Assembly: GCA_012517815.1 (NCBI GenBank) | Contig: JAAYUF010000059.1 | Span: 34,260-98,259 of the forward strand | Direction of reading: 5' to 3' | Source of the DNA: Clostridiales bacterium | Lineage (GTDB): Bacteria > Bacillota > Clostridia > Christensenellales > Aristaeellaceae | DNA: 64,000 nucleotides | Shown: positions 1-64,000 of the stretch, in pieces | Numbering within the stretch: position 1 is the stretch's first letter | Layout: each line of letters begins with the position of its first letter | The notes under the pieces: generated by a model | Databases searched by the model: none | Seen by the model: only the letters and a program-made list of their open reading frames with translations | Told to the model about the DNA's origin: nothing | Translations under genes and position numbers: made by a program

Positions 1-1
1 C

Positions 2-424
2 GGCACAAGCTTCAACTGGATAGACGAGCTTTCCCGTTTCATTATGATCATCACGGTCTGTATGGGAATGAGTATTGCCATCACGGGAAGGTCTCACCCC
101 AAAATGGACGCCGTACAAGGACTCTTCAAAGGAAATGCGAAGAAAATCGTTCTGCTCATCGCCGATGTGGTTCTTGCCGCCATCATGATCTATGTGAGCG
201 TGATCGCCATAGGCCAGGAACTGAAAACGATCAGGACGGGCGCCGCAATTTCTACGCTGCCTCTCAAGCTGTGGATGTTCTGGATGTTCGTGCCCCTGGG
301 CTTCACGGGGGGCTCGATTCGCGCTTTGTTCGTAGTGGCTTTCGACATCATGGCTTTCTGGAATCAGGACCCCAGAAAACTGGACGCCGCGCCCGCGGCA
401 GGGGAGGAGGTTGCAGTACCGTGA
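2..424 (+). CDS. TRAP transporter small permease (DctQ-type), 5' truncated by window edge
   Basis: Frame is open from base 2 (GTSFNWIDELSRFIMIITVCMGMSIAITGRSHPKMD...); four-TM DctQ-like sequence directly upstream of a DctM-like gene; TGA at 422-424. Confidence 0.85.
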   Translation, partial: GTSFNWIDELSRFIMIITVCMGMSIAITGRSHPKMDAVQGLFKGNAKKIVLLIADVVLAAIMIYVSVIAIGQELKTIRTGAAISTLPLKLWMFWMFVPLGFTGGSIRALFVVAFDIMAFWNQDPRKLDAAPAAGEEVAVP

Positions 425-1689
425 TTGTCATTGCCGTTTTTGCCGTGCTTCTTTTACTGGGCGTACCGATTTTTGCCGTTCTGATTGCAACCGGAACGAC
501 AGGCATTGAGCTTTTTACCAACGTGAAGGCCATGATTATCCCGCTGCAATTCTACAATGGGATAGATCAGCAGACCCTGCTGGCGGTCCCGTTCTTCATC
601 GTGGCCGGAACGCTGGCTTCCAAAGGCAAGACCTCTGAAAACCTGGTTAAGGTGATGAACATCCTTTTTGGCAGGCTGCGGGGCGGTTCCGTAATCGCGG
701 GGCTGGCTGCCTGCGCTTTCTTTGCCGCCATCAGCGGATCGTCCATGGCTACTGTTGTCGCCATCGGCGCCATCATTATCCCGTCGCTTCGGAAGACGGA
801 TTACCCCGAGCAACTGACGGTGGGTTCCATCGCAGCCGGAGGCTCGCTGGGTATCTTGATCCCGCCAAGCGCGCCCATGGTTATGTTTTGTGTGGCCATG
901 GAATGTTCCGTTGGCAGGATGTTCATGGCGGGTTTCGTGCCCGGTATTCTGCTGGCTGTTTTTTGGGGCATATACGTCTATGTTTATTGCCGCAAAAACA
1001 ATTGCGGTTCTCCGGTCAAAATCTCTGCCAAGGAATCCGGGAAAATCCTCGTTACCTCCATTCCGGCAATCCTGTTCCCGGTGATTATCCTCGGCTCCAT
1101 CTATACCGGCTGGGCAACGCCCACGGAAGCCGCCGCCATCTCCGTGGTTTACGTCATGCTGGTGGAAACGTTTATCTATAAAACGGTCAAGTTCAGGAAC
1201 TTCGCCAAACAGTTTTTTGATTCCCTTGTGACATCTTCCACGCTGCTGTCCATTATCGCCGCCGCCGCCGTTCTCAGTTACTTCATCACCTTGAAGCGCA
1301 TTCCCGATCTGGCGGTTGCGTTTATCAGCAGCTTTGTGAGCAGTTCCGGAATGCTGCTGGTGTTTGTGTTGCTGTTCCTGTTTATCGCCGGCTGCTTTGT
1401 GGACACAATCTCCCTGATCGTCGTGCTGGCGCCCATCCTGGTTCCCGTGCTGCGGAGCTATCATGTGGATCTGATCCACTTTGGCATCCTGGCTGTGCTT
1501 TGCTCGCAGATCGGGTACATGAGTCCGCCGTTTGGCACCAACCTGTTCGTTACGATGCGCGTGGCGGACAAATCGTTCGGCTATGTTTCACGGTCCATCG
1601 TGCCTTTCATCATCATCATTTTGGTGTTCACCGTCGCCTTGGCGTTTTGTCCGCAAATCGTCATGTTCCTGCCCAACACGATGATGTAA
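421..1689 (+). CDS. TRAP transporter large permease (DctM-type)
   Basis: GTG start at 421 overlaps the upstream TGA (GTGA). Sequence VIVIAVFAVLLLLGVPIFAVLIATG...GSLGILIPPSAPMVMFCVAMECSVGRMFMAGFVPG...MSPPFGTNLFV is typical of DctM. Confidence 0.93.
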   Translation: MIVIAVFAVLLLLGVPIFAVLIATGTTGIELFTNVKAMIIPLQFYNGIDQQTLLAVPFFIVAGTLASKGKTSENLVKVMNILFGRLRGGSVIAGLAACAFFAAISGSSMATVVAIGAIIIPSLRKTDYPEQLTVGSIAAGGSLGILIPPSAPMVMFCVAMECSVGRMFMAGFVPGILLAVFWGIYVYVYCRKNNCGSPVKISAKESGKILVTSIPAILFPVIILGSIYTGWATPTEAAAISVVYVMLVETFIYKTVKFRNFAKQFFDSLVTSSTLLSIIAAAAVLSYFITLKRIPDLAVAFISSFVSSSGMLLVFVLLFLFIAGCFVDTISLIVVLAPILVPVLRSYHVDLIHFGILAVLCSQIGYMSPPFGTNLFVTMRVADKSFGYVSRSIVPFIIIILVFTVALAFCPQIVMFLPNTMM

Positions 1690-1721
1690 CAGGCCGTCTT
1701 GCCAGATTGGAGATATTGAAA

Positions 1722-3128
1722 ATGGCTAAAAAAGTTTTCAACGCAGGAAACACCGACTACACCAGACAAATCAGCGAATATGCCGTCAGTATGAAATATG
1801 AGGGCATCCCTGCCGATGTGCTTGAGCGGGCGAAGATGATGACGCTGCATACCATCGGCGTGTCGCTTGCCGCAGCGAATGTCAAGCAGGCAGAAACCTC
1901 CGTTCTGGCGGCGCGCCGGCTGAACGGCGGCAGCGGCGGCGGCGCCACCGTATGGACGACGGGCGAAAAACTCAGCCCCGCCGCCGCCTGTTTTGTGAAC
2001 GGCACCGTTGCCGATATGCTGGATTGGGAGGACTGCGCCTGGACGGGGCATCCTTCCGCAGGCGTGATTCCCGTCGCCGTCGCAATGTCCGAGGAGCTGC
2101 ATAAAAGCGGTAAGGATTTTCTGACGGCCGTGGTTGCCGGCTATGAAGCCTATACCCGCATTGCCATGTCTGTTCAGCCGCCCGCCGATTTTGACCATGC
2201 CCACGGTTGGGGCATTGTTTCCTGGCAGATGTTTGCAAGCGTGATACCCGCCGCCAAACTGCTGGGCCTGGACGCGCTCAAAACCAATCAAGCCTACGGC
2301 ATGGGCTGCATCTATACGCCCATCGCTTCGAATCTGATGCAGGCTACAATGTCCAACGCCTACCATTACCAGCACGGTCTGGCGGCCCACAGCGGCATTC
2401 TGGCGGCCTACAATGCGCTTGACGGCATTGATAACCTGACGGACGGCCTGGATATTCCCTATGCTTACAGCGAGCAACTCACCACGGAGGAGAAACGTTA
2501 CTGGATCGTGAAGGACCTGGACAAGTTCCTGATGACCAATATCCTTATCAAGCACTGGCCCGCCAACATGTGGATTCAGACCCCAATAGAAATCGTTCAT
2601 GATCTGGCAAAGGAACACGCGATCAATCCTGCGGATATCGCCGAAATCATCGTGGATCCGCCCACGCAGTACCGTATGCAGTTCTATGAGGACGGCTTCT
2701 CCTCCCTGATGGATGCCCAGTTCAGCATGCCTTTCTGCATCGCCACCATGCTGTATGGCGATAAGCCGGGCCCCAACTGGTACAGTCCGGAGCTGTTCAC
2801 CGATCCCAGGATCATCGATCTGGCGCGCAGGATCAAGGGCGGTCCAAGCAAAGAGGATACCCTTCAGGGTTCCTTCGTGCTGTTCCAGAACGGCCAATTC
2901 CCGGAGAAGCACGTGACCATCACCATGAAAGACGGCGCCGTGTACGAGCGCGCAATGTCCAAACACAAAGGGCATCCCGACAACATGCTCACCCGTCGGG
3001 AATTCTGCGACCTTTTCCTGAACAACGCCGCTTTCCACATGAGCAGGGACAAGGCTGTCAAACTGATGGATTTTATCCTCAACATGGAAAATGTCGAGGA
3101 TATGGCGGAGATTGGAAAACGATTGTAA
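1722..3128 (+). CDS. MmgE/PrpD family protein (copy 1)
   Basis: 468 aa; MmgE/PrpD-like motifs VADMLDWEDCAWTGHPSAGVIPVAVA and HWPANMWIQTPIEIVHDL; TAA stop. Confidence 0.9.
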   Translation: MAKKVFNAGNTDYTRQISEYAVSMKYEGIPADVLERAKMMTLHTIGVSLAAANVKQAETSVLAARRLNGGSGGGATVWTTGEKLSPAAACFVNGTVADMLDWEDCAWTGHPSAGVIPVAVAMSEELHKSGKDFLTAVVAGYEAYTRIAMSVQPPADFDHAHGWGIVSWQMFASVIPAAKLLGLDALKTNQAYGMGCIYTPIASNLMQATMSNAYHYQHGLAAHSGILAAYNALDGIDNLTDGLDIPYAYSEQLTTEEKRYWIVKDLDKFLMTNILIKHWPANMWIQTPIEIVHDLAKEHAINPADIAEIIVDPPTQYRMQFYEDGFSSLMDAQFSMPFCIATMLYGDKPGPNWYSPELFTDPRIIDLARRIKGGPSKEDTLQGSFVLFQNGQFPEKHVTITMKDGAVYERAMSKHKGHPDNMLTRREFCDLFLNNAAFHMSRDKAVKLMDFILNMENVEDMAEIGKRL

Positions 3129-3140
3129 GAAGGTGATCTT

Positions 3141-4556
3141 GTGGGATTCAGCGTCAACCATTTGGAAGGAAACGCCACCGAGCAGCTCTCCCGGTATACT
3201 AAAAATTTGAAGTATGACAACTTGCCCGCGGAAGTCATTGAGCGCGCGAAAATGATCAATATGCACGCCCTGGCCGCGGCGCTGGCCGCAAACGCCGCCC
3301 CCATGTCCGGCAGGGCAATCGCACTGGGAAAACAGTGCAACGGAGGCGTCGGCGGCGAATCCACCCTTTGGATTGACGGCTCCAAGGTAAGCATGGCCAA
3401 CGCTGCGTTTTCCAACGGCGTGCTGTGCGATATGCTGGATTGGGAGGATTGCGCCTGGACGGGGCATCCCTCAGCCGGCGTGATCCCCGTTGCCTGGGCT
3501 GCGGCCGAAGCAAGCCACAAAAGCGGCAAAGAGCTTATCGCCGCCATCGTGGCAGGCTATGAAGTCTATACCCGTGTGGCAATGGCCGTTCAGCCGCCCA
3601 AAGGCTGGGATTACTTCAAAGGCTGGGGCTTGACGACATGGCAGATCTTTGCATGTTCCACCCCCGCCGCAAAGCTTTTAGATCTGTCCGAAGAGCAGAT
3701 CAATCAGGCTTTTGGCCTCTCCGCGGTATGCACGACGATTCCAAGCGTGCTGCATCACGCCACCATGTCCGATGCTTATCATTATGAGCACGGCTTCCGG
3801 GCGAAAGATGGGATTATGGCGGCCATGGTGGCGAAAAGTGGGATTGAGAACTTCATGGATGCGCTGGACGATCCCTATGCATTTCAATACCACCTGACCT
3901 CTTCCCCGGCCCCGGAATGGTATACCAGGGAATTGGGCGAGACATATTTCATCATGAAGACCCTCTGCAAGCACTGGCCCGCCAACATGTGGGTGCAGAC
4001 GCCCCTGGAGATTACCTACAACCTTGTTGTCAAAAACGGTCTCAGGCCGGAAGATATCAAAGAAGTGGTGCTCGATCCGCCCACCCAGGGGCGTATGGCC
4101 GTACGGGAAGAAGGCTATTCCTCCATCACCCAGGCTCAGTTCAGCGTACCCTTCGCGCTTGCTTCGGTCATATGCGATCCTCACGCCGGACCCCAGTGGT
4201 ATTCGAAAGAAAGGTTGCGCGACCCCCGGGTGCTGCACATTGCCAAGAAGGTGAAGGGCGGAACGGGAAAGCCGCATCAGCTTGAGGAGTCCTTCGGGCT
4301 GTTCAAGGCCGGCTCCCACCCGTTGAAGACCGTTACCATTACGACAAACGACGGCAGGGTGCTAACCGAGTCGATGGACTGCCATCCGGGGCATCCCAGC
4401 AACATGATGAGCCGCGAGGAATTCTGTGACCGTTTCCGCCTCCAAGCGTCCTTTACCATGGATTCAAGGGACAAGATCGAGCATGCGGTGGATGTCCTGT
4501 GCAACATCGAGAAGGTGAAGGATATCGCGGAAGTGACCGACATCCTGCACAAGTGA
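3141..4556 (+). CDS. MmgE/PrpD family protein (copy 2, tandem paralog)
   Basis: 471 aa, GTG start; collinear with copy 1 (CDMLDWEDCAWTGHPSAGVIPVAWA, KHWPANMWVQTPLEITYNL). Confidence 0.9.
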   Translation: MGFSVNHLEGNATEQLSRYTKNLKYDNLPAEVIERAKMINMHALAAALAANAAPMSGRAIALGKQCNGGVGGESTLWIDGSKVSMANAAFSNGVLCDMLDWEDCAWTGHPSAGVIPVAWAAAEASHKSGKELIAAIVAGYEVYTRVAMAVQPPKGWDYFKGWGLTTWQIFACSTPAAKLLDLSEEQINQAFGLSAVCTTIPSVLHHATMSDAYHYEHGFRAKDGIMAAMVAKSGIENFMDALDDPYAFQYHLTSSPAPEWYTRELGETYFIMKTLCKHWPANMWVQTPLEITYNLVVKNGLRPEDIKEVVLDPPTQGRMAVREEGYSSITQAQFSVPFALASVICDPHAGPQWYSKERLRDPRVLHIAKKVKGGTGKPHQLEESFGLFKAGSHPLKTVTITTNDGRVLTESMDCHPGHPSNMMSREEFCDRFRLQASFTMDSRDKIEHAVDVLCNIEKVKDIAEVTDILHK

Positions 4557-5040
4557 TGTGATGCGGCAGCTTCCAGGCCGCTGTTGACCCTGAGCGTCAT
4601 TGTACCGAATCAAGCGGGCGCCGCGTTCTGAAAAAGACCCCGGCAGACGTTGATAACCTCCGGTTTTCGCTTCGCAATCCGAAACGTTGCATACCATTCG
4701 CGGCGTTGACGCAAGGGCCGCCCTTTGCGAGCAGGCGTGATGTTCGGTTGCCCATCATTGGGTGGGAAGCGGCGAAGCATCGGGGGTTATCTCATCTTGG
4801 CGACGGGTGCGTTTGGCAGTCCATGCGGCAAGTCCTCACGTTTGCGCCCGTCGCCGCACCGATGGGCTTCTTGGCGGTTCCCCTTGCCGTCCATGCAACC
4901 GTTGCGAACCTTAGCCAAGGCATCCGTCACCGTCTAGGCGTGGAAGGCCTCGGCGCGGTTGCGGCCAGCTGCAAGCCCGGCAGGCCTTTCCCCCATGCTC
5001 CGCACTGGGATCGAACGATATTGACAGGAGTTGAAACGAT

Positions 5041-5517
5041 ATGAAGATTAGCAAGTACAGATTGGTAGATTGCATATGGGGAGCCTTGATCATGGGCATG
5101 GTGCTCAGCTTTGCAATGCCCATGATCAGCAACGGGTTCGTCACGCTTGCAGAATTCCTCTCCAGCCTGATCGTATCCTTTTTTGTGGGTCTGGCCATCA
5201 TGCTGTTTTCGCCCATACGCAAGATCAGCGCTCGCTTTGCAACGAAATGCGGCGCAGAAAATGGCACGGTGAAGTATAGCCTTTGTTCAGCGGCGGCAAC
5301 GACCCTGCTCATGGGCACCGCGATGAGCATCATCATGACATGGTGGGGGATGCACGCTGTCCCAGGCTATCAGAGCCAGTTGTTTCATGCGTGGATAAGC
5401 GCATATCCCTGGGTGCTGATCGTTGTGTTTATCATGGTGAATTTCTGCCAATGGTCCGGTAAATATGTTGTGAAACTGTTGTTTGGGGACGCTGCCCAAG
5501 AAAAGGAAGCTTCGTAA
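5041..5517 (+). CDS. Hypothetical integral membrane protein (about four TM segments)
   Basis: 158 aa hydrophobic ORF (MKISKYRLVDCIWGALIMGMVLSFAMPMISNGFVTLAEF...); TAA stop. Confidence 0.6.
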   Translation: MKISKYRLVDCIWGALIMGMVLSFAMPMISNGFVTLAEFLSSLIVSFFVGLAIMLFSPIRKISARFATKCGAENGTVKYSLCSAAATTLLMGTAMSIIMTWWGMHAVPGYQSQLFHAWISAYPWVLIVVFIMVNFCQWSGKYVVKLLFGDAAQEKEAS

Positions 5518-6063
5518 AGCGACGGCTGGGTTGTCGCCGTTGGCCGTATCAGATTCGGCGGCGCCGGTGCGTTCAGCCGTTTCACCGGAGTACGGCAAGG
5601 CTGTTGGGCAGGAAACCACCTCAAAAATTAGGCAGTTCGCAAGCCGGATCGCCGATAAAAACCATGTTGCCGGTTGAAAACGTGTACAGCCAAAGGTTAT
5701 GGCAAACCATCAGTCGAATGCCGCACGGTACCCAGCAGGCGTATTCCGCGATTTCGGGATCCTCTGCGAGGCGTTGGGCGTTATTCTAGACCGGCCGGCG
5801 ATCCAGCCCCATCCAGCGCGCGCAGAGCCATACCCGCATGCGGAGCATCGGGTCTTCCTCTCCCCATTGCCGCGGTATCCGTGCCATTCAAGCTGTCGCA
5901 AACACAATTTAGCCATTGGTGCGTTCACCCGAAATGAATGCTGTGGCATTGTTCATTGTAGGGGAGCGCCAACGGCTTTCCTATCGCTTAATGAAAACGG
6001 CAAACCAGATTGTACCTGTCCCAACGAGGCGTAACGCGTGCCTGAACGCGCGCCGCAGCTGAT

Positions 6064-6098
6064 AAAACGCGCTGAAACTTCTACGTTTCAGCGCGTTT
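6064..6098 (-). terminator. Rho-independent terminator downstream of ssrA
   Basis: Perfect stem AAACGCGCTGAAAC / GTTTCAGCGCGTTT with a T-run on the minus strand. Confidence 0.85.
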
Positions 6099-6102
6099 CG
6101 TG

Positions 6103-6448
6103 TGGTGGAGGTGAGGGGAGTTGAACCCCTGTCCGAAAGCATGCCGATCAGGCTTTCTCCGAGCGCATTCAGGGATTTGGGATTCCCCTCGGCAAACGCC
6201 CCCTGACGGGCTTATGCCTACGGTAGCTTCATTTTACGAACAACACCTCAAAGCTTTGATGTGCTCGTCCCCCACGATCATGACGCCGGGAACCGAATCC
6301 GTGGGCGGTTCGGGCCGACGCGCGGCATTAAGCCGCGAAAGCGAATTCGTTATTGTCGGTTGTTGTTTTTCCCCGTTGTTGCGCGGTACAGGGTCCGCGG
6401 CTCGCTTACCCAACCTTCAAAACCCCCCGTCGAAACCGGAACACCCCC
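6103..6448 (-). ncRNA. ssrA: tmRNA
   Basis: 3' end reads ...GGGGTTCAACTCCCCTCACCTCCACCA; 5' end GGGGGTGTTCCGGTTTCGACGGGG; acceptor GGGGGTG pairs with CACCTCC; tag-like reading frame ...GKTTTDNNEFAFAA-TAA. Confidence 0.95.
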
Positions 6449-6467
6449 ATGTCGATTCGCTCCTGGT

Positions 6468-6938
6468 TCAGTCGTCGCGCCGTCTGCTGAACGCGCGCTC
6501 GATGTCGCGCTTCGCGTCCCGGTCTGCTGCGGCGTCGCGCTTGTCGTGCAGTTGCTTGCCCTTGCACAGGCCGAGCTCCAGCTTCATCCGCCCGTCTTTC
6601 AGGTACAGCTTCAGCGGCACCAGCGCGTAGCCCTGTCGGCTCACCAGTCCCGCCAGCTTGCGTATCTCGCTTCTGTGCATCAGGAGCTTCTTGGGCCGCA
6701 GGGGATCGTGGTTAAACAGGTTTCCCTGCTAGTAGGGGCTGATGTGCATCCCCTCGGCGAAAATCTCCCCGCCGCGCACCATGCAGTAGCTTTCCTTGAG
6801 GTTTACGCGGCCCGCACGGATGCTTTTCACTTCCGTGCCCTGCAAGCTCAGCCCGCATTCGTAGGTTTCCTCCACGAAATACTCGTGGTAAGCCTTTTTG
6901 TTCTGGGCGACGGGCTTGATCCCCTTGGCACGCGGCAC
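6468..6938 (-). CDS. smpB: SsrA-binding protein SmpB, interrupted by an in-frame TAG at 6729-6731
   Basis: [69 protein letters not shown]-[TAG][86 protein letters not shown]; both halves share a frame; adjacent to ssrA. Confidence 0.9.
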
Positions 6939-6988
6939 GCTTGTCCCTCCCTGCGGTTTGGCGTCCGCGCCTGAAACACGGGCAATTG

Positions 6989-7016
6989 ATTATAGCACAT
7001 TTCCAGACGGTTGCAA
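6989..7016 (-). promoter_or_regulatory. Sigma-A-like promoter for smpB-ssrA
   Basis: Minus strand: -35 TTGCAA (7016-7011), 16-nt spacer, -10 TATAAT (6994-6989). Confidence 0.7.
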
Positions 7017-7039
7017 AGTGCGTTTCCCTGCTTTATAAT
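7011..7039 (+). promoter_or_regulatory. Sigma-A-like promoter for proA
   Basis: -35 TTGCAA (7011-7016), 17-nt spacer, -10 TATAAT (7034-7039), about 22 bp before the ATG. Confidence 0.75.
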
Positions 7040-7060
7040 GCACACAGAGAAACGGGGGGG

Positions 7061-8386
7061 ATGCCGATGACCAGTCAGACGATCCGCGAAATGGCGGCGG
7101 AAGCCCGACAGGCGGGCCTTGCGTTAAGCGCCACCACGCCGGCCCTGCGCAATCAGGCGCTCCTTTCCATCGGCGAGGCGATCCGCCGCCGGCTGGATGG
7201 GATTCGGACTGCCAACGAAGAGGACGTGCGGCAGGCAATCGCGGAAAAGCTGAGCCCTCCGCTGGTCGCGCGCCTGCGTTTTGGCGAGGCGAAGGCAACG
7301 CATGTGATCGAAGGGCTCAGGGCGCTCTCGCTGCTGCCCGATCCGCTCAACCGCGTCCAGTACGCCAACGAAATCGCCGAAGGGTTGCGCCTGTACCGCA
7401 CCACCTGCCCCATCGGCGTTATCGGCGTTATTTTTGAAAGCCGGCCGGATGCGCTGGTGCAGATCAGCTCGCTTTGCCTGAAAAGCGGCAACGCCGTGCT
7501 GCTCAAGGGCGGCCGGGAAGCCCTGCGCACCAATGAGGCGCTTTTTCAGGCCATTGTGGAAGGCGCGCGCGAGGCCGGTTTGCCCGACGGCTGGTGCCAT
7601 CTGCTCCACTCGCGCGAGGATGTGGACGAGATGCTCAGACTGGACGATTCCATCGACCTGATTATACCGCGTGGCAGCAACGCGTTTGTGCGCCACATCA
7701 TGCGCAACAGCGCCATTCCGGTGCTCGGGCATTCCGAGGGCATCTGCCATGTCTATGTGGATCAGGCTGCGGATCTCACGGAGGCCGTGTCGCTGGTGGT
7801 CGACAGCAAGACCCAGAACCTTTCGGTATGCAATGCCGCGGAAACGCTGCTGGTGCATGAGGCCGTTGCGGAAGCGTTTCTCCCGCGCGTGGCGGAAGCG
7901 CTCCGCTCCAAAGGAACGGAACTCCGCGGCGACGAGCGCACGCGGATGTTGATCGGCTGCGAACCCGCCACCGAGGAGGACTGGCATACCGAATACCTGG
8001 ACGCTATCCTCTCCATCCGGATCGTGGATAGCCTTCGGGAGGCCATCGCACACATCAACCGCTACGGCTCGCGCCATACCGACAGCATCCTTACCCGGGA
8101 CACCGCCGCCATTGAAACATTCATGACGCTTGTGGACAGCGCGGATGTTTTCGCCAACTGTTCCACGCGTTTTTCGGACGGCTTCCTGTTCGGGTTTGGC
8201 GCGGAGGTCGGCATCGCGACCGGGAAAGTCCACGCGCGCGGCCCAATGGGGCTGGAAGGGCTTTGCACCTATAAATACAGGCTCTACGGCCACGGGCATA
8301 CGCTCGCGGACCTGAATGCCGGCACGTTTCCGCTGCTGCACCGTGCGCTGCCAAACGACATACCGCCGTACGACCCTGCGCGGTAA
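7061..8386 (+). CDS. proA: Glutamate-5-semialdehyde dehydrogenase (gamma-glutamyl phosphate reductase)
   Basis: GVIGVIFESRPDALVQISSLCLKSGNAVLLKGG, LIIPRGSNAFVRHI, SVCNAAETLLVH and GPMGLEGLCTYKY are characteristic ProA motifs. Confidence 0.96.
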   Translation: MPMTSQTIREMAAEARQAGLALSATTPALRNQALLSIGEAIRRRLDGIRTANEEDVRQAIAEKLSPPLVARLRFGEAKATHVIEGLRALSLLPDPLNRVQYANEIAEGLRLYRTTCPIGVIGVIFESRPDALVQISSLCLKSGNAVLLKGGREALRTNEALFQAIVEGAREAGLPDGWCHLLHSREDVDEMLRLDDSIDLIIPRGSNAFVRHIMRNSAIPVLGHSEGICHVYVDQAADLTEAVSLVVDSKTQNLSVCNAAETLLVHEAVAEAFLPRVAEALRSKGTELRGDERTRMLIGCEPATEEDWHTEYLDAILSIRIVDSLREAIAHINRYGSRHTDSILTRDTAAIETFMTLVDSADVFANCSTRFSDGFLFGFGAEVGIATGKVHARGPMGLEGLCTYKYRLYGHGHTLADLNAGTFPLLHRALPNDIPPYDPAR

Positions 8387-8727
8387 CGGGGGTAGACGTC
8401 GGCAAGCAATGCTGAAGCCAGCCTGATGGCAAGACCGGGGAACGTGCGATCTTCCTGAGATGCCCGCCGTCCCCGGTCCTGTGCATGGCGAAGGAACCCG
8501 GAAACCTCAGGGAGGAAGGCCGCGAAAAGCTTTGAATCCTGAAGCCTGTACCGTCGACGGGCGTACCTTCGCGGCATGCTATGGATTGTTCCCGCAGCTT
8601 GGGTTCGCCCATGCGGAGTCGACCCCGGACCGGCCGATTTCATGCGATGCAAGCGATTCTCCCCTTTCCGCGGTCTCCTGCGGATCAGGCGGGCGCGCCA
8701 TGACACGCTCCTATCTCCATATTAAGG

Positions 8728-8762
8728 AAAACCCGCCCGGCAGCTACTGTCAGGGCGGGTTT
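8728..8762 (-). terminator. Terminator downstream of the MATE gene
   Basis: Stem AACCCGCCC / GGGCGGGTT followed by TTTT on the minus strand. Confidence 0.75.
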
Positions 8763-8785
8763 GCGGTGTATCCGGGCAAAGAACC

Positions 8786-10129
8786 CTATGGGTTGGGCGC
8801 ATCCGTTTGGGGTGCCGGAGCGCGGCAGATGGCCGATCGGCGGTACAGCACCGTAAGCAGGGAACTGCACAAAAGCCAACCGACCGGGTACGCCAGCGCC
8901 ATCGGGACAAACGCGTTGCCCAGCCATTGGTTCACCAGCAGATACAGTTGGCGGAATACCACAAACGAGCCGATCATCACGATCACCGGCGCGCGCGCAT
9001 TGCCGATGCCGCGCAGCGAGCCCGCGTAGATCTGGTTGAAGCATAAAAGCAGGTAAAACGGCGAAATGATCAGCGTAAAACGCTGACCGTAGGCGAGCAC
9101 ATCCGCGTCCCGCGTGAACAGCGTCAACAGCGTCCGGGACAGGAGCATCACCAGCGCACAGATCAGCGCCGTAATCGCCAGCGAAAGCAGCAGCGCCTGC
9201 TTTGTGCCCCGACGAGCGCGTTTCATGTTTTTCGCGCCATGGTTTTGGCCCACAAAGGTGGTCGAAGCCATACCGATAGCCTGAATGGGCACCAGGATCA
9301 GCGTGTCCAGCTTGCTGTAGGCGGACCAGCCGGCCATGCAGGCCGAGCCGAACGCGTTGATGTAGCCCTGTACAAACACGTTGGAAAAGGACGTGACCGC
9401 CTGCTGAATCGCCGAAGGCATGCCGATTTTCAATATGCGGCGCAGAATAACGGGGTCAATGTGCAGATGGCCCCAGCGGATGCCGTAGGGGGCGCTGTCC
9501 TGCGAAAGCACGATCAGCACCAGCGCGGCCGAAAGCAGCTGCGCCAGAATCGTCGCGTACGCGACGCCGGCCACGCCCAGCCGGAACCGGATCACAAAAA
9601 GCAGGTCCAGCGCGGTGTTGACCACCGCGGAAAAGCACAAAAAATAGAGCGGACGGCGCGTATCTCCCACCGCCTGCAGGATGCCGGCCCCGACGTTATA
9701 GATCAGCAGCCCGGTCAGTCCGCTGAAGTAAATCGTAAGATACTGCTGCGCCTGGTCGAACACATCCGCGGGCGTCGCCATCATCCGCAGCGCCGGCACG
9801 ACAATCAGCAGGCCCAGCCCGGTCATCACCGCGCACAGGATCAGCGTGACCGCGATGGCCGTATGAACGGCGTCATGCAGCCTGTCGTGATCGTGCGCGC
9901 CGTAGCATTGGGAAATCACAACGCTGGCGCCTGTGGCCAAGCCGGCGCAGAAGCCGACCAGCATGTTGATGATACTGCCGGTGCTGCCCACGGCCGCGAG
10001 CGCTTCCTTGCCCACAAAGCGGCCCACCACGATGGCGTCCACCATGTTGTACAGCTGCTGAAAAACAAGCCCCAGCGCCATGGGGATGGAGAATTCCAGC
10101 AGTTGTTTCCAAATGACGCCCTGCGTCAT
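8786..10129 (-). CDS. MATE family efflux transporter
   Basis: MTQGVIWKQLLEFSIPMALGLVFQQLYNMVDAIVVGRFVGKEALAAVGSTGSIINML... is a typical MATE N-terminus; TAG stop; start codon uncertain. Confidence 0.9.
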   Translation of the reverse strand: MTQGVIWKQLLEFSIPMALGLVFQQLYNMVDAIVVGRFVGKEALAAVGSTGSIINMLVGFCAGLATGASVVISQCYGAHDHDRLHDAVHTAIAVTLILCAVMTGLGLLIVVPALRMMATPADVFDQAQQYLTIYFSGLTGLLIYNVGAGILQAVGDTRRPLYFLCFSAVVNTALDLLFVIRFRLGVAGVAYATILAQLLSAALVLIVLSQDSAPYGIRWGHLHIDPVILRRILKIGMPSAIQQAVTSFSNVFVQGYINAFGSACMAGWSAYSKLDTLILVPIQAIGMASTTFVGQNHGAKNMKRARRGTKQALLLSLAITALICALVMLLSRTLLTLFTRDADVLAYGQRFTLIISPFYLLLCFNQIYAGSLRGIGNARAPVIVMIGSFVVFRQLYLLVNQWLGNAFVPMALAYPVGWLLCSSLLTVLYRRSAICRAPAPQTDAPNP

Positions 10130-10411
10130 ATCCGCATCGGTTTTTCTGAGCAGTTTTTGCGTAACGCACCCTCCCGCTTTCCAAGCCGCTATTGCGTGTT
10201 CGAGCAGTGTAGCACATTCTGCCTGATCGGTCAAACCGGCGACGCCAGGCGAACTGCCGTTCAGGCACTGGCAAGGCAGCCCGTATCGTGCTTTGCGGTT
10301 TCAAGCCGGGAACGCATTTTTCTTTTCGAGAAAAAACGAAAATGCGGGTTTCGCCCGGCCGGCTATGCCATAGTCAGCTTTGCGACACTGTCCCCTCGCC
10401 GGACCTTTCAT

Positions 10412-10440
10412 TTGCCATGCGATGGACGTTCTGTTATAAT
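10412..10440 (+). promoter_or_regulatory. Sigma-A-like promoter for ybaK-like gene
   Basis: TTGCCA - 17 nt - TATAAT. Confidence 0.6.
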
Positions 10441-10479
10441 CAGGGCGTAACGGGACAACGCGGAATCGGGGAGTCGAGC

Positions 10480-10947
10480 ATGGACGCGAAAACGAATGTG
10501 ATGCGCCTTCTGGACAGCCAGAAAATTTCCTACCGGACCTACCATTACGAAACCAAGGACGCGATCAGCGGTGTGGACGTCGCCGACCGGCTGGGGCTGG
10601 AGCGGCGACGCGTGTTCAAAACCCTTGTGACGGTCGGCAAGAGCCGCCAGCACTATGTTTTCATGATCCCCGTGGCGGAGGAGCTTCACCTGAAAAAGGC
10701 AGCGCTGGCCTGCGGCGAACGTTCCGTGGAAATGATCAGGGCCAAAGAACTGCTGCCGCTGACCGGCTACGTGCACGGCGGCTGCTCCCCCATCGGGATG
10801 AAGAAGCCCTTCCCCACCTTTGTGGACGCATCCGTCGAAGGGCTTGAAACCTTCGTTTTCAGCGCCGGGAAAATTGGCAGTCAGGTGGAGTTGACGCTGG
10901 AAGACCTTCGCCGGCTGGTTCAAGTGCAAACGGCGGCGCTGCTCTGA
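10480..10947 (+). CDS. ybaK: YbaK/EbsC family Cys-tRNA(Pro) deacylase
   Basis: 155 aa; RVFKTLVTVG...HYVFMIPVAEELHLKKAA...GYVHGGCSPIGMKKPFPTFVD. Confidence 0.9.
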   Translation: MDAKTNVMRLLDSQKISYRTYHYETKDAISGVDVADRLGLERRRVFKTLVTVGKSRQHYVFMIPVAEELHLKKAALACGERSVEMIRAKELLPLTGYVHGGCSPIGMKKPFPTFVDASVEGLETFVFSAGKIGSQVELTLEDLRRLVQVQTAALL

Positions 10948-11118
10948 CGGCGGGCGTCGCGCAAAATGCCGTTTCTGGGCCACGTGCCGGGCTTCTGGGC
11001 GATTCGCCCGTTTTTTGCAGCTGGTTTCGCAGGGCGCGCGCTCCGTTTCTCTCAAGCTGATACCGGCCGGCGGCATGCCGTGATCAACTGAACAGGCTGG
11101 TGATCTTGTCTGAAGCAT

Positions 11119-11667
11119 GTGATCGTCCCCCTCGGCCGTGATACCCTCGGCCTGCTCCACCGCGCGGACGCGCGGTTTCTGGCAGGGGACCGCGTCCAGT
11201 TGCGCATGACCCGACACGGTTTCGCGCTGGATTACGCGCCCATGGCCGTCGCCGAATGGCGCACGGTGCGGCCGTACCCGGTTTTAGCGACAGAGCTGCT
11301 CGAGCGCCCGGATTGGGTCTGTTATCTCGCGTTTGCGGAGGATCAGCCTGCCGGTCAGTGTATCCTCAAAACGGGCGAGCACAGCCTCTGCGAGCTGCTG
11401 GACATCCGTACCGACAGCCGTTACCGCCGGCAGGGCATCGCAACGGAGCTGGTCGAAACCGCCCTGGAGTGGGCGGTTCGCAATGGGTGCGCCGGCCTGC
11501 GGGCAGCCGCGACGGACGAGTGGCCGGTCGCCTGCCAGTTTTTCGAGAAGACCGGCTTTGCGCTTGGCGGCATTGACCGCTTCTGGCACGCGGCCGATCC
11601 GGATCAGGCGAAGAAGCTGCCCGGCCTGCGCGAAACGGTGCTCCTTTATTATCGGTTTTCAGAATAA
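11119..11667 (+). CDS. GNAT family N-acetyltransferase
   Basis: ELLDIRTDSRYRRQGIATELVETALEWAVRNGCAGLRAAAT...FFEKTGFALGG contains the acetyl-CoA binding motif (RRQGIA). Confidence 0.8.
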   Translation: MIVPLGRDTLGLLHRADARFLAGDRVQLRMTRHGFALDYAPMAVAEWRTVRPYPVLATELLERPDWVCYLAFAEDQPAGQCILKTGEHSLCELLDIRTDSRYRRQGIATELVETALEWAVRNGCAGLRAAATDEWPVACQFFEKTGFALGGIDRFWHAADPDQAKKLPGLRETVLLYYRFSE

Positions 11668-11682
11668 ACGCGGAGGCATGTC

Positions 11683-12387
11683 ATGAGATTGCAAAAATTC
11701 CTGGCCCTGTCGGGCGTGGCGTCGCGCAGGGCCGCCGAGCGGATGATCGCCGAAGGCCGCGTGACGGTCGACGGCGCCGCGGTCACCGCGATGGGCGTAT
11801 CCGTTGAGGATGGGCAAACCGTATGCGTGGACGGCAGCCCGGTTAACCCGGAAACCGAGAAACACTATCTGATGTACCACAAACCGGCCGGCGAGGTAAC
11901 CACCGCCGCCGATCCCGAGGGCCGGGCTACGGTGCTGGACAAGTTCCGCGATTATCCCGTCCGCCTGTATCCCGTCGGACGGCTGGATTACGACAGCGAA
12001 GGGCTTCTTTTGCTCACCAACGACGGGGATTTGACCGCCCGTATGCTGCACCCGTCCCGGGAGGTCGAAAAAGTGTACCTCGCGCGCGTCAGCAATCAGG
12101 TGACGCCGGAGGAAGCCAAACGGCTGGAGCACGGCGTGCCTGTGGACGGACGAACGACCAGCCGCGCCAAGGCGCGCATTCTCTCCTCGCAACCCCTGTA
12201 TACCGATATGATGATTACCATCCACGAAGGTCGCAACCGTCAGGTTCGCAAGATGGTCGAAGCCGTCGGGCATCAGGTGATCCTGCTGCGCCGGGTCCGC
12301 TTCGGTCCGCTGAAACTGGACGATCTTCCCCGCGGCATGTGGCGCACGCTGACAAGCGCTGAGATCGAGGCGCTTCGTAAGCTTTGA
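11683..12387 (+). CDS. RsuA/RluB-type rRNA pseudouridine synthase
   Basis: S4 domain MRLQKFLALSGVASRRAAERMIAEGRVTVDG; YPVGRLDYDSEGLLLLTNDGDL; EGRNRQVRKMVEAVGH. Confidence 0.93.
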   Translation: MRLQKFLALSGVASRRAAERMIAEGRVTVDGAAVTAMGVSVEDGQTVCVDGSPVNPETEKHYLMYHKPAGEVTTAADPEGRATVLDKFRDYPVRLYPVGRLDYDSEGLLLLTNDGDLTARMLHPSREVEKVYLARVSNQVTPEEAKRLEHGVPVDGRTTSRAKARILSSQPLYTDMMITIHEGRNRQVRKMVEAVGHQVILLRRVRFGPLKLDDLPRGMWRTLTSAEIEALRKL

Positions 12388-12608
12388 CGGGCGCGCGCTG
12401 GAAACGGGCCCGCCGTGGCCGCGGATGCCGCGCCCCGGTCCCCTGACGGCGGCCCGCGTTCCGTATCCTCAATGGTTCAAAGATCAACTCGCTGCCTTGT
12501 GGGAAACGAAGGCTTTGCCGCAGCGCCGACAGCGTCGTCCGGCATCGTTGCCCGGCTTGCATCCTTTCGCACCGCCGAATCAACCCTCTGTACGGAGGTG
12601 AACGGTTC

Positions 12609-13529
12609 ATGAGCGCCTATCAGTGCTGGTTGACGCAGCGCGAACGTCTGCGTGAGCATCTCCGAAACGCAGGCGACGCCTCCGCGGCGTACCTGACGCG
12701 CCACGCGATCGCTCAGGTGGAGCAAAACGTCATGGCGGAACAGCCGGATGATCTGCTTCGCCAGCAGACGGGCATTCTCTTCGCCTGCGTGAAAACCTCG
12801 CTGGGCTTTCTGGAAATCAGCGTGGATACCAAGGTTTGGCTGGCGAAGGACGAAACCGCGCGCGCGCGAAAACGTGGCGGCATCGGCTGGATGCTGCCCG
12901 CCTGCGCCGTCGAGGCCGCCCTGGCGGCGTTTGGGGCGGTCACCGGTCAGCCGTTGTTCTGGATACCGGCGTGCGTGGCGCTGACGGGGATCGCGGCGGG
13001 CTGGATCGGGCTAAGCCGCGAACGGCGGCATGAGTCGCCGCCTGAGGATCGGCTGCGCGTGACGGCCTCGCCCAACGCCGAAAAGCTGTTTCAGTCGATC
13101 GACGCGCAGATGAAGGCCCTGGATCGCTACATCAACGATTTTCAGTACCTTAACGAACAGGCCGCGGCCGCAGGCCAGAGCACGGAAGGCCGGAACGCTG
13201 GCCTATATGCGGAGCTGATGCAGGCCGCGTACGCCTGCGAGGATGAGGCGCGCGAGGAAATTGCCGCAGCCGCGAAGGGCCTGCTGGCCGCCAACGGCAT
13301 CACCGCGGTGGAGTATTCCGCCGAAAACGCCCGCTACTTTAACCTTCTGCCCAGCCATACCGAAACCGGAACGATCTCCCCCGCGCTCCTTTCGCTCAAG
13401 GACGGCGCGCTGCTCAACCGCGGGACAGCCGTGATCCTTGAGCCGTCGCAATCCGCCGGGGACGGCGTCGGCACGCCCGCGCGCGGCGCCGACCAGCGCG
13501 CATCGGACTTCCGCGCCGACCCATCGTGA
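12609..13529 (+). CDS. Membrane protein with a GrpE-like C-terminal region (putative nucleotide-exchange partner of the adjacent Hsp70-like protein)
   Basis: Strong RBS GGAGGTGA; two TM segments (GWMLPACAVEAALAAFGAVTGQPLFWIPACVALTGIAAGWIGL); helical region then LLAANGITAVEYSAENARYFNLLPSHTETGTISPALLSLKDGALLNRGTAVI, resembling the GrpE beta-domain. Confidence 0.55.
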   Translation: MSAYQCWLTQRERLREHLRNAGDASAAYLTRHAIAQVEQNVMAEQPDDLLRQQTGILFACVKTSLGFLEISVDTKVWLAKDETARARKRGGIGWMLPACAVEAALAAFGAVTGQPLFWIPACVALTGIAAGWIGLSRERRHESPPEDRLRVTASPNAEKLFQSIDAQMKALDRYINDFQYLNEQAAAAGQSTEGRNAGLYAELMQAAYACEDEAREEIAAAAKGLLAANGITAVEYSAENARYFNLLPSHTETGTISPALLSLKDGALLNRGTAVILEPSQSAGDGVGTPARGADQRASDFRADPS

Positions 13530-13540
13530 GGGCACAGCAC

Positions 13541-15430
13541 ATGCGATACATCGGGTTTGACATGGGCGACGGCGAAAGCGCCGTCGCGATTTACGAGCAG
13601 GGCTCGGGCATCGAGCCGATGATCCAGTCCCTGTACGGCAGCCGGAGCCTGATCTCGGCAGTCGGCACGCTCAACGGCGATACCGTGATCGGCGAGCAGG
13701 CTTTTACAAGCGTGCTGTCGGAAAACCTGTCCGTCCGCTTTAAAAGCCGCTTTACCGACGATCCGGGCTCCTACGATATCATCGTGCGGTTCGCGCGCGG
13801 GGTTCTCACGGCGCTGCGGGACGCCAACGCCGTGCGTCCGGAGGATCGGTTTGTGGTTGGATGCCCGGCCGGATGGAACGCCGCCGCCCGCGCGCGTTAC
13901 CGTGATCTGCTGGTACGGGCGGGCATGAACGATCCGCAGGTGATCTCGGAATCCCGCGCGGCGTTTCTCTACGCCAAATATGCCAAGACCGTGGCCCTGG
14001 ATCTGGATATCCTGCGGCAGAGCGCGCTGGTGATCGATATCGGCAGTTCCACGCTGGACTATGCCTACATCGTGGACGGCCGGGAAACCGGCGTGGGCAC
14101 GTTTGGGGATACGCACCTGGGCGGCGGGCTGATCGACGCTGAGATTCTGCGCCGAGCCGTGGAGAAAAGCCGCGACCGGCAGGCCTTGCAGCGCGTGTTT
14201 GCCCAAAGCCGCAGTTGGCTGAGCTATTGCGAAATCCAGGCGCGCAGGCTCAAGGAGCAATTCTATCTCCGTCTGACGCAGGAACCGGACGTCGCCGTGC
14301 GAAAACCGTTGCGCGTCTGTTACGACGGCATTCAGAAGGCGACCCTGACGCTAACCGCGCAGGAAGCGGAAAGCATCGTGCAAACGCCGCTGGAAGCGCT
14401 GGACGGCTTGAGTTTCGAGCAGGCGCTGCAAGCTTCGCTGCAAAACGCCGCGGCGGTCACAAAGGATGCGCCGCCCAGGCTGGTGCTCCTGACAGGCGGA
14501 GCGTCCCGCATGCCCTTCTTTCAGGCCCAGTGCGGCGCCATGTTCCCGCAGGCGGTCATCGTCATGTGCCCCGAGCCGGAGTTTTCGATTGCCAAGGGGT
14601 TAGCCTACGCCGGCTGGGTGGACGACAATCTGCGCGCGTTCCGGCAGGCGATCCGCGATGAGATGACGGAGGAACGGATCGGCGCGGTCGCGGCCAGGGC
14701 GCTTCCGGAGCTGATCCCAAGCGTCGCGGGCGCGCTGGTCGAGCTGACGGTCCGCGAAGCGGCCTCGCCGGTTCTGTCCGCCTGGAAGCGCGGCGATATC
14801 GCCACGCTCAACCAGATGAACGAGCAGCTTCAGCGTCGCGCGGAGCGGGTGCTCGCGTCCCCGCTGGCGGAACAGGCGCTGGCGCCCGTGCTCGCCGATT
14901 GGCTGTCCGGGCTTGCCGCCACGCTGCAAACCATGGTCGACCCGATTTGCGACCGTTTTCACGTACCGCGCGAGGAAATGCGCCTGAACCTGAACCAGAG
15001 CGGGAACATGGCGACCGTGCGCGTGGGCGTGAAGGACCTGATGGGCTTTTCGGTCATCGGCGCGATGGTGGCGCTGGCCGCCGGTCTGTTCGGCGCGGAG
15101 CTGTGCGGAGGCGGCGGCATCGCGCTGATCGTGTCCGGCCCTCTTGGGTGGCTGGCCGGCGCGGCGGCGGGCGCAGCGCTGGTTCTGCTCGGCTGGCCTG
15201 CGGTCACGGCGGCGATGATGAACATGAACCTGCCGCTTGTGCTGCGCCGCGTCAACACGGAAAAAACGCTGCAAAGCGAGAAATTCCTCCGTGCCCTGCG
15301 GCAGTCGTTTCTCAGGGAACTGAACCGGTCGGAAGGGCCTTTCTCGCAAAAGATCGTCTCGGGTTTTGTGCAGGCGTTTCAGCAGTATCTGTTCCGCACG
15401 GCGCAATCAGCCGAGGTTCCCATCCGGTAA
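13541..15430 (+). CDS. Divergent Hsp70/DnaK-like ATPase with C-terminal membrane segment
   Basis: Actin/Hsp70 ATPase motifs: IGFDMGDGESAVA (phosphate 1), ALVIDIGSSTLDYAYI (phosphate 2), RLVLLTGGASRMPFFQ (adenosine); no recognisable DnaK substrate-binding domain; hydrophobic VIGAMVALAAGLFGAELCGGGGIALIVSGPLGWLAGAAAGAALVLLGWPAVTAAMM near the C-terminus. Confidence 0.8.
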   Translation: MRYIGFDMGDGESAVAIYEQGSGIEPMIQSLYGSRSLISAVGTLNGDTVIGEQAFTSVLSENLSVRFKSRFTDDPGSYDIIVRFARGVLTALRDANAVRPEDRFVVGCPAGWNAAARARYRDLLVRAGMNDPQVISESRAAFLYAKYAKTVALDLDILRQSALVIDIGSSTLDYAYIVDGRETGVGTFGDTHLGGGLIDAEILRRAVEKSRDRQALQRVFAQSRSWLSYCEIQARRLKEQFYLRLTQEPDVAVRKPLRVCYDGIQKATLTLTAQEAESIVQTPLEALDGLSFEQALQASLQNAAAVTKDAPPRLVLLTGGASRMPFFQAQCGAMFPQAVIVMCPEPEFSIAKGLAYAGWVDDNLRAFRQAIRDEMTEERIGAVAARALPELIPSVAGALVELTVREAASPVLSAWKRGDIATLNQMNEQLQRRAERVLASPLAEQALAPVLADWLSGLAATLQTMVDPICDRFHVPREEMRLNLNQSGNMATVRVGVKDLMGFSVIGAMVALAAGLFGAELCGGGGIALIVSGPLGWLAGAAAGAALVLLGWPAVTAAMMNMNLPLVLRRVNTEKTLQSEKFLRALRQSFLRELNRSEGPFSQKIVSGFVQAFQQYLFRTAQSAEVPIR

Positions 15431-15641
15431 GGGCTGCGGCCGGGCTCTGCGTTGCGTTGCCGGAGAGCGGCCCCTAAGGGATCGGTTTCCCATTCCGTGT
15501 AACTTTCAAAGCCCTGTAACCCATACCGGCTGCCGTCAACGGGCTTGTACTTTTCCTGTACGGCCCTTGAAAACGGCGCGCGGAGCCGATAAAATGAACG
15601 GCGTGGCCCGCGCGGCAAGCGGGCTTGAAAGGGACGGAACA

Positions 15642-16850
15642 ATGGAAAAAATTCGGATGCTTACACCGCTGGTCGAAATGGACGGCGATGAGATGACCCG
15701 CGTGCTCTGGCAGAAAATCAAGGAAAAACTGCTGCTGCCCTATGTCGATCTGCAAACCGAATACTATGATCTCGGGCTGAAGCATCGGGATGAGACCGGC
15801 GACCAGGTAACGGTCGACAGCGCGGAGGCAACCCTGCGGCTGGGCGTCGCGGTCAAGTGCGCCACGATCACGCCCAACGCGCAGCGCGTGGAGGAGTACG
15901 GCCTGCGGCAGATGTGGAAAAGCCCCAACGGCACCATCCGCGCCATTCTGGACGGCACCGTTTTCCGCGAGCCCGTGCTGGTGCGGGGCGTTTCCCCCTG
16001 CGTGTGCAACTGGAAAAAGCCGATTACCATCGCCCGCCACGCCTACGGCGATGTCTATAAAAACGTGGAGTTCCGCGTTCCCGGGCCGGGCGAGGCTACG
16101 CTTTGCTTTACCGATGATCAGGGCCGCGAAACCCGGCTGCCCATCCTCCGGTTCAAGGGCCCCGGCATTCTGCAGGGTCTGCACAACACCGATCAGAGCA
16201 TCCTGAGCTTCGCGCATTCCTGCTTCCAGTATGCGCTCTACGCTAAACAGGATCTGTGGTTTTCCACCAAGGATACCATCTCCAAGACCTATGACCATCA
16301 TTTCAAGGATATCTTTCAGGAACTCTACGATTCGACCTACAGGGCCGATTTTGAAAAGGCCGGCATCTCCTATTTCTACACGCTGATCGACGATGCGGTC
16401 GCGCGCGTCATCCGCAGCGAAGGCGGCTTCATCTGGGCGCTGAAAAACTACGACGGCGACGTGATGAGCGATATGATCGCGACGGCGTTCGGCAGTCTGG
16501 CCATGATGACCAGCGTGCTGGTATCCCCCAACGGGCAGTTCGAGTATGAGGCGGCGCACGGCACCGTTACCCGGCATTACTACCGTTACCTCCGGGGGGA
16601 GGAAACCAGCACCAATCCCGTGGCGACCATCTTCGCGTGGACGGGCGCGCTCAACAAGCGCGGCGAACTGGATCACCTGCCCGCTCTGTGCGCGTTTGCC
16701 AAAAAGCTGGAAACGGCGACGCTTACGACGATTGAAAACGGCCGCATGACCAAGGATCTGGTGGCGCTCTACGAGGGCGAGGCGCAAGCCCTGAACTCGG
16801 AAGCGTTCCTGGATGCGATTGCGGAAACGTTCAACGGTATGCGGTCCTGA
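15642..16850 (+). CDS. icd: NADP-dependent isocitrate dehydrogenase
   Basis: MEKIRMLTPLVEMDGDEMTRVLWQ...TITPNAQRVEEYGLRQMWKSPNGTIRAILDGTVFREP...NYDGDVMSDMIATAFGSLAMMTSVL...EAAHGTVTRHYYRYLRGEETSTNPVATIFAW. Confidence 0.96.
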   Translation: MEKIRMLTPLVEMDGDEMTRVLWQKIKEKLLLPYVDLQTEYYDLGLKHRDETGDQVTVDSAEATLRLGVAVKCATITPNAQRVEEYGLRQMWKSPNGTIRAILDGTVFREPVLVRGVSPCVCNWKKPITIARHAYGDVYKNVEFRVPGPGEATLCFTDDQGRETRLPILRFKGPGILQGLHNTDQSILSFAHSCFQYALYAKQDLWFSTKDTISKTYDHHFKDIFQELYDSTYRADFEKAGISYFYTLIDDAVARVIRSEGGFIWALKNYDGDVMSDMIATAFGSLAMMTSVLVSPNGQFEYEAAHGTVTRHYYRYLRGEETSTNPVATIFAWTGALNKRGELDHLPALCAFAKKLETATLTTIENGRMTKDLVALYEGEAQALNSEAFLDAIAETFNGMRS

Positions 16851-17044
16851 GCGCGTCTATCCTTGACATGGGGCTGGGCTGCCTTCGTTCGTCCGCCGCA
16901 GCGGATTCGGCCGGGAGCGGTGCCCTTGCCGGTATCAGGCCGTAACGCCGGATGCCGTGCGCCATCGTCCTGTTTCTTTGAAGGAAACCCGAAAGCACCA
17001 GACCGCGCTCGTTTAAAAGATGGAATTGTCTCAAAGCGATCAGG

Positions 17045-17078
17045 GGCCGGCGAATCACTTTCGCCGGCCTCTCATTTT
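17045..17078 (+). terminator. Probable terminator downstream of icd
   Basis: Stem GGCCGGCGAA / TTCGCCGGCC followed by TCTCATTTT. Confidence 0.65.
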
Positions 17079-17552
17079 GCCGAGAAACCGCCGCGGCGGC
17101 ATCGGGTCAAGGGCGCGGGAGGAAGCGCGCGGCCTGCGGCCGCTTCAGCGAAGCTGAAAGCGATCCGGGCACGGAAGATTGCGCAAGAACAGGGCACGGC
17201 AGTGCTCTGCTCTTGCGCCACCTCCGCGGACAACCCTCGTGGGGTTTGGGCCGGCGCCCCAAAGGCTTATCCCGAAGCATGTGCCAAAGCGAGCAAACGG
17301 CCCAAAGGGCTTTCAGGCGGGCGACGATGGCCGCTCGTATGGGTTTGTCAACCGTCTGAAGGATCGGCGCAACCCTTTCGCCGGTCCCTTTTCATCAACC
17401 GATCAAGCGGCCCCCAAACGGCGGCCCGCCTACAGCGGCCGCGATCCTCCGCGCGGGCCGTGCGCGGGTCCCGAGGGGTCGAACGCTGCGGCGACCGTCC
17501 GTCGGGGGCGGCCCGCCCGTGCCGCGCGCGCTGCGCTTCGCCCCGCGGCGCC

Positions 17553-18356
17553 TTACAGCGTTCCCAGAACGCCAAACAGCTCCGCCGGGCTGTCGCCTGC
17601 CAGCAGGCGGATTACGATGATCACCAGCAGGTGCAGCGGATAGAAGCCGTAGCCCAGCCACTTTGGCAGCCGAACGTTCATCCGCGTCGGGATGAGGATC
17701 AGCGGAAGCGCCATCCACATCATCGCCTGCATATGGAAGAAGGGCTGCAGCATTGGCCCGATGCCCGGCCAGGTGAGGAATGTGAGCGGCATGCCCATCA
17801 CCGTCGTGATCTGACTGCCGGATGATCCCCAATACATCGCGTAGGCCAGAAACATCGCTGCCAGACCGCCGGCCGAGCGCCGCGCGAAGTACATCAGCAG
17901 GATGAAGGCGAGACCTTTCCAGCCGTAATCGACCTTGAGAAAACCCAGCAGCAGGAAGCACGCTGCGGGCGCCCAGAACTGGCTGCCATACCGTTTTTTT
18001 TGGATGCCGGCTATCGAAAGCACGCCCAGCAGCAGCAGAAACAGGATATTGAGCTTGGACCAAGGGTTGCCCAGCGCAACCATGTTGACGGGCTGAGAAA
18101 CAACCGCCAGGATGAACAGCCGGAACGCGTATCGGTAGATGTCGCGCGTGTATTCCGCGCCGACCACCAGGCACCACACGTACAGGGGCATCGCTATGCG
18201 CCCGATCATCCGCAATTCCGGCATGTTGCCAAAGAGCGCCACGTCCATATGATCGATCATCATAAAGACAAGCGCCATCAGTTTCAGCCACGAGGTATCC
18301 TGATTGCCCCCCAGCGTTACAGGACGCCGGGTTAGTGCCACACTGTCCATCTGCAT
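17553..18356 (-). CDS. TraX family membrane protein
   Basis: LKLMALVFMMIDHMDVALF...LRMIGRIAMPLYVWCLVVGAEYTRDIYRYAFRLFILAVVSQPVN... is typical TraX-like sequence. Confidence 0.85.
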   Translation of the reverse strand: MQMDSVALTRRPVTLGGNQDTSWLKLMALVFMMIDHMDVALFGNMPELRMIGRIAMPLYVWCLVVGAEYTRDIYRYAFRLFILAVVSQPVNMVALGNPWSKLNILFLLLLGVLSIAGIQKKRYGSQFWAPAACFLLLGFLKVDYGWKGLAFILLMYFARRSAGGLAAMFLAYAMYWGSSGSQITTVMGMPLTFLTWPGIGPMLQPFFHMQAMMWMALPLILIPTRMNVRLPKWLGYGFYPLHLLVIIVIRLLAGDSPAELFGVLGTL

Positions 18357-18677
18357 GCGCGCCTTTCGTTATTCGGCTCATTATAGCATAGGAAGGACGG
18401 TCTGCCAATGCGGGGATCGCGCTGCCGTGCCGTCGGAATCGTTCCAGACGCCGCGGAAGATTCGGGCGGCGCAGCCCCGGGCATTCGTTCGGCCGTTGTG
18501 ACGCGGGCTGCATACGGCGATGCTTTCTGTAACAGTCAAACGCAGCCTTTGAAAGATGCACGGTTTCGTAAGGTCTGACCGTTTCTTTCAGGCAGGGTTC
18601 AGCGGATGTTCATCCGCGGTTCACCTGCGCCGTTTACACTTCTTAAGTCGACGGAAAGAATGCCGGGAGGTTTGCGG

Positions 18678-18779
18678 ATGGACATTCAGGGGTCGGGGCG
18701 CATAGCCGTTGCGCTTTGGGTGCTTGCGGCGGTAACCGTTACGCTTCTGTTGCGCTATGGTACCTTTGCGGTCGCGTAG
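18678..18779 (+). CDS. Candidate 33-aa small membrane protein upstream of the two-component system
   Basis: GGGAGG RBS, then ATG...TAG encoding MDIQGSGRIAVALWVLAAVTVTLLLRYGTFAVA; one predicted TM helix; below the ORF-track size cutoff. Confidence 0.4.
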   Translation: MDIQGSGRIAVALWVLAAVTVTLLLRYGTFAVA

Positions 18780-18900
18780 GGAGCGCCTGTGTCGGGTTGA
18801 CCGTTTTCCCGGAGGTTGGGCCGGGGCGCAGATTTCGTTTGAGTTTACGGCGTCGGTTTGGTATACTGTTGCCAAAGCCGCCGGATAAGGGGTGCTGCCT

Positions 18901-19587
18901 GTGAAACTGCTGATTGTGGACGATGAAAAGCGCATTCGGGAACTGATCGCCAAGTATGCCCTGTTTGAGGGCTATGAATGCGCCGAGGCCGAAAACGGCA
19001 TGCAGGCGGTGGACATCGCGCGCGCGCAGACGTTCGACCTCATCATCATGGATATCATGATGCCCGAGCTGGACGGCTTCAGCGCTTCCCGGGAAATCCG
19101 CAAGAATCATCCCGGCGTGCCCATCATCCTGCTATCGGCACGCGGAGAGGAATACGACAAGATCCACGGCTTTGAGCTGGGGATTGACGATTACGTGGTC
19201 AAGCCGTTCTCGCCCAAGGAACTGATGCTTCGGGTCGGCGCGGTGCTTCGGCGGGCCGGCGCGGGCGCGGGGACAGGCGCGGCGGAAGCGCACCAGACCG
19301 CGGTGATCGACGCCATGGTGGTGGATTTCACCGCCCGGCAGGTTACCATCGACCGGCAGGCGATCGATCTGTCCCCCAAGGAGTACGACCTGCTTTTCTA
19401 CCTCGTCCGCAACCGGGGCATCGCCCTCACGCGGGATAAGCTGATCTCCGAAGTGTGGGGCTATGATTTTTTTGGCGACGACCGCACGCTGGATACGCAC
19501 ATCAAGCTCCTGCGCAGGCAGCTGGGCGATTACGCCCGGTATATCGTCACGCTCAGGGGAGTAGGATACCGCTTTGAAAAAGACTGA
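18901..19587 (+). CDS. OmpR/PhoB-family response regulator
   Basis: VKLLIVDDEKRIRELIAKYALFEGYECAEAENG...IIMDIMMPELDG...LGIDDYVVKPFSPKELMLRV plus winged-helix SPKEYDLLFYLVRNRGIALTRDKLISEVWGYDFFGDDRTLDTHIKLLRRQLG; GTG start. Confidence 0.93.
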   Translation: MKLLIVDDEKRIRELIAKYALFEGYECAEAENGMQAVDIARAQTFDLIIMDIMMPELDGFSASREIRKNHPGVPIILLSARGEEYDKIHGFELGIDDYVVKPFSPKELMLRVGAVLRRAGAGAGTGAAEAHQTAVIDAMVVDFTARQVTIDRQAIDLSPKEYDLLFYLVRNRGIALTRDKLISEVWGYDFFGDDRTLDTHIKLLRRQLGDYARYIVTLRGVGYRFEKD

Positions 19588-21139
19588 GCTTCCCGCAGAG
19601 AAACGTGTATTTCAGCAGACGGCCCGCGCCCTGTGGCGCAGGGCTTGCGCGCCGATGAACCGGCTGGGCATCCGAAGCCGGGTATTTGTGTATTTTCTGC
19701 TGTTCACGGCGGCGCTGCTGGTGCTGTTATGGGTGTTCCAGATCGCGCTGCTGTCTGATTTTTACAGCATGCAGAAAACCGGCATCCTCAACGCCACCAT
19801 GGATACGCTCAACGGCAATATCGACAATGAGGACTTGCAGCTGTTGGCGGACCGCCTTTCCGAAACCAACGACGTTTGCGTGCTGATCGTCAACGAACGC
19901 GGCGATAAGCTGATCTCCGCGGAGTCGACCCGCGACAGTGTGATCCACCACATGAGCCCCATGGACCTGGACCGCTACATTCAGGTCAGCCGAACGCAAT
20001 CCGGCACGCTGTACCGCATCTTTAACATGGGTGGCTTCGGTAAAAGCACCTATGACGAAAACCGGTTCAGCGGCCCCGTGCCGCCCGCCGACGACGGCCG
20101 CTCCCGCAGCATGGTGGCGATCCGCGCCGTGCAAACCAGCGACGGAGAGATGCGCTACGTGTTCCTCAGCGCCCTGATTACGCCGGTGGACGCGACCGTG
20201 CAAACGCTTCGCAGCCAGTACCTGTTTATCGCCGTGCTGATGGTGGTGCTATCCTTCTTATTGTCGCTGGTGCTGTCCCGCAGGATCGCAAAGCCGATCA
20301 TCCACACCAGCGACGCGGCGAAGGGCCTGCCTGAGGGCAGGTTTGATCCCAAGCCCTCCAACGTCAGCTACCGGGAAATTTACCAGCTCAACGCCACGCT
20401 CACGCAGGCGGCGCGGGATCTGCGCCGTGTGGAAGAGATGCAGCGGGAGCTCATCGCCAACATCTCCCACGACCTGCGCACGCCGCTCACGCTGATCGAA
20501 GGGTACGCCGAGGCCATGCGCGACCTGCCCGGCGAGAACACGCCGCAAAACATGCAGGTGATCATCGAGGAAGCCAAACGCCTGACCAGCCTGGTCAACG
20601 CAGTGCTTGACTACAGCGCGTGCCGGAACGGCAGCAGCGCCGTCGATCCCAAGCCTTATAACCTCACCGGCAGCATCGTGCAGATTCTGAAACGGTACCG
20701 CAAGCTTACCGAACTGGACGGTTACCATATCCATTTTCACTCGGTGCAGAGCGTCACCGTACTCGCCGACGAAATGAGAATCGGTCAGGTGATCTACAAC
20801 CTGGTCAACAACGCGCTGACATATACCGGCGCGAATCAGACGGTCACGGTGGTGCAGACCGTCGTCAACACGCGGGTGCGCGTGGAGGTGAAGGATACCG
20901 GGGAAGGCATCGACGCGCAGGAACTCCCCTACATCTGGAGCCGGTACTACCGGGGGCATAAGCCCCACAAGCGGCCGACGGTCGGTACCGGGCTTGGCCT
21001 GAGCATCGTCAAAGGCATCCTGGACAGCCATCAGGTGCCCTACGGCGTGGAAAGCGCGGCCGGAACCGGCACCACGTTCTGGTTTGAACTCCCCATTGAG
21101 AAGATTGAGCCACTGCGGGCGGAGGACACCGACGCGTAA
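19574..21139 (+). CDS. Sensor histidine kinase (HAMP, HisKA, HATPase)
   Basis: TTG start overlapping the regulator; ELIANISHDLRTPLTLIEGYAEAMRDLP (H-box), NLVNNALTYTG (N-box), VKDTGEGID, GTGLGLSIVKGI. Confidence 0.93.
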   Translation: MKKTELPAEKRVFQQTARALWRRACAPMNRLGIRSRVFVYFLLFTAALLVLLWVFQIALLSDFYSMQKTGILNATMDTLNGNIDNEDLQLLADRLSETNDVCVLIVNERGDKLISAESTRDSVIHHMSPMDLDRYIQVSRTQSGTLYRIFNMGGFGKSTYDENRFSGPVPPADDGRSRSMVAIRAVQTSDGEMRYVFLSALITPVDATVQTLRSQYLFIAVLMVVLSFLLSLVLSRRIAKPIIHTSDAAKGLPEGRFDPKPSNVSYREIYQLNATLTQAARDLRRVEEMQRELIANISHDLRTPLTLIEGYAEAMRDLPGENTPQNMQVIIEEAKRLTSLVNAVLDYSACRNGSSAVDPKPYNLTGSIVQILKRYRKLTELDGYHIHFHSVQSVTVLADEMRIGQVIYNLVNNALTYTGANQTVTVVQTVVNTRVRVEVKDTGEGIDAQELPYIWSRYYRGHKPHKRPTVGTGLGLSIVKGILDSHQVPYGVESAAGTGTTFWFELPIEKIEPLRAEDTDA

Positions 21140-21485
21140 CGGGCGCTCGCGGTGCCGACAAATTCCGCCGATCCAAGAGGTTTGCTTCCGGTGTCTGACC
21201 AGGCTCCGGAAGCTTTTCTGCTTTGCTCCCCCGACGCGTTTGTCAAACCCGCCGCCGATAGGCCCTGGCATGATGAGGCAGTCTAGACCGTGATCACAGC
21301 GCGGCGCGCACGCCAGTCTTTCAGGGGTGAATGGCGCGTAAGCGTTCTTCCCCGCCTGTTCCCGGATGCGTATCCGTTATTTACCGCCCAAATAGGCGGC
21401 GCCTGTCGCCGGCCTTTCAAACCGCGTGGTCGATTGATGGAGCCGAAAGGTAGGCGGATACCCTGTGCTAATGGGGAATTACGGC

Positions 21486-21527
21486 AAAAAAACGCCTCCG
21501 GCCTGTCTGTTTACAGCCGGAGGCGTT
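21486..21527 (-). terminator. Terminator downstream of the 41-aa ORF
   Basis: Perfect 12-bp stem AACGCCTCCGGC / GCCGGAGGCGTT with TTTTT on the minus strand. Confidence 0.8.
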
Positions 21528-21549
21528 CAGGTGCGTTTTAACGGAGCGC

Positions 21550-21675
21550 TCAGTAGACGTTGGTCAGCACCGCGGCAAGCAGCACGCCGCCCAGCAGCAG
21601 CGCCGCCATGACCAGCGAAACCATACGGATGACGACGGATCTCGATCCTTTTTTTCTTTTTGTCGTAGCCGGCAT
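21550..21675 (-). CDS. Candidate 41-aa small membrane protein
   Basis: Near-perfect RBS AAGGAGG; MPATTKRKKGSRSVVIRMVSLVMAALLLGGVLLAAVLTNVY-TGA; followed by its own terminator; not in the ORF track because of size. Confidence 0.6.
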   Translation of the reverse strand: MPATTKRKKGSRSVVIRMVSLVMAALLLGGVLLAAVLTNVY

Positions 21676-21832
21676 GTCGTTTCCTCCTTGACGGGTTACG
21701 CCCCTGAGGCTGGTTCGCCAACGGGGGCGAGGCGATTATACCACAATGGGCCGGGCTGCACAAGCGCGGCACCGGCGGTTGGCCGGCGAGTGCTTCAACT
21801 CTGGCTGGGCCAAAACTCGATTGCTTTGTCCC

Positions 21833-23071
21833 TTACAGGCAGCCCTTTTGCTCCATATGTTCCAAAGCGCGCATCAGGGCCAGCTTGCCGTGGCTGTAGG
21901 TTAACCCGCCCTGCAGATAGACGGTAAACGGCTCGCGCATGGGGGCGTCCGCGCTCAACTCGATGCTCGCGCCGGACACGAACGTGCCCGCCGCCATGAT
22001 CACCTGCTCCTGATAGCCGGGCATGTCCCACGGTTCCGGCATGGCCATGCTGTCCACGGGGGACGCCATCTGAATGCCCTGGCAGAAGGCCACGATCCGT
22101 TCCGGCGTGCCCAGTTCCAGCGCCTGTATGATATCGGTGCGCGGCGCGTCCACAGCGGGTTCGGTGCGCATGCCCATGCCCGCGAACAGGGCCGCCGCGA
22201 GCGTGGCTGTGCGCAGCGCCTGCGCCACTACGTGCGGAGCCAGGAACAGCCCCTGATAAAAGGGCTGATAACTTGCGGCGTAGCTGCCGACTTCCCGCCC
22301 GATGCCCGGCGCGGTCAGGCGGTTTGCGACACGCTCCACCCACGGCTTCCTGCCGACGATATAGCCGCCCGTTGGCGCGATGCCCCCGCCGGGGTTTTTT
22401 ATCAGACTACCCACGCACAGGTCCGCGCCGAAATGGGTCGGCTCCCGTTCCTGTACAAACTCGCCGTAACAGTTATCCACCATCAGGCATAAGCCGGGGT
22501 ACTCGTGATGCAGCCGATCGGCCAGCAGCCCGATCTCCTCCGGGGTGACGGATCGCCGGGCGGCGTAACCCCGGCTGCGCTGTACGGCGACGACCTTCGT
22601 ATACGGCTTGATCGCCGCGCGGATGGCGGGCCAATCCAACTCGCCTCTCGCGTCTAGATTCACCTGAACGTAACGCACGCCCATCTCGGCGAGCGAGCCC
22701 GGCGAAGGTTCCCGGATGCCGATGATGCCCTCCAGCGTATCGTACGGCGTGCCGGTAACGCTTAACAGCTCGTCTCCCGGGAGCAGCAATCCAAACAGGC
22801 ACATCGACAGCGCGTGCGTGCCCGAAGCGATCTGCGGCCGCACAATCGCCTCCTCCGCGCCGAACAGGTGCGCGAAGATCGCCTCCAGGGTATCCCGGCC
22901 GATATCGCCGTAGCCGTAGCCGGTGGTCGGCGCAAAATGGCGCGAGGCGACCTCGAATTGCTGAAAAGCTTCCAAAACCCGCGCCGTGTTCGCAAGCGCG
23001 GTCGCGTCGATCCGGCGGAACGCGGCTTCGCACACCGCTTCCGCCTGTTGCACCCGTTGCGTGATGTTCAT
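21833..23071 (-). CDS. Methionine gamma-lyase family protein (aluminum-resistance-like PLP enzyme)
   Basis: GYGYGDIGRDTLEAIFAHLFGAEEAIVRPQIASGTHALSMCLFGLLLPGDELLSVTGTPYDTLEGIIG...SLIKNPGGGIAPTGGYIVGR; start ATG overlaps the miaA stop (ATGA). Confidence 0.9.
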   Translation of the reverse strand: MNITQRVQQAEAVCEAAFRRIDATALANTARVLEAFQQFEVASRHFAPTTGYGYGDIGRDTLEAIFAHLFGAEEAIVRPQIASGTHALSMCLFGLLLPGDELLSVTGTPYDTLEGIIGIREPSPGSLAEMGVRYVQVNLDARGELDWPAIRAAIKPYTKVVAVQRSRGYAARRSVTPEEIGLLADRLHHEYPGLCLMVDNCYGEFVQEREPTHFGADLCVGSLIKNPGGGIAPTGGYIVGRKPWVERVANRLTAPGIGREVGSYAASYQPFYQGLFLAPHVVAQALRTATLAAALFAGMGMRTEPAVDAPRTDIIQALELGTPERIVAFCQGIQMASPVDSMAMPEPWDMPGYQEQVIMAAGTFVSGASIELSADAPMREPFTVYLQGGLTYSHGKLALMRALEHMEQKGCL

Positions 23072-24021
23072 GCCTTCGCTTCTTTCCAAAACGCCCCGGC
23101 GATGCGAAGCGCTTCCATCATACTTTCCGGGCGGCACATGTCCAGCCATACGACGCCCGGTACCGCCCGAAACCAGGTCCCTTGCCGTTTGGCATACCGC
23201 CTTGTGTTGCGTTTCATCAGTTCGACCGCTTCCCAAAGCGGCGCGTTGCAAAGCATTACCGGCGCCAGTTCCTTGTAGCCGATGCCCTGCATCGCCTGCG
23301 CCTGCGGGGAAACGCCCGACGCAAGCAACGCGCTCACCTCATCCGGAAGGCCCTGCTCCAGCATGCCGTCCACGCGCGCCTCAATCCGGCGGTAGAGCGT
23401 TTCCCGTTCCAGCGTGGTTCCCAACAGGCAAAAGCGAAAGGGCGCGGCGTCGGCCGGGCGTTCCTGTTGCGAGATGGGTTTCCCGGTCAGTTCCAGCACT
23501 TCCAGCGCGCGGGTGACGCGCAGCACGTCGTTTTCGTGCAGCTTGGCCGCGGCGGCGGGGTAGGCCTTCCGAAGTCGTTCAAACAGCGCCCGTTTGCCTC
23601 CCGCTTGGGCGGCCTCGCTCTTCAATCGCTCCCGGACGGCCGCGTCGCTGGGTACGCCACCCAACCGGAGCCCGTCGGTCAGCGCGCGGAGGTAAAAACC
23701 CGTACCCCCGGTCAAGACCGGCAGCGCGCCCCGGGCGTAGACGTCCTGTACGGCCTGTTCGGCCAAGCGGGCATACTGCGCGACCGAGAAATTATCATAC
23801 GGCTCCACGATATCCAGCAGATGATGCCGAACCAGCGCCTGATCCGTCCGCGACGGTTTGGCCGTCCCGATATCCATCCGGCGATAGACCTGCATGCTGT
23901 CCATATTGAGGATCTCGCCGCCCAGGCTTTGCGCCAGCATCATCGCCAGCGCCGATTTCCCGCTGGCCGTCGGCCCCACGACGCCCAGCGCCGGGATCGG
24001 TGATTTCGTTTCGCCCGTCAT
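23068..24021 (-). CDS. miaA: tRNA dimethylallyltransferase
   Basis: ALGVVGPTASGKSALAMMLAQ, ILNMDSMQVYRRMDIGTAKPS, HHLLDIVEPYDNFSVAQY, PVLTGGTGFYLRALTDGL. Confidence 0.96.
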   Translation of the reverse strand: MTGETKSPIPALGVVGPTASGKSALAMMLAQSLGGEILNMDSMQVYRRMDIGTAKPSRTDQALVRHHLLDIVEPYDNFSVAQYARLAEQAVQDVYARGALPVLTGGTGFYLRALTDGLRLGGVPSDAAVRERLKSEAAQAGGKRALFERLRKAYPAAAAKLHENDVLRVTRALEVLELTGKPISQQERPADAAPFRFCLLGTTLERETLYRRIEARVDGMLEQGLPDEVSALLASGVSPQAQAMQGIGYKELAPVMLCNAPLWEAVELMKRNTRRYAKRQGTWFRAVPGVVWLDMCRPESMMEALRIAGAFWKEAKA

Positions 24022-24053
24022 GCATGCCCTCCGTTACGCAGGTTGCCGCTCCA

Positions 24054-26444
24054 TCAGGGAATCCGTTTGAATCGCTTGTCCAGCTCGCGCCGCGCAAGCT
24101 CGGTCACGACGGGCCGGCCGTGCGGGCAGGTCGGCTGCGCGCCCGTGCGAAGCATCTGTTCCAGCAACCCGGTTACCTCTTCCGGGGTCAGCGCATCGCC
24201 GGCTTTTACGGCGTGCTTGCATGCCATCTGCGCCACGCGGCGGCGAAGCCGCTCCTGCGTGAGCCTTCCGCGCTGGGTTTGCGCCTCGTCCAGCACGTCC
24301 AACAGCAATTCCTTGGCCGGCGTTTCCGCCCCCAGAATGATGGGGATGGCGCGCACCGCAACCGTCGTCGCGTCGAAAGGTTCAATCTCGAAACCGGCGT
24401 CTGTCAGCGTTTCCCCCATCTCGTTGAGCAGCATCACGTCGCGCGCCGTCAGGCGAACCATGCGCGGGGTCAGCAGTTGCTGAGACGCGTCCGCGCCCTG
24501 GTAGCGCGCCATGAAGCGGTCAAACAGCACCCGCTCGTGCGCCGCGTGCTGATCCACTATCAGCAGCCGGTCGCCCGCCTCGAACAGCAGATAGGTTTTA
24601 AACGCCGAACCGATGTAGCGAAGCGTCGACAGCGCATCCAGTTCCTCCATTGAGGATTGCTCATGGGTGATCGGCGCCGTTGCGGCTCGCTCGGGGGCGG
24701 ACGGCCGCGCGCCCGAGCCCTGCGGCCGTCGGTCTGCGGTGGAAAGTCCGCCTGCCGTTTCCGTCGCCTTGGTCGGATTCCATGCCCCGGCGTCGGCAGG
24801 CGTTCCTGCGTTTTCCGCCCAGGGGTTTCCCATCTGCGGTTCCGGTCCGGTCGTTTGGGTAACGGGGTTGCTGTGGCCGAAAGGTTCCGGCGCTTCGCCA
24901 TCCCCGGGCCTTTCGGATACGGTGAAATCCGGCGCAGTTGTTCCAGGGCTCGGCGTTTCGCCCCATCGCGCGGTTTGGGGCGGTCCAAATCCACCGGCCG
25001 GCGCGTCCGCCGCCTGCTTCGCGTCGCTCTTTCGGCCGTCTGGCATCCATGCCGCATCAGCGGATTTTCGCCGCGCAAAGTCGGCGACGGCCGATTTTTC
25101 CGCCGGTACGGCTTCGCTGTTGCCCGCAGGCCAAAGCAGACCGGCGCTCTTCCCTGCGGGAGGCGGCTGAACCGCGCCGGGTATGCCGTCGGCAATCCGA
25201 TACGCATACGGGAGCGCTTCCCGCAGGTGAGGCGTCCCCGCTTCGGAAACGGCCTGTTGCGCGGGGGAACTATCTATGGCGGGCCGCGCCGCGTCCGGTT
25301 GCGCCGCGGCGGAAGGTTCCGCTGCGGGAAGCTCGGCGGATCGGTCCGGCGTTTCTCCCGGCGGATTATTGCCCAGCTCAACTACCCGTACCGCCGGCGC
25401 TTCCGTTTCCGGAAGGTTGCTGGACCGTCCCAGCAGCTTATCCCGGAAGGTCACGTCATGCAGCGCTTCCCGTGTCAGTTCCTCCACCGCGGATGCAACC
25501 GCCTCCGGGTGCTGGAAGCGCACCTCCAGCTTGTTGGGGTGCACGTTCACGTCCACCTGCCGGTAGGGCAACTGGAGCGACAGGGCGCAAACCGGAAAGC
25601 GCCCGATCATGACATATCCGTCGCAGCCGATCTCCAGCGCGCGGCTGACCCCCTCGCTGCGGAAGTATCGGCCGTTGATGAAAAAGCTCTGCTGTTGGCG
25701 GTTGCCGCGCGCCTGATCCCCCACGCCCACATACCCGTCCACCAGCACGCCGTAGGCGGCGCCACGCACACGGCGCATGTCCCGCAGGGCTTCCCGGCCG
25801 TACACGCAGTACAGGGCGGATTCCAGCGTGCCGTCCCCGGCGCTTCGGTAAACGGTTTTTCCCTGGTTTACGAACCGGAAGGCCACGTCCGGCCGGCTCA
25901 GGATCAGCCGCAGCATGTAATCGGACACCAGCGCCGCCTCGGCAACCGGCTTTTTCAGGAACCTAAGCCGCACCGGCGCGTTGTAGAACAGATCCCGCAC
26001 CACAATGCTGGTGCCCACGGGGCTGGCGGCTTCCTCGACGGAGCGGATCACGCCGGCCTCCACCTCCGCGCGGACGCCGAATTCCGCGTCCGCCGCGCGC
26101 GTGGTGCAGCCGACCTTCGCCACCGCGGCGACGGAGGCCAGCGCCTCTCCGCGGAAACCCAGCGTATGCACGTCGAAAAGCTCCTCGGCGGTTTCCAGCT
26201 TGCTGGTGGCGTGGCGCTCAAAGGCCATGCGAACCTGCCCGGCGGGGATGCCGCGACCGTTATCGCTAACGCGGATCGATTGCAGGCCGCCTTCCCGGAG
26301 TTCCACCGTCACGGCCGACGCGCCCGCGTCGATGCTGTTCTCCACCAGTTCCTTCACGACGGAAGCCGGGCGCTCCACCACCTCGCCCGCGGCGATCTGT
26401 CCGATAACCTCCTCGGACAATTTTCGGATCGGTCGATACTCCAT
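24054..26444 (-). CDS. mutL: DNA mismatch repair protein MutL
   Basis: MEYRPIRKLSEEVIGQIAAGEVVERPASVVKELVENSIDAGA...LGFRGEALASVAAV; C-terminal endonuclease-type region with long low-complexity linker. Confidence 0.97.
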   Translation of the reverse strand: MEYRPIRKLSEEVIGQIAAGEVVERPASVVKELVENSIDAGASAVTVELREGGLQSIRVSDNGRGIPAGQVRMAFERHATSKLETAEELFDVHTLGFRGEALASVAAVAKVGCTTRAADAEFGVRAEVEAGVIRSVEEAASPVGTSIVVRDLFYNAPVRLRFLKKPVAEAALVSDYMLRLILSRPDVAFRFVNQGKTVYRSAGDGTLESALYCVYGREALRDMRRVRGAAYGVLVDGYVGVGDQARGNRQQQSFFINGRYFRSEGVSRALEIGCDGYVMIGRFPVCALSLQLPYRQVDVNVHPNKLEVRFQHPEAVASAVEELTREALHDVTFRDKLLGRSSNLPETEAPAVRVVELGNNPPGETPDRSAELPAAEPSAAAQPDAARPAIDSSPAQQAVSEAGTPHLREALPYAYRIADGIPGAVQPPPAGKSAGLLWPAGNSEAVPAEKSAVADFARRKSADAAWMPDGRKSDAKQAADAPAGGFGPPQTARWGETPSPGTTAPDFTVSERPGDGEAPEPFGHSNPVTQTTGPEPQMGNPWAENAGTPADAGAWNPTKATETAGGLSTADRRPQGSGARPSAPERAATAPITHEQSSMEELDALSTLRYIGSAFKTYLLFEAGDRLLIVDQHAAHERVLFDRFMARYQGADASQQLLTPRMVRLTARDVMLLNEMGETLTDAGFEIEPFDATTVAVRAIPIILGAETPAKELLLDVLDEAQTQRGRLTQERLRRRVAQMACKHAVKAGDALTPEEVTGLLEQMLRTGAQPTCPHGRPVVTELARRELDKRFKRIP

Positions 26445-26453
26445 GGCAGCTCC

Positions 26454-29048
26454 TTACAGCCTTCTGGCCTTTTCCCGAAGCCGGAACAGCGCGTTGAGCG
26501 CCTCCATCGGCGTGATGGCAAGCACGTCCAGATTCTTGATCTCTTCCACCAGCGCGTCCTGTTCCAGATGGAAAAGGTCCGTTTGCCGGTTAGCCTTCTT
26601 GCGCTGTTCCAGTATGTTCTGGCCGATGGTCTCCTGATTGATGTCGCTGGCCTCCAACCGCGCCTGAATTTCGTGCGCGCGCGCGACGGCCGAAGCCGGG
26701 ATGCCGGCCAGCCTGGCCACATGCACGCCGTAGCTCCGGTCCGCTCCGCCCGGCTGAATCTTGCGCAGGAAGATCACGTCCTCGCCGCGCTCCCGCACGG
26801 CGATGCAGTAGTTGCGTACGCCCTGGAAACGTCCTTCCAGCTCGCTCAGCTCGTGGTAGTGCGTGGCAAAAAGGGTCTTGGCGCCGATTTTCTTGCGGTC
26901 CAGAATATATTCCACCACAGCCCACGCGATGCTCAACCCGTCAAACGTGCTGGTGCCGCGCCCGATCTCGTCCAGCAGAATGAGCGAGCGGGATGTGGCG
27001 TTTCGTAAAATATTGGCGGTTTCGCTCATTTCCACCATGAAGGTGCTCTGGCCGCCCGCGAGATCGTCCGACGCGCCCACGCGGGTGAACACGCGGTCGC
27101 AAAGCCCGATGTGCGCAGCCTCGGCCGGCACGAAGCTGCCGATGTGCGACAGAATCACGATCTGCGCGACCTGCCGCATATAGGTGCTTTTCCCGGCCAT
27201 GTTGGGCCCGGTTAGGATCAGCATGCGGTTGGCGTCGTTGTCCAGCAGCGTATCGTTTGGCACAAACGCCTCGTCCGTAAGCATCCTTTCCACAATCGGG
27301 TGCCGCCCGGCCCTGATGTCGATGACGCCGTCCTCGCCCATCTCGGGCTTCACATAGCCGTACTCGCGCGCCACCCTGGCAAGCGAAAGCAGCGCGTCCA
27401 GCGTTTTAAGCGCCAGCGCGTTTTGCTGGATGGCCGGTATCTCCGCGGCGATGGCGTCCCGAATCTCTGCAAACAGCCGCATTTCCAGCGCCAGCGCGGC
27501 CTGCTGCGCGCCGGTGATCTTGCGCTCGATCTCCGCCAGTTCCGGGGTTACGAAGCGCTCGCAGTTGGCCAGCGTCTGCTTGCGCGTGTAGCGGAGCGGA
27601 ACGCTGCCCAGGTTGCTTTTGGTCACTTCGATGTAGAAACCGAACACTCGGTTGAACTGGATTTTCAGATTCCTGATGCCGGTCTGCTGGCGCTCGGAGG
27701 TTTCCAGATCAAGCACCCATTGCTTGCCGTGCAGCGAAGCCTGCCGGTAGCCGTCCAGCTCTTCGTTATAGCTGTCGGCGATGATGCCGCCTTCGGTGAT
27801 CGTGGGCGGCGCATCCGGGTGAATGGCGCGGCGCAGGAGATCGCGCAGGGCATCCAGCGGCGCAAGCGTATGCCCCAGCGCCGCGATCTGCGGGGCCGTA
27901 AACCCGCTCAGCAGCGCTTTGACCGGCTCCACACGGCTGAGCGACCGTTCCAGCGCCAGACAGTCCCGCGCGTTGAGCGTATTGTAGCTGATCTTGCCCA
28001 GGAGCCGTTCCAGATCGGCTACGCCGCCCAACGCCTCGGCCAGCTCGTCCGCGGTCATGTAATCGCCGTGCAGGGCGCTAACCGCGTCCAGGCGCGCCTG
28101 AATGCGTTCCCGGTTGATCAGCGGCTCCTCTACCCACCCGCGCAGCAGGCGCGCGCCCATGGCTGTGGCGGTTCTGTCCAAAAGCCACAGCAGCGAGCCC
28201 CGCCTTTCCCCGTTGCGCAGGCTCTCCGTCAGTTCCAGATTGCGGCGCGTCGCGCGGTCCAGGTACATCGTATCCCCGCCCTGATAGGGCGTTACCTGCG
28301 AGATATGCGCAAGCGAATTCTTCTGCGTGTCGTTAAGGTAGGTCAGCAGCGCCCCGGCCGCGATGATCCGTTTATCGCGCGGCTCAAACCCCAGCGCCGC
28401 AACGGACCCGGCCGAGAAATGCATCCGCAGGGCGGCCTCGGCGTTTTTACGCTCAAAGGCGCTTTGCGGCAGCTGCGTAACCGCCACGGTTTCCGATATC
28501 GCCGAAGACAGCTCCTTTTCGTCGTTGGTGACGATTTCGCGCGGACGGATGCGCGTCAGCTCGTCTCGCAGGAGTTGTTCGGTATCAGGAAGCAGGTGCA
28601 CCACGAACTCGCCCGTGCTCACGTCCGCGTAGGCCAGCGAAACCTGCCGCCCGTGGAATGCCGCGCAGAGAAGATAGCTGTTGCTCTTCTCGTCCAGCAT
28701 GGAGGGGTCGGAAAGCGTGCCGGGCGTGACGATGCGCACCACGTCGCGCTCCACAAGCCCTTTGCTGAGCGCGGGATCGGTCATCTGTTCGCAGATGGCC
28801 ACTTTGTAGCCCTTTTCAATCAGCCTGGTCACATAGGCCGTCGCGGCGTGGTAAGGCACGCCGCACATCGGCGCGCGTTCGGTCAGGCCGCAGTCCTTGC
28901 CGGTGAGGGTCAGTTCCAGCTCCCGCGACGCCAGCTGCGCGTCCTCAAAAAACATCTCATAAAAATCGCCCAGTCGGAAAAAGACGATACAGTCCGGGTG
29001 TTTTGCCTTTACGTCGAGGTACTGCTGCATCATGGGCGTCACTGGCAT
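26454..29048 (-). CDS. mutS: DNA mismatch repair protein MutS
   Basis: MPVTPMMQQYLDVKAKHPDCIVFFRLGDFYEMFFEDA...LTGPNMAGKSTYMRQVAQIVILSHIGSFVPAEAA...RSLILLDEIGRGTSTFDGLSIAWA. Confidence 0.97.
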   Translation of the reverse strand: MPVTPMMQQYLDVKAKHPDCIVFFRLGDFYEMFFEDAQLASRELELTLTGKDCGLTERAPMCGVPYHAATAYVTRLIEKGYKVAICEQMTDPALSKGLVERDVVRIVTPGTLSDPSMLDEKSNSYLLCAAFHGRQVSLAYADVSTGEFVVHLLPDTEQLLRDELTRIRPREIVTNDEKELSSAISETVAVTQLPQSAFERKNAEAALRMHFSAGSVAALGFEPRDKRIIAAGALLTYLNDTQKNSLAHISQVTPYQGGDTMYLDRATRRNLELTESLRNGERRGSLLWLLDRTATAMGARLLRGWVEEPLINRERIQARLDAVSALHGDYMTADELAEALGGVADLERLLGKISYNTLNARDCLALERSLSRVEPVKALLSGFTAPQIAALGHTLAPLDALRDLLRRAIHPDAPPTITEGGIIADSYNEELDGYRQASLHGKQWVLDLETSERQQTGIRNLKIQFNRVFGFYIEVTKSNLGSVPLRYTRKQTLANCERFVTPELAEIERKITGAQQAALALEMRLFAEIRDAIAAEIPAIQQNALALKTLDALLSLARVAREYGYVKPEMGEDGVIDIRAGRHPIVERMLTDEAFVPNDTLLDNDANRMLILTGPNMAGKSTYMRQVAQIVILSHIGSFVPAEAAHIGLCDRVFTRVGASDDLAGGQSTFMVEMSETANILRNATSRSLILLDEIGRGTSTFDGLSIAWAVVEYILDRKKIGAKTLFATHYHELSELEGRFQGVRNYCIAVRERGEDVIFLRKIQPGGADRSYGVHVARLAGIPASAVARAHEIQARLEASDINQETIGQNILEQRKKANRQTDLFHLEQDALVEEIKNLDVLAITPMEALNALFRLREKARRL

Positions 29049-29408
29049 TCCGGTCTTCCTTTCCTGTCTGGGTATGTTGCGCCGGTCGCGCCGAGTATAA
29101 GTAGCTCCGCCGTTGGCGCTCGCCAAGGGGCACGGTTCGTTCCCGCGAGCCCTCGATCACAGAGGGACCGCGTTCCCGTTTGGCGGACGCATGCCCGTTC
29201 GCCGGTGACAGGCTGCCGACACCCTGCCCGGCCGGTTGCGTTTCCAGCCCGCGGCGTATTTGTCCGGAATTCCGGCCTCCCGTACGTCCGCCGCGAACCG
29301 GCGGGCCTGTTGCCCCTTCCCCCGCGGCCGCAGACAGGCGCGCCTGTTTCATTATAGCCGACCGGGGGCAAAAAAGAAAGCCGCGCAGCCGAAAACGCCG
29401 GAAAAGGA

Positions 29409-29436
29409 AAACAGGCGCGCTTTCGAACGCCTGTTT
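29409..29436 (-). terminator. Candidate terminator downstream of ylbF-like gene
   Basis: Stem AAACAGGCG / CGCCTGTTT followed by TTCCTTTT on the minus strand. Confidence 0.5.
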
Positions 29437-29630
29437 CAAATACCAGGTGACGCACATCAGTCCTGACGCGCGTTTGTCAGCGGCCCCGCCCGGTCGGCCT
29501 GCCGATTGGGCGAACCCATCGGGCCAATGGCTCCGCGCCCTACGCCGGCACAGCTGGCGCACCGCGTCGCGGATGGCGCCGCACGCCGCCCTTTGGCTGG
29601 CGCATCGGGTGTAACGGCGCGCCAGCCGCC

Positions 29631-30038
29631 TCAGTGATGCCCGCAGCCGCCGCAGGAGCCGCAGGAACCGGAACAGCAGTCTTCCTCTTCTTCCTCGCCC
29701 TCGCCGGTAACCACCAGCTTGATGATCTTGTTCACCTGTTGCATCATTTCGGCAAACACAGCGTTGGTGTCGCGCATGGTCCTGATCATCGGGTTTTCAT
29801 CGATCGCCTTCTGGGTTTCATCCAGCTTCGCGCTGGCTACGGAAAGGGCGTCGTGATCCATGTCGCTGGCGGCCAGCAGGTTTTCGACCTCCGCGCGACG
29901 CTCCGAATATTCCGAAATCAACTGCGCGGCTGTTTCGTCGCGCATGGCGGCCTGTTCCGCCAGCCTCATCTTGATGAACTCCTCGCTCTCCAGAATCGCT
30001 TCCGCGAGCTGTTCCGCCTGATTGAGTACCTGTTCCAT
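29631..30038 (-). CDS. YlbF/YmcA family protein with Cys-rich tail
   Basis: 135 aa helical YlbF-like protein ending EEEEEDCCSGSCGSCGGCGHH; directly downstream of miaB. Confidence 0.8.
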   Translation of the reverse strand: MEQVLNQAEQLAEAILESEEFIKMRLAEQAAMRDETAAQLISEYSERRAEVENLLAASDMDHDALSVASAKLDETQKAIDENPMIRTMRDTNAVFAEMMQQVNKIIKLVVTGEGEEEEEDCCSGSCGSCGGCGHH

Positions 30039-30052
30039 GCTGACTGCTCCTT

Positions 30053-31447
30053 CTATATCCTCTCGCCCCGCAGGGTGTTGACCGCCGCGGAGCGGATGCG
30101 AACGGGGATGATTTTCCCGATATCCTCGGGCCCTCCGTCCAGCGTGATGGTAATGCCGCGCGTTCCCTTGCCGGAAACCCGCGACGCGTCGCGTTTGCTG
30201 ATGCTTTCCACCAGCACGCGCTCTACGGTGCCGATCATGCCTCGGTATGCTTCCTGCGAGCCTTCCTCCACCGCCCGGATCAGCCTGCCGATCCGTTGGG
30301 AGGACACATCGTCGGGCAGCCGGCCCCCCAGCCGGGCGGCGGCGGTGCCTTCCCTTGGGCTGTAAATAAAGGTGTACGCCGAATCATACCCCACCGTTTG
30401 CACCAGTGAAACCGTTTGCTCAAACTGCTCCTCGGTTTCCCCGGGGAAGCCCACGATCAGGTCGGTCGTAAGCCCGATGCCGGGAACGTCGCGGCGGAGC
30501 GCCCCCACCCGTTCCAGATAGCGTTCGCGGGTATAGCGGCGGTTCATCGCGGACAGAATGGCATCGCTGCCGCTTTGCACGGGCAGGTGCAGATGGTTGC
30601 AGATGTGGCTCCCGCGCGCCATCGCCTCAATCAGCCCGTCCGACAGGTCCTTGGGGTGGGAGGTCATAAAGCGGATACGGGGCACGCCCATCTCGTCCAG
30701 CGCGCGCAGGAGCGCTGGAAAGGTTTCGTCCGTACCGTTTCCGTAGCTGTTGACATTCTGCCCCAGCAGCGTAATCTCCTGAACGCCGGAGCGCAGCAGG
30801 CTTTCCGCTTCGGCAAGGATATCCCGCATAGCGCGGCTGCGTTCCCGGCCGCGCACATAGGGGACGATGCAGTAGGAGCAGTAGTTGTCGCAGCCATACA
30901 TGACGGTGAGGTAGGCTTTGCTGTCCGACGCCCGTTTGATCGGCAGCCCTTCCGCGATGGCGGTGTCTTCGCTAGACACGCGAATGACGCGCTCCCGGCG
31001 GGTGAGCAGTTCATACAGCATCGAAGGCAGTTGGTGCAGGTTATGGGTGCCAAATGCCAGATCGATGAACGGGTACTGCCTTAAAATCCGGTCCGCCATT
31101 CCGGGCCGCTGCACCATGCAGCCGCAAACGCCGATCAGCAGATGCGGTTTGCTCCTTTTCAACTGACGAAGCCACGTGACGTTGCCAAGCGCCCGGCGTT
31201 CCGCGTTGTCGCGGATGCAGCAGGTGTTAAACAGCACCAGATCGGCGGTCGTACGGTCCGGCGTCTCCTCAAGGCCCATGCTTTCCAGAAGGCCGGCGAG
31301 CGTTTCGCTGTCATGGGCGTTCATCTGGCAGCCGTAGGTCACGATATGGTAGCTGTCGGGCCGGTTTGGCAGCGCGGCGATCCGCTCCGCCGCGTCCTCC
31401 TGCCTGCGGATCTCGTCCGCTCCTATGATTACGGGGGTTCTGTTCAC
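30053..31447 (-). CDS. miaB: tRNA-2-methylthio-N6-dimethylallyladenosine synthase
   Basis: YHIVTYGCQMNAHDSETLAGLLESMG; radical SAM CDNYCSYCIVPYVRGRERSR; GTG start overlaps the rng TGA (GTGA). Confidence 0.96.
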   Translation of the reverse strand: MNRTPVIIGADEIRRQEDAAERIAALPNRPDSYHIVTYGCQMNAHDSETLAGLLESMGLEETPDRTTADLVLFNTCCIRDNAERRALGNVTWLRQLKRSKPHLLIGVCGCMVQRPGMADRILRQYPFIDLAFGTHNLHQLPSMLYELLTRRERVIRVSSEDTAIAEGLPIKRASDSKAYLTVMYGCDNYCSYCIVPYVRGRERSRAMRDILAEAESLLRSGVQEITLLGQNVNSYGNGTDETFPALLRALDEMGVPRIRFMTSHPKDLSDGLIEAMARGSHICNHLHLPVQSGSDAILSAMNRRYTRERYLERVGALRRDVPGIGLTTDLIVGFPGETEEQFEQTVSLVQTVGYDSAYTFIYSPREGTAAARLGGRLPDDVSSQRIGRLIRAVEEGSQEAYRGMIGTVERVLVESISKRDASRVSGKGTRGITITLDGGPEDIGKIIPVRIRSAAVNTLRGERI

Positions 31448-32658
31448 GTTACCGATTCCCTTTCCAGTCGATATCCGGTACCGCCGCACGTTTCGCACGG
31501 GCGGGCGATCCGTTCGCGCAGGGACGCGCCCGCGCGCTTGCGGGTCATCTCCAGAAGTCCCAAGCTGGTAAACCCGTGCACCACGGTTTTATCCCGCTCG
31601 CGGGAGAGTTCTTCCTTCATGCGCAGGGCAACCTGCGCGCGCTGCTCGTCGTTTTTCATGTCGATAAAATCAATCAGCACGATGCCGCTGGCTTCGCGCA
31701 GGCGAAGCTGCCGCGCGATTTCCGGGCAGGCGGCGAGGTTCAGTTTCAGGGGCAGATCGTCGCTCGCGGCAGGGATAAACTTGCCGGAATTCACATCCAC
31801 GGTGGTCAGGGCTTCCCGCTCGTCGATCACAAGCGAGCCGCCATTTCTCAGTTCCACGCGCCGCCCCAGCGCTTCCTGCAGCTGAGCCGCCACGCGGCTG
31901 CTCTTCCAGAGCGCTTCCATTTCGGGTTCGCCTACCTGCTCCCACAGGAGTCCCGTCGGGGGCGAAGGCATGCGGTTGACGGCATCGTTGCAGGTGATGG
32001 TGATCTCGTAGCGCGGGGCATAGTCGCGTACCAGCGCCGAAAGCACCGAAAGGTCCCGTTGGAGCACCGCAGGCGCTTTGGCGTACACTGCGCGCTCACG
32101 AATGGCCGTCCAGAGCGCCAGAAGGCTGTCCCGCTCCTGTACCAGCGCATCCGGGCGGGCGGGGAGGGCGGCGCTGCGCATAACCAGCCCGTAAGCATTC
32201 CCGGACAGTTCGTGCCCCAGCGCCATGAGCGCCGCACGCTCGTCGTCGTCCGCCACACGCTTGCTGACGCCCACGTAACGGTTGAGCGGCATCAGGATCA
32301 GGTACTGCCCCGGCAGGGAAATATCCCGCGTGAGGAAGGCCCCCTTCTGGTCGCGCGCGTCCTTCTTGACCTGCACGATCAGTTCGGCGCCGGCGGAGAG
32401 CGGCTTATCCTCTCCGGAACGCTGGAAATCTTCCTTTTCGGACAGCGGCAGGTAGCCGTTGAGCGACTGGCCCAGTTGGACAAACGCGGCGTGCATGCCC
32501 GGCACCACGCGTTCCACGCGCCCCAGGATCACGGCGTTGACCAGCGAGGTATCGTCGCGTTCTTCCAGATAGAACTCCGCGAGCTTTCCCTCGTCCAGCA
32601 GGGCGATCCGCCGGCGGGCGCCTTTCGCCCACACAAGAATCCGAATGGCTTCAGACAT
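31444..32658 (-). CDS. rng: Ribonuclease E/G family protein
   Basis: LVNAVILGRVERVVPGMHAAFVQLGQSLNGYLP; SLVIDEREALTTVDVNSGKF; GIVLIDFIDMKNDEQRAQV; ARPCETCGGTG. Confidence 0.93.
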   Translation of the reverse strand: MSEAIRILVWAKGARRRIALLDEGKLAEFYLEERDDTSLVNAVILGRVERVVPGMHAAFVQLGQSLNGYLPLSEKEDFQRSGEDKPLSAGAELIVQVKKDARDQKGAFLTRDISLPGQYLILMPLNRYVGVSKRVADDDERAALMALGHELSGNAYGLVMRSAALPARPDALVQERDSLLALWTAIRERAVYAKAPAVLQRDLSVLSALVRDYAPRYEITITCNDAVNRMPSPPTGLLWEQVGEPEMEALWKSSRVAAQLQEALGRRVELRNGGSLVIDEREALTTVDVNSGKFIPAASDDLPLKLNLAACPEIARQLRLREASGIVLIDFIDMKNDEQRAQVALRMKEELSRERDKTVVHGFTSLGLLEMTRKRAGASLRERIARPCETCGGTGYRLERESVT

Positions 32659-33337
32659 AAGGATATTCCTCCAGCGCAATGAGCGCTCCGTCGCCGGCCC
32701 TGGCCAGAATGGCGTCCCGGTACGCGAGGTAGGGTACTGCCTCCACCCCCGCCAGATCGCACAGCGCCTTCATGAGCACGGAAGGCTTCAGAGAGCCTTC
32801 CGCCCGGTTGGCGATCACACAGCGGAGGGTGTAGCCCGTACCCGACGGTTCAACCGACGCCTGGGTAACAAAGGGCCGGATGTTGGTGCTGTTCTCGCCG
32901 CTTTTGGTTTTGCGAAGCGCTACGCAGTCATCGCTCGCCATAAAAGGGGGCAGCGCAGCTGCCACCGCGTCCGCCGCCTGTCCGGCGTCCAGCTCCATGC
33001 GTATGTTGGAACCGGCCACCAGCGCCATCAGCGTGGGAAACGTATCCGGCACCGCGCGGGCACGGCGCACTTTCAGGGGCGCCGGCATCGCGCGGGCAAG
33101 CGTTTGGGTAAACTCGGCCTCATCGCACTCGCTTTCCAGCGGGATGTCCATCACCTCGCGCATGCCGGCCACGCCCACGGACAGGGGCGACGCGAAGCTC
33201 AGCTGGATGTGCGGGTTAAAGCCGTTGCTGTAGCGGACGGGGAGCCCCGAGCGCCGGAGCGCGCGCTGGATGGACCGCATCAGGTCCAGATGGCCGATAT
33301 GCCTGAGCACCAGACCCTTTTCAAACACGACGATCAT
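32651..33337 (-). CDS. TIGR03936/DUF2344 family radical SAM-associated protein
   Basis: MIVVFEKGLVLRHIGHLDLMRSIQRALRRSGLPVRYSNGFNPHIQLSFASPLSVGV; ATG overlaps the upstream radical SAM TGA. Confidence 0.88.
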   Translation of the reverse strand: MIVVFEKGLVLRHIGHLDLMRSIQRALRRSGLPVRYSNGFNPHIQLSFASPLSVGVAGMREVMDIPLESECDEAEFTQTLARAMPAPLKVRRARAVPDTFPTLMALVAGSNIRMELDAGQAADAVAAALPPFMASDDCVALRKTKSGENSTNIRPFVTQASVEPSGTGYTLRCVIANRAEGSLKPSVLMKALCDLAGVEAVPYLAYRDAILARAGDGALIALEEYPYV

Positions 33338-35175
33338 CCGCATATCGTGCACAACCCCTCGATTCGCTCAATGCCGCAACCGTTGCAGCCTTCCCGGCAA
33401 TCCGGCGTGGTTTCGGCGCGCAGGGCGCGCTCCGCTTCCAGCCTCAGGTAGGCCTTGGTGACGCCGATATCGATAAAGTCCCACGGAAGGAGTTCCTGCG
33501 CGCCGCGTTCGCGGTTGGCGTAAAAAGCCGGGTCCAGGTTGCAGTCCGCAAACGCCCGCATCCAGAGATCATAGCGGAACTGATCGCTCCATCCATCCAG
33601 CCGGCAGCCAAGCTCCCACGCGCGGTAGAGCACATCCGCAAGCCTGCGGTCGCCCACGGCGAAACAGGCTTCCAGAAGGCTCACAGAAGGATCGTGCCAA
33701 TGGAACGTAACGCCGCGCAGGTTGAGCATCCGGCGAAGCTCCGCCTGTTTGGCCCGGACGGTTTCCATGGTATCCTGCGCGTTCCACTGAAACGGCGTAA
33801 ACGGCTTGGGTACGAACACCGAGGCGCTGCAGGTAACCCTGAGCCCCTTGGCGCGCTGCCCCTTGGGAACGGCGTAATAAGCGTTCACGGCTTCGCGCGC
33901 CAGATGGGCGATGCCTTCCAGGTCAGCCTGCGTTTCGGTTGGCAGCCCGATCATGAAATAGAGCTTCACGCTGTTCCAGCCGCCCTCAAACGCCTCCCGC
34001 AGCCTCGACAGCAGATCGGTCTGCGTTACGCCCTTGTTGATCACATCCCGAAGGCGCTGGGTGCCGGCTTCCGGCGCAAAGGTCAGGCTGGTCTTTTTCA
34101 CCTTTTGGGTTTGCGCCAGCGAATCCCCCACGACGCTGTCGATGCGAAGCGAAGGCAGCGAAATGCTCACCCGGCGCGAGGCGAAGCGCTCCATCAGCTT
34201 TTGGCAAAGCTCGCTCAGCTTGGAGTAATCCCCGCTGGAAAGCGACGAGAGCGAAATTTCCTCATACCCGGTGCTGTCCACCAGCTGCTCAGCCAGCTGC
34301 AACAGGCGATCGACGCTGCGCTCCCGCACGGGGCGGTAGAGCATCCCGGCCTGGCAGAAGCGGCAGCCGCGCGTGCAGCCGCGCATGATCTCCAGCATGA
34401 TCCTGTCGTGAACGATCTGCGTATACGGTACGGGGATGGCGCCGGGATACGCAGCCGCGTCCAGGTCGGCCACGCAGCATTTGGTCACGGTTGCGGGCGC
34501 GGCGGCGTCGATCGGGTCAAAGCTTTGCAGGGTGCCGTCCCCGTGATACCGGGCGCTGTAGAACGCCGGAACGTAAACGCCGGGGATGCCGGCCAGCCGC
34601 CGGAGTATTTCCAAGCGCGCCAGTCCCTGCTTCCTGCCGTCGTGGACGGCGTCTGTGACCTTCACGATCACCTCTTCGCCGTCGCCCAGCATGAACGCGT
34701 CGATAAAGGCGTGCAACGGCTCGGGGTTGTACGCGCAGGGCCCGCCGGCTACCACGATGGGGTCCGATTCCACGCGCGCCGCCGATTTTACGGGGATGCC
34801 GCCCAGCGAGAGCATTTCCAGAATGTTGGTGTAACTCATCTCATATTGCAGGGTGAAGCCGACGATATCAAACCGGTTGAGCGCCGTGCGGCTCTCCAGC
34901 GAAAAAAGCGGAATGTTTTCCCGGCGCATCCCTTCCAGCATATCGATCCACGGCATGCAAACGCGCTCGCATACGGCGTAAGGCAAAGCGTTGAGAATAT
35001 CGTAGAGAATCTTCATCCCCAGGTGAGACATGGCGACTTCGTAGGTATCCGGGAAGCAAAACGCAAAAGAAACCTCGGCCTGCGCGATGGGCTTAACCTC
35101 GGTGTTCATTTCACCTCCCGTATAACGGGCGGGCTTCTCCACCCGTTCCAGCAACTGTTCGATGCGGTCGATCAT
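33334..35175 (-). CDS. TIGR03960-type B12-binding/radical SAM protein
   Basis: FCFPDTYEVAMSHLGMKILYDILN...IMLEIMRGCTRGCRFCQAGMLYRPVRERSV...SLTFAPEAGTQRLRDVINKGV. Confidence 0.92.
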   Translation of the reverse strand: MIDRIEQLLERVEKPARYTGGEMNTEVKPIAQAEVSFAFCFPDTYEVAMSHLGMKILYDILNALPYAVCERVCMPWIDMLEGMRRENIPLFSLESRTALNRFDIVGFTLQYEMSYTNILEMLSLGGIPVKSAARVESDPIVVAGGPCAYNPEPLHAFIDAFMLGDGEEVIVKVTDAVHDGRKQGLARLEILRRLAGIPGVYVPAFYSARYHGDGTLQSFDPIDAAAPATVTKCCVADLDAAAYPGAIPVPYTQIVHDRIMLEIMRGCTRGCRFCQAGMLYRPVRERSVDRLLQLAEQLVDSTGYEEISLSSLSSGDYSKLSELCQKLMERFASRRVSISLPSLRIDSVVGDSLAQTQKVKKTSLTFAPEAGTQRLRDVINKGVTQTDLLSRLREAFEGGWNSVKLYFMIGLPTETQADLEGIAHLAREAVNAYYAVPKGQRAKGLRVTCSASVFVPKPFTPFQWNAQDTMETVRAKQAELRRMLNLRGVTFHWHDPSVSLLEACFAVGDRRLADVLYRAWELGCRLDGWSDQFRYDLWMRAFADCNLDPAFYANRERGAQELLPWDFIDIGVTKAYLRLEAERALRAETTPDCREGCNGCGIERIEGLCTICG

Positions 35176-35670
35176 GATCTTCCTCCATTCGGCGTTTCCC
35201 TCGATACTCTACCATGACCGCTCGGGTTTTTCAACCGCGGAAGAAAAAAACGCCGCACCGTGGCGGGTGCGGGTTGAGCTGCGCTTGGCCTGCGACGCGC
35301 CTGACGGGAGGCTTGTCCTGCCGTTTGGGCCGCTGCCGCGAGGTAAGCTTTGCACGTGGATTTTCGCCCGATGCGGGGCGGGGTACCATCGCCGTTGGCC
35401 GGAAATCCGGCTTCAGGGCGGAACTTACCGACGAACGGCGTCGCGGCAACGCGCATCCCTGCCGCAAGGGGGAGTTCCGCTGGCGGATGGGTCTTTCCCC
35501 GCTCGCGGAAAGCGAGCACACCTGCCCGGCAAAGCTGCGCGGGCTTGCAGCGGCTTTGTGACAAGCAGGCGGCCCGGCCCGGCGCGTGCAGTCGACGGCT
35601 TGCGCCTTGGGTGTTCTCGTATCGGTGCTCCGTGAGTCCGTCAAAACGGCATGCGCTCCGACGGCCAATG

Positions 35671-37092
35671 CTATTCCGCGGCGACGCCGGCCGGCATCGT
35701 TTGCCCTCCCCGGGCGAACCCGCCGTCAGCACCCGGTTCGGCGGACGAAAATGGCTGCTTCGGCGTTTCCCCGTTTGTCCGGGGCTGATCAAACGGCTCG
35801 CCAAGTTCAGCGCGGGCCATGAACGCGCGCGCCTCCCCGCGCGCTTTCTCTTCGCGGATCAGCCAGGCGGCGGGAGAATCCAGCAGGGAGATGCGATCCT
35901 CCAGCGGGGACAGCATGGCTTCCTCGCCGTAACCCCTTTGCCGCAAGCCCTTGCGTGCGAGCGAGAGCAGTTCCCGCGCGTAATGCAGGGAATCCTCCGT
36001 ATCCGCAAACGCGCAGGAGCCGAGCGAAGCCTGCCGGTTGCGCTCGTTGGGCGCGGGCATCGGGTGGTGGGCGTCAAAATCCCGCGCCAGCGCCAGCGTT
36101 TCGCTCAGCACCGTGCGCAGGCCCAGGTTGAAGGCCGAAGGCGTAAACGCGTTGGAAAACGGCTGCGCGCAGAGGATGCGGTATTCCACGGTGCCGTAGG
36201 AGGTGGTCACGATGTTTCGTTCCAGATCCAGCGAGTGGATATCTTCCGCCAGCGCGTCCGGCCGCTGAAAGTATTCGCGCACCGGCGTCGGGGTAAACAG
36301 GTTCAGTCCGCCGTCCCGCTTGCGCATGAACAGGCACACGTCGCCGTAGCTGTGGGCGATCTCTTCGGCCGTGGAAAGGCCAAGCTTCTGCGCGCCTACC
36401 AGCCCGATCTGCCGGAAAGAGGATCGCATGTACAGTTCGTTGCGCACGCACAGGTAGTGGCGGCCGTCCAGCCGTGCGGGAGAATCCGAAAACAGCAGGA
36501 TGTTGATCCAGTCCAGGCGGGTAAAAAGCTCGAATAGGAGCGGCAGTTCCTCCACGGTGGTGTTGAAATGCACCTGCTCGGAAGAGATCACGCAGTAGAA
36601 GTCCTTGTAGTATCGTCGTTTCATGCGGTGGTGCTGAAAGTATTCCGCGATGGCCAGCGTCAGCTCCCGCTCGATCAGGTGCGGGTTGCGGTCCCTGGCC
36701 AGAAAGGGATTGAAGCCGACGCCTAAAAGACAGTGCTCCTCGGCGGCCAGCGCCTGCTGCTCCGCCGCCAGCGTTTCCCGGAAACGGCTGTACAGGGGCC
36801 ACAGCGACGGCGCGCTTGTGGACGCGAACTCCACATTCTCAAGGCAGGTGTCAAACGTAAGCACATTCCCCGCGCCATCCTCGACAGCCAAAGGCGTCCC
36901 GTCCTGTCCGCATCGGGAAATCCGGTAGCCAAGCGGTTTCATCGCGCCCATCAGGGTATGCGCGACGGTCACGTCAAACGGTTTCTTGGGAAAAGGAACC
37001 AGCGGAAACTCCAATTCTACGCCCACGTGATTTTTGTGATTGTGCAGGATCCCGTCCGTCAGGTATTGATACAGCAGCCTGTCTATGTCCAA
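35671..37092 (-). CDS. Glutamate-cysteine ligase-like protein
   Basis: VGVELEFPLVP...DTCLENVEFASTSAPSLWPLYSRF...HFNTTVEELPLLFELFTRLDWINILLFSDSPA; TTG start probable; TAG stop. Confidence 0.75.
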   Translation of the reverse strand: MDIDRLLYQYLTDGILHNHKNHVGVELEFPLVPFPKKPFDVTVAHTLMGAMKPLGYRISRCGQDGTPLAVEDGAGNVLTFDTCLENVEFASTSAPSLWPLYSRFRETLAAEQQALAAEEHCLLGVGFNPFLARDRNPHLIERELTLAIAEYFQHHRMKRRYYKDFYCVISSEQVHFNTTVEELPLLFELFTRLDWINILLFSDSPARLDGRHYLCVRNELYMRSSFRQIGLVGAQKLGLSTAEEIAHSYGDVCLFMRKRDGGLNLFTPTPVREYFQRPDALAEDIHSLDLERNIVTTSYGTVEYRILCAQPFSNAFTPSAFNLGLRTVLSETLALARDFDAHHPMPAPNERNRQASLGSCAFADTEDSLHYARELLSLARKGLRQRGYGEEAMLSPLEDRISLLDSPAAWLIREEKARGEARAFMARAELGEPFDQPRTNGETPKQPFSSAEPGADGGFARGGQTMPAGVAAE

Positions 37093-37544
37093 AAGACGAC
37101 CGCTCCCCTCTCCAGTGTTCGATGGTTGGAACCATGGTTTGGACGTTACGTTATCAGGGGGTGAACCTTGGCCGTAAGGGCCGGTAACGGGACCCGCGCG
37201 TAAGGGGTTCGGGCGTTTTGCGGCTTGCTTTTGCGGTCGATCCATCATAGCACAAATCCCCTGAGATGTCGATGTTCCAAAGCATAAAAAACGGCTCTTA
37301 CAGCACCTTTTTACGGTTGTGCGGCTCCTTCCTTTTGTGTATAATGAGTACCGCCCGCACGCCCCAAATGCAACGCGGCAGGAAGCGTGACGGTTTCAAG
37401 GCGGCCAATTTGGTGGATACTATCCCTGAGCCTTCGGTCGTCTGCAAGCAGGATGGTATTCGCCCTACGGCGTGAGGCGGTTGCCGTCGGTCCTTATTTG
37501 ACGGGCGCAGCCGAGGCCTGACGGATCAGAAAGAAGATGGATTT

Positions 37545-38414
37545 TTGTTTCACCCCCTGACGCGCGATGATTTGCCTGAAATCTGGAGAAGGCAACAAAA
37601 ACTGAATACCCTGAGCAGCGAGTTCGACGCTTTCCGGCTGTATGCCTGGTTGCCGCTGGACCGCAGCGCGGTTGCGTTCTGGCGCAACCAGTTTGTGCTG
37701 CGCTGCCGCGCGCAGGGGGAGATCTGGTATATCGCGCCGCCGGAAACGGAAGATTTTCACTCGCTTCTGGACGCGCTGGCAGCGTATGAGCGCGCGCAGG
37801 GCGGCACGCAGCTGCGTTTCCTCAACGCAGGCCGTCCGATGGAAGATTTCCCCTCCCGCTTTACCGCCACGCCGCGCCGCGACCTGTACGATTACCTCTA
37901 CCAGGCGCAGGACCTGATTGGTTTGCGCGGGCGCGCCTATCAGGCGCGTCGCAACCAGATATCGCAGTTCAAGCGCGCCTATGACTGGCGTTTTGAGCCT
38001 TTGTGCGCCGGAAACCGGGACGCCTGCCTCGCGATCACCGATCGCTGGGATGCGGCGCACGAAGGCGTCATGGTCGGTTACGAGCGCACGGCCATCGAGC
38101 GCATGGTCACGCTGGATCAGGCGTACGGCCAAAGCGGCGGCATTCTGTTTGCCGACGGAGAACCGGCGGCGTTCGCGATCGGCTCCCACCCGCGCCCCGC
38201 GCTGCTGGATATTGTCGCGGAAAAAGCGCTGCCCGCCTATACCGGCGCCTACGCGATGATCATCCAGGCCTACGCCGTGCACGCGCACGAGCTGGCGCCG
38301 TTTGAGTACATCAACCGCGAGGAGGACATGGGGTTGGAGAACCTGCGCAATGCCAAGCAACAGCTCAAACCTGTGCGGTTGTTGGAAAAAACGCTGATGA
38401 CCGAGGCGCTGTAG
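37545..38414 (+). CDS. DUF2156 (phosphatidylglycerol lysyltransferase C-terminal-like) protein
   Basis: FHPLTRDDLPEIWRRQQKLNTLSSEFDAFRLYAWLPLDRSAVAFWRNQFVLRCRAQGEIWYIAPPE...FEYINREEDMGLENLRNAKQQLKPVRLLEK; TTG start or indel. Confidence 0.8.
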   Translation: MFHPLTRDDLPEIWRRQQKLNTLSSEFDAFRLYAWLPLDRSAVAFWRNQFVLRCRAQGEIWYIAPPETEDFHSLLDALAAYERAQGGTQLRFLNAGRPMEDFPSRFTATPRRDLYDYLYQAQDLIGLRGRAYQARRNQISQFKRAYDWRFEPLCAGNRDACLAITDRWDAAHEGVMVGYERTAIERMVTLDQAYGQSGGILFADGEPAAFAIGSHPRPALLDIVAEKALPAYTGAYAMIIQAYAVHAHELAPFEYINREEDMGLENLRNAKQQLKPVRLLEKTLMTEAL

Positions 38415-39044
38415 AGGGTCCGCAGGGTTGGCGGCGCTACGCCGGATGATTGTCGTTCCACAGAGCGCTTCGGCTCGCCCAATCGGTTGCCGCTCCGCAA
38501 AGCCGCGCTTCAAACGCGCCCGCCCGCGAAGCGCCAAACTCAGCGCCCCGGCGTGCATCTGGTTGGCGTTGACGGGCGAGCCCGCGCGCGAAGCGCCAAA
38601 CCCTTCGCGCCCGTGCGCCGATACCGTGTGGTTTGTTTCGCTGCGCAGGCGGGCTCGTCTGCCCGCGCGCGGTTTTCCGTTTGCCGTTGCGTTGTTGCGC
38701 AACGGCGTTTCAGGGCTATCGGCATGCGATGATCTTCCTGCGTTGCTCACCGTCGGCCTGGCCGGAGCCTGCCACGCCGACCATCCCATGGGCGGCGGAT
38801 GTACCCAAAGCCTGATGCCGCAATCGATTCGACCATGCCTGCGCCGCCCGCCGCTTTCTCATACGTTTTCCATTGATGAGCGCAGCAAAGCGCACGAGCG
38901 TTTTCTTGTGTGACGAGGCGCGGAAGCGAAGGCGCAGCGGCGCTATAGAGGGCTTTCGCCAAGTAACTGCGGAAGAAATGCGCCACGAGCGGGGTACGCT
39001 CCTGATCTGAAACCATTTATGGCCGCTGCTCTCCCGCCGTAAGG

Positions 39045-39076
39045 AAAGCCGCCCCGTTTTGCTGCGGAGCGGCTTT
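39045..39076 (-). terminator. Terminator downstream of the peptidoglycan-binding protein gene
   Basis: Stem AAAGCCGC / GCGGCTTT. Confidence 0.6.
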
Positions 39077-39110
39077 GTCTGATGTTTGCGGCCGGGCTGT
39101 CGATGCCCCG

Positions 39111-41663
39111 TCAGTTGCTCACGCGCGCCAGCGTCGCGGCCCACCCGAGGTCGATCGCCTTCTGGTGGGACGTGGCGTAGGGCCCGATCGAGGCCACCTG
39201 CTCGGCGGTGCGCGGGAAGTGGATGCACAGGTGCCCGTCAAAATCGTTGGTGCGGATATGGTTTACGCCGTGCGGCGTATCGTGCGTGGAGGCCATGTAC
39301 ACCCGTCCGTCGCTGAACACCACCCAGACGGCCTTGGGCGTCCAGGTCGTTTTCCCGCCGAAAGCCTTGCGCATATTGGCGGTGTCTTCCGCGGTCAGGG
39401 GTTCGCCGTCCGCGTGGGCGCCGAAGCTGAACAGGTTCACCTGCCAGCTGATGCCGTTGACAAAATCGTACACGGTCACGTTGGGGTAAAGCTTGCAGCG
39501 CGCCTTGATCTCCGTGTACCAGTTGGCGTAGCGCACGCTGGATGCGCTGGGCGCGGTGCTCAGCGTCGGGGCGGAAGCGTTGGATACGCTTGACGTGCTG
39601 CCGCTGGCGGTGCTGGCGTTCAGGCTGTTCAGCTTGGCCAGCGTCTTGCTGCCCGCGACGCCGTCCGCCGTAAGGCCGTTCGCCTGCTGAAAGGCGATCA
39701 GCGCCAAGCTGGTCTTTGTGCCAAACTTGCCGTCCGCCGTGCCCGTCAGGAAGCCCAGTGTGATCAGGCGCTCCTGCATATCCTTAACCGTATCGCCGAC
39801 GGTGCCCAGTTTCAGCGTCGTGGTGGTGCTCACCGTATTCTTGACCGCCGCGTTGGAGTACAGCAGGGCCTGTGTTTTGGTGCCGGCCACGCCGTCGCGG
39901 GTCAGGCTGTTGCTGGTCTGGAACGCGACCAGCGCGGTGCGTGTCGCCGCGCCAAAGGTACCGTCCGCGGTTCCGGTTAGGTACCCCAGTTCGATCAGCC
40001 TGTTTTGCAGCGTCGTAACCTCGTCGCCCGTATCGCCGTAGCGCAGGGTGGTCGTCCCGGTGGTCAAGGCGACGTCGCCGCCGATGGCGGAATCGCTGAA
40101 GAGCACAAGTTGCGTCTGGTAGCCGGCCTTGCCGTCCACCGTCAGGCCGTTGGCTTTCTGGAAGGCGCGCACAGCGGCGATGTCCTCCGCCAGGTAGACC
40201 CCGTCCAGCCGCGAAGTGTAGTACCCCAACTCCACGAGCCTTTGCTGAAGGCTTAAGACCATCGAACCGCGGGAACCGGATTGGATGGTAACGGTCGTTT
40301 CCTGCGTGATCACCAGCGTCGGCGTCGGGGTCGGCGTCGCCGTAGCGGACGCGTAGATGGGGCTTGCGGCAAAGAGCACCGTACGCGTAATCGCGCCGCA
40401 AACGCCGTCCTGCGCCAGCCCGTTTTTCTTCTGGAACGCCTTCAGCGCGGTTGCGGTCGCGTTTCCAAACTTGCCGTCCACGCTGCCGGTGAAGTAGCCC
40501 AGGTCTTTTAAGCGCTGCTGCACCTTCTTGACGTCCTCGCCGGTATCCCCGCTGCGCAGCGTATCGGTAGGCGGCGCGACCGTCGGCGACGGCGTCGGGG
40601 TGATAATCGCCGAGGCCGTCAGCGCCGTAGCGCCGTTGAGGATGGTCAGCACATCGGCGGTTGCGATTCCGTCGGCCGTTATGCCGGTTTTTTTCTGGAA
40701 TGCCTTGATGGCGGTCACCGTCGCCTTGTCGCAGGTACCGCTGATATCGCCGGCGTAATACCCCAGTTCCGCCAGGCGCGTCTGCATCTTTTCCACGGCT
40801 TCGCCGGTATCGCCGGACTGGATGGTCACGCCCGCCACCATCGGCACGGTTTTCACCGTTTTGCGGGTGCCTTTGCTGTTCTTGGGTTTTCCTTCAAATA
40901 GCAGCAGCTGCAGGGACGTGTCGGCGACCCCGTCCTCCGTGAGGCCGTTCTTTTTTTCAAAGGCGAGCACGGCGGCTTTGGTGCCCGCGCCGAACTTGGC
41001 ATCCACTGTCGAGGTGTAGTACCCCAGTTCGGTCAGCGCTTCTTGCAGCGCCCGCACGTGAGAACCGGTGGAGCCCGTTTTCACCTCGGTATACTTGGAC
41101 GCGTCGGGGCTTACGGTTGTGGTGGGGACGGGCGTGGGCGTGGGGATGCTTGCCAAAACGAGATACGCGGTCATCACATAGCCGGTGCGTCCGCTGTACT
41201 TCACCTTGGCAAATCCGTTGGAGGTCACGCTGTAGACGGTGACCATCTCGTCCTGCGGGATCACCGTCAGCACGGTGGCCGCCTCGTCCGCGGCTTTGCG
41301 CAGTTTGACGCGCGAGACCGTGACCGTATCGTAGGGATAGCTGCTGACCCCCGTCAGCGCTTCCTGCGGGGTCGGGGTTACGCTTTCGTCCACCCCGTCG
41401 ATGTATTTGATCATGGCGTAGCCGGTATAGGTGAGGTAGGTCACCTTGTAGAAATTTCCGGATTTCGCCAGCACCGTCACGGTATCCCCGGCGTTGATCG
41501 TCGCCAGCACCACGGAGGTCGTACTGGCGTATTTGCGAAGCTTAACGCTTTCGCCCGACTGGGTGTCATAGGGATACGTCGTCGCCGCCGCCTGTACCGC
41601 CGCGGACATCGCCAGCGTGAAACCCAACAGCAACGCCAATATGCGGGATAAGCGATTCTTCAT
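39111..41663 (-). CDS. Secreted multidomain peptidoglycan-binding protein (signal peptide, 2 SH3-like repeats, 6 PG_binding_1-like repeats, conserved C-terminal domain)
   Basis: 850 aa; repeats of the form LQxRLxELGYYTGxxDGxFGxxTxxALxAFQKxNGLTxDGVAG; C-terminal VVFSDGRVYMASTHDTPHGVNHIRTNDFDGHLCIHFPRT. Confidence 0.9.
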   Translation of the reverse strand: MKNRLSRILALLLGFTLAMSAAVQAAATTYPYDTQSGESVKLRKYASTTSVVLATINAGDTVTVLAKSGNFYKVTYLTYTGYAMIKYIDGVDESVTPTPQEALTGVSSYPYDTVTVSRVKLRKAADEAATVLTVIPQDEMVTVYSVTSNGFAKVKYSGRTGYVMTAYLVLASIPTPTPVPTTTVSPDASKYTEVKTGSTGSHVRALQEALTELGYYTSTVDAKFGAGTKAAVLAFEKKNGLTEDGVADTSLQLLLFEGKPKNSKGTRKTVKTVPMVAGVTIQSGDTGEAVEKMQTRLAELGYYAGDISGTCDKATVTAIKAFQKKTGITADGIATADVLTILNGATALTASAIITPTPSPTVAPPTDTLRSGDTGEDVKKVQQRLKDLGYFTGSVDGKFGNATATALKAFQKKNGLAQDGVCGAITRTVLFAASPIYASATATPTPTPTLVITQETTVTIQSGSRGSMVLSLQQRLVELGYYTSRLDGVYLAEDIAAVRAFQKANGLTVDGKAGYQTQLVLFSDSAIGGDVALTTGTTTLRYGDTGDEVTTLQNRLIELGYLTGTADGTFGAATRTALVAFQTSNSLTRDGVAGTKTQALLYSNAAVKNTVSTTTTLKLGTVGDTVKDMQERLITLGFLTGTADGKFGTKTSLALIAFQQANGLTADGVAGSKTLAKLNSLNASTASGSTSSVSNASAPTLSTAPSASSVRYANWYTEIKARCKLYPNVTVYDFVNGISWQVNLFSFGAHADGEPLTAEDTANMRKAFGGKTTWTPKAVWVVFSDGRVYMASTHDTPHGVNHIRTNDFDGHLCIHFPRTAEQVASIGPYATSHQKAIDLGWAATLARVSN

Positions 41664-41787
41664 TGTTGTTCATCCTCCAAACGCCGGTCCCGAAAAACGC
41701 GGCAAACACAGCATCAGCAAGCAACCAAGCCTATTGTAGGGTAGAATGTTAAGCCTGTCAAGAAAAGATATCATATTTACGTAACAT

Positions 41788-42495
41788 TTATCGCGTTTTC
41801 CGCGCTTGGGAGCCGGAACGAGGCCGTCTTTTTCGAGCGGTCCGCTTCTCCACATAGGCCCGAACCTCGGAAAACGCGTCGGCATCACATCGCCAGTGCA
41901 TCGCCAGCCAGAAACGCGGCCGATACAGCAAAACCACGCCGGTTTCAGCCCAGTAACGGGCGCGCCGCACCTCGGCCCACGGCAGATCGTTCTTTCGCAG
42001 GCAGATCAGACCCTCCGCGCGTTGCTCGCGGCCTTCCGGCGGCTCGTCGGGCATTGAGCGGGGCGACATGAGCCGCGCGTAGAAGCGCAGGGGCGTCGGA
42101 TTGCGCAGGTACGTCGCCAGATGCGCCCCTTTCGCGTCCAGTACGCACCGCACGGTTTCCGTCCCCTGCAGCCACAGCATCAACGCCGTCGCCGCAAGCA
42201 GGACCGCCAGCGCGAGCATCAGCGTCCAGAAAAATCCCTGCGCCAGCACCGCCTGAATGCCTGCGCCGCCTTCCGCCCGGCCTTCGATCAGCAGCACGAT
42301 GCCAAGCGCCAGCACGATCACCGGCACAACCACGCGCAGCATTGCGTTCCACGAAAACCAGTCCGTCACCGGTCGCCGTTCATAGGTCAGGGTGAGGTGC
42401 TCGCCGGTTCTGGCGAGTTTGCTCCCGCAGCGCGGGCACAGTGCGCCCGGGGGCACCTCCGCCCCGCATTTTTTGCAGTGGTTGGTGAAAGCCAT
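41788..42495 (-). CDS. Zinc-ribbon membrane protein
   Basis: MAFTNHCKKCGAEVPPGALCPRCGSKLA zinc ribbon, then two hydrophobic segments. Confidence 0.65.
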   Translation of the reverse strand: MAFTNHCKKCGAEVPPGALCPRCGSKLARTGEHLTLTYERRPVTDWFSWNAMLRVVVPVIVLALGIVLLIEGRAEGGAGIQAVLAQGFFWTLMLALAVLLAATALMLWLQGTETVRCVLDAKGAHLATYLRNPTPLRFYARLMSPRSMPDEPPEGREQRAEGLICLRKNDLPWAEVRRARYWAETGVVLLYRPRFWLAMHWRCDADAFSEVRAYVEKRTARKRRPRSGSQARKTR

Positions 42496-42895
42496 TGCGC
42501 TCTCCTTCCGTATACGCCGGAGTGTTCCCCCAGATGCCAGACGCCCATCGCCGTTGAAACGCGCCATGCGCCGCCCAATAGGGCGCACGCGCCGGCCTTG
42601 ATCGGGAACCGTTCCCGATCGGGCAGCGTTGGTCACGTGATCGACCCTCTTCCCGCCAGGCGGTTGCAAGCCAGCCGTGGCAGTCCCGCACCGATTCTCC
42701 GGCACGCCGCCGTCCCTGCCGCGATGGGTAGGAAATGGCGCTCCGCCATACCGCACCAATCAACCGCACGGAGTTCATGCCAATCAGTCGCGGCTGGAGA
42801 ACCCGCCCTGCCTCCGCGACGCACATCGTGGTTCGCCGCCGGATCGTCGCTCTCAGAAAATGCATCCGAGCGGAACGGCGGTTGTTTCGTGCCGC

Positions 42896-44641
42896 TCAGG
42901 ACAGTTCCCTGAGCAACCGCTCGACCAGCCGTTGCGCGTATTCCTGCGCGTATTGCGCGTTCTCCTCCAGGGTCGCCTCCGGCAGCGGGCTGTCCCCCAT
43001 CAGGGCGACAAACTGGCTCACCTTCAGCCCCAGCGCGTACTGCACGTCCTGATCGCTTCCGCCGCCGGAAACGAGGTAGTAACACAGGATGGAATCCGTC
43101 TGCCCCATGCGGTGCGCCCGATCCTCCGCCTGGCTGTGAACGGCCGGCGACCAGTCCAGTTCTCCAAACACCACGCACGTGGCGCGTTGCAGGTTCAGCC
43201 CCGACGCCGCGCGCAGCGAAAGGCAGCAAAGGTCGGTTCTCCCGGTCATGAAGCGTTCCACCGAACGCTCCTTCTGCGCGGACGTTTCCCGCCCCGTGAG
43301 AAAGGCGGGCGAAAGCGTACGCAGGTCCTTCTGGTACGCGTCCATCACCTGATGGTGATGCGCAAACAGCAGTACCTTCTCCCCGCCCTCCACCAGCGCA
43401 CGCACGAACTGCACCACATAAGGGGCTTTGGCCAGGCCCGTCGCCTGCCGCTCCCCCTGCTCCACTTCCATGGACAGAATCGCCCGTTGCGAGGCGCTGA
43501 GCGCGGCGTTGTTGCGCAACTGGCGCAACTTTTCGGCGACGGGGCCCATCAGGCGCTGGTAAAGGCTGTCGTCGCTGTCCACGGTGATCACCAGCCGGCG
43601 TTTCGGGGGCAGGTCGGCCAGCACGTCCTGCTTGGTGCGCCGCAGCATAATCCCTTCGCTGCGCAGGTGTTCGCCCAGCAGCTCCGGTCTGGCGACGATC
43701 TGGTTGCCGTACCCGTAGCACCACTCGCGCGTAAAGCTTTCATAATCTCCCAGAAAGTGAAAGTCCAGCGTGTTGATCACGTTCCAGATCTCCGCGCCGC
43801 GGTTGTAAATGGGCGTCCCGCTCAGGCCCACCACGCGCTCCGCCCGCTCCGCCAGCAGGTTGGCCGCGGAATACTTCTCCGTGCCGCTGTGTCGAAGTTC
43901 CTGAATCTCGTCGAATATGACGGTCCGCATGTCCATTTCCTGCAGCGCTTCCTTCCAGCCGCGCAGGAGCAGGTAGTGCATCAGGTACAGGTCCGCCGGC
44001 GGGAGTTCGTAAGGCTTTAGACCTTTGACGACGTGGATGGCCAGCGCGCCGCCGTCCGCCCTGCGGATAAAGCGGCCGATTTCGTTGGCCCAGTTGCGGA
44101 TCAGGTGCGCGGGCACAATGATCATCGAAGGATAAGCCTGCAGCTCGGACAGCATCGCCAGCGCCTGAACCGTTTTGCCCAGGCCCATTTCATCCGCCAG
44201 GAGGCAGCGGTCCGTGCGCAGGAGGAACGCCAGCCCTTCTTCCTGAAACGGCGTCAGGTTTCCAACAAACACGCCCGGGGTCGGCGACACGCGATCGGGC
44301 GCGCGTCTGGCTTCCTCCCGGCGGATCACATACGCCCGCGCCTGCTTTAGCGCCTCCCGCCAGCGCGCTTCATCCTGCGGCTTCACTTCAAGGGGATAGC
44401 GCAGCATCAGCCAGTTGAGATCGCCCACGATGCGTCGGTGGGCCGTAAAGCGGGCTTCCCCGCGCCGGTTGGTAGCAGCCCCGGGAAACAGCCGCTTGCA
44501 TAGCTCCGTGACCCCGGGTTCCGCTTTCACGACCCAGCAGTTGCGTTTGCGGTTGTAGCTCAGTGTCCCGTAGGTGCGCTGCCCGGCCGCGGCGGCGCCG
44601 TCCTCGGCCAGGTAGGGCGGCAGTCCGAACGTATCGCTCAA
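42896..44641 (-). CDS. SNF2-family DEAD/DEAH helicase (SMARCAL1-like)
   Basis: CLLADEMGLGKTVQALAML (I), TVIFDEIQEL (II), VVGLSGTPIYN (III), LSLRAASGLNLQRATCVVFGELDWSPAVHSQAEDRAHRMGQTDSI (V-VI). Confidence 0.92.
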   Translation of the reverse strand: MSDTFGLPPYLAEDGAAAAGQRTYGTLSYNRKRNCWVVKAEPGVTELCKRLFPGAATNRRGEARFTAHRRIVGDLNWLMLRYPLEVKPQDEARWREALKQARAYVIRREEARRAPDRVSPTPGVFVGNLTPFQEEGLAFLLRTDRCLLADEMGLGKTVQALAMLSELQAYPSMIIVPAHLIRNWANEIGRFIRRADGGALAIHVVKGLKPYELPPADLYLMHYLLLRGWKEALQEMDMRTVIFDEIQELRHSGTEKYSAANLLAERAERVVGLSGTPIYNRGAEIWNVINTLDFHFLGDYESFTREWCYGYGNQIVARPELLGEHLRSEGIMLRRTKQDVLADLPPKRRLVITVDSDDSLYQRLMGPVAEKLRQLRNNAALSASQRAILSMEVEQGERQATGLAKAPYVVQFVRALVEGGEKVLLFAHHHQVMDAYQKDLRTLSPAFLTGRETSAQKERSVERFMTGRTDLCCLSLRAASGLNLQRATCVVFGELDWSPAVHSQAEDRAHRMGQTDSILCYYLVSGGGSDQDVQYALGLKVSQFVALMGDSPLPEATLEENAQYAQEYAQRLVERLLRELS

Positions 44642-45000
44642 GGCAGGCTCACCCCCCAGAGCTGCGACAGCACCAGCGGGTAAACGGGCTTGCCGCGGAT
44701 GGCCTCCGGGATGCGCACGCTGCGCCAGCTAACCACAATCAGGCACCCGATGAGCTCGCTGCCGGCATAGCGCGTCAGTTGCGCTTTGAGTGTGGTTGGA
44801 TTGGGTTTGCCGTTTTTAATCTCAATGCCCACGTCGCCCACCAGAAAATCGATCCGGCTGCCCGGCGCAAGCAGGGCTTCATGCCGCCCGAAAAGCCCGC
44901 ACGCCTCCAGCTGAGCGCCGATCAGCCGGTGCAGGTCCGTTTCATGCATGGCAAAAGGAGGCCGCATCGCGCGCAGGGCGTCCAGCACGTCCATCGCCAT
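44638..45000 (-). CDS. PD-(D/E)XK-like nuclease domain protein
   Basis: 120 aa; RIDFLVGDVGIEIKNGKPNP (D...ExK) core; stop overlaps the helicase ATG (ATGA). Confidence 0.65.
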   Translation of the reverse strand: MAMDVLDALRAMRPPFAMHETDLHRLIGAQLEACGLFGRHEALLAPGSRIDFLVGDVGIEIKNGKPNPTTLKAQLTRYAGSELIGCLIVVSWRSVRIPEAIRGKPVYPLVLSQLWGVSLP

Positions 45001-45032
45001 GTCGCAGCCTCCTTCCCTGCCCGGTGGGTTTT

Positions 45033-45320
45033 CTACTCCAGTTTGATCCGCTTGTTCTCGCGGCTTTCCCGGTACAGTACGAAGCGCCGCCCGATGCATT
45101 GCACCGCCTCGGCGTGCGTGCGCTCGCTCAGCAGGTCGCACGCTTCCCGGGCGGTCAGCTCGCTGTTGGGCTGCACCGCGCATTTGATCAGCTCGCGTGC
45201 TTCCAGCGCGTCGTAAGCTTCTTTCACGGTCGCGTCGGTCACGCCGTCCTTGCCGATGTAGAGGATGGTTTCCAGCGTATTGGCCATGCCCCGCAGGGTG
45301 GCCCTTTGCTTGCTGTTCAT
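45033..45320 (-). CDS. yhbY: YhbY family RNA-binding (CRM domain) protein
   Basis: MNSKQRATLRGMANTLETILYIGKDGVTDATVKEAYDALEARELIKCAV...AVQCIGRRFVLYRES. Confidence 0.93.
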   Translation of the reverse strand: MNSKQRATLRGMANTLETILYIGKDGVTDATVKEAYDALEARELIKCAVQPNSELTAREACDLLSERTHAEAVQCIGRRFVLYRESRENKRIKLE

Positions 45321-45332
45321 GGTTGCTCCTTT

Positions 45333-46598
45333 TTACTCGATGAAGTCGAATTCCATATCGCCGATGCGCACGGTGCTGCCTTCGCCCGCGCCGGCCGCCC
45401 GCAGGGCGTCGATCACGCCGCGGTCGCGCAGGGTCCGGTGGAACCAGCTGAGGCTTTCCTCGTCGTCGAAGTTCACGCTGTCGATCAGATGCTCCATTGC
45501 CCCTCCGTCCACCACGTAGACGCCGCCGTCCCGGCCGATGGTAAAGGACTCGCGCGGCAGCTCGTCCATAAGCGGCGTTTCCTCGTACGTGCGCGGCGGG
45601 GGCAGTTCGGGAAGCATCCGCACGATTTCGTCCAGCAGGGCGTCAAACCCGGTATGAGCCGCCGCGCTGACCGGGAACGCCAGGTAGCCAAGCTTCGCAA
45701 ACGCCTTTACCAGCCGGGTAAGCTCGGCGTCGTCCAAGATCAGATCGCACTTGTTGAGCACCACCAGCTGCGGGCGGCCGATCGGTTCGCCATACGCGGA
45801 CAGTTCCCGGTTGATCACCGCGAAGTCCTCCAGCGGATCGCGCCCCTCGCTACCGGCGGCGTCCACCACATGCAGGAGCAGCCGCGTGCGCTCCACATGG
45901 CGTAAAAAATCGTGGCCAAGGCCCACGCCTTCGCTGGCGCCCTCCACCAGGCCTGGGATATCCGCCAGCACAAAGTCGGTATCATAGCGCTTGACGATAC
46001 CCAGATTGGGCGTGAGGGTGGTAAAGTGATAGTTGGCGATCTTCGGCTTGGCCGCCGTCAGCGCCGCCAGAATGGTGCTCTTGCCTACGTTGGGGAAACC
46101 GACAAGCCCAACGTCCGCGATTGTTTTCAGTTCCAGCCGGAAAACCGCGGTTTCGGTCTTCATGCCGGGTTTGGCGAAATTGGGCGCCTGCCGCGTCGGC
46201 GTGGCAAAACGCGCGTTACCGTGCCCGCCGCGGCCGCCGTACAGCAGCACCTTGCGCTGTCCGGGCGTGTTCATATCCGCGATGACCGCGCCGTCCGCTT
46301 CCCGCAGAAACACGGTGCCGACGGGCACGCGAATGACAAGGTCCTCCCCGTTTTTACCGTGGCAGCGTCCGGCACTGCCATCCACACCGTTTTCGGCCGC
46401 GTACTTGCTGCAAAAGCGAAAATCGAGCAGCGTGTGCATGTTCGGATCGGCCTGGAGCACCACGTTGCCGCCGTTGCCGCCGTCACCGCCGTCCGGGCCC
46501 CCGTTTTGCACAAATTTTTCCCGGTGGAACGATACGCAGCCGTTGCCGCCGTTGCCGGCCTTGGCGGTGATCCGTACCCGATCTACGAAAGCTGACAT
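45333..46598 (-). CDS. obgE: GTPase Obg/CgtA
   Basis: FVDRVRITAKAGNGGNGCVSFHREKFVQNGGPDGGDGGNGGNV...GLVGFPNVGKSTILAALTAAKPKIANYHFTTLTPNLG; C-terminal OCT-like domain. Confidence 0.97.
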   Translation of the reverse strand: MSAFVDRVRITAKAGNGGNGCVSFHREKFVQNGGPDGGDGGNGGNVVLQADPNMHTLLDFRFCSKYAAENGVDGSAGRCHGKNGEDLVIRVPVGTVFLREADGAVIADMNTPGQRKVLLYGGRGGHGNARFATPTRQAPNFAKPGMKTETAVFRLELKTIADVGLVGFPNVGKSTILAALTAAKPKIANYHFTTLTPNLGIVKRYDTDFVLADIPGLVEGASEGVGLGHDFLRHVERTRLLLHVVDAAGSEGRDPLEDFAVINRELSAYGEPIGRPQLVVLNKCDLILDDAELTRLVKAFAKLGYLAFPVSAAAHTGFDALLDEIVRMLPELPPPRTYEETPLMDELPRESFTIGRDGGVYVVDGGAMEHLIDSVNFDDEESLSWFHRTLRDRGVIDALRAAGAGEGSTVRIGDMEFDFIE

Positions 46599-46799
46599 GG
46601 TTTCCTCCTCAATGTAAACGCGGTGTGACGTTCGATGGTATCACCGCTTCGCGAGCTTCGTTGTGTTTTTTATTTCAGACGTTTGTTCCGATTTGGCGGC
46701 ATGGCCCGCTGGACCCCCGTGTTTCGGTTGGCCCGTCCGGCCGGATTCAGAAGCCGGCCGAGTCTGCAGCGCTGTTTCCGGGTTGGCCGGGCCTCCTGA

Positions 46800-47606
46800 C
46801 TAGCCAGTGCCCCGGACCTTTCTCGCGTTCTCTTTCTTTGCGGCACTGTCTGGCGCTCCCGCGCCGTTCGGTTCGTCCGCCGCCCGCAATGCCCCAGCCT
46901 TCGCCCTCCCATGCCCGGAACCGGCAGCGGCCTTCTCGGAGAGACTGTTATCGTCCTGCACCGCAGAAACCGACGGTATCGGCCTGTTGAAACAGGCGCA
47001 CTCCAGGGCAATCCCGCACGTTTCGCAGGCCGGTTTGCGGGCATGGCACTGTCTGCGTCCGTGAAAAATCAGCCAGTGGTGCGCGGCGATCCAATCCCGG
47101 CGGGGAATCACGTCCATCAGCTGGCGCTCGGTTTCTTCCACCGTTTTGGCGTTCGCCAGCCCCAGCCGGTTGCTCACGCGGAACACGTGCGTATCCACCG
47201 CGATGGTCGGCACGCCGAAAGCGTTGGCCAGCACCACGTTTGCGGTTTTGCGCCCGACGCCCGGAAGCGCGGTCAGCGCTTCCATGGTGCCGGGCACTTT
47301 GCCTCCGTGCCGGATCAGGATCAGCCGGCACGCTTCCACAATGTGACTCGCTTTGCTTTTAAACCCGCAGCTGCGCACCATCGGGAAAACATCCTCAACC
47401 CGCGCGGCCGCCATGGCTTCCACCGTCGGGTACGCCAGAAACAGCGCCGGCGTCACCTTGTTTACCTGCACGTCCGTGCTCTGGGCGGACAGCATCACCG
47501 CCACCAATGTTTCGTACGGGTTGGTAAAGCGCAGTTCGGGGCGGGCGTCCGGATACAGCGCGGCGAGTTTGGTTAACACCGCGCGTTGCGTGCTGGTGCT
47601 GGGCAT
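46800..47606 (-). CDS. nth: Endonuclease III with a roughly 50-aa low-complexity C-terminal extension
   Basis: ETLVAVMLSAQSTDVQVNKVTPALF; ALPGVGRKTANVVLANAFGVPTIAVDTHVFRVSNRLGLA; FeS Cys motif CHARKPACETCGIALEC. Confidence 0.95.
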   Translation of the reverse strand: MPSTSTQRAVLTKLAALYPDARPELRFTNPYETLVAVMLSAQSTDVQVNKVTPALFLAYPTVEAMAAARVEDVFPMVRSCGFKSKASHIVEACRLILIRHGGKVPGTMEALTALPGVGRKTANVVLANAFGVPTIAVDTHVFRVSNRLGLANAKTVEETERQLMDVIPRRDWIAAHHWLIFHGRRQCHARKPACETCGIALECACFNRPIPSVSAVQDDNSLSEKAAAGSGHGRAKAGALRAADEPNGAGAPDSAAKKENARKVRGTG

Positions 47607-47621
47607 GGCTTGGGTTCTCCT

Positions 47622-48218
47622 TTACTGGCTGTCGCCCATTTTCGCGCGGGCGCCGCCGCGGATCTCGTCCGGCAGGAGCGTTGCGGGCAAACGGTCCAGT
47701 GCGATGCAGGTCAGGGTGATGGCCACCGTAAACACCGGGATTTCCGCCAGGTTGAAAGGCAGGCGGGCCATCAGGAGCACCCAGTAGCCGCGGTTTACCA
47801 GGAACGTAAGCCAGTACGAATTCAGGAATATGTAGACGGCTGCGGCCATCGCCGCCGACAGCAGCGCGCGCACCGTCAGTTCCAGATAACCGCTGCGCAC
47901 GGAAATGCTCAGCCACTTCTGGTAGCGGGGATTCATCATCCAGCCATACAGAAACCCGACGATCAGCGCCGTTACGGTGAAACCGGGAAAATACGCGCCG
48001 GTTCCAAAGATCAGCGTACCCAAAATATCGCCCAGGCCCGCGACAATCATGGCGCCGACGGGTCCCAGCAGGTATCCCGCCGCCGCGATGGGCAGGAAAC
48101 CGAAGTTCATCTGTTTTTCCAACAGCGCGACCTGCACCAGATTTCCCAGCACAATCTGCAGCGCGACCAGCACGCCCGCGTAGGTCATCCACAGCGTCGA
48201 AAAGCGGATTTTTCTCAT
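47622..48218 (-). CDS. ECF transporter S component (folate-type)
   Basis: MRKIRFSTLWMTYAGVLVALQIVLGNLVQV...FGFLPIAAAGYLLGPVGAMIVAGLGDILGTLIFGTGAYFPGFTVTALIVGFLYG. Confidence 0.82.
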   Translation of the reverse strand: MRKIRFSTLWMTYAGVLVALQIVLGNLVQVALLEKQMNFGFLPIAAAGYLLGPVGAMIVAGLGDILGTLIFGTGAYFPGFTVTALIVGFLYGWMMNPRYQKWLSISVRSGYLELTVRALLSAAMAAAVYIFLNSYWLTFLVNRGYWVLLMARLPFNLAEIPVFTVAITLTCIALDRLPATLLPDEIRGGARAKMGDSQ

Positions 48219-48435
48219 GGCATACCCTCCCCCAGTTCCAGGCATCAACGGAATGAGTGCAAAAAACCATCTGCATTGTACAGGAAAACACGCGCGCGCG
48301 CAAGTGAGTACCTACGTTGTCAGGCCGTGCGCAGGGTTTGACAAACCGCGCGTTTCAGCCGTGAAAACGGCTCGGGCTTCCCGTTGCGCGCGCCATCAAC
48401 AAGGCGAGGGCCGGTGCCCTCGCCTTGCGGGTCGT

Positions 48436-49857
48436 CTACAGCAGATACTTTTTCAGGAGTTCGGGCCGATCTTTCATCTCAGCGGCCTTTCTCAGGTACT
48501 TGGGGCTGGTATTGCCCAGCACCGCGTAGCTGGCCAGCTTGCTGTTTTCGACGCCCGGCTGGTTGAAGGCGTCCACGTCTAGCAGCTCGCCCGCATAGGC
48601 CGTCGCCATCTCAAAAAAGCAGAGCAGCTGGCCGATCGTGTACGCATTCACCTCCGGCAGGGTGATGGTCTGGCTCATGCGGCCCGCGCTGTACAGCGCG
48701 TACTCCGTGCCTCGAAGCTCCGCGTCGATCAGCTGGTTCAGGCTCTTGCCGCCCAGAAACGCCACGTCGGGAAAGGCTTCGCAGCCGTGCGCGATCGCAA
48801 CCTCGCTGCGGAAGGTTCCAACCTTCAGGAAGGTGATCACCTTGTCGTACGGGCCTTCGGTGTACAGCTGCAGCTGACTGTGCTGGTCGGTTACGCCCAG
48901 GGCCTTGGTGGGGGTCTGCCCGTTGTTGACGGCCATGCCCTTACGGGTCACGTTCTTGCCGAGGCTTTCCGCCCACAGCTGGCAAAACCAGTCCGCCATG
49001 AACTTGAGGCTGTCGGCATAAGGCATGACGACCTGCACGTTTGCGTGGCTGTCTTCCATGGCGATGTACTGGAGCACGGCTTCCAGCAGCGCGGGGTTCT
49101 TCCAAACATCGCCGCTCTTGCAGCGCCTGTCCATCGCCGCCGCGCCCTCCAGCATCGCGCGGATGTCGATGCCGCATACGGCGGCCGGCAGCAGCCCCAC
49201 GGGGCTTAGCTCGCTGAAACGCCCGCCTACCCCGTCGGGGATAAAGAACAGCTCAAACCCTTCCTGGCGTGCCAGCTGAATCAGGTTGCCGCGTTCGCTG
49301 TCCGTCGTGGCGATGATGTGTTTTTGCCAGCCCTCGCCGACTTCCTTTTTCAGGAGATCGGAAATGATCAGGTACTGGCTCATGGTTTCGGCGGTGGCGC
49401 CGCTCTTGGTGATGATGTTGAAGCAGGAACGCTTCACGTCGATCACATCCAGCAGCGAAGCCATGCGTTCCGGGTCGATGTTGTCCTCGACGTAGAACTT
49501 TGGTCCGCCCCGCTTTTCGGCGGGCAGGTCGTTCCAGCGCTGATGGTTGAGCGCCTGCTGCACGGCGATCGGCCCCAGCGCGCTGCCGCCGATTCCCAGG
49601 ACGATGAACGCGTCAAACCGCGCGCGTACGTCCGCCGCAACTTTTTCGATCTTTTCCACAATGGCGGTCTGGTTAAAAGGCAGATCCATCCAGCCCAGCC
49701 ATCCCTTGCCGCGGTTGTTTTCCACGGCAGCCTGCGCTGCGCGCGCGGCGTCCTTCATCATCTCGACTTCGCCAGCGTCCACGCCATACTGAAAGCCGAC
49801 GATATCACTCATCATATGGTTGACATCCAATACAATCGGTTCTTTCTTACCTTCCAT
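48436..49857 (-). CDS. pgi: Glucose-6-phosphate isomerase
   Basis: FIVLGIGGSALGPIAVQQAL; ITKSGATAETMSQYLII; GVGGRFSELSPVGLLPAAVCGID; VAFLGGKSLNQLIDAE. Confidence 0.95.
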   Translation of the reverse strand: MEGKKEPIVLDVNHMMSDIVGFQYGVDAGEVEMMKDAARAAQAAVENNRGKGWLGWMDLPFNQTAIVEKIEKVAADVRARFDAFIVLGIGGSALGPIAVQQALNHQRWNDLPAEKRGGPKFYVEDNIDPERMASLLDVIDVKRSCFNIITKSGATAETMSQYLIISDLLKKEVGEGWQKHIIATTDSERGNLIQLARQEGFELFFIPDGVGGRFSELSPVGLLPAAVCGIDIRAMLEGAAAMDRRCKSGDVWKNPALLEAVLQYIAMEDSHANVQVVMPYADSLKFMADWFCQLWAESLGKNVTRKGMAVNNGQTPTKALGVTDQHSQLQLYTEGPYDKVITFLKVGTFRSEVAIAHGCEAFPDVAFLGGKSLNQLIDAELRGTEYALYSAGRMSQTITLPEVNAYTIGQLLCFFEMATAYAGELLDVDAFNQPGVENSKLASYAVLGNTSPKYLRKAAEMKDRPELLKKYLL

Positions 49858-50116
49858 GCGTACCCTTCCCCTTCCCTATCTCATGCGTCCGGCATGACAA
49901 CGCTGTGATTATACCATATGCATGGCGCTTTGAAAACAAGGGCGGGAAGTTCGGCGCGGTTATCCTGCAAACCCGCTTTGCGGCCGGTTTTGCGGGACGG
50001 CGCGCGTGGCGCGGTTCCGCGGCCCGCGGCGCGTCGCCCCTTGGAAGCGGCGCATTGCGCGTAACGGCCAATCATGCTAAAATAACTTGATATTGACCGA
50101 CAGGGAGTGGGACACC

Positions 50117-51301
50117 ATGGATATTCGTGCCAGGGCGCTGGAAAAGCATTACGAGTGGCAGGGAAAGCTCGAGGTAACGCCGCGCGTGCGCATCACCAAC
50201 CGCGAAGAGCTTTCGCTTGCCTATACGCCGGGCGTCGCCGAGCCCTGCATGGTCATCCACGAGCATCCTGAAAAAAGCTTCGAGCTGACTCGCCGCCACA
50301 ACATGGTCGCGGTGATTACCGACGGAACGGCGGTTCTCGGGCTGGGTGACATCGGCCCGGAAGCCGGCATGCCGGTCATGGAAGGCAAATGCGTGCTCAT
50401 GAAAGAATTCGGCGGCGTGGACGCGATCCCACTGTGCCTGAAAACTAAGGATGTAGACGAACTGGTGCGGACGATCTACCTGCTCTCGGGCAGTTTCGGC
50501 GGCATCAATCTGGAAGATATCAGCGCGCCGCGCTGCTTTGAGGTCGAAACCCGGTTGCAGGAACTCTGCGACATCCCCATTTTTCACGACGACCAGCATG
50601 GCACGGCGGTGGTTGTGACCGCCGCGCTGATCAACGCGCTCAAGCTCGTGAAAAAGCAAATGAAGGATATCACCTGCGTGATCAACGGGGCCGGTTCGGC
50701 CGGCATCGCGATTGCCAAACACCTGATGCGCTTTGGCGTGGGAGACCTGATCCTTTTAGGGCGGCACGGCATCGTCGTGGAGGGGCGCGAAAAGATGAAC
50801 CCCGCCCAGCAGGCGATGAGCCTGATAACCAACCGCCGTCGCCTGCGCGGCGGCTTGTCCGAGGCGATGGCCGGCGCAGACGTGTTTATCGGGGTTTCCG
50901 TGCCCGGCGTGCTGACCGGGGAGATGGTCCGCACCATGGCGCGCGACCCCATCGTGTTCCCCATGGCAAACCCCGTGCCCGAGATCGCCCCCGAGGAAGC
51001 GCTGGCGGCCGGGGCCGCGGTCGTTGGCACCGGCCGCAGCGACTACGAGAATCAGATCAACAACGTGCTGGCATTCCCCGGCATCTTCCGGGGCGCGCTG
51101 GACGTGCGCGCCGCTCGCATCAATGAGGAAATGAAAGCCGCCGCTTCGCTGGCCATCGCCTCGCTGGTCTCGGACGCTGAGCTTAACCCGCACTATATCC
51201 TTCCGCAGGCGTTCGACCGGCGCGTCGGTCCCGCCGTGGCGCAGGCCGTCGCGCGCGCCGCGCAGGAGAGCGGCGTCGCGCGCAAAGCGTCAGAGGCATG
51301 A
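50117..51301 (+). CDS. NAD(P)-dependent malic enzyme
   Basis: REELSLAYTPGVAEPCMVIHE; VITDGTAVLGLGDIGPEAGMPVMEGKCVLMKEFGGVDAIPLCL; FHDDQHGTAVVVTAALINALKLV. Confidence 0.95.
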   Translation: MDIRARALEKHYEWQGKLEVTPRVRITNREELSLAYTPGVAEPCMVIHEHPEKSFELTRRHNMVAVITDGTAVLGLGDIGPEAGMPVMEGKCVLMKEFGGVDAIPLCLKTKDVDELVRTIYLLSGSFGGINLEDISAPRCFEVETRLQELCDIPIFHDDQHGTAVVVTAALINALKLVKKQMKDITCVINGAGSAGIAIAKHLMRFGVGDLILLGRHGIVVEGREKMNPAQQAMSLITNRRRLRGGLSEAMAGADVFIGVSVPGVLTGEMVRTMARDPIVFPMANPVPEIAPEEALAAGAAVVGTGRSDYENQINNVLAFPGIFRGALDVRAARINEEMKAAASLAIASLVSDAELNPHYILPQAFDRRVGPAVAQAVARAAQESGVARKASEA

Positions 51302-51684
51302 CCACACAGGCGCTGCTGGACTTGTGCATGGCCAAACCCGGCGCATGGGCCGACTGCCCTTTCGGGCCGGAGCCCATCTGTGTGCGGATCGGCAAGCGCA
51401 TCTTCGCGGAAATTTTCCCGGGGCGCTCCTGGGTTACGCTGAAATGCGAGCCCGTCTACGGCCTGGCCATGCGCGCCCGGTACCCGCAGGCAGTGCGGCG
51501 CGGGTATCACTGCCCGGTTCCCCAGCACCCATACAACAACACCGTAACGCTGGACGGCAGCGTGCCGGAGGATACGCTGCTGGAAATGATCGACCACAGC
51601 TACCGCTACGCGCTGGGCAGCCTGACCCGTGCGCAGCGGGAAGAAGCGCTTCGCCGCAGGCCCGACGGCAGCACAACCCAATAG
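51298..51684 (+). CDS. MmcQ/YjbR family DNA-binding protein
   Basis: MTTQALLDLCMAKPGAWADCPFGPEPICVRIGKRIFAEIFP...LKCEPVYGLAMRARYPQAVRRGYH; ATGA overlap with malic enzyme. Confidence 0.85.
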   Translation: MTTQALLDLCMAKPGAWADCPFGPEPICVRIGKRIFAEIFPGRSWVTLKCEPVYGLAMRARYPQAVRRGYHCPVPQHPYNNTVTLDGSVPEDTLLEMIDHSYRYALGSLTRAQREEALRRRPDGSTTQ

Positions 51685-51853
51685 CACGCTCAGCCAGAGC
51701 AGGACGCCGGCCCCTTGGGAGCCGGCGTCGTTTGTCGCGGACGGCCCATGGCCTGTGACGTTGCGGGGGCAAAACCGGTTCTCACGATTTCGGGTTTGGT
51801 TTTAGCTCAGTCTCGTTCCCACGCCGCAGGAGCGTACGCATCGGCAACAGGAT

Positions 51854-53011
51854 TCATGGGCTCGGGCGATCCGGCTTCGCGCCGGCAGCGGGAGCTTTTT
51901 CTCGCGTCGGTTCGGGTCCGTTCTCATCCGCCGTTTGAAGCAGGTTCTGCGCGGCCCGCTTCGCCGCTTTCATCGCGGTGGGAATGGGTAGCGCGTCCAG
52001 CGTCGCCCGGTGCGCAAAAACCGCTCCCCGCGACGCAAGCCATTCCGCCGACGGGCTTTCCGTCAGGCGAAAATGGTACAGGCGCATCTGCCAGATCCGG
52101 TGGGTGAACACATGCTTCGCCTCCCCCATGCTGCCGGAGAACACAGCGGACAAACCGTCCTCACGCAACAGGTCGGCGGCGGTTTGCGGGTCGGTGACTT
52201 CCTCCAGCAGGCGGAACACGTACAGGCCGTGAAGCAACCGTTCCTCCCGCCGGTACACTAGAACGCCGTCTTGAAAGGACAGGAGGCACACGGCTACGTC
52301 CACCCGTTTTCCCGGGATTTTCCGTTCGTGTACGGGCAGGCTTTCAGCGTCGCCTTCCCGGTTGGCGTCGCACAGCCCGGCAAGAGGGCATGCCGCGCAT
52401 CCGGGGTTCTTCGGCAGGCAGAGGATCGCGCCCAGTTCCATCATCGCCTGGTTGAAATCGCCCGGGTCGCAGCCCAGGATCGCTTCCCGCAGGCTGTTTT
52501 CCAGCAACCGTTTCGCTTCCGGCGCGTCGATGGGCAGGCGGATGCCCAGCACGCGCGAGCCGACGCGCTTCACGTTGCCGTCGATGGCCGGAACCGCTTC
52601 GCCAAAAACGATGCTGGCGACCGCCGCCGCCGTATACGGGCCGATGCCGGGCAGCCCTCGCAACGATTGCGCATCGCAGGGAAAAGCGCCGCTCAGCTCG
52701 CGGTCCACCACGCGCGCCGCCTTTTGCAGGTTGCGGGCTCGGCTGTAATAGCCCAGACCCTCCCAAAGCTTGAGCACATCCGCTTCCGGGGCCTCGGCCA
52801 GCGAATGCGCATCCGGAAAGCGCGCCAAAAAGCGCCGGTAGTAATCCCGTACGGTTTCTACGCGCGTTTGCTGCAACATGATTTCGGACACCCAAACCGC
52901 GTAGGGATCTTTTGTACGCCGCCAGGGCAAATCCCGGTGACCGTCGCGGTACCAGCGGACCAGAAAGGTACCCCACCCTTTGTTTTCGGCCGTATCGTTC
53001 AAACTGCTCAT
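51854..53011 (-). CDS. mutY: A/G-specific adenine glycosylase
   Basis: LPWRRTKDPYAVWVSEIMLQQTRVETVRDYYRRFLARFP; LPGIGPYTAAAVASIVFGEAVPAIDGNVKRV; CLPKNPGCAACPLAGLC; NUDIX-like C-terminus. Confidence 0.96.
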   Translation of the reverse strand: MSSLNDTAENKGWGTFLVRWYRDGHRDLPWRRTKDPYAVWVSEIMLQQTRVETVRDYYRRFLARFPDAHSLAEAPEADVLKLWEGLGYYSRARNLQKAARVVDRELSGAFPCDAQSLRGLPGIGPYTAAAVASIVFGEAVPAIDGNVKRVGSRVLGIRLPIDAPEAKRLLENSLREAILGCDPGDFNQAMMELGAILCLPKNPGCAACPLAGLCDANREGDAESLPVHERKIPGKRVDVAVCLLSFQDGVLVYRREERLLHGLYVFRLLEEVTDPQTAADLLREDGLSAVFSGSMGEAKHVFTHRIWQMRLYHFRLTESPSAEWLASRGAVFAHRATLDALPIPTAMKAAKRAAQNLLQTADENGPEPTREKAPAAGAKPDRPSP

Positions 53012-53179
53012 CCTCTCCCGAAGTGATTGTAGCACAGGTTCGCGCCGGAGCGGAAACCGCAATATGCAGATAACGGAAGATTGAAAGACCATCCGCGAGA
53101 TACCGCGAGCAAGAGCGAGCATTGTTTGATTTTCGGCAGATTTTCGGGAATGAACCCAATAATCGCTGAAAATCAACTG

Positions 53180-53208
53180 TTGCTTTCAGTGGGAAAATGA
53201 CGTACACT
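53180..53208 (+). promoter_or_regulatory. Probable groESL promoter
   Basis: TTGCTT - 17 nt - TACACT just upstream of CIRCE. Confidence 0.55.
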
Positions 53209-53218
53209 TAACCTGTTG

Positions 53219-53245
53219 TTAGCACTCGGTAATGGTGAGTGCTAA
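53219..53245 (+). promoter_or_regulatory. CIRCE element (HrcA operator)
   Basis: TTAGCACTC-GGTAATGGT-GAGTGCTAA, exact consensus inverted repeat with 9-bp spacer. Confidence 0.98.
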
Positions 53246-53271
53246 CAAGGCCAAACATCAAGATTGGATAG

Positions 53272-53568
<297 letters not shown>

Positions 53569-53573
53569 GCTAA

Positions 53574-55223
<1,650 letters not shown>

Positions 55224-55241
55224 GCCCAGGGTTTTCCCCAA

Positions 55242-55279
55242 CGGGCCGGACAGTCGAAAGACCGTCCGGCCCGCTTTTT
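55242..55279 (+). terminator. groEL terminator
   Basis: Stem CGGGCCGGAC / GTCCGGCCCG then CTTTTTC. Confidence 0.85.
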
Positions 55280-55304
55280 CGGTTGCATGGCCAAGTCCGC
55301 TGCG

Positions 55305-55334
55305 AAAAACACCCGCCCTTGCGGCGCGGGTGTT
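55305..55334 (-). terminator. ftsZ terminator
   Basis: Stem AACACCCGC / GCGGGTGTT followed by TTTTT on the minus strand. Confidence 0.75.
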
Positions 55335-55404
55335 TGCGGTTTAACTGAAGGACGTTTGCGGGGCGGCGATCCGCCACGCCGGATCGATCGGAATGCCGGT
55401 CCGA

Positions 55405-56994
<1,590 letters not shown>

Positions 56995-57047
56995 GGTGCA
57001 TCCCCCTAGTCTTCGTTAGCGTTCGTTCGCGGGACAAATACCGCGAA

Positions 57048-58247
57048 CTAGTTGCCCAACAAGCTTCTGAAAAAGTCCTTGATGCCGCCTGCGACGCCGC
57101 CGGAAGGAACGTTGCGCGATTCGATGGTATCGATAATCAGGTCCATCAGGCCCATGGCGCTTGCGTAGATCGGGCTGGACAACTTGATGGTGCGCTTGAT
57201 GGTTTCCCGCACGGGCTTATCCAGCTTGCCGGCCAGATAATCGCGTCCGCCGCGGTTGAGGCTCAGCCCGCCGCCGGTCAGGTACAGGGTAGACCAGTTG
57301 CCAAGCTTGAGGCCGCTCTCGGCGATGCATTCCTTGATCATCTCGGCGATCTCGTCCACCCGGGGCTCCAGCACCGCCGCAACCTGCTCCTGTGTGAAGC
57401 TCTCCGTTTTCAGTCCGTCTCCGCTGGAAACAGTGTAACCCTGCGAGATGGTGGAAATGCCGTACACGTAATCCCGCTTGATCTGCTCGGCCGATGTGAG
57501 CGAGATGGACAGGCCCTCCGCGATGTCCGCGGCAATGTGGCCGCCGCCGATCTGGAGCGGTTTCTGAAAAATGACCGCGTCGCCTTCGACCGCCATCACG
57601 TCGGTGCACAGGTAGCCGATATCAATCAGGATGGCCGTGCGATCCCGATCCTCCTCCAGGAGGTAGAGCATCGCCTCGCCCGTGGAACTGCTGAAAAAAC
57701 CGCTGACCGTGATGTTCATATCGCGCAGGCGCGCCATCACGTCGTCCAGAAAAAAAGTATCCGCCACGACAAAGGAAACAAGGGCTTTGAGCTCCGTCCC
57801 CTTCATGCCTACGGGTTCCAGCGTTTTTTTGCCGCCGTCCACCATGAACCAGGCGGGACTCCGGTGCACCACCACGCCCCGCACTGGCGAGAGCTGCTTA
57901 TCCGCGTTGGCGAAAATGCGCTCCACATGCCTGGGCGTCACGCGCGGATCGGCCCCCTGAATGGTAACGGACGTTTCCACGGCGTACACGCGCGTAAACT
58001 CGCCGGGCACGCCCACGTTCATCTCGCGGATCTTCCGCTTAGCCTGCATTTCCGCCTCGGCAACCGACTTGCCGATGGCTTCGTTGAGCAGCAGCGGATT
58101 ATTCCACTCCCCATCCAGAAACCCGTCGTACATGGCGATCCCCGCGCCGATAATGTCGCACCTTTGGGTACCGCTGGTCTCGGCCACAAGCGTCACGATC
58201 TTGCTTGTGCCAAAATCGATGGCTGCGATTGTTGATTTCATAGCCAA
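57048..58247 (-). CDS. ftsA: Cell division protein FtsA
   Basis: IAAIDFGTSKIVTLVAE; TAILIDIGYLCTDVMAVEGDAVIF; LYLTGGGLSLNRGGRDYLAGKLDKPVR; adjacent to ftsZ. Confidence 0.88.
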   Translation of the reverse strand: MAMKSTIAAIDFGTSKIVTLVAETSGTQRCDIIGAGIAMYDGFLDGEWNNPLLLNEAIGKSVAEAEMQAKRKIREMNVGVPGEFTRVYAVETSVTIQGADPRVTPRHVERIFANADKQLSPVRGVVVHRSPAWFMVDGGKKTLEPVGMKGTELKALVSFVVADTFFLDDVMARLRDMNITVSGFFSSSTGEAMLYLLEEDRDRTAILIDIGYLCTDVMAVEGDAVIFQKPLQIGGGHIAADIAEGLSISLTSAEQIKRDYVYGISTISQGYTVSSGDGLKTESFTQEQVAAVLEPRVDEIAEMIKECIAESGLKLGNWSTLYLTGGGLSLNRGGRDYLAGKLDKPVRETIKRTIKLSSPIYASAMGLMDLIIDTIESRNVPSGGVAGGIKDFFRSLLGN

Positions 58248-58895
58248 TTATACCCCTGTTCCTAAGGAATCGACCGCGAACCGTCTCCGGCCCGGTGATT
58301 TCCCCCGTTTTAGTGGTACGGCGTAAGGCCGCAGGGCTAGGTAAACCCAAAATACCATCATTTATTGTAACCTTTTTATGCGTTCTTCGCAATAGACAAC
58401 ACGTTTTTTCCCTATCTTTTTTTACATTGCGGGCTTTTGCGTCGCCTGTAACCGGCGGTTGGGAAGGCTTTGGCAGCGTGTTCTCCGGCGCGCGCCGATG
58501 GGTTGTCCGTTTCAGCGCGCGCCCCACCTCCTTCGCGTTGGAAGCGTTGCGACACACCGCAGTATGCAGCGCTTCAGGAGCCCCTACAACAGGAGCCCCT
58601 TCCCCGGGCGACGCCGCAACCCTCCTTTCACGAATGCGAGCACCCATTCCCGCCCTTAATAAGCAGGTTGTGTTGCGCATTGGGGCATACCCGCCCATGC
58701 AGGCCCGGGACGATCTCCAACTGGGCCTTTCCGCTTTCTGCGCGGCCTGTGCCGGCGAAGCGAGCACAGGGGGACCGGCCGGTTGTCCGCCTGTCGGGGC
58801 CGGGAGAGCCACGGGGGTTCGGCGGCAACCCAGGGCGTGCGCGGCCGGCATGGCGCCAAGCGTCAAAGGGCAAACGCGGCCAAGCCTGCGCCCCG

Positions 58896-59369
58896 TTAAG
58901 CGTCGGGTGATGCCGGGCTCCCGGCGGTTGGTTGCGGCTCTTCCCGTAAAAGCGTCAAGAGCGCGGCCCGAAAAGCCTCATCCTCCGTCCGGGTCCGTTT
59001 CGCCGGGCCCCGCATGCGGCCGCCCGCCATGCGCACCTTGCGCGCGGTATGCCGCGCCAGCAGGAGCGAGTCGATGTTATCGTCCGTATACCGCATGCCG
59101 CTTTGATGGAGCACGCGCGCCTTGCGGGCCAGCGACATGGCCGCCAGCCCGTAATCCTGCGTGATCACCAGATCGCCGGGCTGGATCAGGTTGACCAGCC
59201 GGAAATCCGCGCTGTCCGCGCCGCGGGTTACCACAATCGTACTGGCGCCGTCCCGGTCCATCTGGTGGGCCGTATCGCAGATCAGCCATACGGGCATGTC
59301 ATGCTTCCCCGCGCAGTCGATGCAGATATCCACAACAGGGCACGCGTCCGCGTCAATCAGCATTTTCAT
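58896..59369 (-). CDS. YaiI/YqxD (DUF188) family protein
   Basis: MKMLIDADACPVVDICIDCAGKHDMPVWLICDTAHQMDRDGASTIVVTRGADSADFRLVNLIQPGDLVITQDYGLAAM. Confidence 0.92.
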   Translation of the reverse strand: MKMLIDADACPVVDICIDCAGKHDMPVWLICDTAHQMDRDGASTIVVTRGADSADFRLVNLIQPGDLVITQDYGLAAMSLARKARVLHQSGMRYTDDNIDSLLLARHTARKVRMAGGRMRGPAKRTRTEDEAFRAALLTLLREEPQPTAGSPASPDA

Positions 59370-59400
59370 GGTTCAGGCTTCCTTTCGTCGCGGCCGTCCA

Positions 59401-61629
59401 TCAGGGCGCCGCTGCCGCCGGGGTGACGCGGGGGCGTCCTTCCTCCCCCATCGCCAGCAGATCCTCGGTGATCACAAATTGACGGTAATAGTCGGCGCAG
59501 CTCCACGGATCACACATGAAGTACGCGTCCATCCGGCTGTAGTAGCGCTCGATGAACGCCTCGGAATCGTAGGTTTCAATCCCGCGCAGTTCCTCGGCCA
59601 TGCCGTAATCGGCAAAGTAGGCCAGCATCGCGTCGGGGTCGTCCGTTCCTTCCGCCTCCGCAACGTCCGGGTTGTGCGCGACAAAGTAATCATACTGGTA
59701 CAGCATGCCGTAGTCGACACCGTCATAGACCGCAGGCTCATACTTTGGCCCGCCGAATGAAAAACGAATCTCGGCGTTTCGCGCATCCCTGCGGATCACG
59801 GTGACCGGGTCGCCGTTGACGGTCACCGAAAAGCCTTCCGTGAGGGCGCAGCCGGCAGCGGCCGTGAGCGTGGCTGAGACGGTATAACGGTTGTTCCAAG
59901 CCGTGACAGGGTCCTGTTGCGCTTCCCACGCAACGCCGTCGACGGTCACATTGCTGCGGCGGTTGGTAACGGTCAGCCGCGCGCAGTTGGGCACGTCGGC
60001 GTTCCGATAGGTGAGCGTCAGGTCGGCGCGCACAATCTCATGGCCCATCCAGCCATCCAGATCGGCGCGCAGCCAGGCCAGGCGGTCCGCCAGGTACTCC
60101 CTGAGGAAGTTCAGGTTATCCTCCCAGGAGCCGTACACCGTATCTCGGTTGATGTTGTTGTACTCCCCGCCGAACGCCCAGAGGGTGAAATTCATCGCCG
60201 CGCTTTTGGCGACGCGCTGAATATAGGGTTCCAGGCTGAGCTTTTCCAGCGCGGGCAAAAGCTCGTCCTCCCACGCGCCGCGCACCGTTTCCTGAAAGGA
60301 GGGCAGCGCGCACAGCGCGGCCAGCCAGGGCTTGCCGTCCCGCAGGTACCCCTCCGCGCCCGCCTCGGTCGTGCGGATGCCAAAGGCGATGTCAAAATCC
60401 CAAACCGGGCCCGCGTAGAGTTTTTCTTCTCCGGCCGGTTTATAAAAATAGGTGGAGCCGTACCAATAATCCGGGTTTTTGGCCCATTCGTTCAGGAGGA
60501 AAAAGCGCGCGAGGCTTGGAAAATCGAGAAGATCGCAAGCCGCCTCCCCCGTTTCCGGGTTGACGCCCCCGTTGAGGATCGCATCCTCCACCCGTTGCAG
60601 GTATTCCCCGATGTACGCTCCGTCCGTCAGGCTGAGCGAACCCGGGTTTTGCACCGTGAAGTGCATTCCGCTTCCGGTGGTCACCCAGGCGTCCTCGCCG
60701 CCGTAGAAAAAGTCGTCGATCTCCAGCAGATAAGCGCCCAGCGCGCCTCCGTCCGCCTGCAGCCCTTCGGTATAGCGGTATTCGTTCCCGTATCGGTTCA
60801 GCGTCGTCGCCGTTCCCAGCGCTTCGACAGGAAAGGCCTTCTTGATCGCGCTTTCATAATCCAAAATTTCCAGAAGCCCGGCGCGAACCTCGATTTTGTC
60901 GGTCAGCAGGTAGGTGCCGCGGTAGACGCCATCGTAATACAGATCAACCGGCTCATAGCCGGGCGCGGGCAACCCGAGCGTCCGCGCCATATCCAGGCAG
61001 AGGGCGTTGTGCAGGAGCGTCGCGTCAAAGCACTCCGCCAGCAGCAGGAAGGTACGGTTGGCCGCCCCTTCCCCCAGCAGATCGGCCTTTTCCTGCAGCT
61101 TGATCTGGTAAGGCTTCTTGGCGCCCCAGCCCCAGGTGGTGTTGCCGCGCCCGCGCAGTTCCCGTACCGTGCCCCGATAGTCGAGGTTTCCCTGCGTATC
61201 TACTAGCGCCAGGCTGGCGCGTACCGACGTGGAATGTTCCAGATTGGCCTCGACAAAAGCGCGGCCGGCGTTCTCCGCGTCCTCGCTGATGAGGTATGCG
61301 GAGCGCACATTCGCGCCGAACATCACCTGAAGGAAGTACACGTTCCCCTTCGCGTCCAGCACCTCATTGGCGCCTTCGGCAAGCGCGCAGGGAACATCCT
61401 GCCCGTGGATGCGCAGCGTTTCGGGCTTCGCCCCGGCCGGCAGGAACAGGTAGGCCTTGCCCATATGCATCTGTACAGATACGGGGGGCAGCCCTTCCGG
61501 CGCGTAGGCGATATCCAGCGTTTCGACGGGCTGATAGCCCTTTGTGGGTACGACGTACGTTTCCTCGCCCAGCGCGCGCAGGGTGAACAGGCTACCCGCA
61601 AGCAGCAACAGGAGCGCGAATTTCTTCAT
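59401..61629 (-). CDS. CotH kinase family protein with signal peptide and C-terminal repeat region
   Basis: MKKFALLLLLAGSLFTLRALG signal; RELRGRGNTTWGWGAKKPYQIKLQEKADLLG; FDATLLHNALCLDMARTLGLPAPGYEPVDLYYDGVYRGTYLLTDKIEV. Confidence 0.88.
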   Translation of the reverse strand: MKKFALLLLLAGSLFTLRALGEETYVVPTKGYQPVETLDIAYAPEGLPPVSVQMHMGKAYLFLPAGAKPETLRIHGQDVPCALAEGANEVLDAKGNVYFLQVMFGANVRSAYLISEDAENAGRAFVEANLEHSTSVRASLALVDTQGNLDYRGTVRELRGRGNTTWGWGAKKPYQIKLQEKADLLGEGAANRTFLLLAECFDATLLHNALCLDMARTLGLPAPGYEPVDLYYDGVYRGTYLLTDKIEVRAGLLEILDYESAIKKAFPVEALGTATTLNRYGNEYRYTEGLQADGGALGAYLLEIDDFFYGGEDAWVTTGSGMHFTVQNPGSLSLTDGAYIGEYLQRVEDAILNGGVNPETGEAACDLLDFPSLARFFLLNEWAKNPDYWYGSTYFYKPAGEEKLYAGPVWDFDIAFGIRTTEAGAEGYLRDGKPWLAALCALPSFQETVRGAWEDELLPALEKLSLEPYIQRVAKSAAMNFTLWAFGGEYNNINRDTVYGSWEDNLNFLREYLADRLAWLRADLDGWMGHEIVRADLTLTYRNADVPNCARLTVTNRRSNVTVDGVAWEAQQDPVTAWNNRYTVSATLTAAAGCALTEGFSVTVNGDPVTVIRRDARNAEIRFSFGGPKYEPAVYDGVDYGMLYQYDYFVAHNPDVAEAEGTDDPDAMLAYFADYGMAEELRGIETYDSEAFIERYYSRMDAYFMCDPWSCADYYRQFVITEDLLAMGEEGRPRVTPAAAAP

Positions 61630-62118
61630 GCGATCGATCCTCCGCATCGGCAGCCAACCGGCGTATCCTTCGGCCGGCTGTGAGCCGGCACTAGCATATC
61701 ATGCTGCAAAATCCCGTGTCAACGTAGAGTTAACACGTTCTTTACAGAAAACCGTACCTTTCTCCGCACGGCGCGCGTCCGGCAACGCCGGTCGGGCGGA
61801 AAGCGGCGGCGCGGGGTGTCTGTTCCGTACCGCAGGTAGCGCGGGCAAACCGGTGCGGACGGACCAAGCCGCGACCGCTACGAATGCAAAGCGCGCTTCC
61901 GGCTTTGCAAGCCCGGCGGTACGGTGCGCCTCTTCCCATCGCTGACCGTTTCGACGCCGCACGCTAACCGTCTCGTCGCCTCTCGTAGGCCGCAAGGCGC
62001 GGCCGCCGCGCCCATCCGCGTTGACGGCGTGCCGAATGCTTGGCCCAAATTGCTTTCCCCTGCCGTGCTCGCGGCGCGCGCGCCCGGTATGCCCTTCTGT
62101 CGCGGCGGATCCGGACGC

Positions 62119-62142
62119 AAAAAACGGCCCTCTCGGACCGTT
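62119..62142 (-). terminator. Terminator downstream of the tRNA-Met pair
   Basis: Minus strand AACGGTCC-GAGA-GGGCCGTT-TTTT. Confidence 0.7.
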
Positions 62143-62152
62143 CTTTGTTCAC

Positions 62153-62229
62153 TGGTAGCGGCGGGGAGATTTGAACTCTCGACACTCCGGGTATGAACCG
62201 AATGCTCTAGCCAGCTGAGCTACGCCGCC
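62153..62229 (-). tRNA. tRNA with CAT anticodon (elongator tRNA-Met most likely; tRNA-Ile2 not excluded)
   Basis: GGCGGCGTAGCTCAGCTGGCTAGAGCATTCGGTTCATACCCGGAGTGTCGAGAGTTCAAATCTCCCCGCCGCTACCA folds as a cloverleaf; one A-C mismatch in the T stem. Confidence 0.9.
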
Positions 62230-62232
62230 ATT

Positions 62233-62309
<77 letters not shown>

Positions 62310-62334
62310 GCGTTTCGCATAAGCGACGTTAGTA

Positions 62335-62363
62335 ATAATACAATAAACGATCTCCAATGTCAA
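62335..62363 (-). promoter_or_regulatory. Sigma-A promoter for the tRNA pair
   Basis: Minus strand TTGACA - 17 nt - TATTAT, upstream of tRNA-fMet. Confidence 0.8.
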
Positions 62364-62408
62364 CTGTTTTTTTCTCGCGCGGAAAGGAAATTCTCGCAGT
62401 CCGCCGCG

Positions 62409-63356
62409 TCAGGTTTCCGGCCTGTATTTCGCGTCCTCGGGGATGGAGACATCCAGCACGCCGGAGGTCTTTCCCAGTTGCTGCAGGTATGCGATATCGG
62501 TGCGCAGCGCGCCGATTTTCGCGCGCATGTGCTCGTGCGTCCCCAGTCGCACGGAAATGCCTGTTGCCGTGAGCAGGTAGAGGTTCTCCGGATCGCTGAG
62601 GTTCATTTCCCTTATCTGGTCGCTGTAGTATTGCAGGGCCAGCTCGCTCATGATATCGTAATACGCCTGCATCTGCACCTGATTGCGGACGTTCAGCTTC
62701 TGCCCCACGTGCACGTTGGTCACCTGCAGGCCGGTTACGCAGGGAAGATCGGTGGGCAGCACCATGGAGTTGTTTTCAGACATCACGATCCCTTCGGCGT
62801 CCAGCGTGTACTGCATGCCCAGCCATTGGGTGATGGCCACGGCCTGGCGCTCGGAAATGTACAGGTAGATGGTGCTGGGGTAGTCCTTTTGCAGGCCCAG
62901 AAAGATGATCGTATGATCGCTGCTCAGGTTCCGGCGTACTTCCTCCTCCGATATGGAGAAGATGTTGAGCCCCTTGACCAGTCCGGACGCCGCCGCCACC
63001 TGCTGCGCGGTTTTTTGAACGTTGCCGATCACATACACGGTGCGCAGCCTGAAAACGGTCCCCTGCAGCAGGATGATGCCCGCCACCGCGACCGCCAGAA
63101 CGAAGATCAGGCGGCTTGTGATTGCGCGCGACCGCCTGCGGGCACGCTCCTCCGGGGGCAGCGTAAGCTCAGGGTCGGGCTTTGGGGCCGGTTCGCCGCC
63201 CTCGCGTATGTCGTCCGGATCCGGCGGTTCGTTTTCGTCAACCGGTTTGCGGCGGCGGCGTCGCTGTTCCGCCGCGTGCCGGTAAGCGTAGGAGTATTCT
63301 CCGTACGCCTCAAACTGGTCCAGCTCGTTTTCCGGCCGGTCTTTCGGTTTTCTCAT
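62409..63356 (-). CDS. ftsQ: Cell division protein FtsQ/DivIB (POTRA domain)
   Basis: Cytoplasmic charged N-terminus, single TM, FRLRTVYVIGNVQKTAQQVAAASGLVKGLNIFSISEEEVRRNL...YPSTIYLYISERQAVAI; adjacent to murD. Confidence 0.85.
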   Translation of the reverse strand: MRKPKDRPENELDQFEAYGEYSYAYRHAAEQRRRRRKPVDENEPPDPDDIREGGEPAPKPDPELTLPPEERARRRSRAITSRLIFVLAVAVAGIILLQGTVFRLRTVYVIGNVQKTAQQVAAASGLVKGLNIFSISEEEVRRNLSSDHTIIFLGLQKDYPSTIYLYISERQAVAITQWLGMQYTLDAEGIVMSENNSMVLPTDLPCVTGLQVTNVHVGQKLNVRNQVQMQAYYDIMSELALQYYSDQIREMNLSDPENLYLLTATGISVRLGTHEHMRAKIGALRTDIAYLQQLGKTSGVLDVSIPEDAKYRPET

Positions 63357-63467
63357 GGCTTTTGCCCCCTTGCGGATCAAAAGGGTTTGCGGTCGATGCA
63401 AGAAAAGCCGGCGTCGCCGGCCAAAAGGCCGTCCCGTACAGGGTGCACGATGACAGCCGACGGACCT

Positions 63468-64000
63468 TTACGCCAGATGGTTGACCAGCTCTTTGAAAAC
63501 CTCACCGCGCTGCTCGTAATCGCGAAACATGTCAAAGCTGGCGCAGGCGGGCGACAGCAGCACGTTACCGCCCGACACGGCCAGCCCTCGTGCTTTTTGA
63601 ACGGCGTCCTCCAGGCTGTAGGCCGGCGTTACCGCGTAATAACCGACCTGCTTGAGCGTGCGTGCGATTTGATCGGCGGTTTCCCCCATGACCACAATCT
63701 GCCGGATCGCCGGCGACGCGGCGATTTCCCGGCACAGGGGCATGAAGTCGGCATGCTTGTCGTATCCGCCCAGGATAAGCACCGTTGGCGCGTTCATGCT
63801 CTGCACCGCCTTGACGGTGCTGTCCACATTGGTGCCCTTGCTGTCGTTGATGTAGGTAACGCCCTCAAACACGCGCACCTTCTCGATGCGGTGCTCCACT
63901 CCCGTAAAGGACTGGAGCGTGTGGCGGATCACCGCCGCCGGCACGCCCCTGGCGGAAGCCATGGCGGTCGCGGCCAGCGCGTTTTCCAGATTGTGCGGGC
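63468..64000 (-). CDS. murD: UDP-N-acetylmuramoylalanine--D-glutamate ligase, truncated by the window edge
   Basis: FTGVEHRIEKVRVFEGVTYINDSKGTNVDSTVKAVQSM...VLILGGYDKHADF...VLLSPACASFDMFRDYEQRGEVFKELV. Confidence 0.93.
   Translation of the reverse strand, partial: PHNLENALAATAMASARGVPAAVIRHTLQSFTGVEHRIEKVRVFEGVTYINDSKGTNVDSTVKAVQSMNAPTVLILGGYDKHADFMPLCREIAASPAIRQIVVMGETADQIARTLKQVGYYAVTPAYSLEDAVQKARGLAVSGGNVLLSPACASFDMFRDYEQRGEVFKELVNHLA

Follow-up and report, generated by a model that had tools for sequence, protein, structure and literature searches.

In the usual understanding, an Hsp70 motor is a nucleotide-binding domain (NBD) that drives the opening and closing of a peptide clamp. The cyanobacterial Hsp70 DnaK3 retains the full substrate domain. 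As a chaperone, DnaK3 is reported to bind thylakoid membranes (PMC7281324). In Myxococcus, the bicistron MXAN_6672-mxdnaK2 joins the gene for a GrpE-type cochaperone, immediately upstream, to that for a specialised DnaK, and the encoded proteins interact with each other (PMC11019930). Closer to the organism considered here, accessory clusters in other Clostridia (L169 and L172) encode a divergent GrpE, an extra Hsp70, a TPR protein and a DnaJ-TPR-like protein.

Here we describe two adjacent genes, P1 and P2, from a clostridial genome assembly; the window, by which we mean the whole stretch of DNA analysed, is 64,000 nucleotides long. P1-P2 has the two-gene order of the Myxococcus bicistron, with the gene for the (here putative) cochaperone first, but the Myxococcus cochaperone is a recognisable GrpE homologue, its partner is a DnaK, and the passages on it mention no membrane segments (PMC11019930). 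P2 resembles DnaK3 in being a membrane-associated member of the Hsp70 family (PMC7281324). Neither system is known to have the P1-P2 architecture. The clostridial clusters are similar in that an extra Hsp70 comes with its own divergent GrpE; however, that GrpE is recognisable (36-37 bits), the Hsp70, of about 570 aa, looks canonical, and a TPR protein with J-domain likeness is found nearby. A search of the open literature returned no published description of a membrane Hsp70/GrpE-like pair. The reading we favour, with a confidence slightly better than even, is that P1-P2 is a self-contained mobile module consisting of a membrane-anchored Hsp70-type ATPase and a dedicated membrane-anchored partner that regulates it, perhaps as a nucleotide-exchange factor. 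The features on which this reading draws are as follows.

12609 to 13529, + strand: P1, open reading frame of 306 aa, membrane partner protein; mean AF2 pLDDT 85.8; homologue directly 5' of P2 in 78 of 81 loci
12876 to 13022, + strand: P1 transmembrane hairpin, residues 90-138; AF2 helices 90-112 and 115-138, hydropathy of the window protein and homologues
13077 to 13292, + strand: P1 long helix (157-189) and two shorter helices (197-228); AF2/DSSP
13299 to 13439, + strand: P1 C-terminal small beta domain, residues 231-277, F..LP...T[IL].PA[LIV]...LL.RG.A; AF2 pLDDT about 93-97
13528 to 13532, + strand: Shine-Dalgarno-like GAGGG over the P1 stop codon, 8 nt before the P2 ATG; read from sequence
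13541 to 15430, + strand: P2, 629 aa, Hsp70-type ATPase with membrane domain; alternative GTG start at 13526
13541 to 14620, + strand: P2 nucleotide-binding domain, residues 1-360; Pfam HSP70 4e-14, Foldseek DnaK 3e-17
13550 to 13588, + strand: P2 phosphate-1 motif IGFDMGDGESAVA; D-G in place of DnaK T11-T12
14030 to 14071, + strand: P2 phosphate-2 motif VIDIGSSTLDYAYI; D166, T171, D173
14483 to 14521, + strand: P2 adenosine motif VLLTGGASRMPFF; sequence and homologue alignment
14621 to 14980, + strand: P2 helical stalk region, residues 361-480, in place of the substrate-binding domain (SBD); AF2 helices 346-374, 377-416, 423-438 and 441-472, no family match
15029 to 15220, + strand: P2 Gly-rich hydrophobic hairpin, residues 497-560, CGGGG..LI..GP.G.LAGA..G...LLG; AF2 helices 497-522 and 534-550, low confidence
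15278 to 15409, + strand: P2 C-terminal helices, residues 580-623; AF2

Both genes lie on the same strand where the preliminary description had placed them, and they form the tight pair that it described; the GAGGG overlaps the P1 stop. The P2 frame is open from the GTG, which would give a 4-base overlap with that stop. Since homologues align from the ATG at 13541 (MRYIGFD), which the GAGGG precedes, the true P2 coding sequence is probably 13541-15430.

Within the Hsp70 family, P2 is a variant not described before. The P2 NBD matches Pfam HSP70 (E=4e-14, the best stretch being residues 108-360), a phmmer search of PDB sequences returned DnaK/Hsc70 matches including E. coli DnaK (E=5e-11), and the AF2 model (pLDDT 82.7) finds the DnaK NBD fold in Foldseek (E=3e-17); the three Hsp70/actin ATPase motifs proposed at the outset are thus all present and not there by chance. 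When P1 and P2 were scanned against Pfam, NCBIfam, PHROGs and PADLOC, HSP70/DnaK models on the P2 NBD were the only convincing matches. With DnaK, P2 shares the NBD fold, the ATPase motifs and the catalytic Lys/Glu/Asp/Thr positions (PF00012), and the residues equivalent to DnaK D8, K70, E171, D194, T199 and D201 are kept in 49-51 of 51 sequences, a conservation from which an active ATPase would be expected. DnaK T11 and T12 are not conserved in the same 51-sequence alignment, and the phosphate-1 loop of P2 reads D-G-E-S where that of DnaK reads T-T-N-S.

Beyond the NBD the likeness to DnaK ends. Of the 599 positions of the HSP70 profile, the match reaches no further than 369, and the C-terminal part of P2 (about 265-270 aa) matches no Pfam family and no PDB sequence, for which reason we regard the DnaK substrate domain as missing, in keeping with the preliminary description. 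In place of the SBD beta domain and the helical lid, AF2 gives helices and a hydrophobic hairpin. The confidence of the hairpin model is low (pLDDT about 48-68); the hydrophobic C-terminal segment itself is found in all 51 P2 homologues, and the hairpin glycines are invariant. No dynamin GTPase or helical domain profile appears among the Pfam families listed for 29 P2 C-terminal domains.

The soluble C-terminal domain of P1, like the C-terminal part of P2, belongs to no known family, and searches with P1 of the PDB by sequence, and of PDB and viral libraries by fold, gave no convincing match. Ahead of the P1 membrane hairpin AF2 places a helical bundle. The two transmembrane helices that had been read from the sequence are both modelled, and relatives carry hydrophobic segments there, although in the window protein the second helix alone passes the hydropathy cut-off. 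The C-terminal domain is compact, with six short strands, and no other part of P1 is so well conserved; P258, A259, G272 and A274 are invariant.

The two genes are paired across phyla. In a survey of 81 loci (80 public and the window), a P1-family gene lies directly 5' of P2 in 78, with a median gap of 9 nt and often a 4-nt overlap; among the three exceptions, two start near a contig end and one (L072) looks like a real absence. Presence counts in 101 genomes of the host family, tallied by hand with a P2 threshold of E < 1e-20, gave both genes in 30, P2 alone in 7, neither in 64 and P1 alone in none (Fisher p=2e-19). Distances within P1 and within P2 are correlated over 78 pairs (r=0.88 with relatedness left in, a value to which shared ancestry contributes). 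Outside the host family the module is rare: sampling 388 genomes of the class turned up one other, and sampling 249 of the phylum again one other. In the places where it is present, the two genes mostly stay together. The pair is found in another family of Clostridia (L160, P1 at 1.9e-6), in four genomes of a Fusobacterium group of 25-30% GC, where it occupies at least two genomic sites, and on a conjugative plasmid of Calothrix brevissima (AP018209.1, L179:3902-6807), where both genes are annotated as hypothetical. As deposited, the Calothrix P1 seems to carry a frameshift ahead of its C-terminal domain, the conserved C-terminal motif standing in the next frame. A divergent pair with one gene between its members, followed by a HerA-like ATPase (DUF87), is present on an IMG/VR contig (L178:47-9472); other products of the larger operon there are a protein with Sel1 repeats, one with an EF-Tu domain 2 and one with a metal-binding-like HEGRH motif. 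Phage records gave no match to P1-P2.

At least three bacterial phyla thus have the pair, a spread that suggests a so far undescribed machine, and the linkage between the two genes, which the preliminary description had made a test of its idea, is conserved. Together, linkage and spread speak strongly against chance neighbours. The Fusobacterium P2 sequences fall inside the clostridial P2 tree with moderate to good support, which indicates that the pair was transferred. No third gene is conserved beside P1-P2 in the 81 loci beyond lineage synteny (an rluB-type gene 5' in the closest relatives, nagA/nagB 3' in another clade), and the two genes therefore appear to form a stand-alone module that moves as a unit. 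Because it is absent from most species, the module is not a core function. At three loci (L162, L163 and L164) one or two genes lie between P1 and P2 (kinase-like, methyltransferase, GNAT acetyltransferase, ankyrin); these vary by genome and look incidental.

A true GrpE-fold nucleotide-exchange factor in P1 would make the pair a membrane chaperone/exchange-factor system, and we hold this to be somewhat unlikely. In its favour, the predicted order of elements (a long helix, two short helices and a small beta domain of six strands) presumably resembles the GrpE structure, the RTIRPALV-like string of P1 recalls IRPAMV in GrpE (PF01025), and a bicistron with the exchange factor upstream and the Hsp70 downstream is described for MxDnaK2 (PMC11019930). 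However, the GrpE beta-domain pattern that had been proposed for P1 proved to be a resemblance without significance. Pfam GrpE, which had been suggested as a check on the C-terminus, does not match P1, nor does it rank among the commonest matches across 50 homologues of P1. Profile comparison by hhalign against 31-35 GrpEs gave probabilities of 0.4-10%, which derive from a short motif of 7-10 columns, T-I-x-P-A-L. These comparisons used ordinary and divergent GrpE profiles in local and global mode with column-shuffled controls. In local mode, with alignments of 7-18 columns, the P1-GrpE score lay above the shuffles in three runs (narrowly in one, where a single shuffle of 40 approached it; in the other two, 100 and 60 shuffles all fell short), and the global score was equalled by about 1 in 60-100 shuffles. 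Searched with the confident full P1 model, Foldseek returned 54 matches, none better than E=2.8, with no GrpE among the best 50 of the 54; the likeness of P1 to GrpE structure, as far as it goes, lies in the predicted order of elements. P1 further differs from GrpE, a soluble dimer, in its predicted membrane anchoring by two transmembrane helices and in its N-terminal helical bundle, and its motif precedes an extra hairpin, whereas in GrpE it lies at the very end of the protein. The profile and fold tests having given no support for homology, and the similarity being of motif length, we do not file P1 under GrpE. P1 may work like an exchange factor all the same, and a GrpE-like domain would make of it an exchange factor anchored in the membrane, of a kind for which we found no description in the literature searched.

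Other accounts of the pair turn on P2 or on the company that it keeps. P2 might be an actin/MreB-like filament former of a membrane cytoskeleton with P1 as its membrane adaptor, after the manner of PilM/PilN or MreB/MreC. The membrane partner would suit such a role, P2 has sub-threshold matches to ParM_N, MreB and MamK, and in the alignment its subdomain IB region looks shorter than that of DnaK; but these matches are weaker than that to HSP70, which is by far the best in both sequence and fold, and P2 has a membrane segment of its own, so that we consider a filament improbable. A special case of the reading we favour would have P2 remodel membranes as a mechanoenzyme, analogous to dynamin, in which an Hsp70 motor acts through the stalk and Gly-rich hairpin. 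The succession of stalk helices, hydrophobic hairpin and return helices, with its invariant glycines, agrees with this, but in Pfam the C-terminal domain matches the helical domains of dynamin-like proteins neither by sequence nor by profile, and the hairpin is modelled at low confidence; we rate the idea as unlikely. The patchy distribution, the horizontal transfer and the copy on a conjugative plasmid, together with the divergent copy, whose neighbours include a HerA-like ATPase and a protein bearing a metal-binding-like motif, could also suggest an anti-phage or conflict module. We think this very improbable: PADLOC gave no match for P2 and 17 bits for P1, in the transmembrane region, the conserved neighbours include no defence genes, and the window copy is surrounded by ordinary genes.

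The mechanism that we propose for a regulated, membrane-anchored Hsp70-type ATPase would run as follows. P2 would be anchored in the membrane, its NBD coupled to the helical stalk and the Gly-rich hairpin in the position of a peptide-binding beta-sandwich. A two-helix hairpin of its own would keep P1 next to P2, leaving the C-terminal helix and small beta domain in the cytosol, where the conserved domain may dock on the P2 NBD and control ATP/ADP turnover, perhaps as a nucleotide-exchange factor. Nucleotide-driven movement of the P2 lobes could then pass through the stalk to the membrane hairpin and on to a membrane protein or the bilayer. Because no third gene is constant, any partner would have to be either the bilayer or some component that cells have in general. 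In its fullest form the proposal is of a new kind of membrane machine, in which an Hsp70 motor without its peptide-binding domain acts through stalk and hairpin on the membrane or on an integral membrane complex, controlled by an adjacent membrane-anchored exchange factor and carried between phyla as a two-gene cassette; in that form it is tentative and rather doubtful. Of the membrane chaperone or remodelling ATPase module first envisaged, two elements stand, the tight gene pair and a membrane-associated ATPase of Hsp70 type that lacks the DnaK substrate domain; its own GrpE-fold exchange factor is not established. Were our reading correct, this conserved and mobile pair, with a membrane domain in the place of the clamp and a dedicated membrane partner, would have the Hsp70 cycle drive a different kind of work, and P1-P2 would offer a minimal two-protein system in which to test this.

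P1 is not strictly required, since P2 occurs without it at L072 and L161 and a degenerate P2 paralogue is found in the same genome as the window. L161:3722-5728 encodes a distant P2-like protein from another class of the phylum with no adjoining P1. The paralogue belongs to a second locus of the host genome, on contig C69 (L004:6340-11390, minus strand), which holds one P1 and two tandem copies of P2. In the downstream copy the ATPase motifs are degenerate (VHQGSGSL): the alignment shows H for the phosphate-2 aspartate and R for the catalytic lysine, losses that make it a likely pseudo-ATPase.

The host genome is a 3.9-Mb assembly of 170 contigs, with the window on contig C143, and its named relatives are metagenome assemblies of Christensenellaceae/Limiplasma-type Clostridia, many from gut and rumen. 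It encodes a canonical GrpE (C112), full-length DnaKs and J-domain proteins on contigs other than that of the window. As the preliminary description had observed of the surroundings, no J-domain protein is near the pair: none is on C143, the three J-domain genes found being on C112, C49 and C163, and the HPD motif occurs in none of 78 P1 and none of the P2 sequences. In the window a pseudouridine synthase gene lies 5' of P1 and an isocitrate dehydrogenase gene 3' of P2, neither of them a conserved companion of the pair across the 81 loci. Elsewhere the window carries a tmRNA gene (6103-6448, minus strand) with the tag peptide DNNEFAFAA, and a gene for a TraX-like membrane acetylase of the pilin acetylase family (17553-18356, minus strand; score below curated cut-offs), which adjoins a two-component system.
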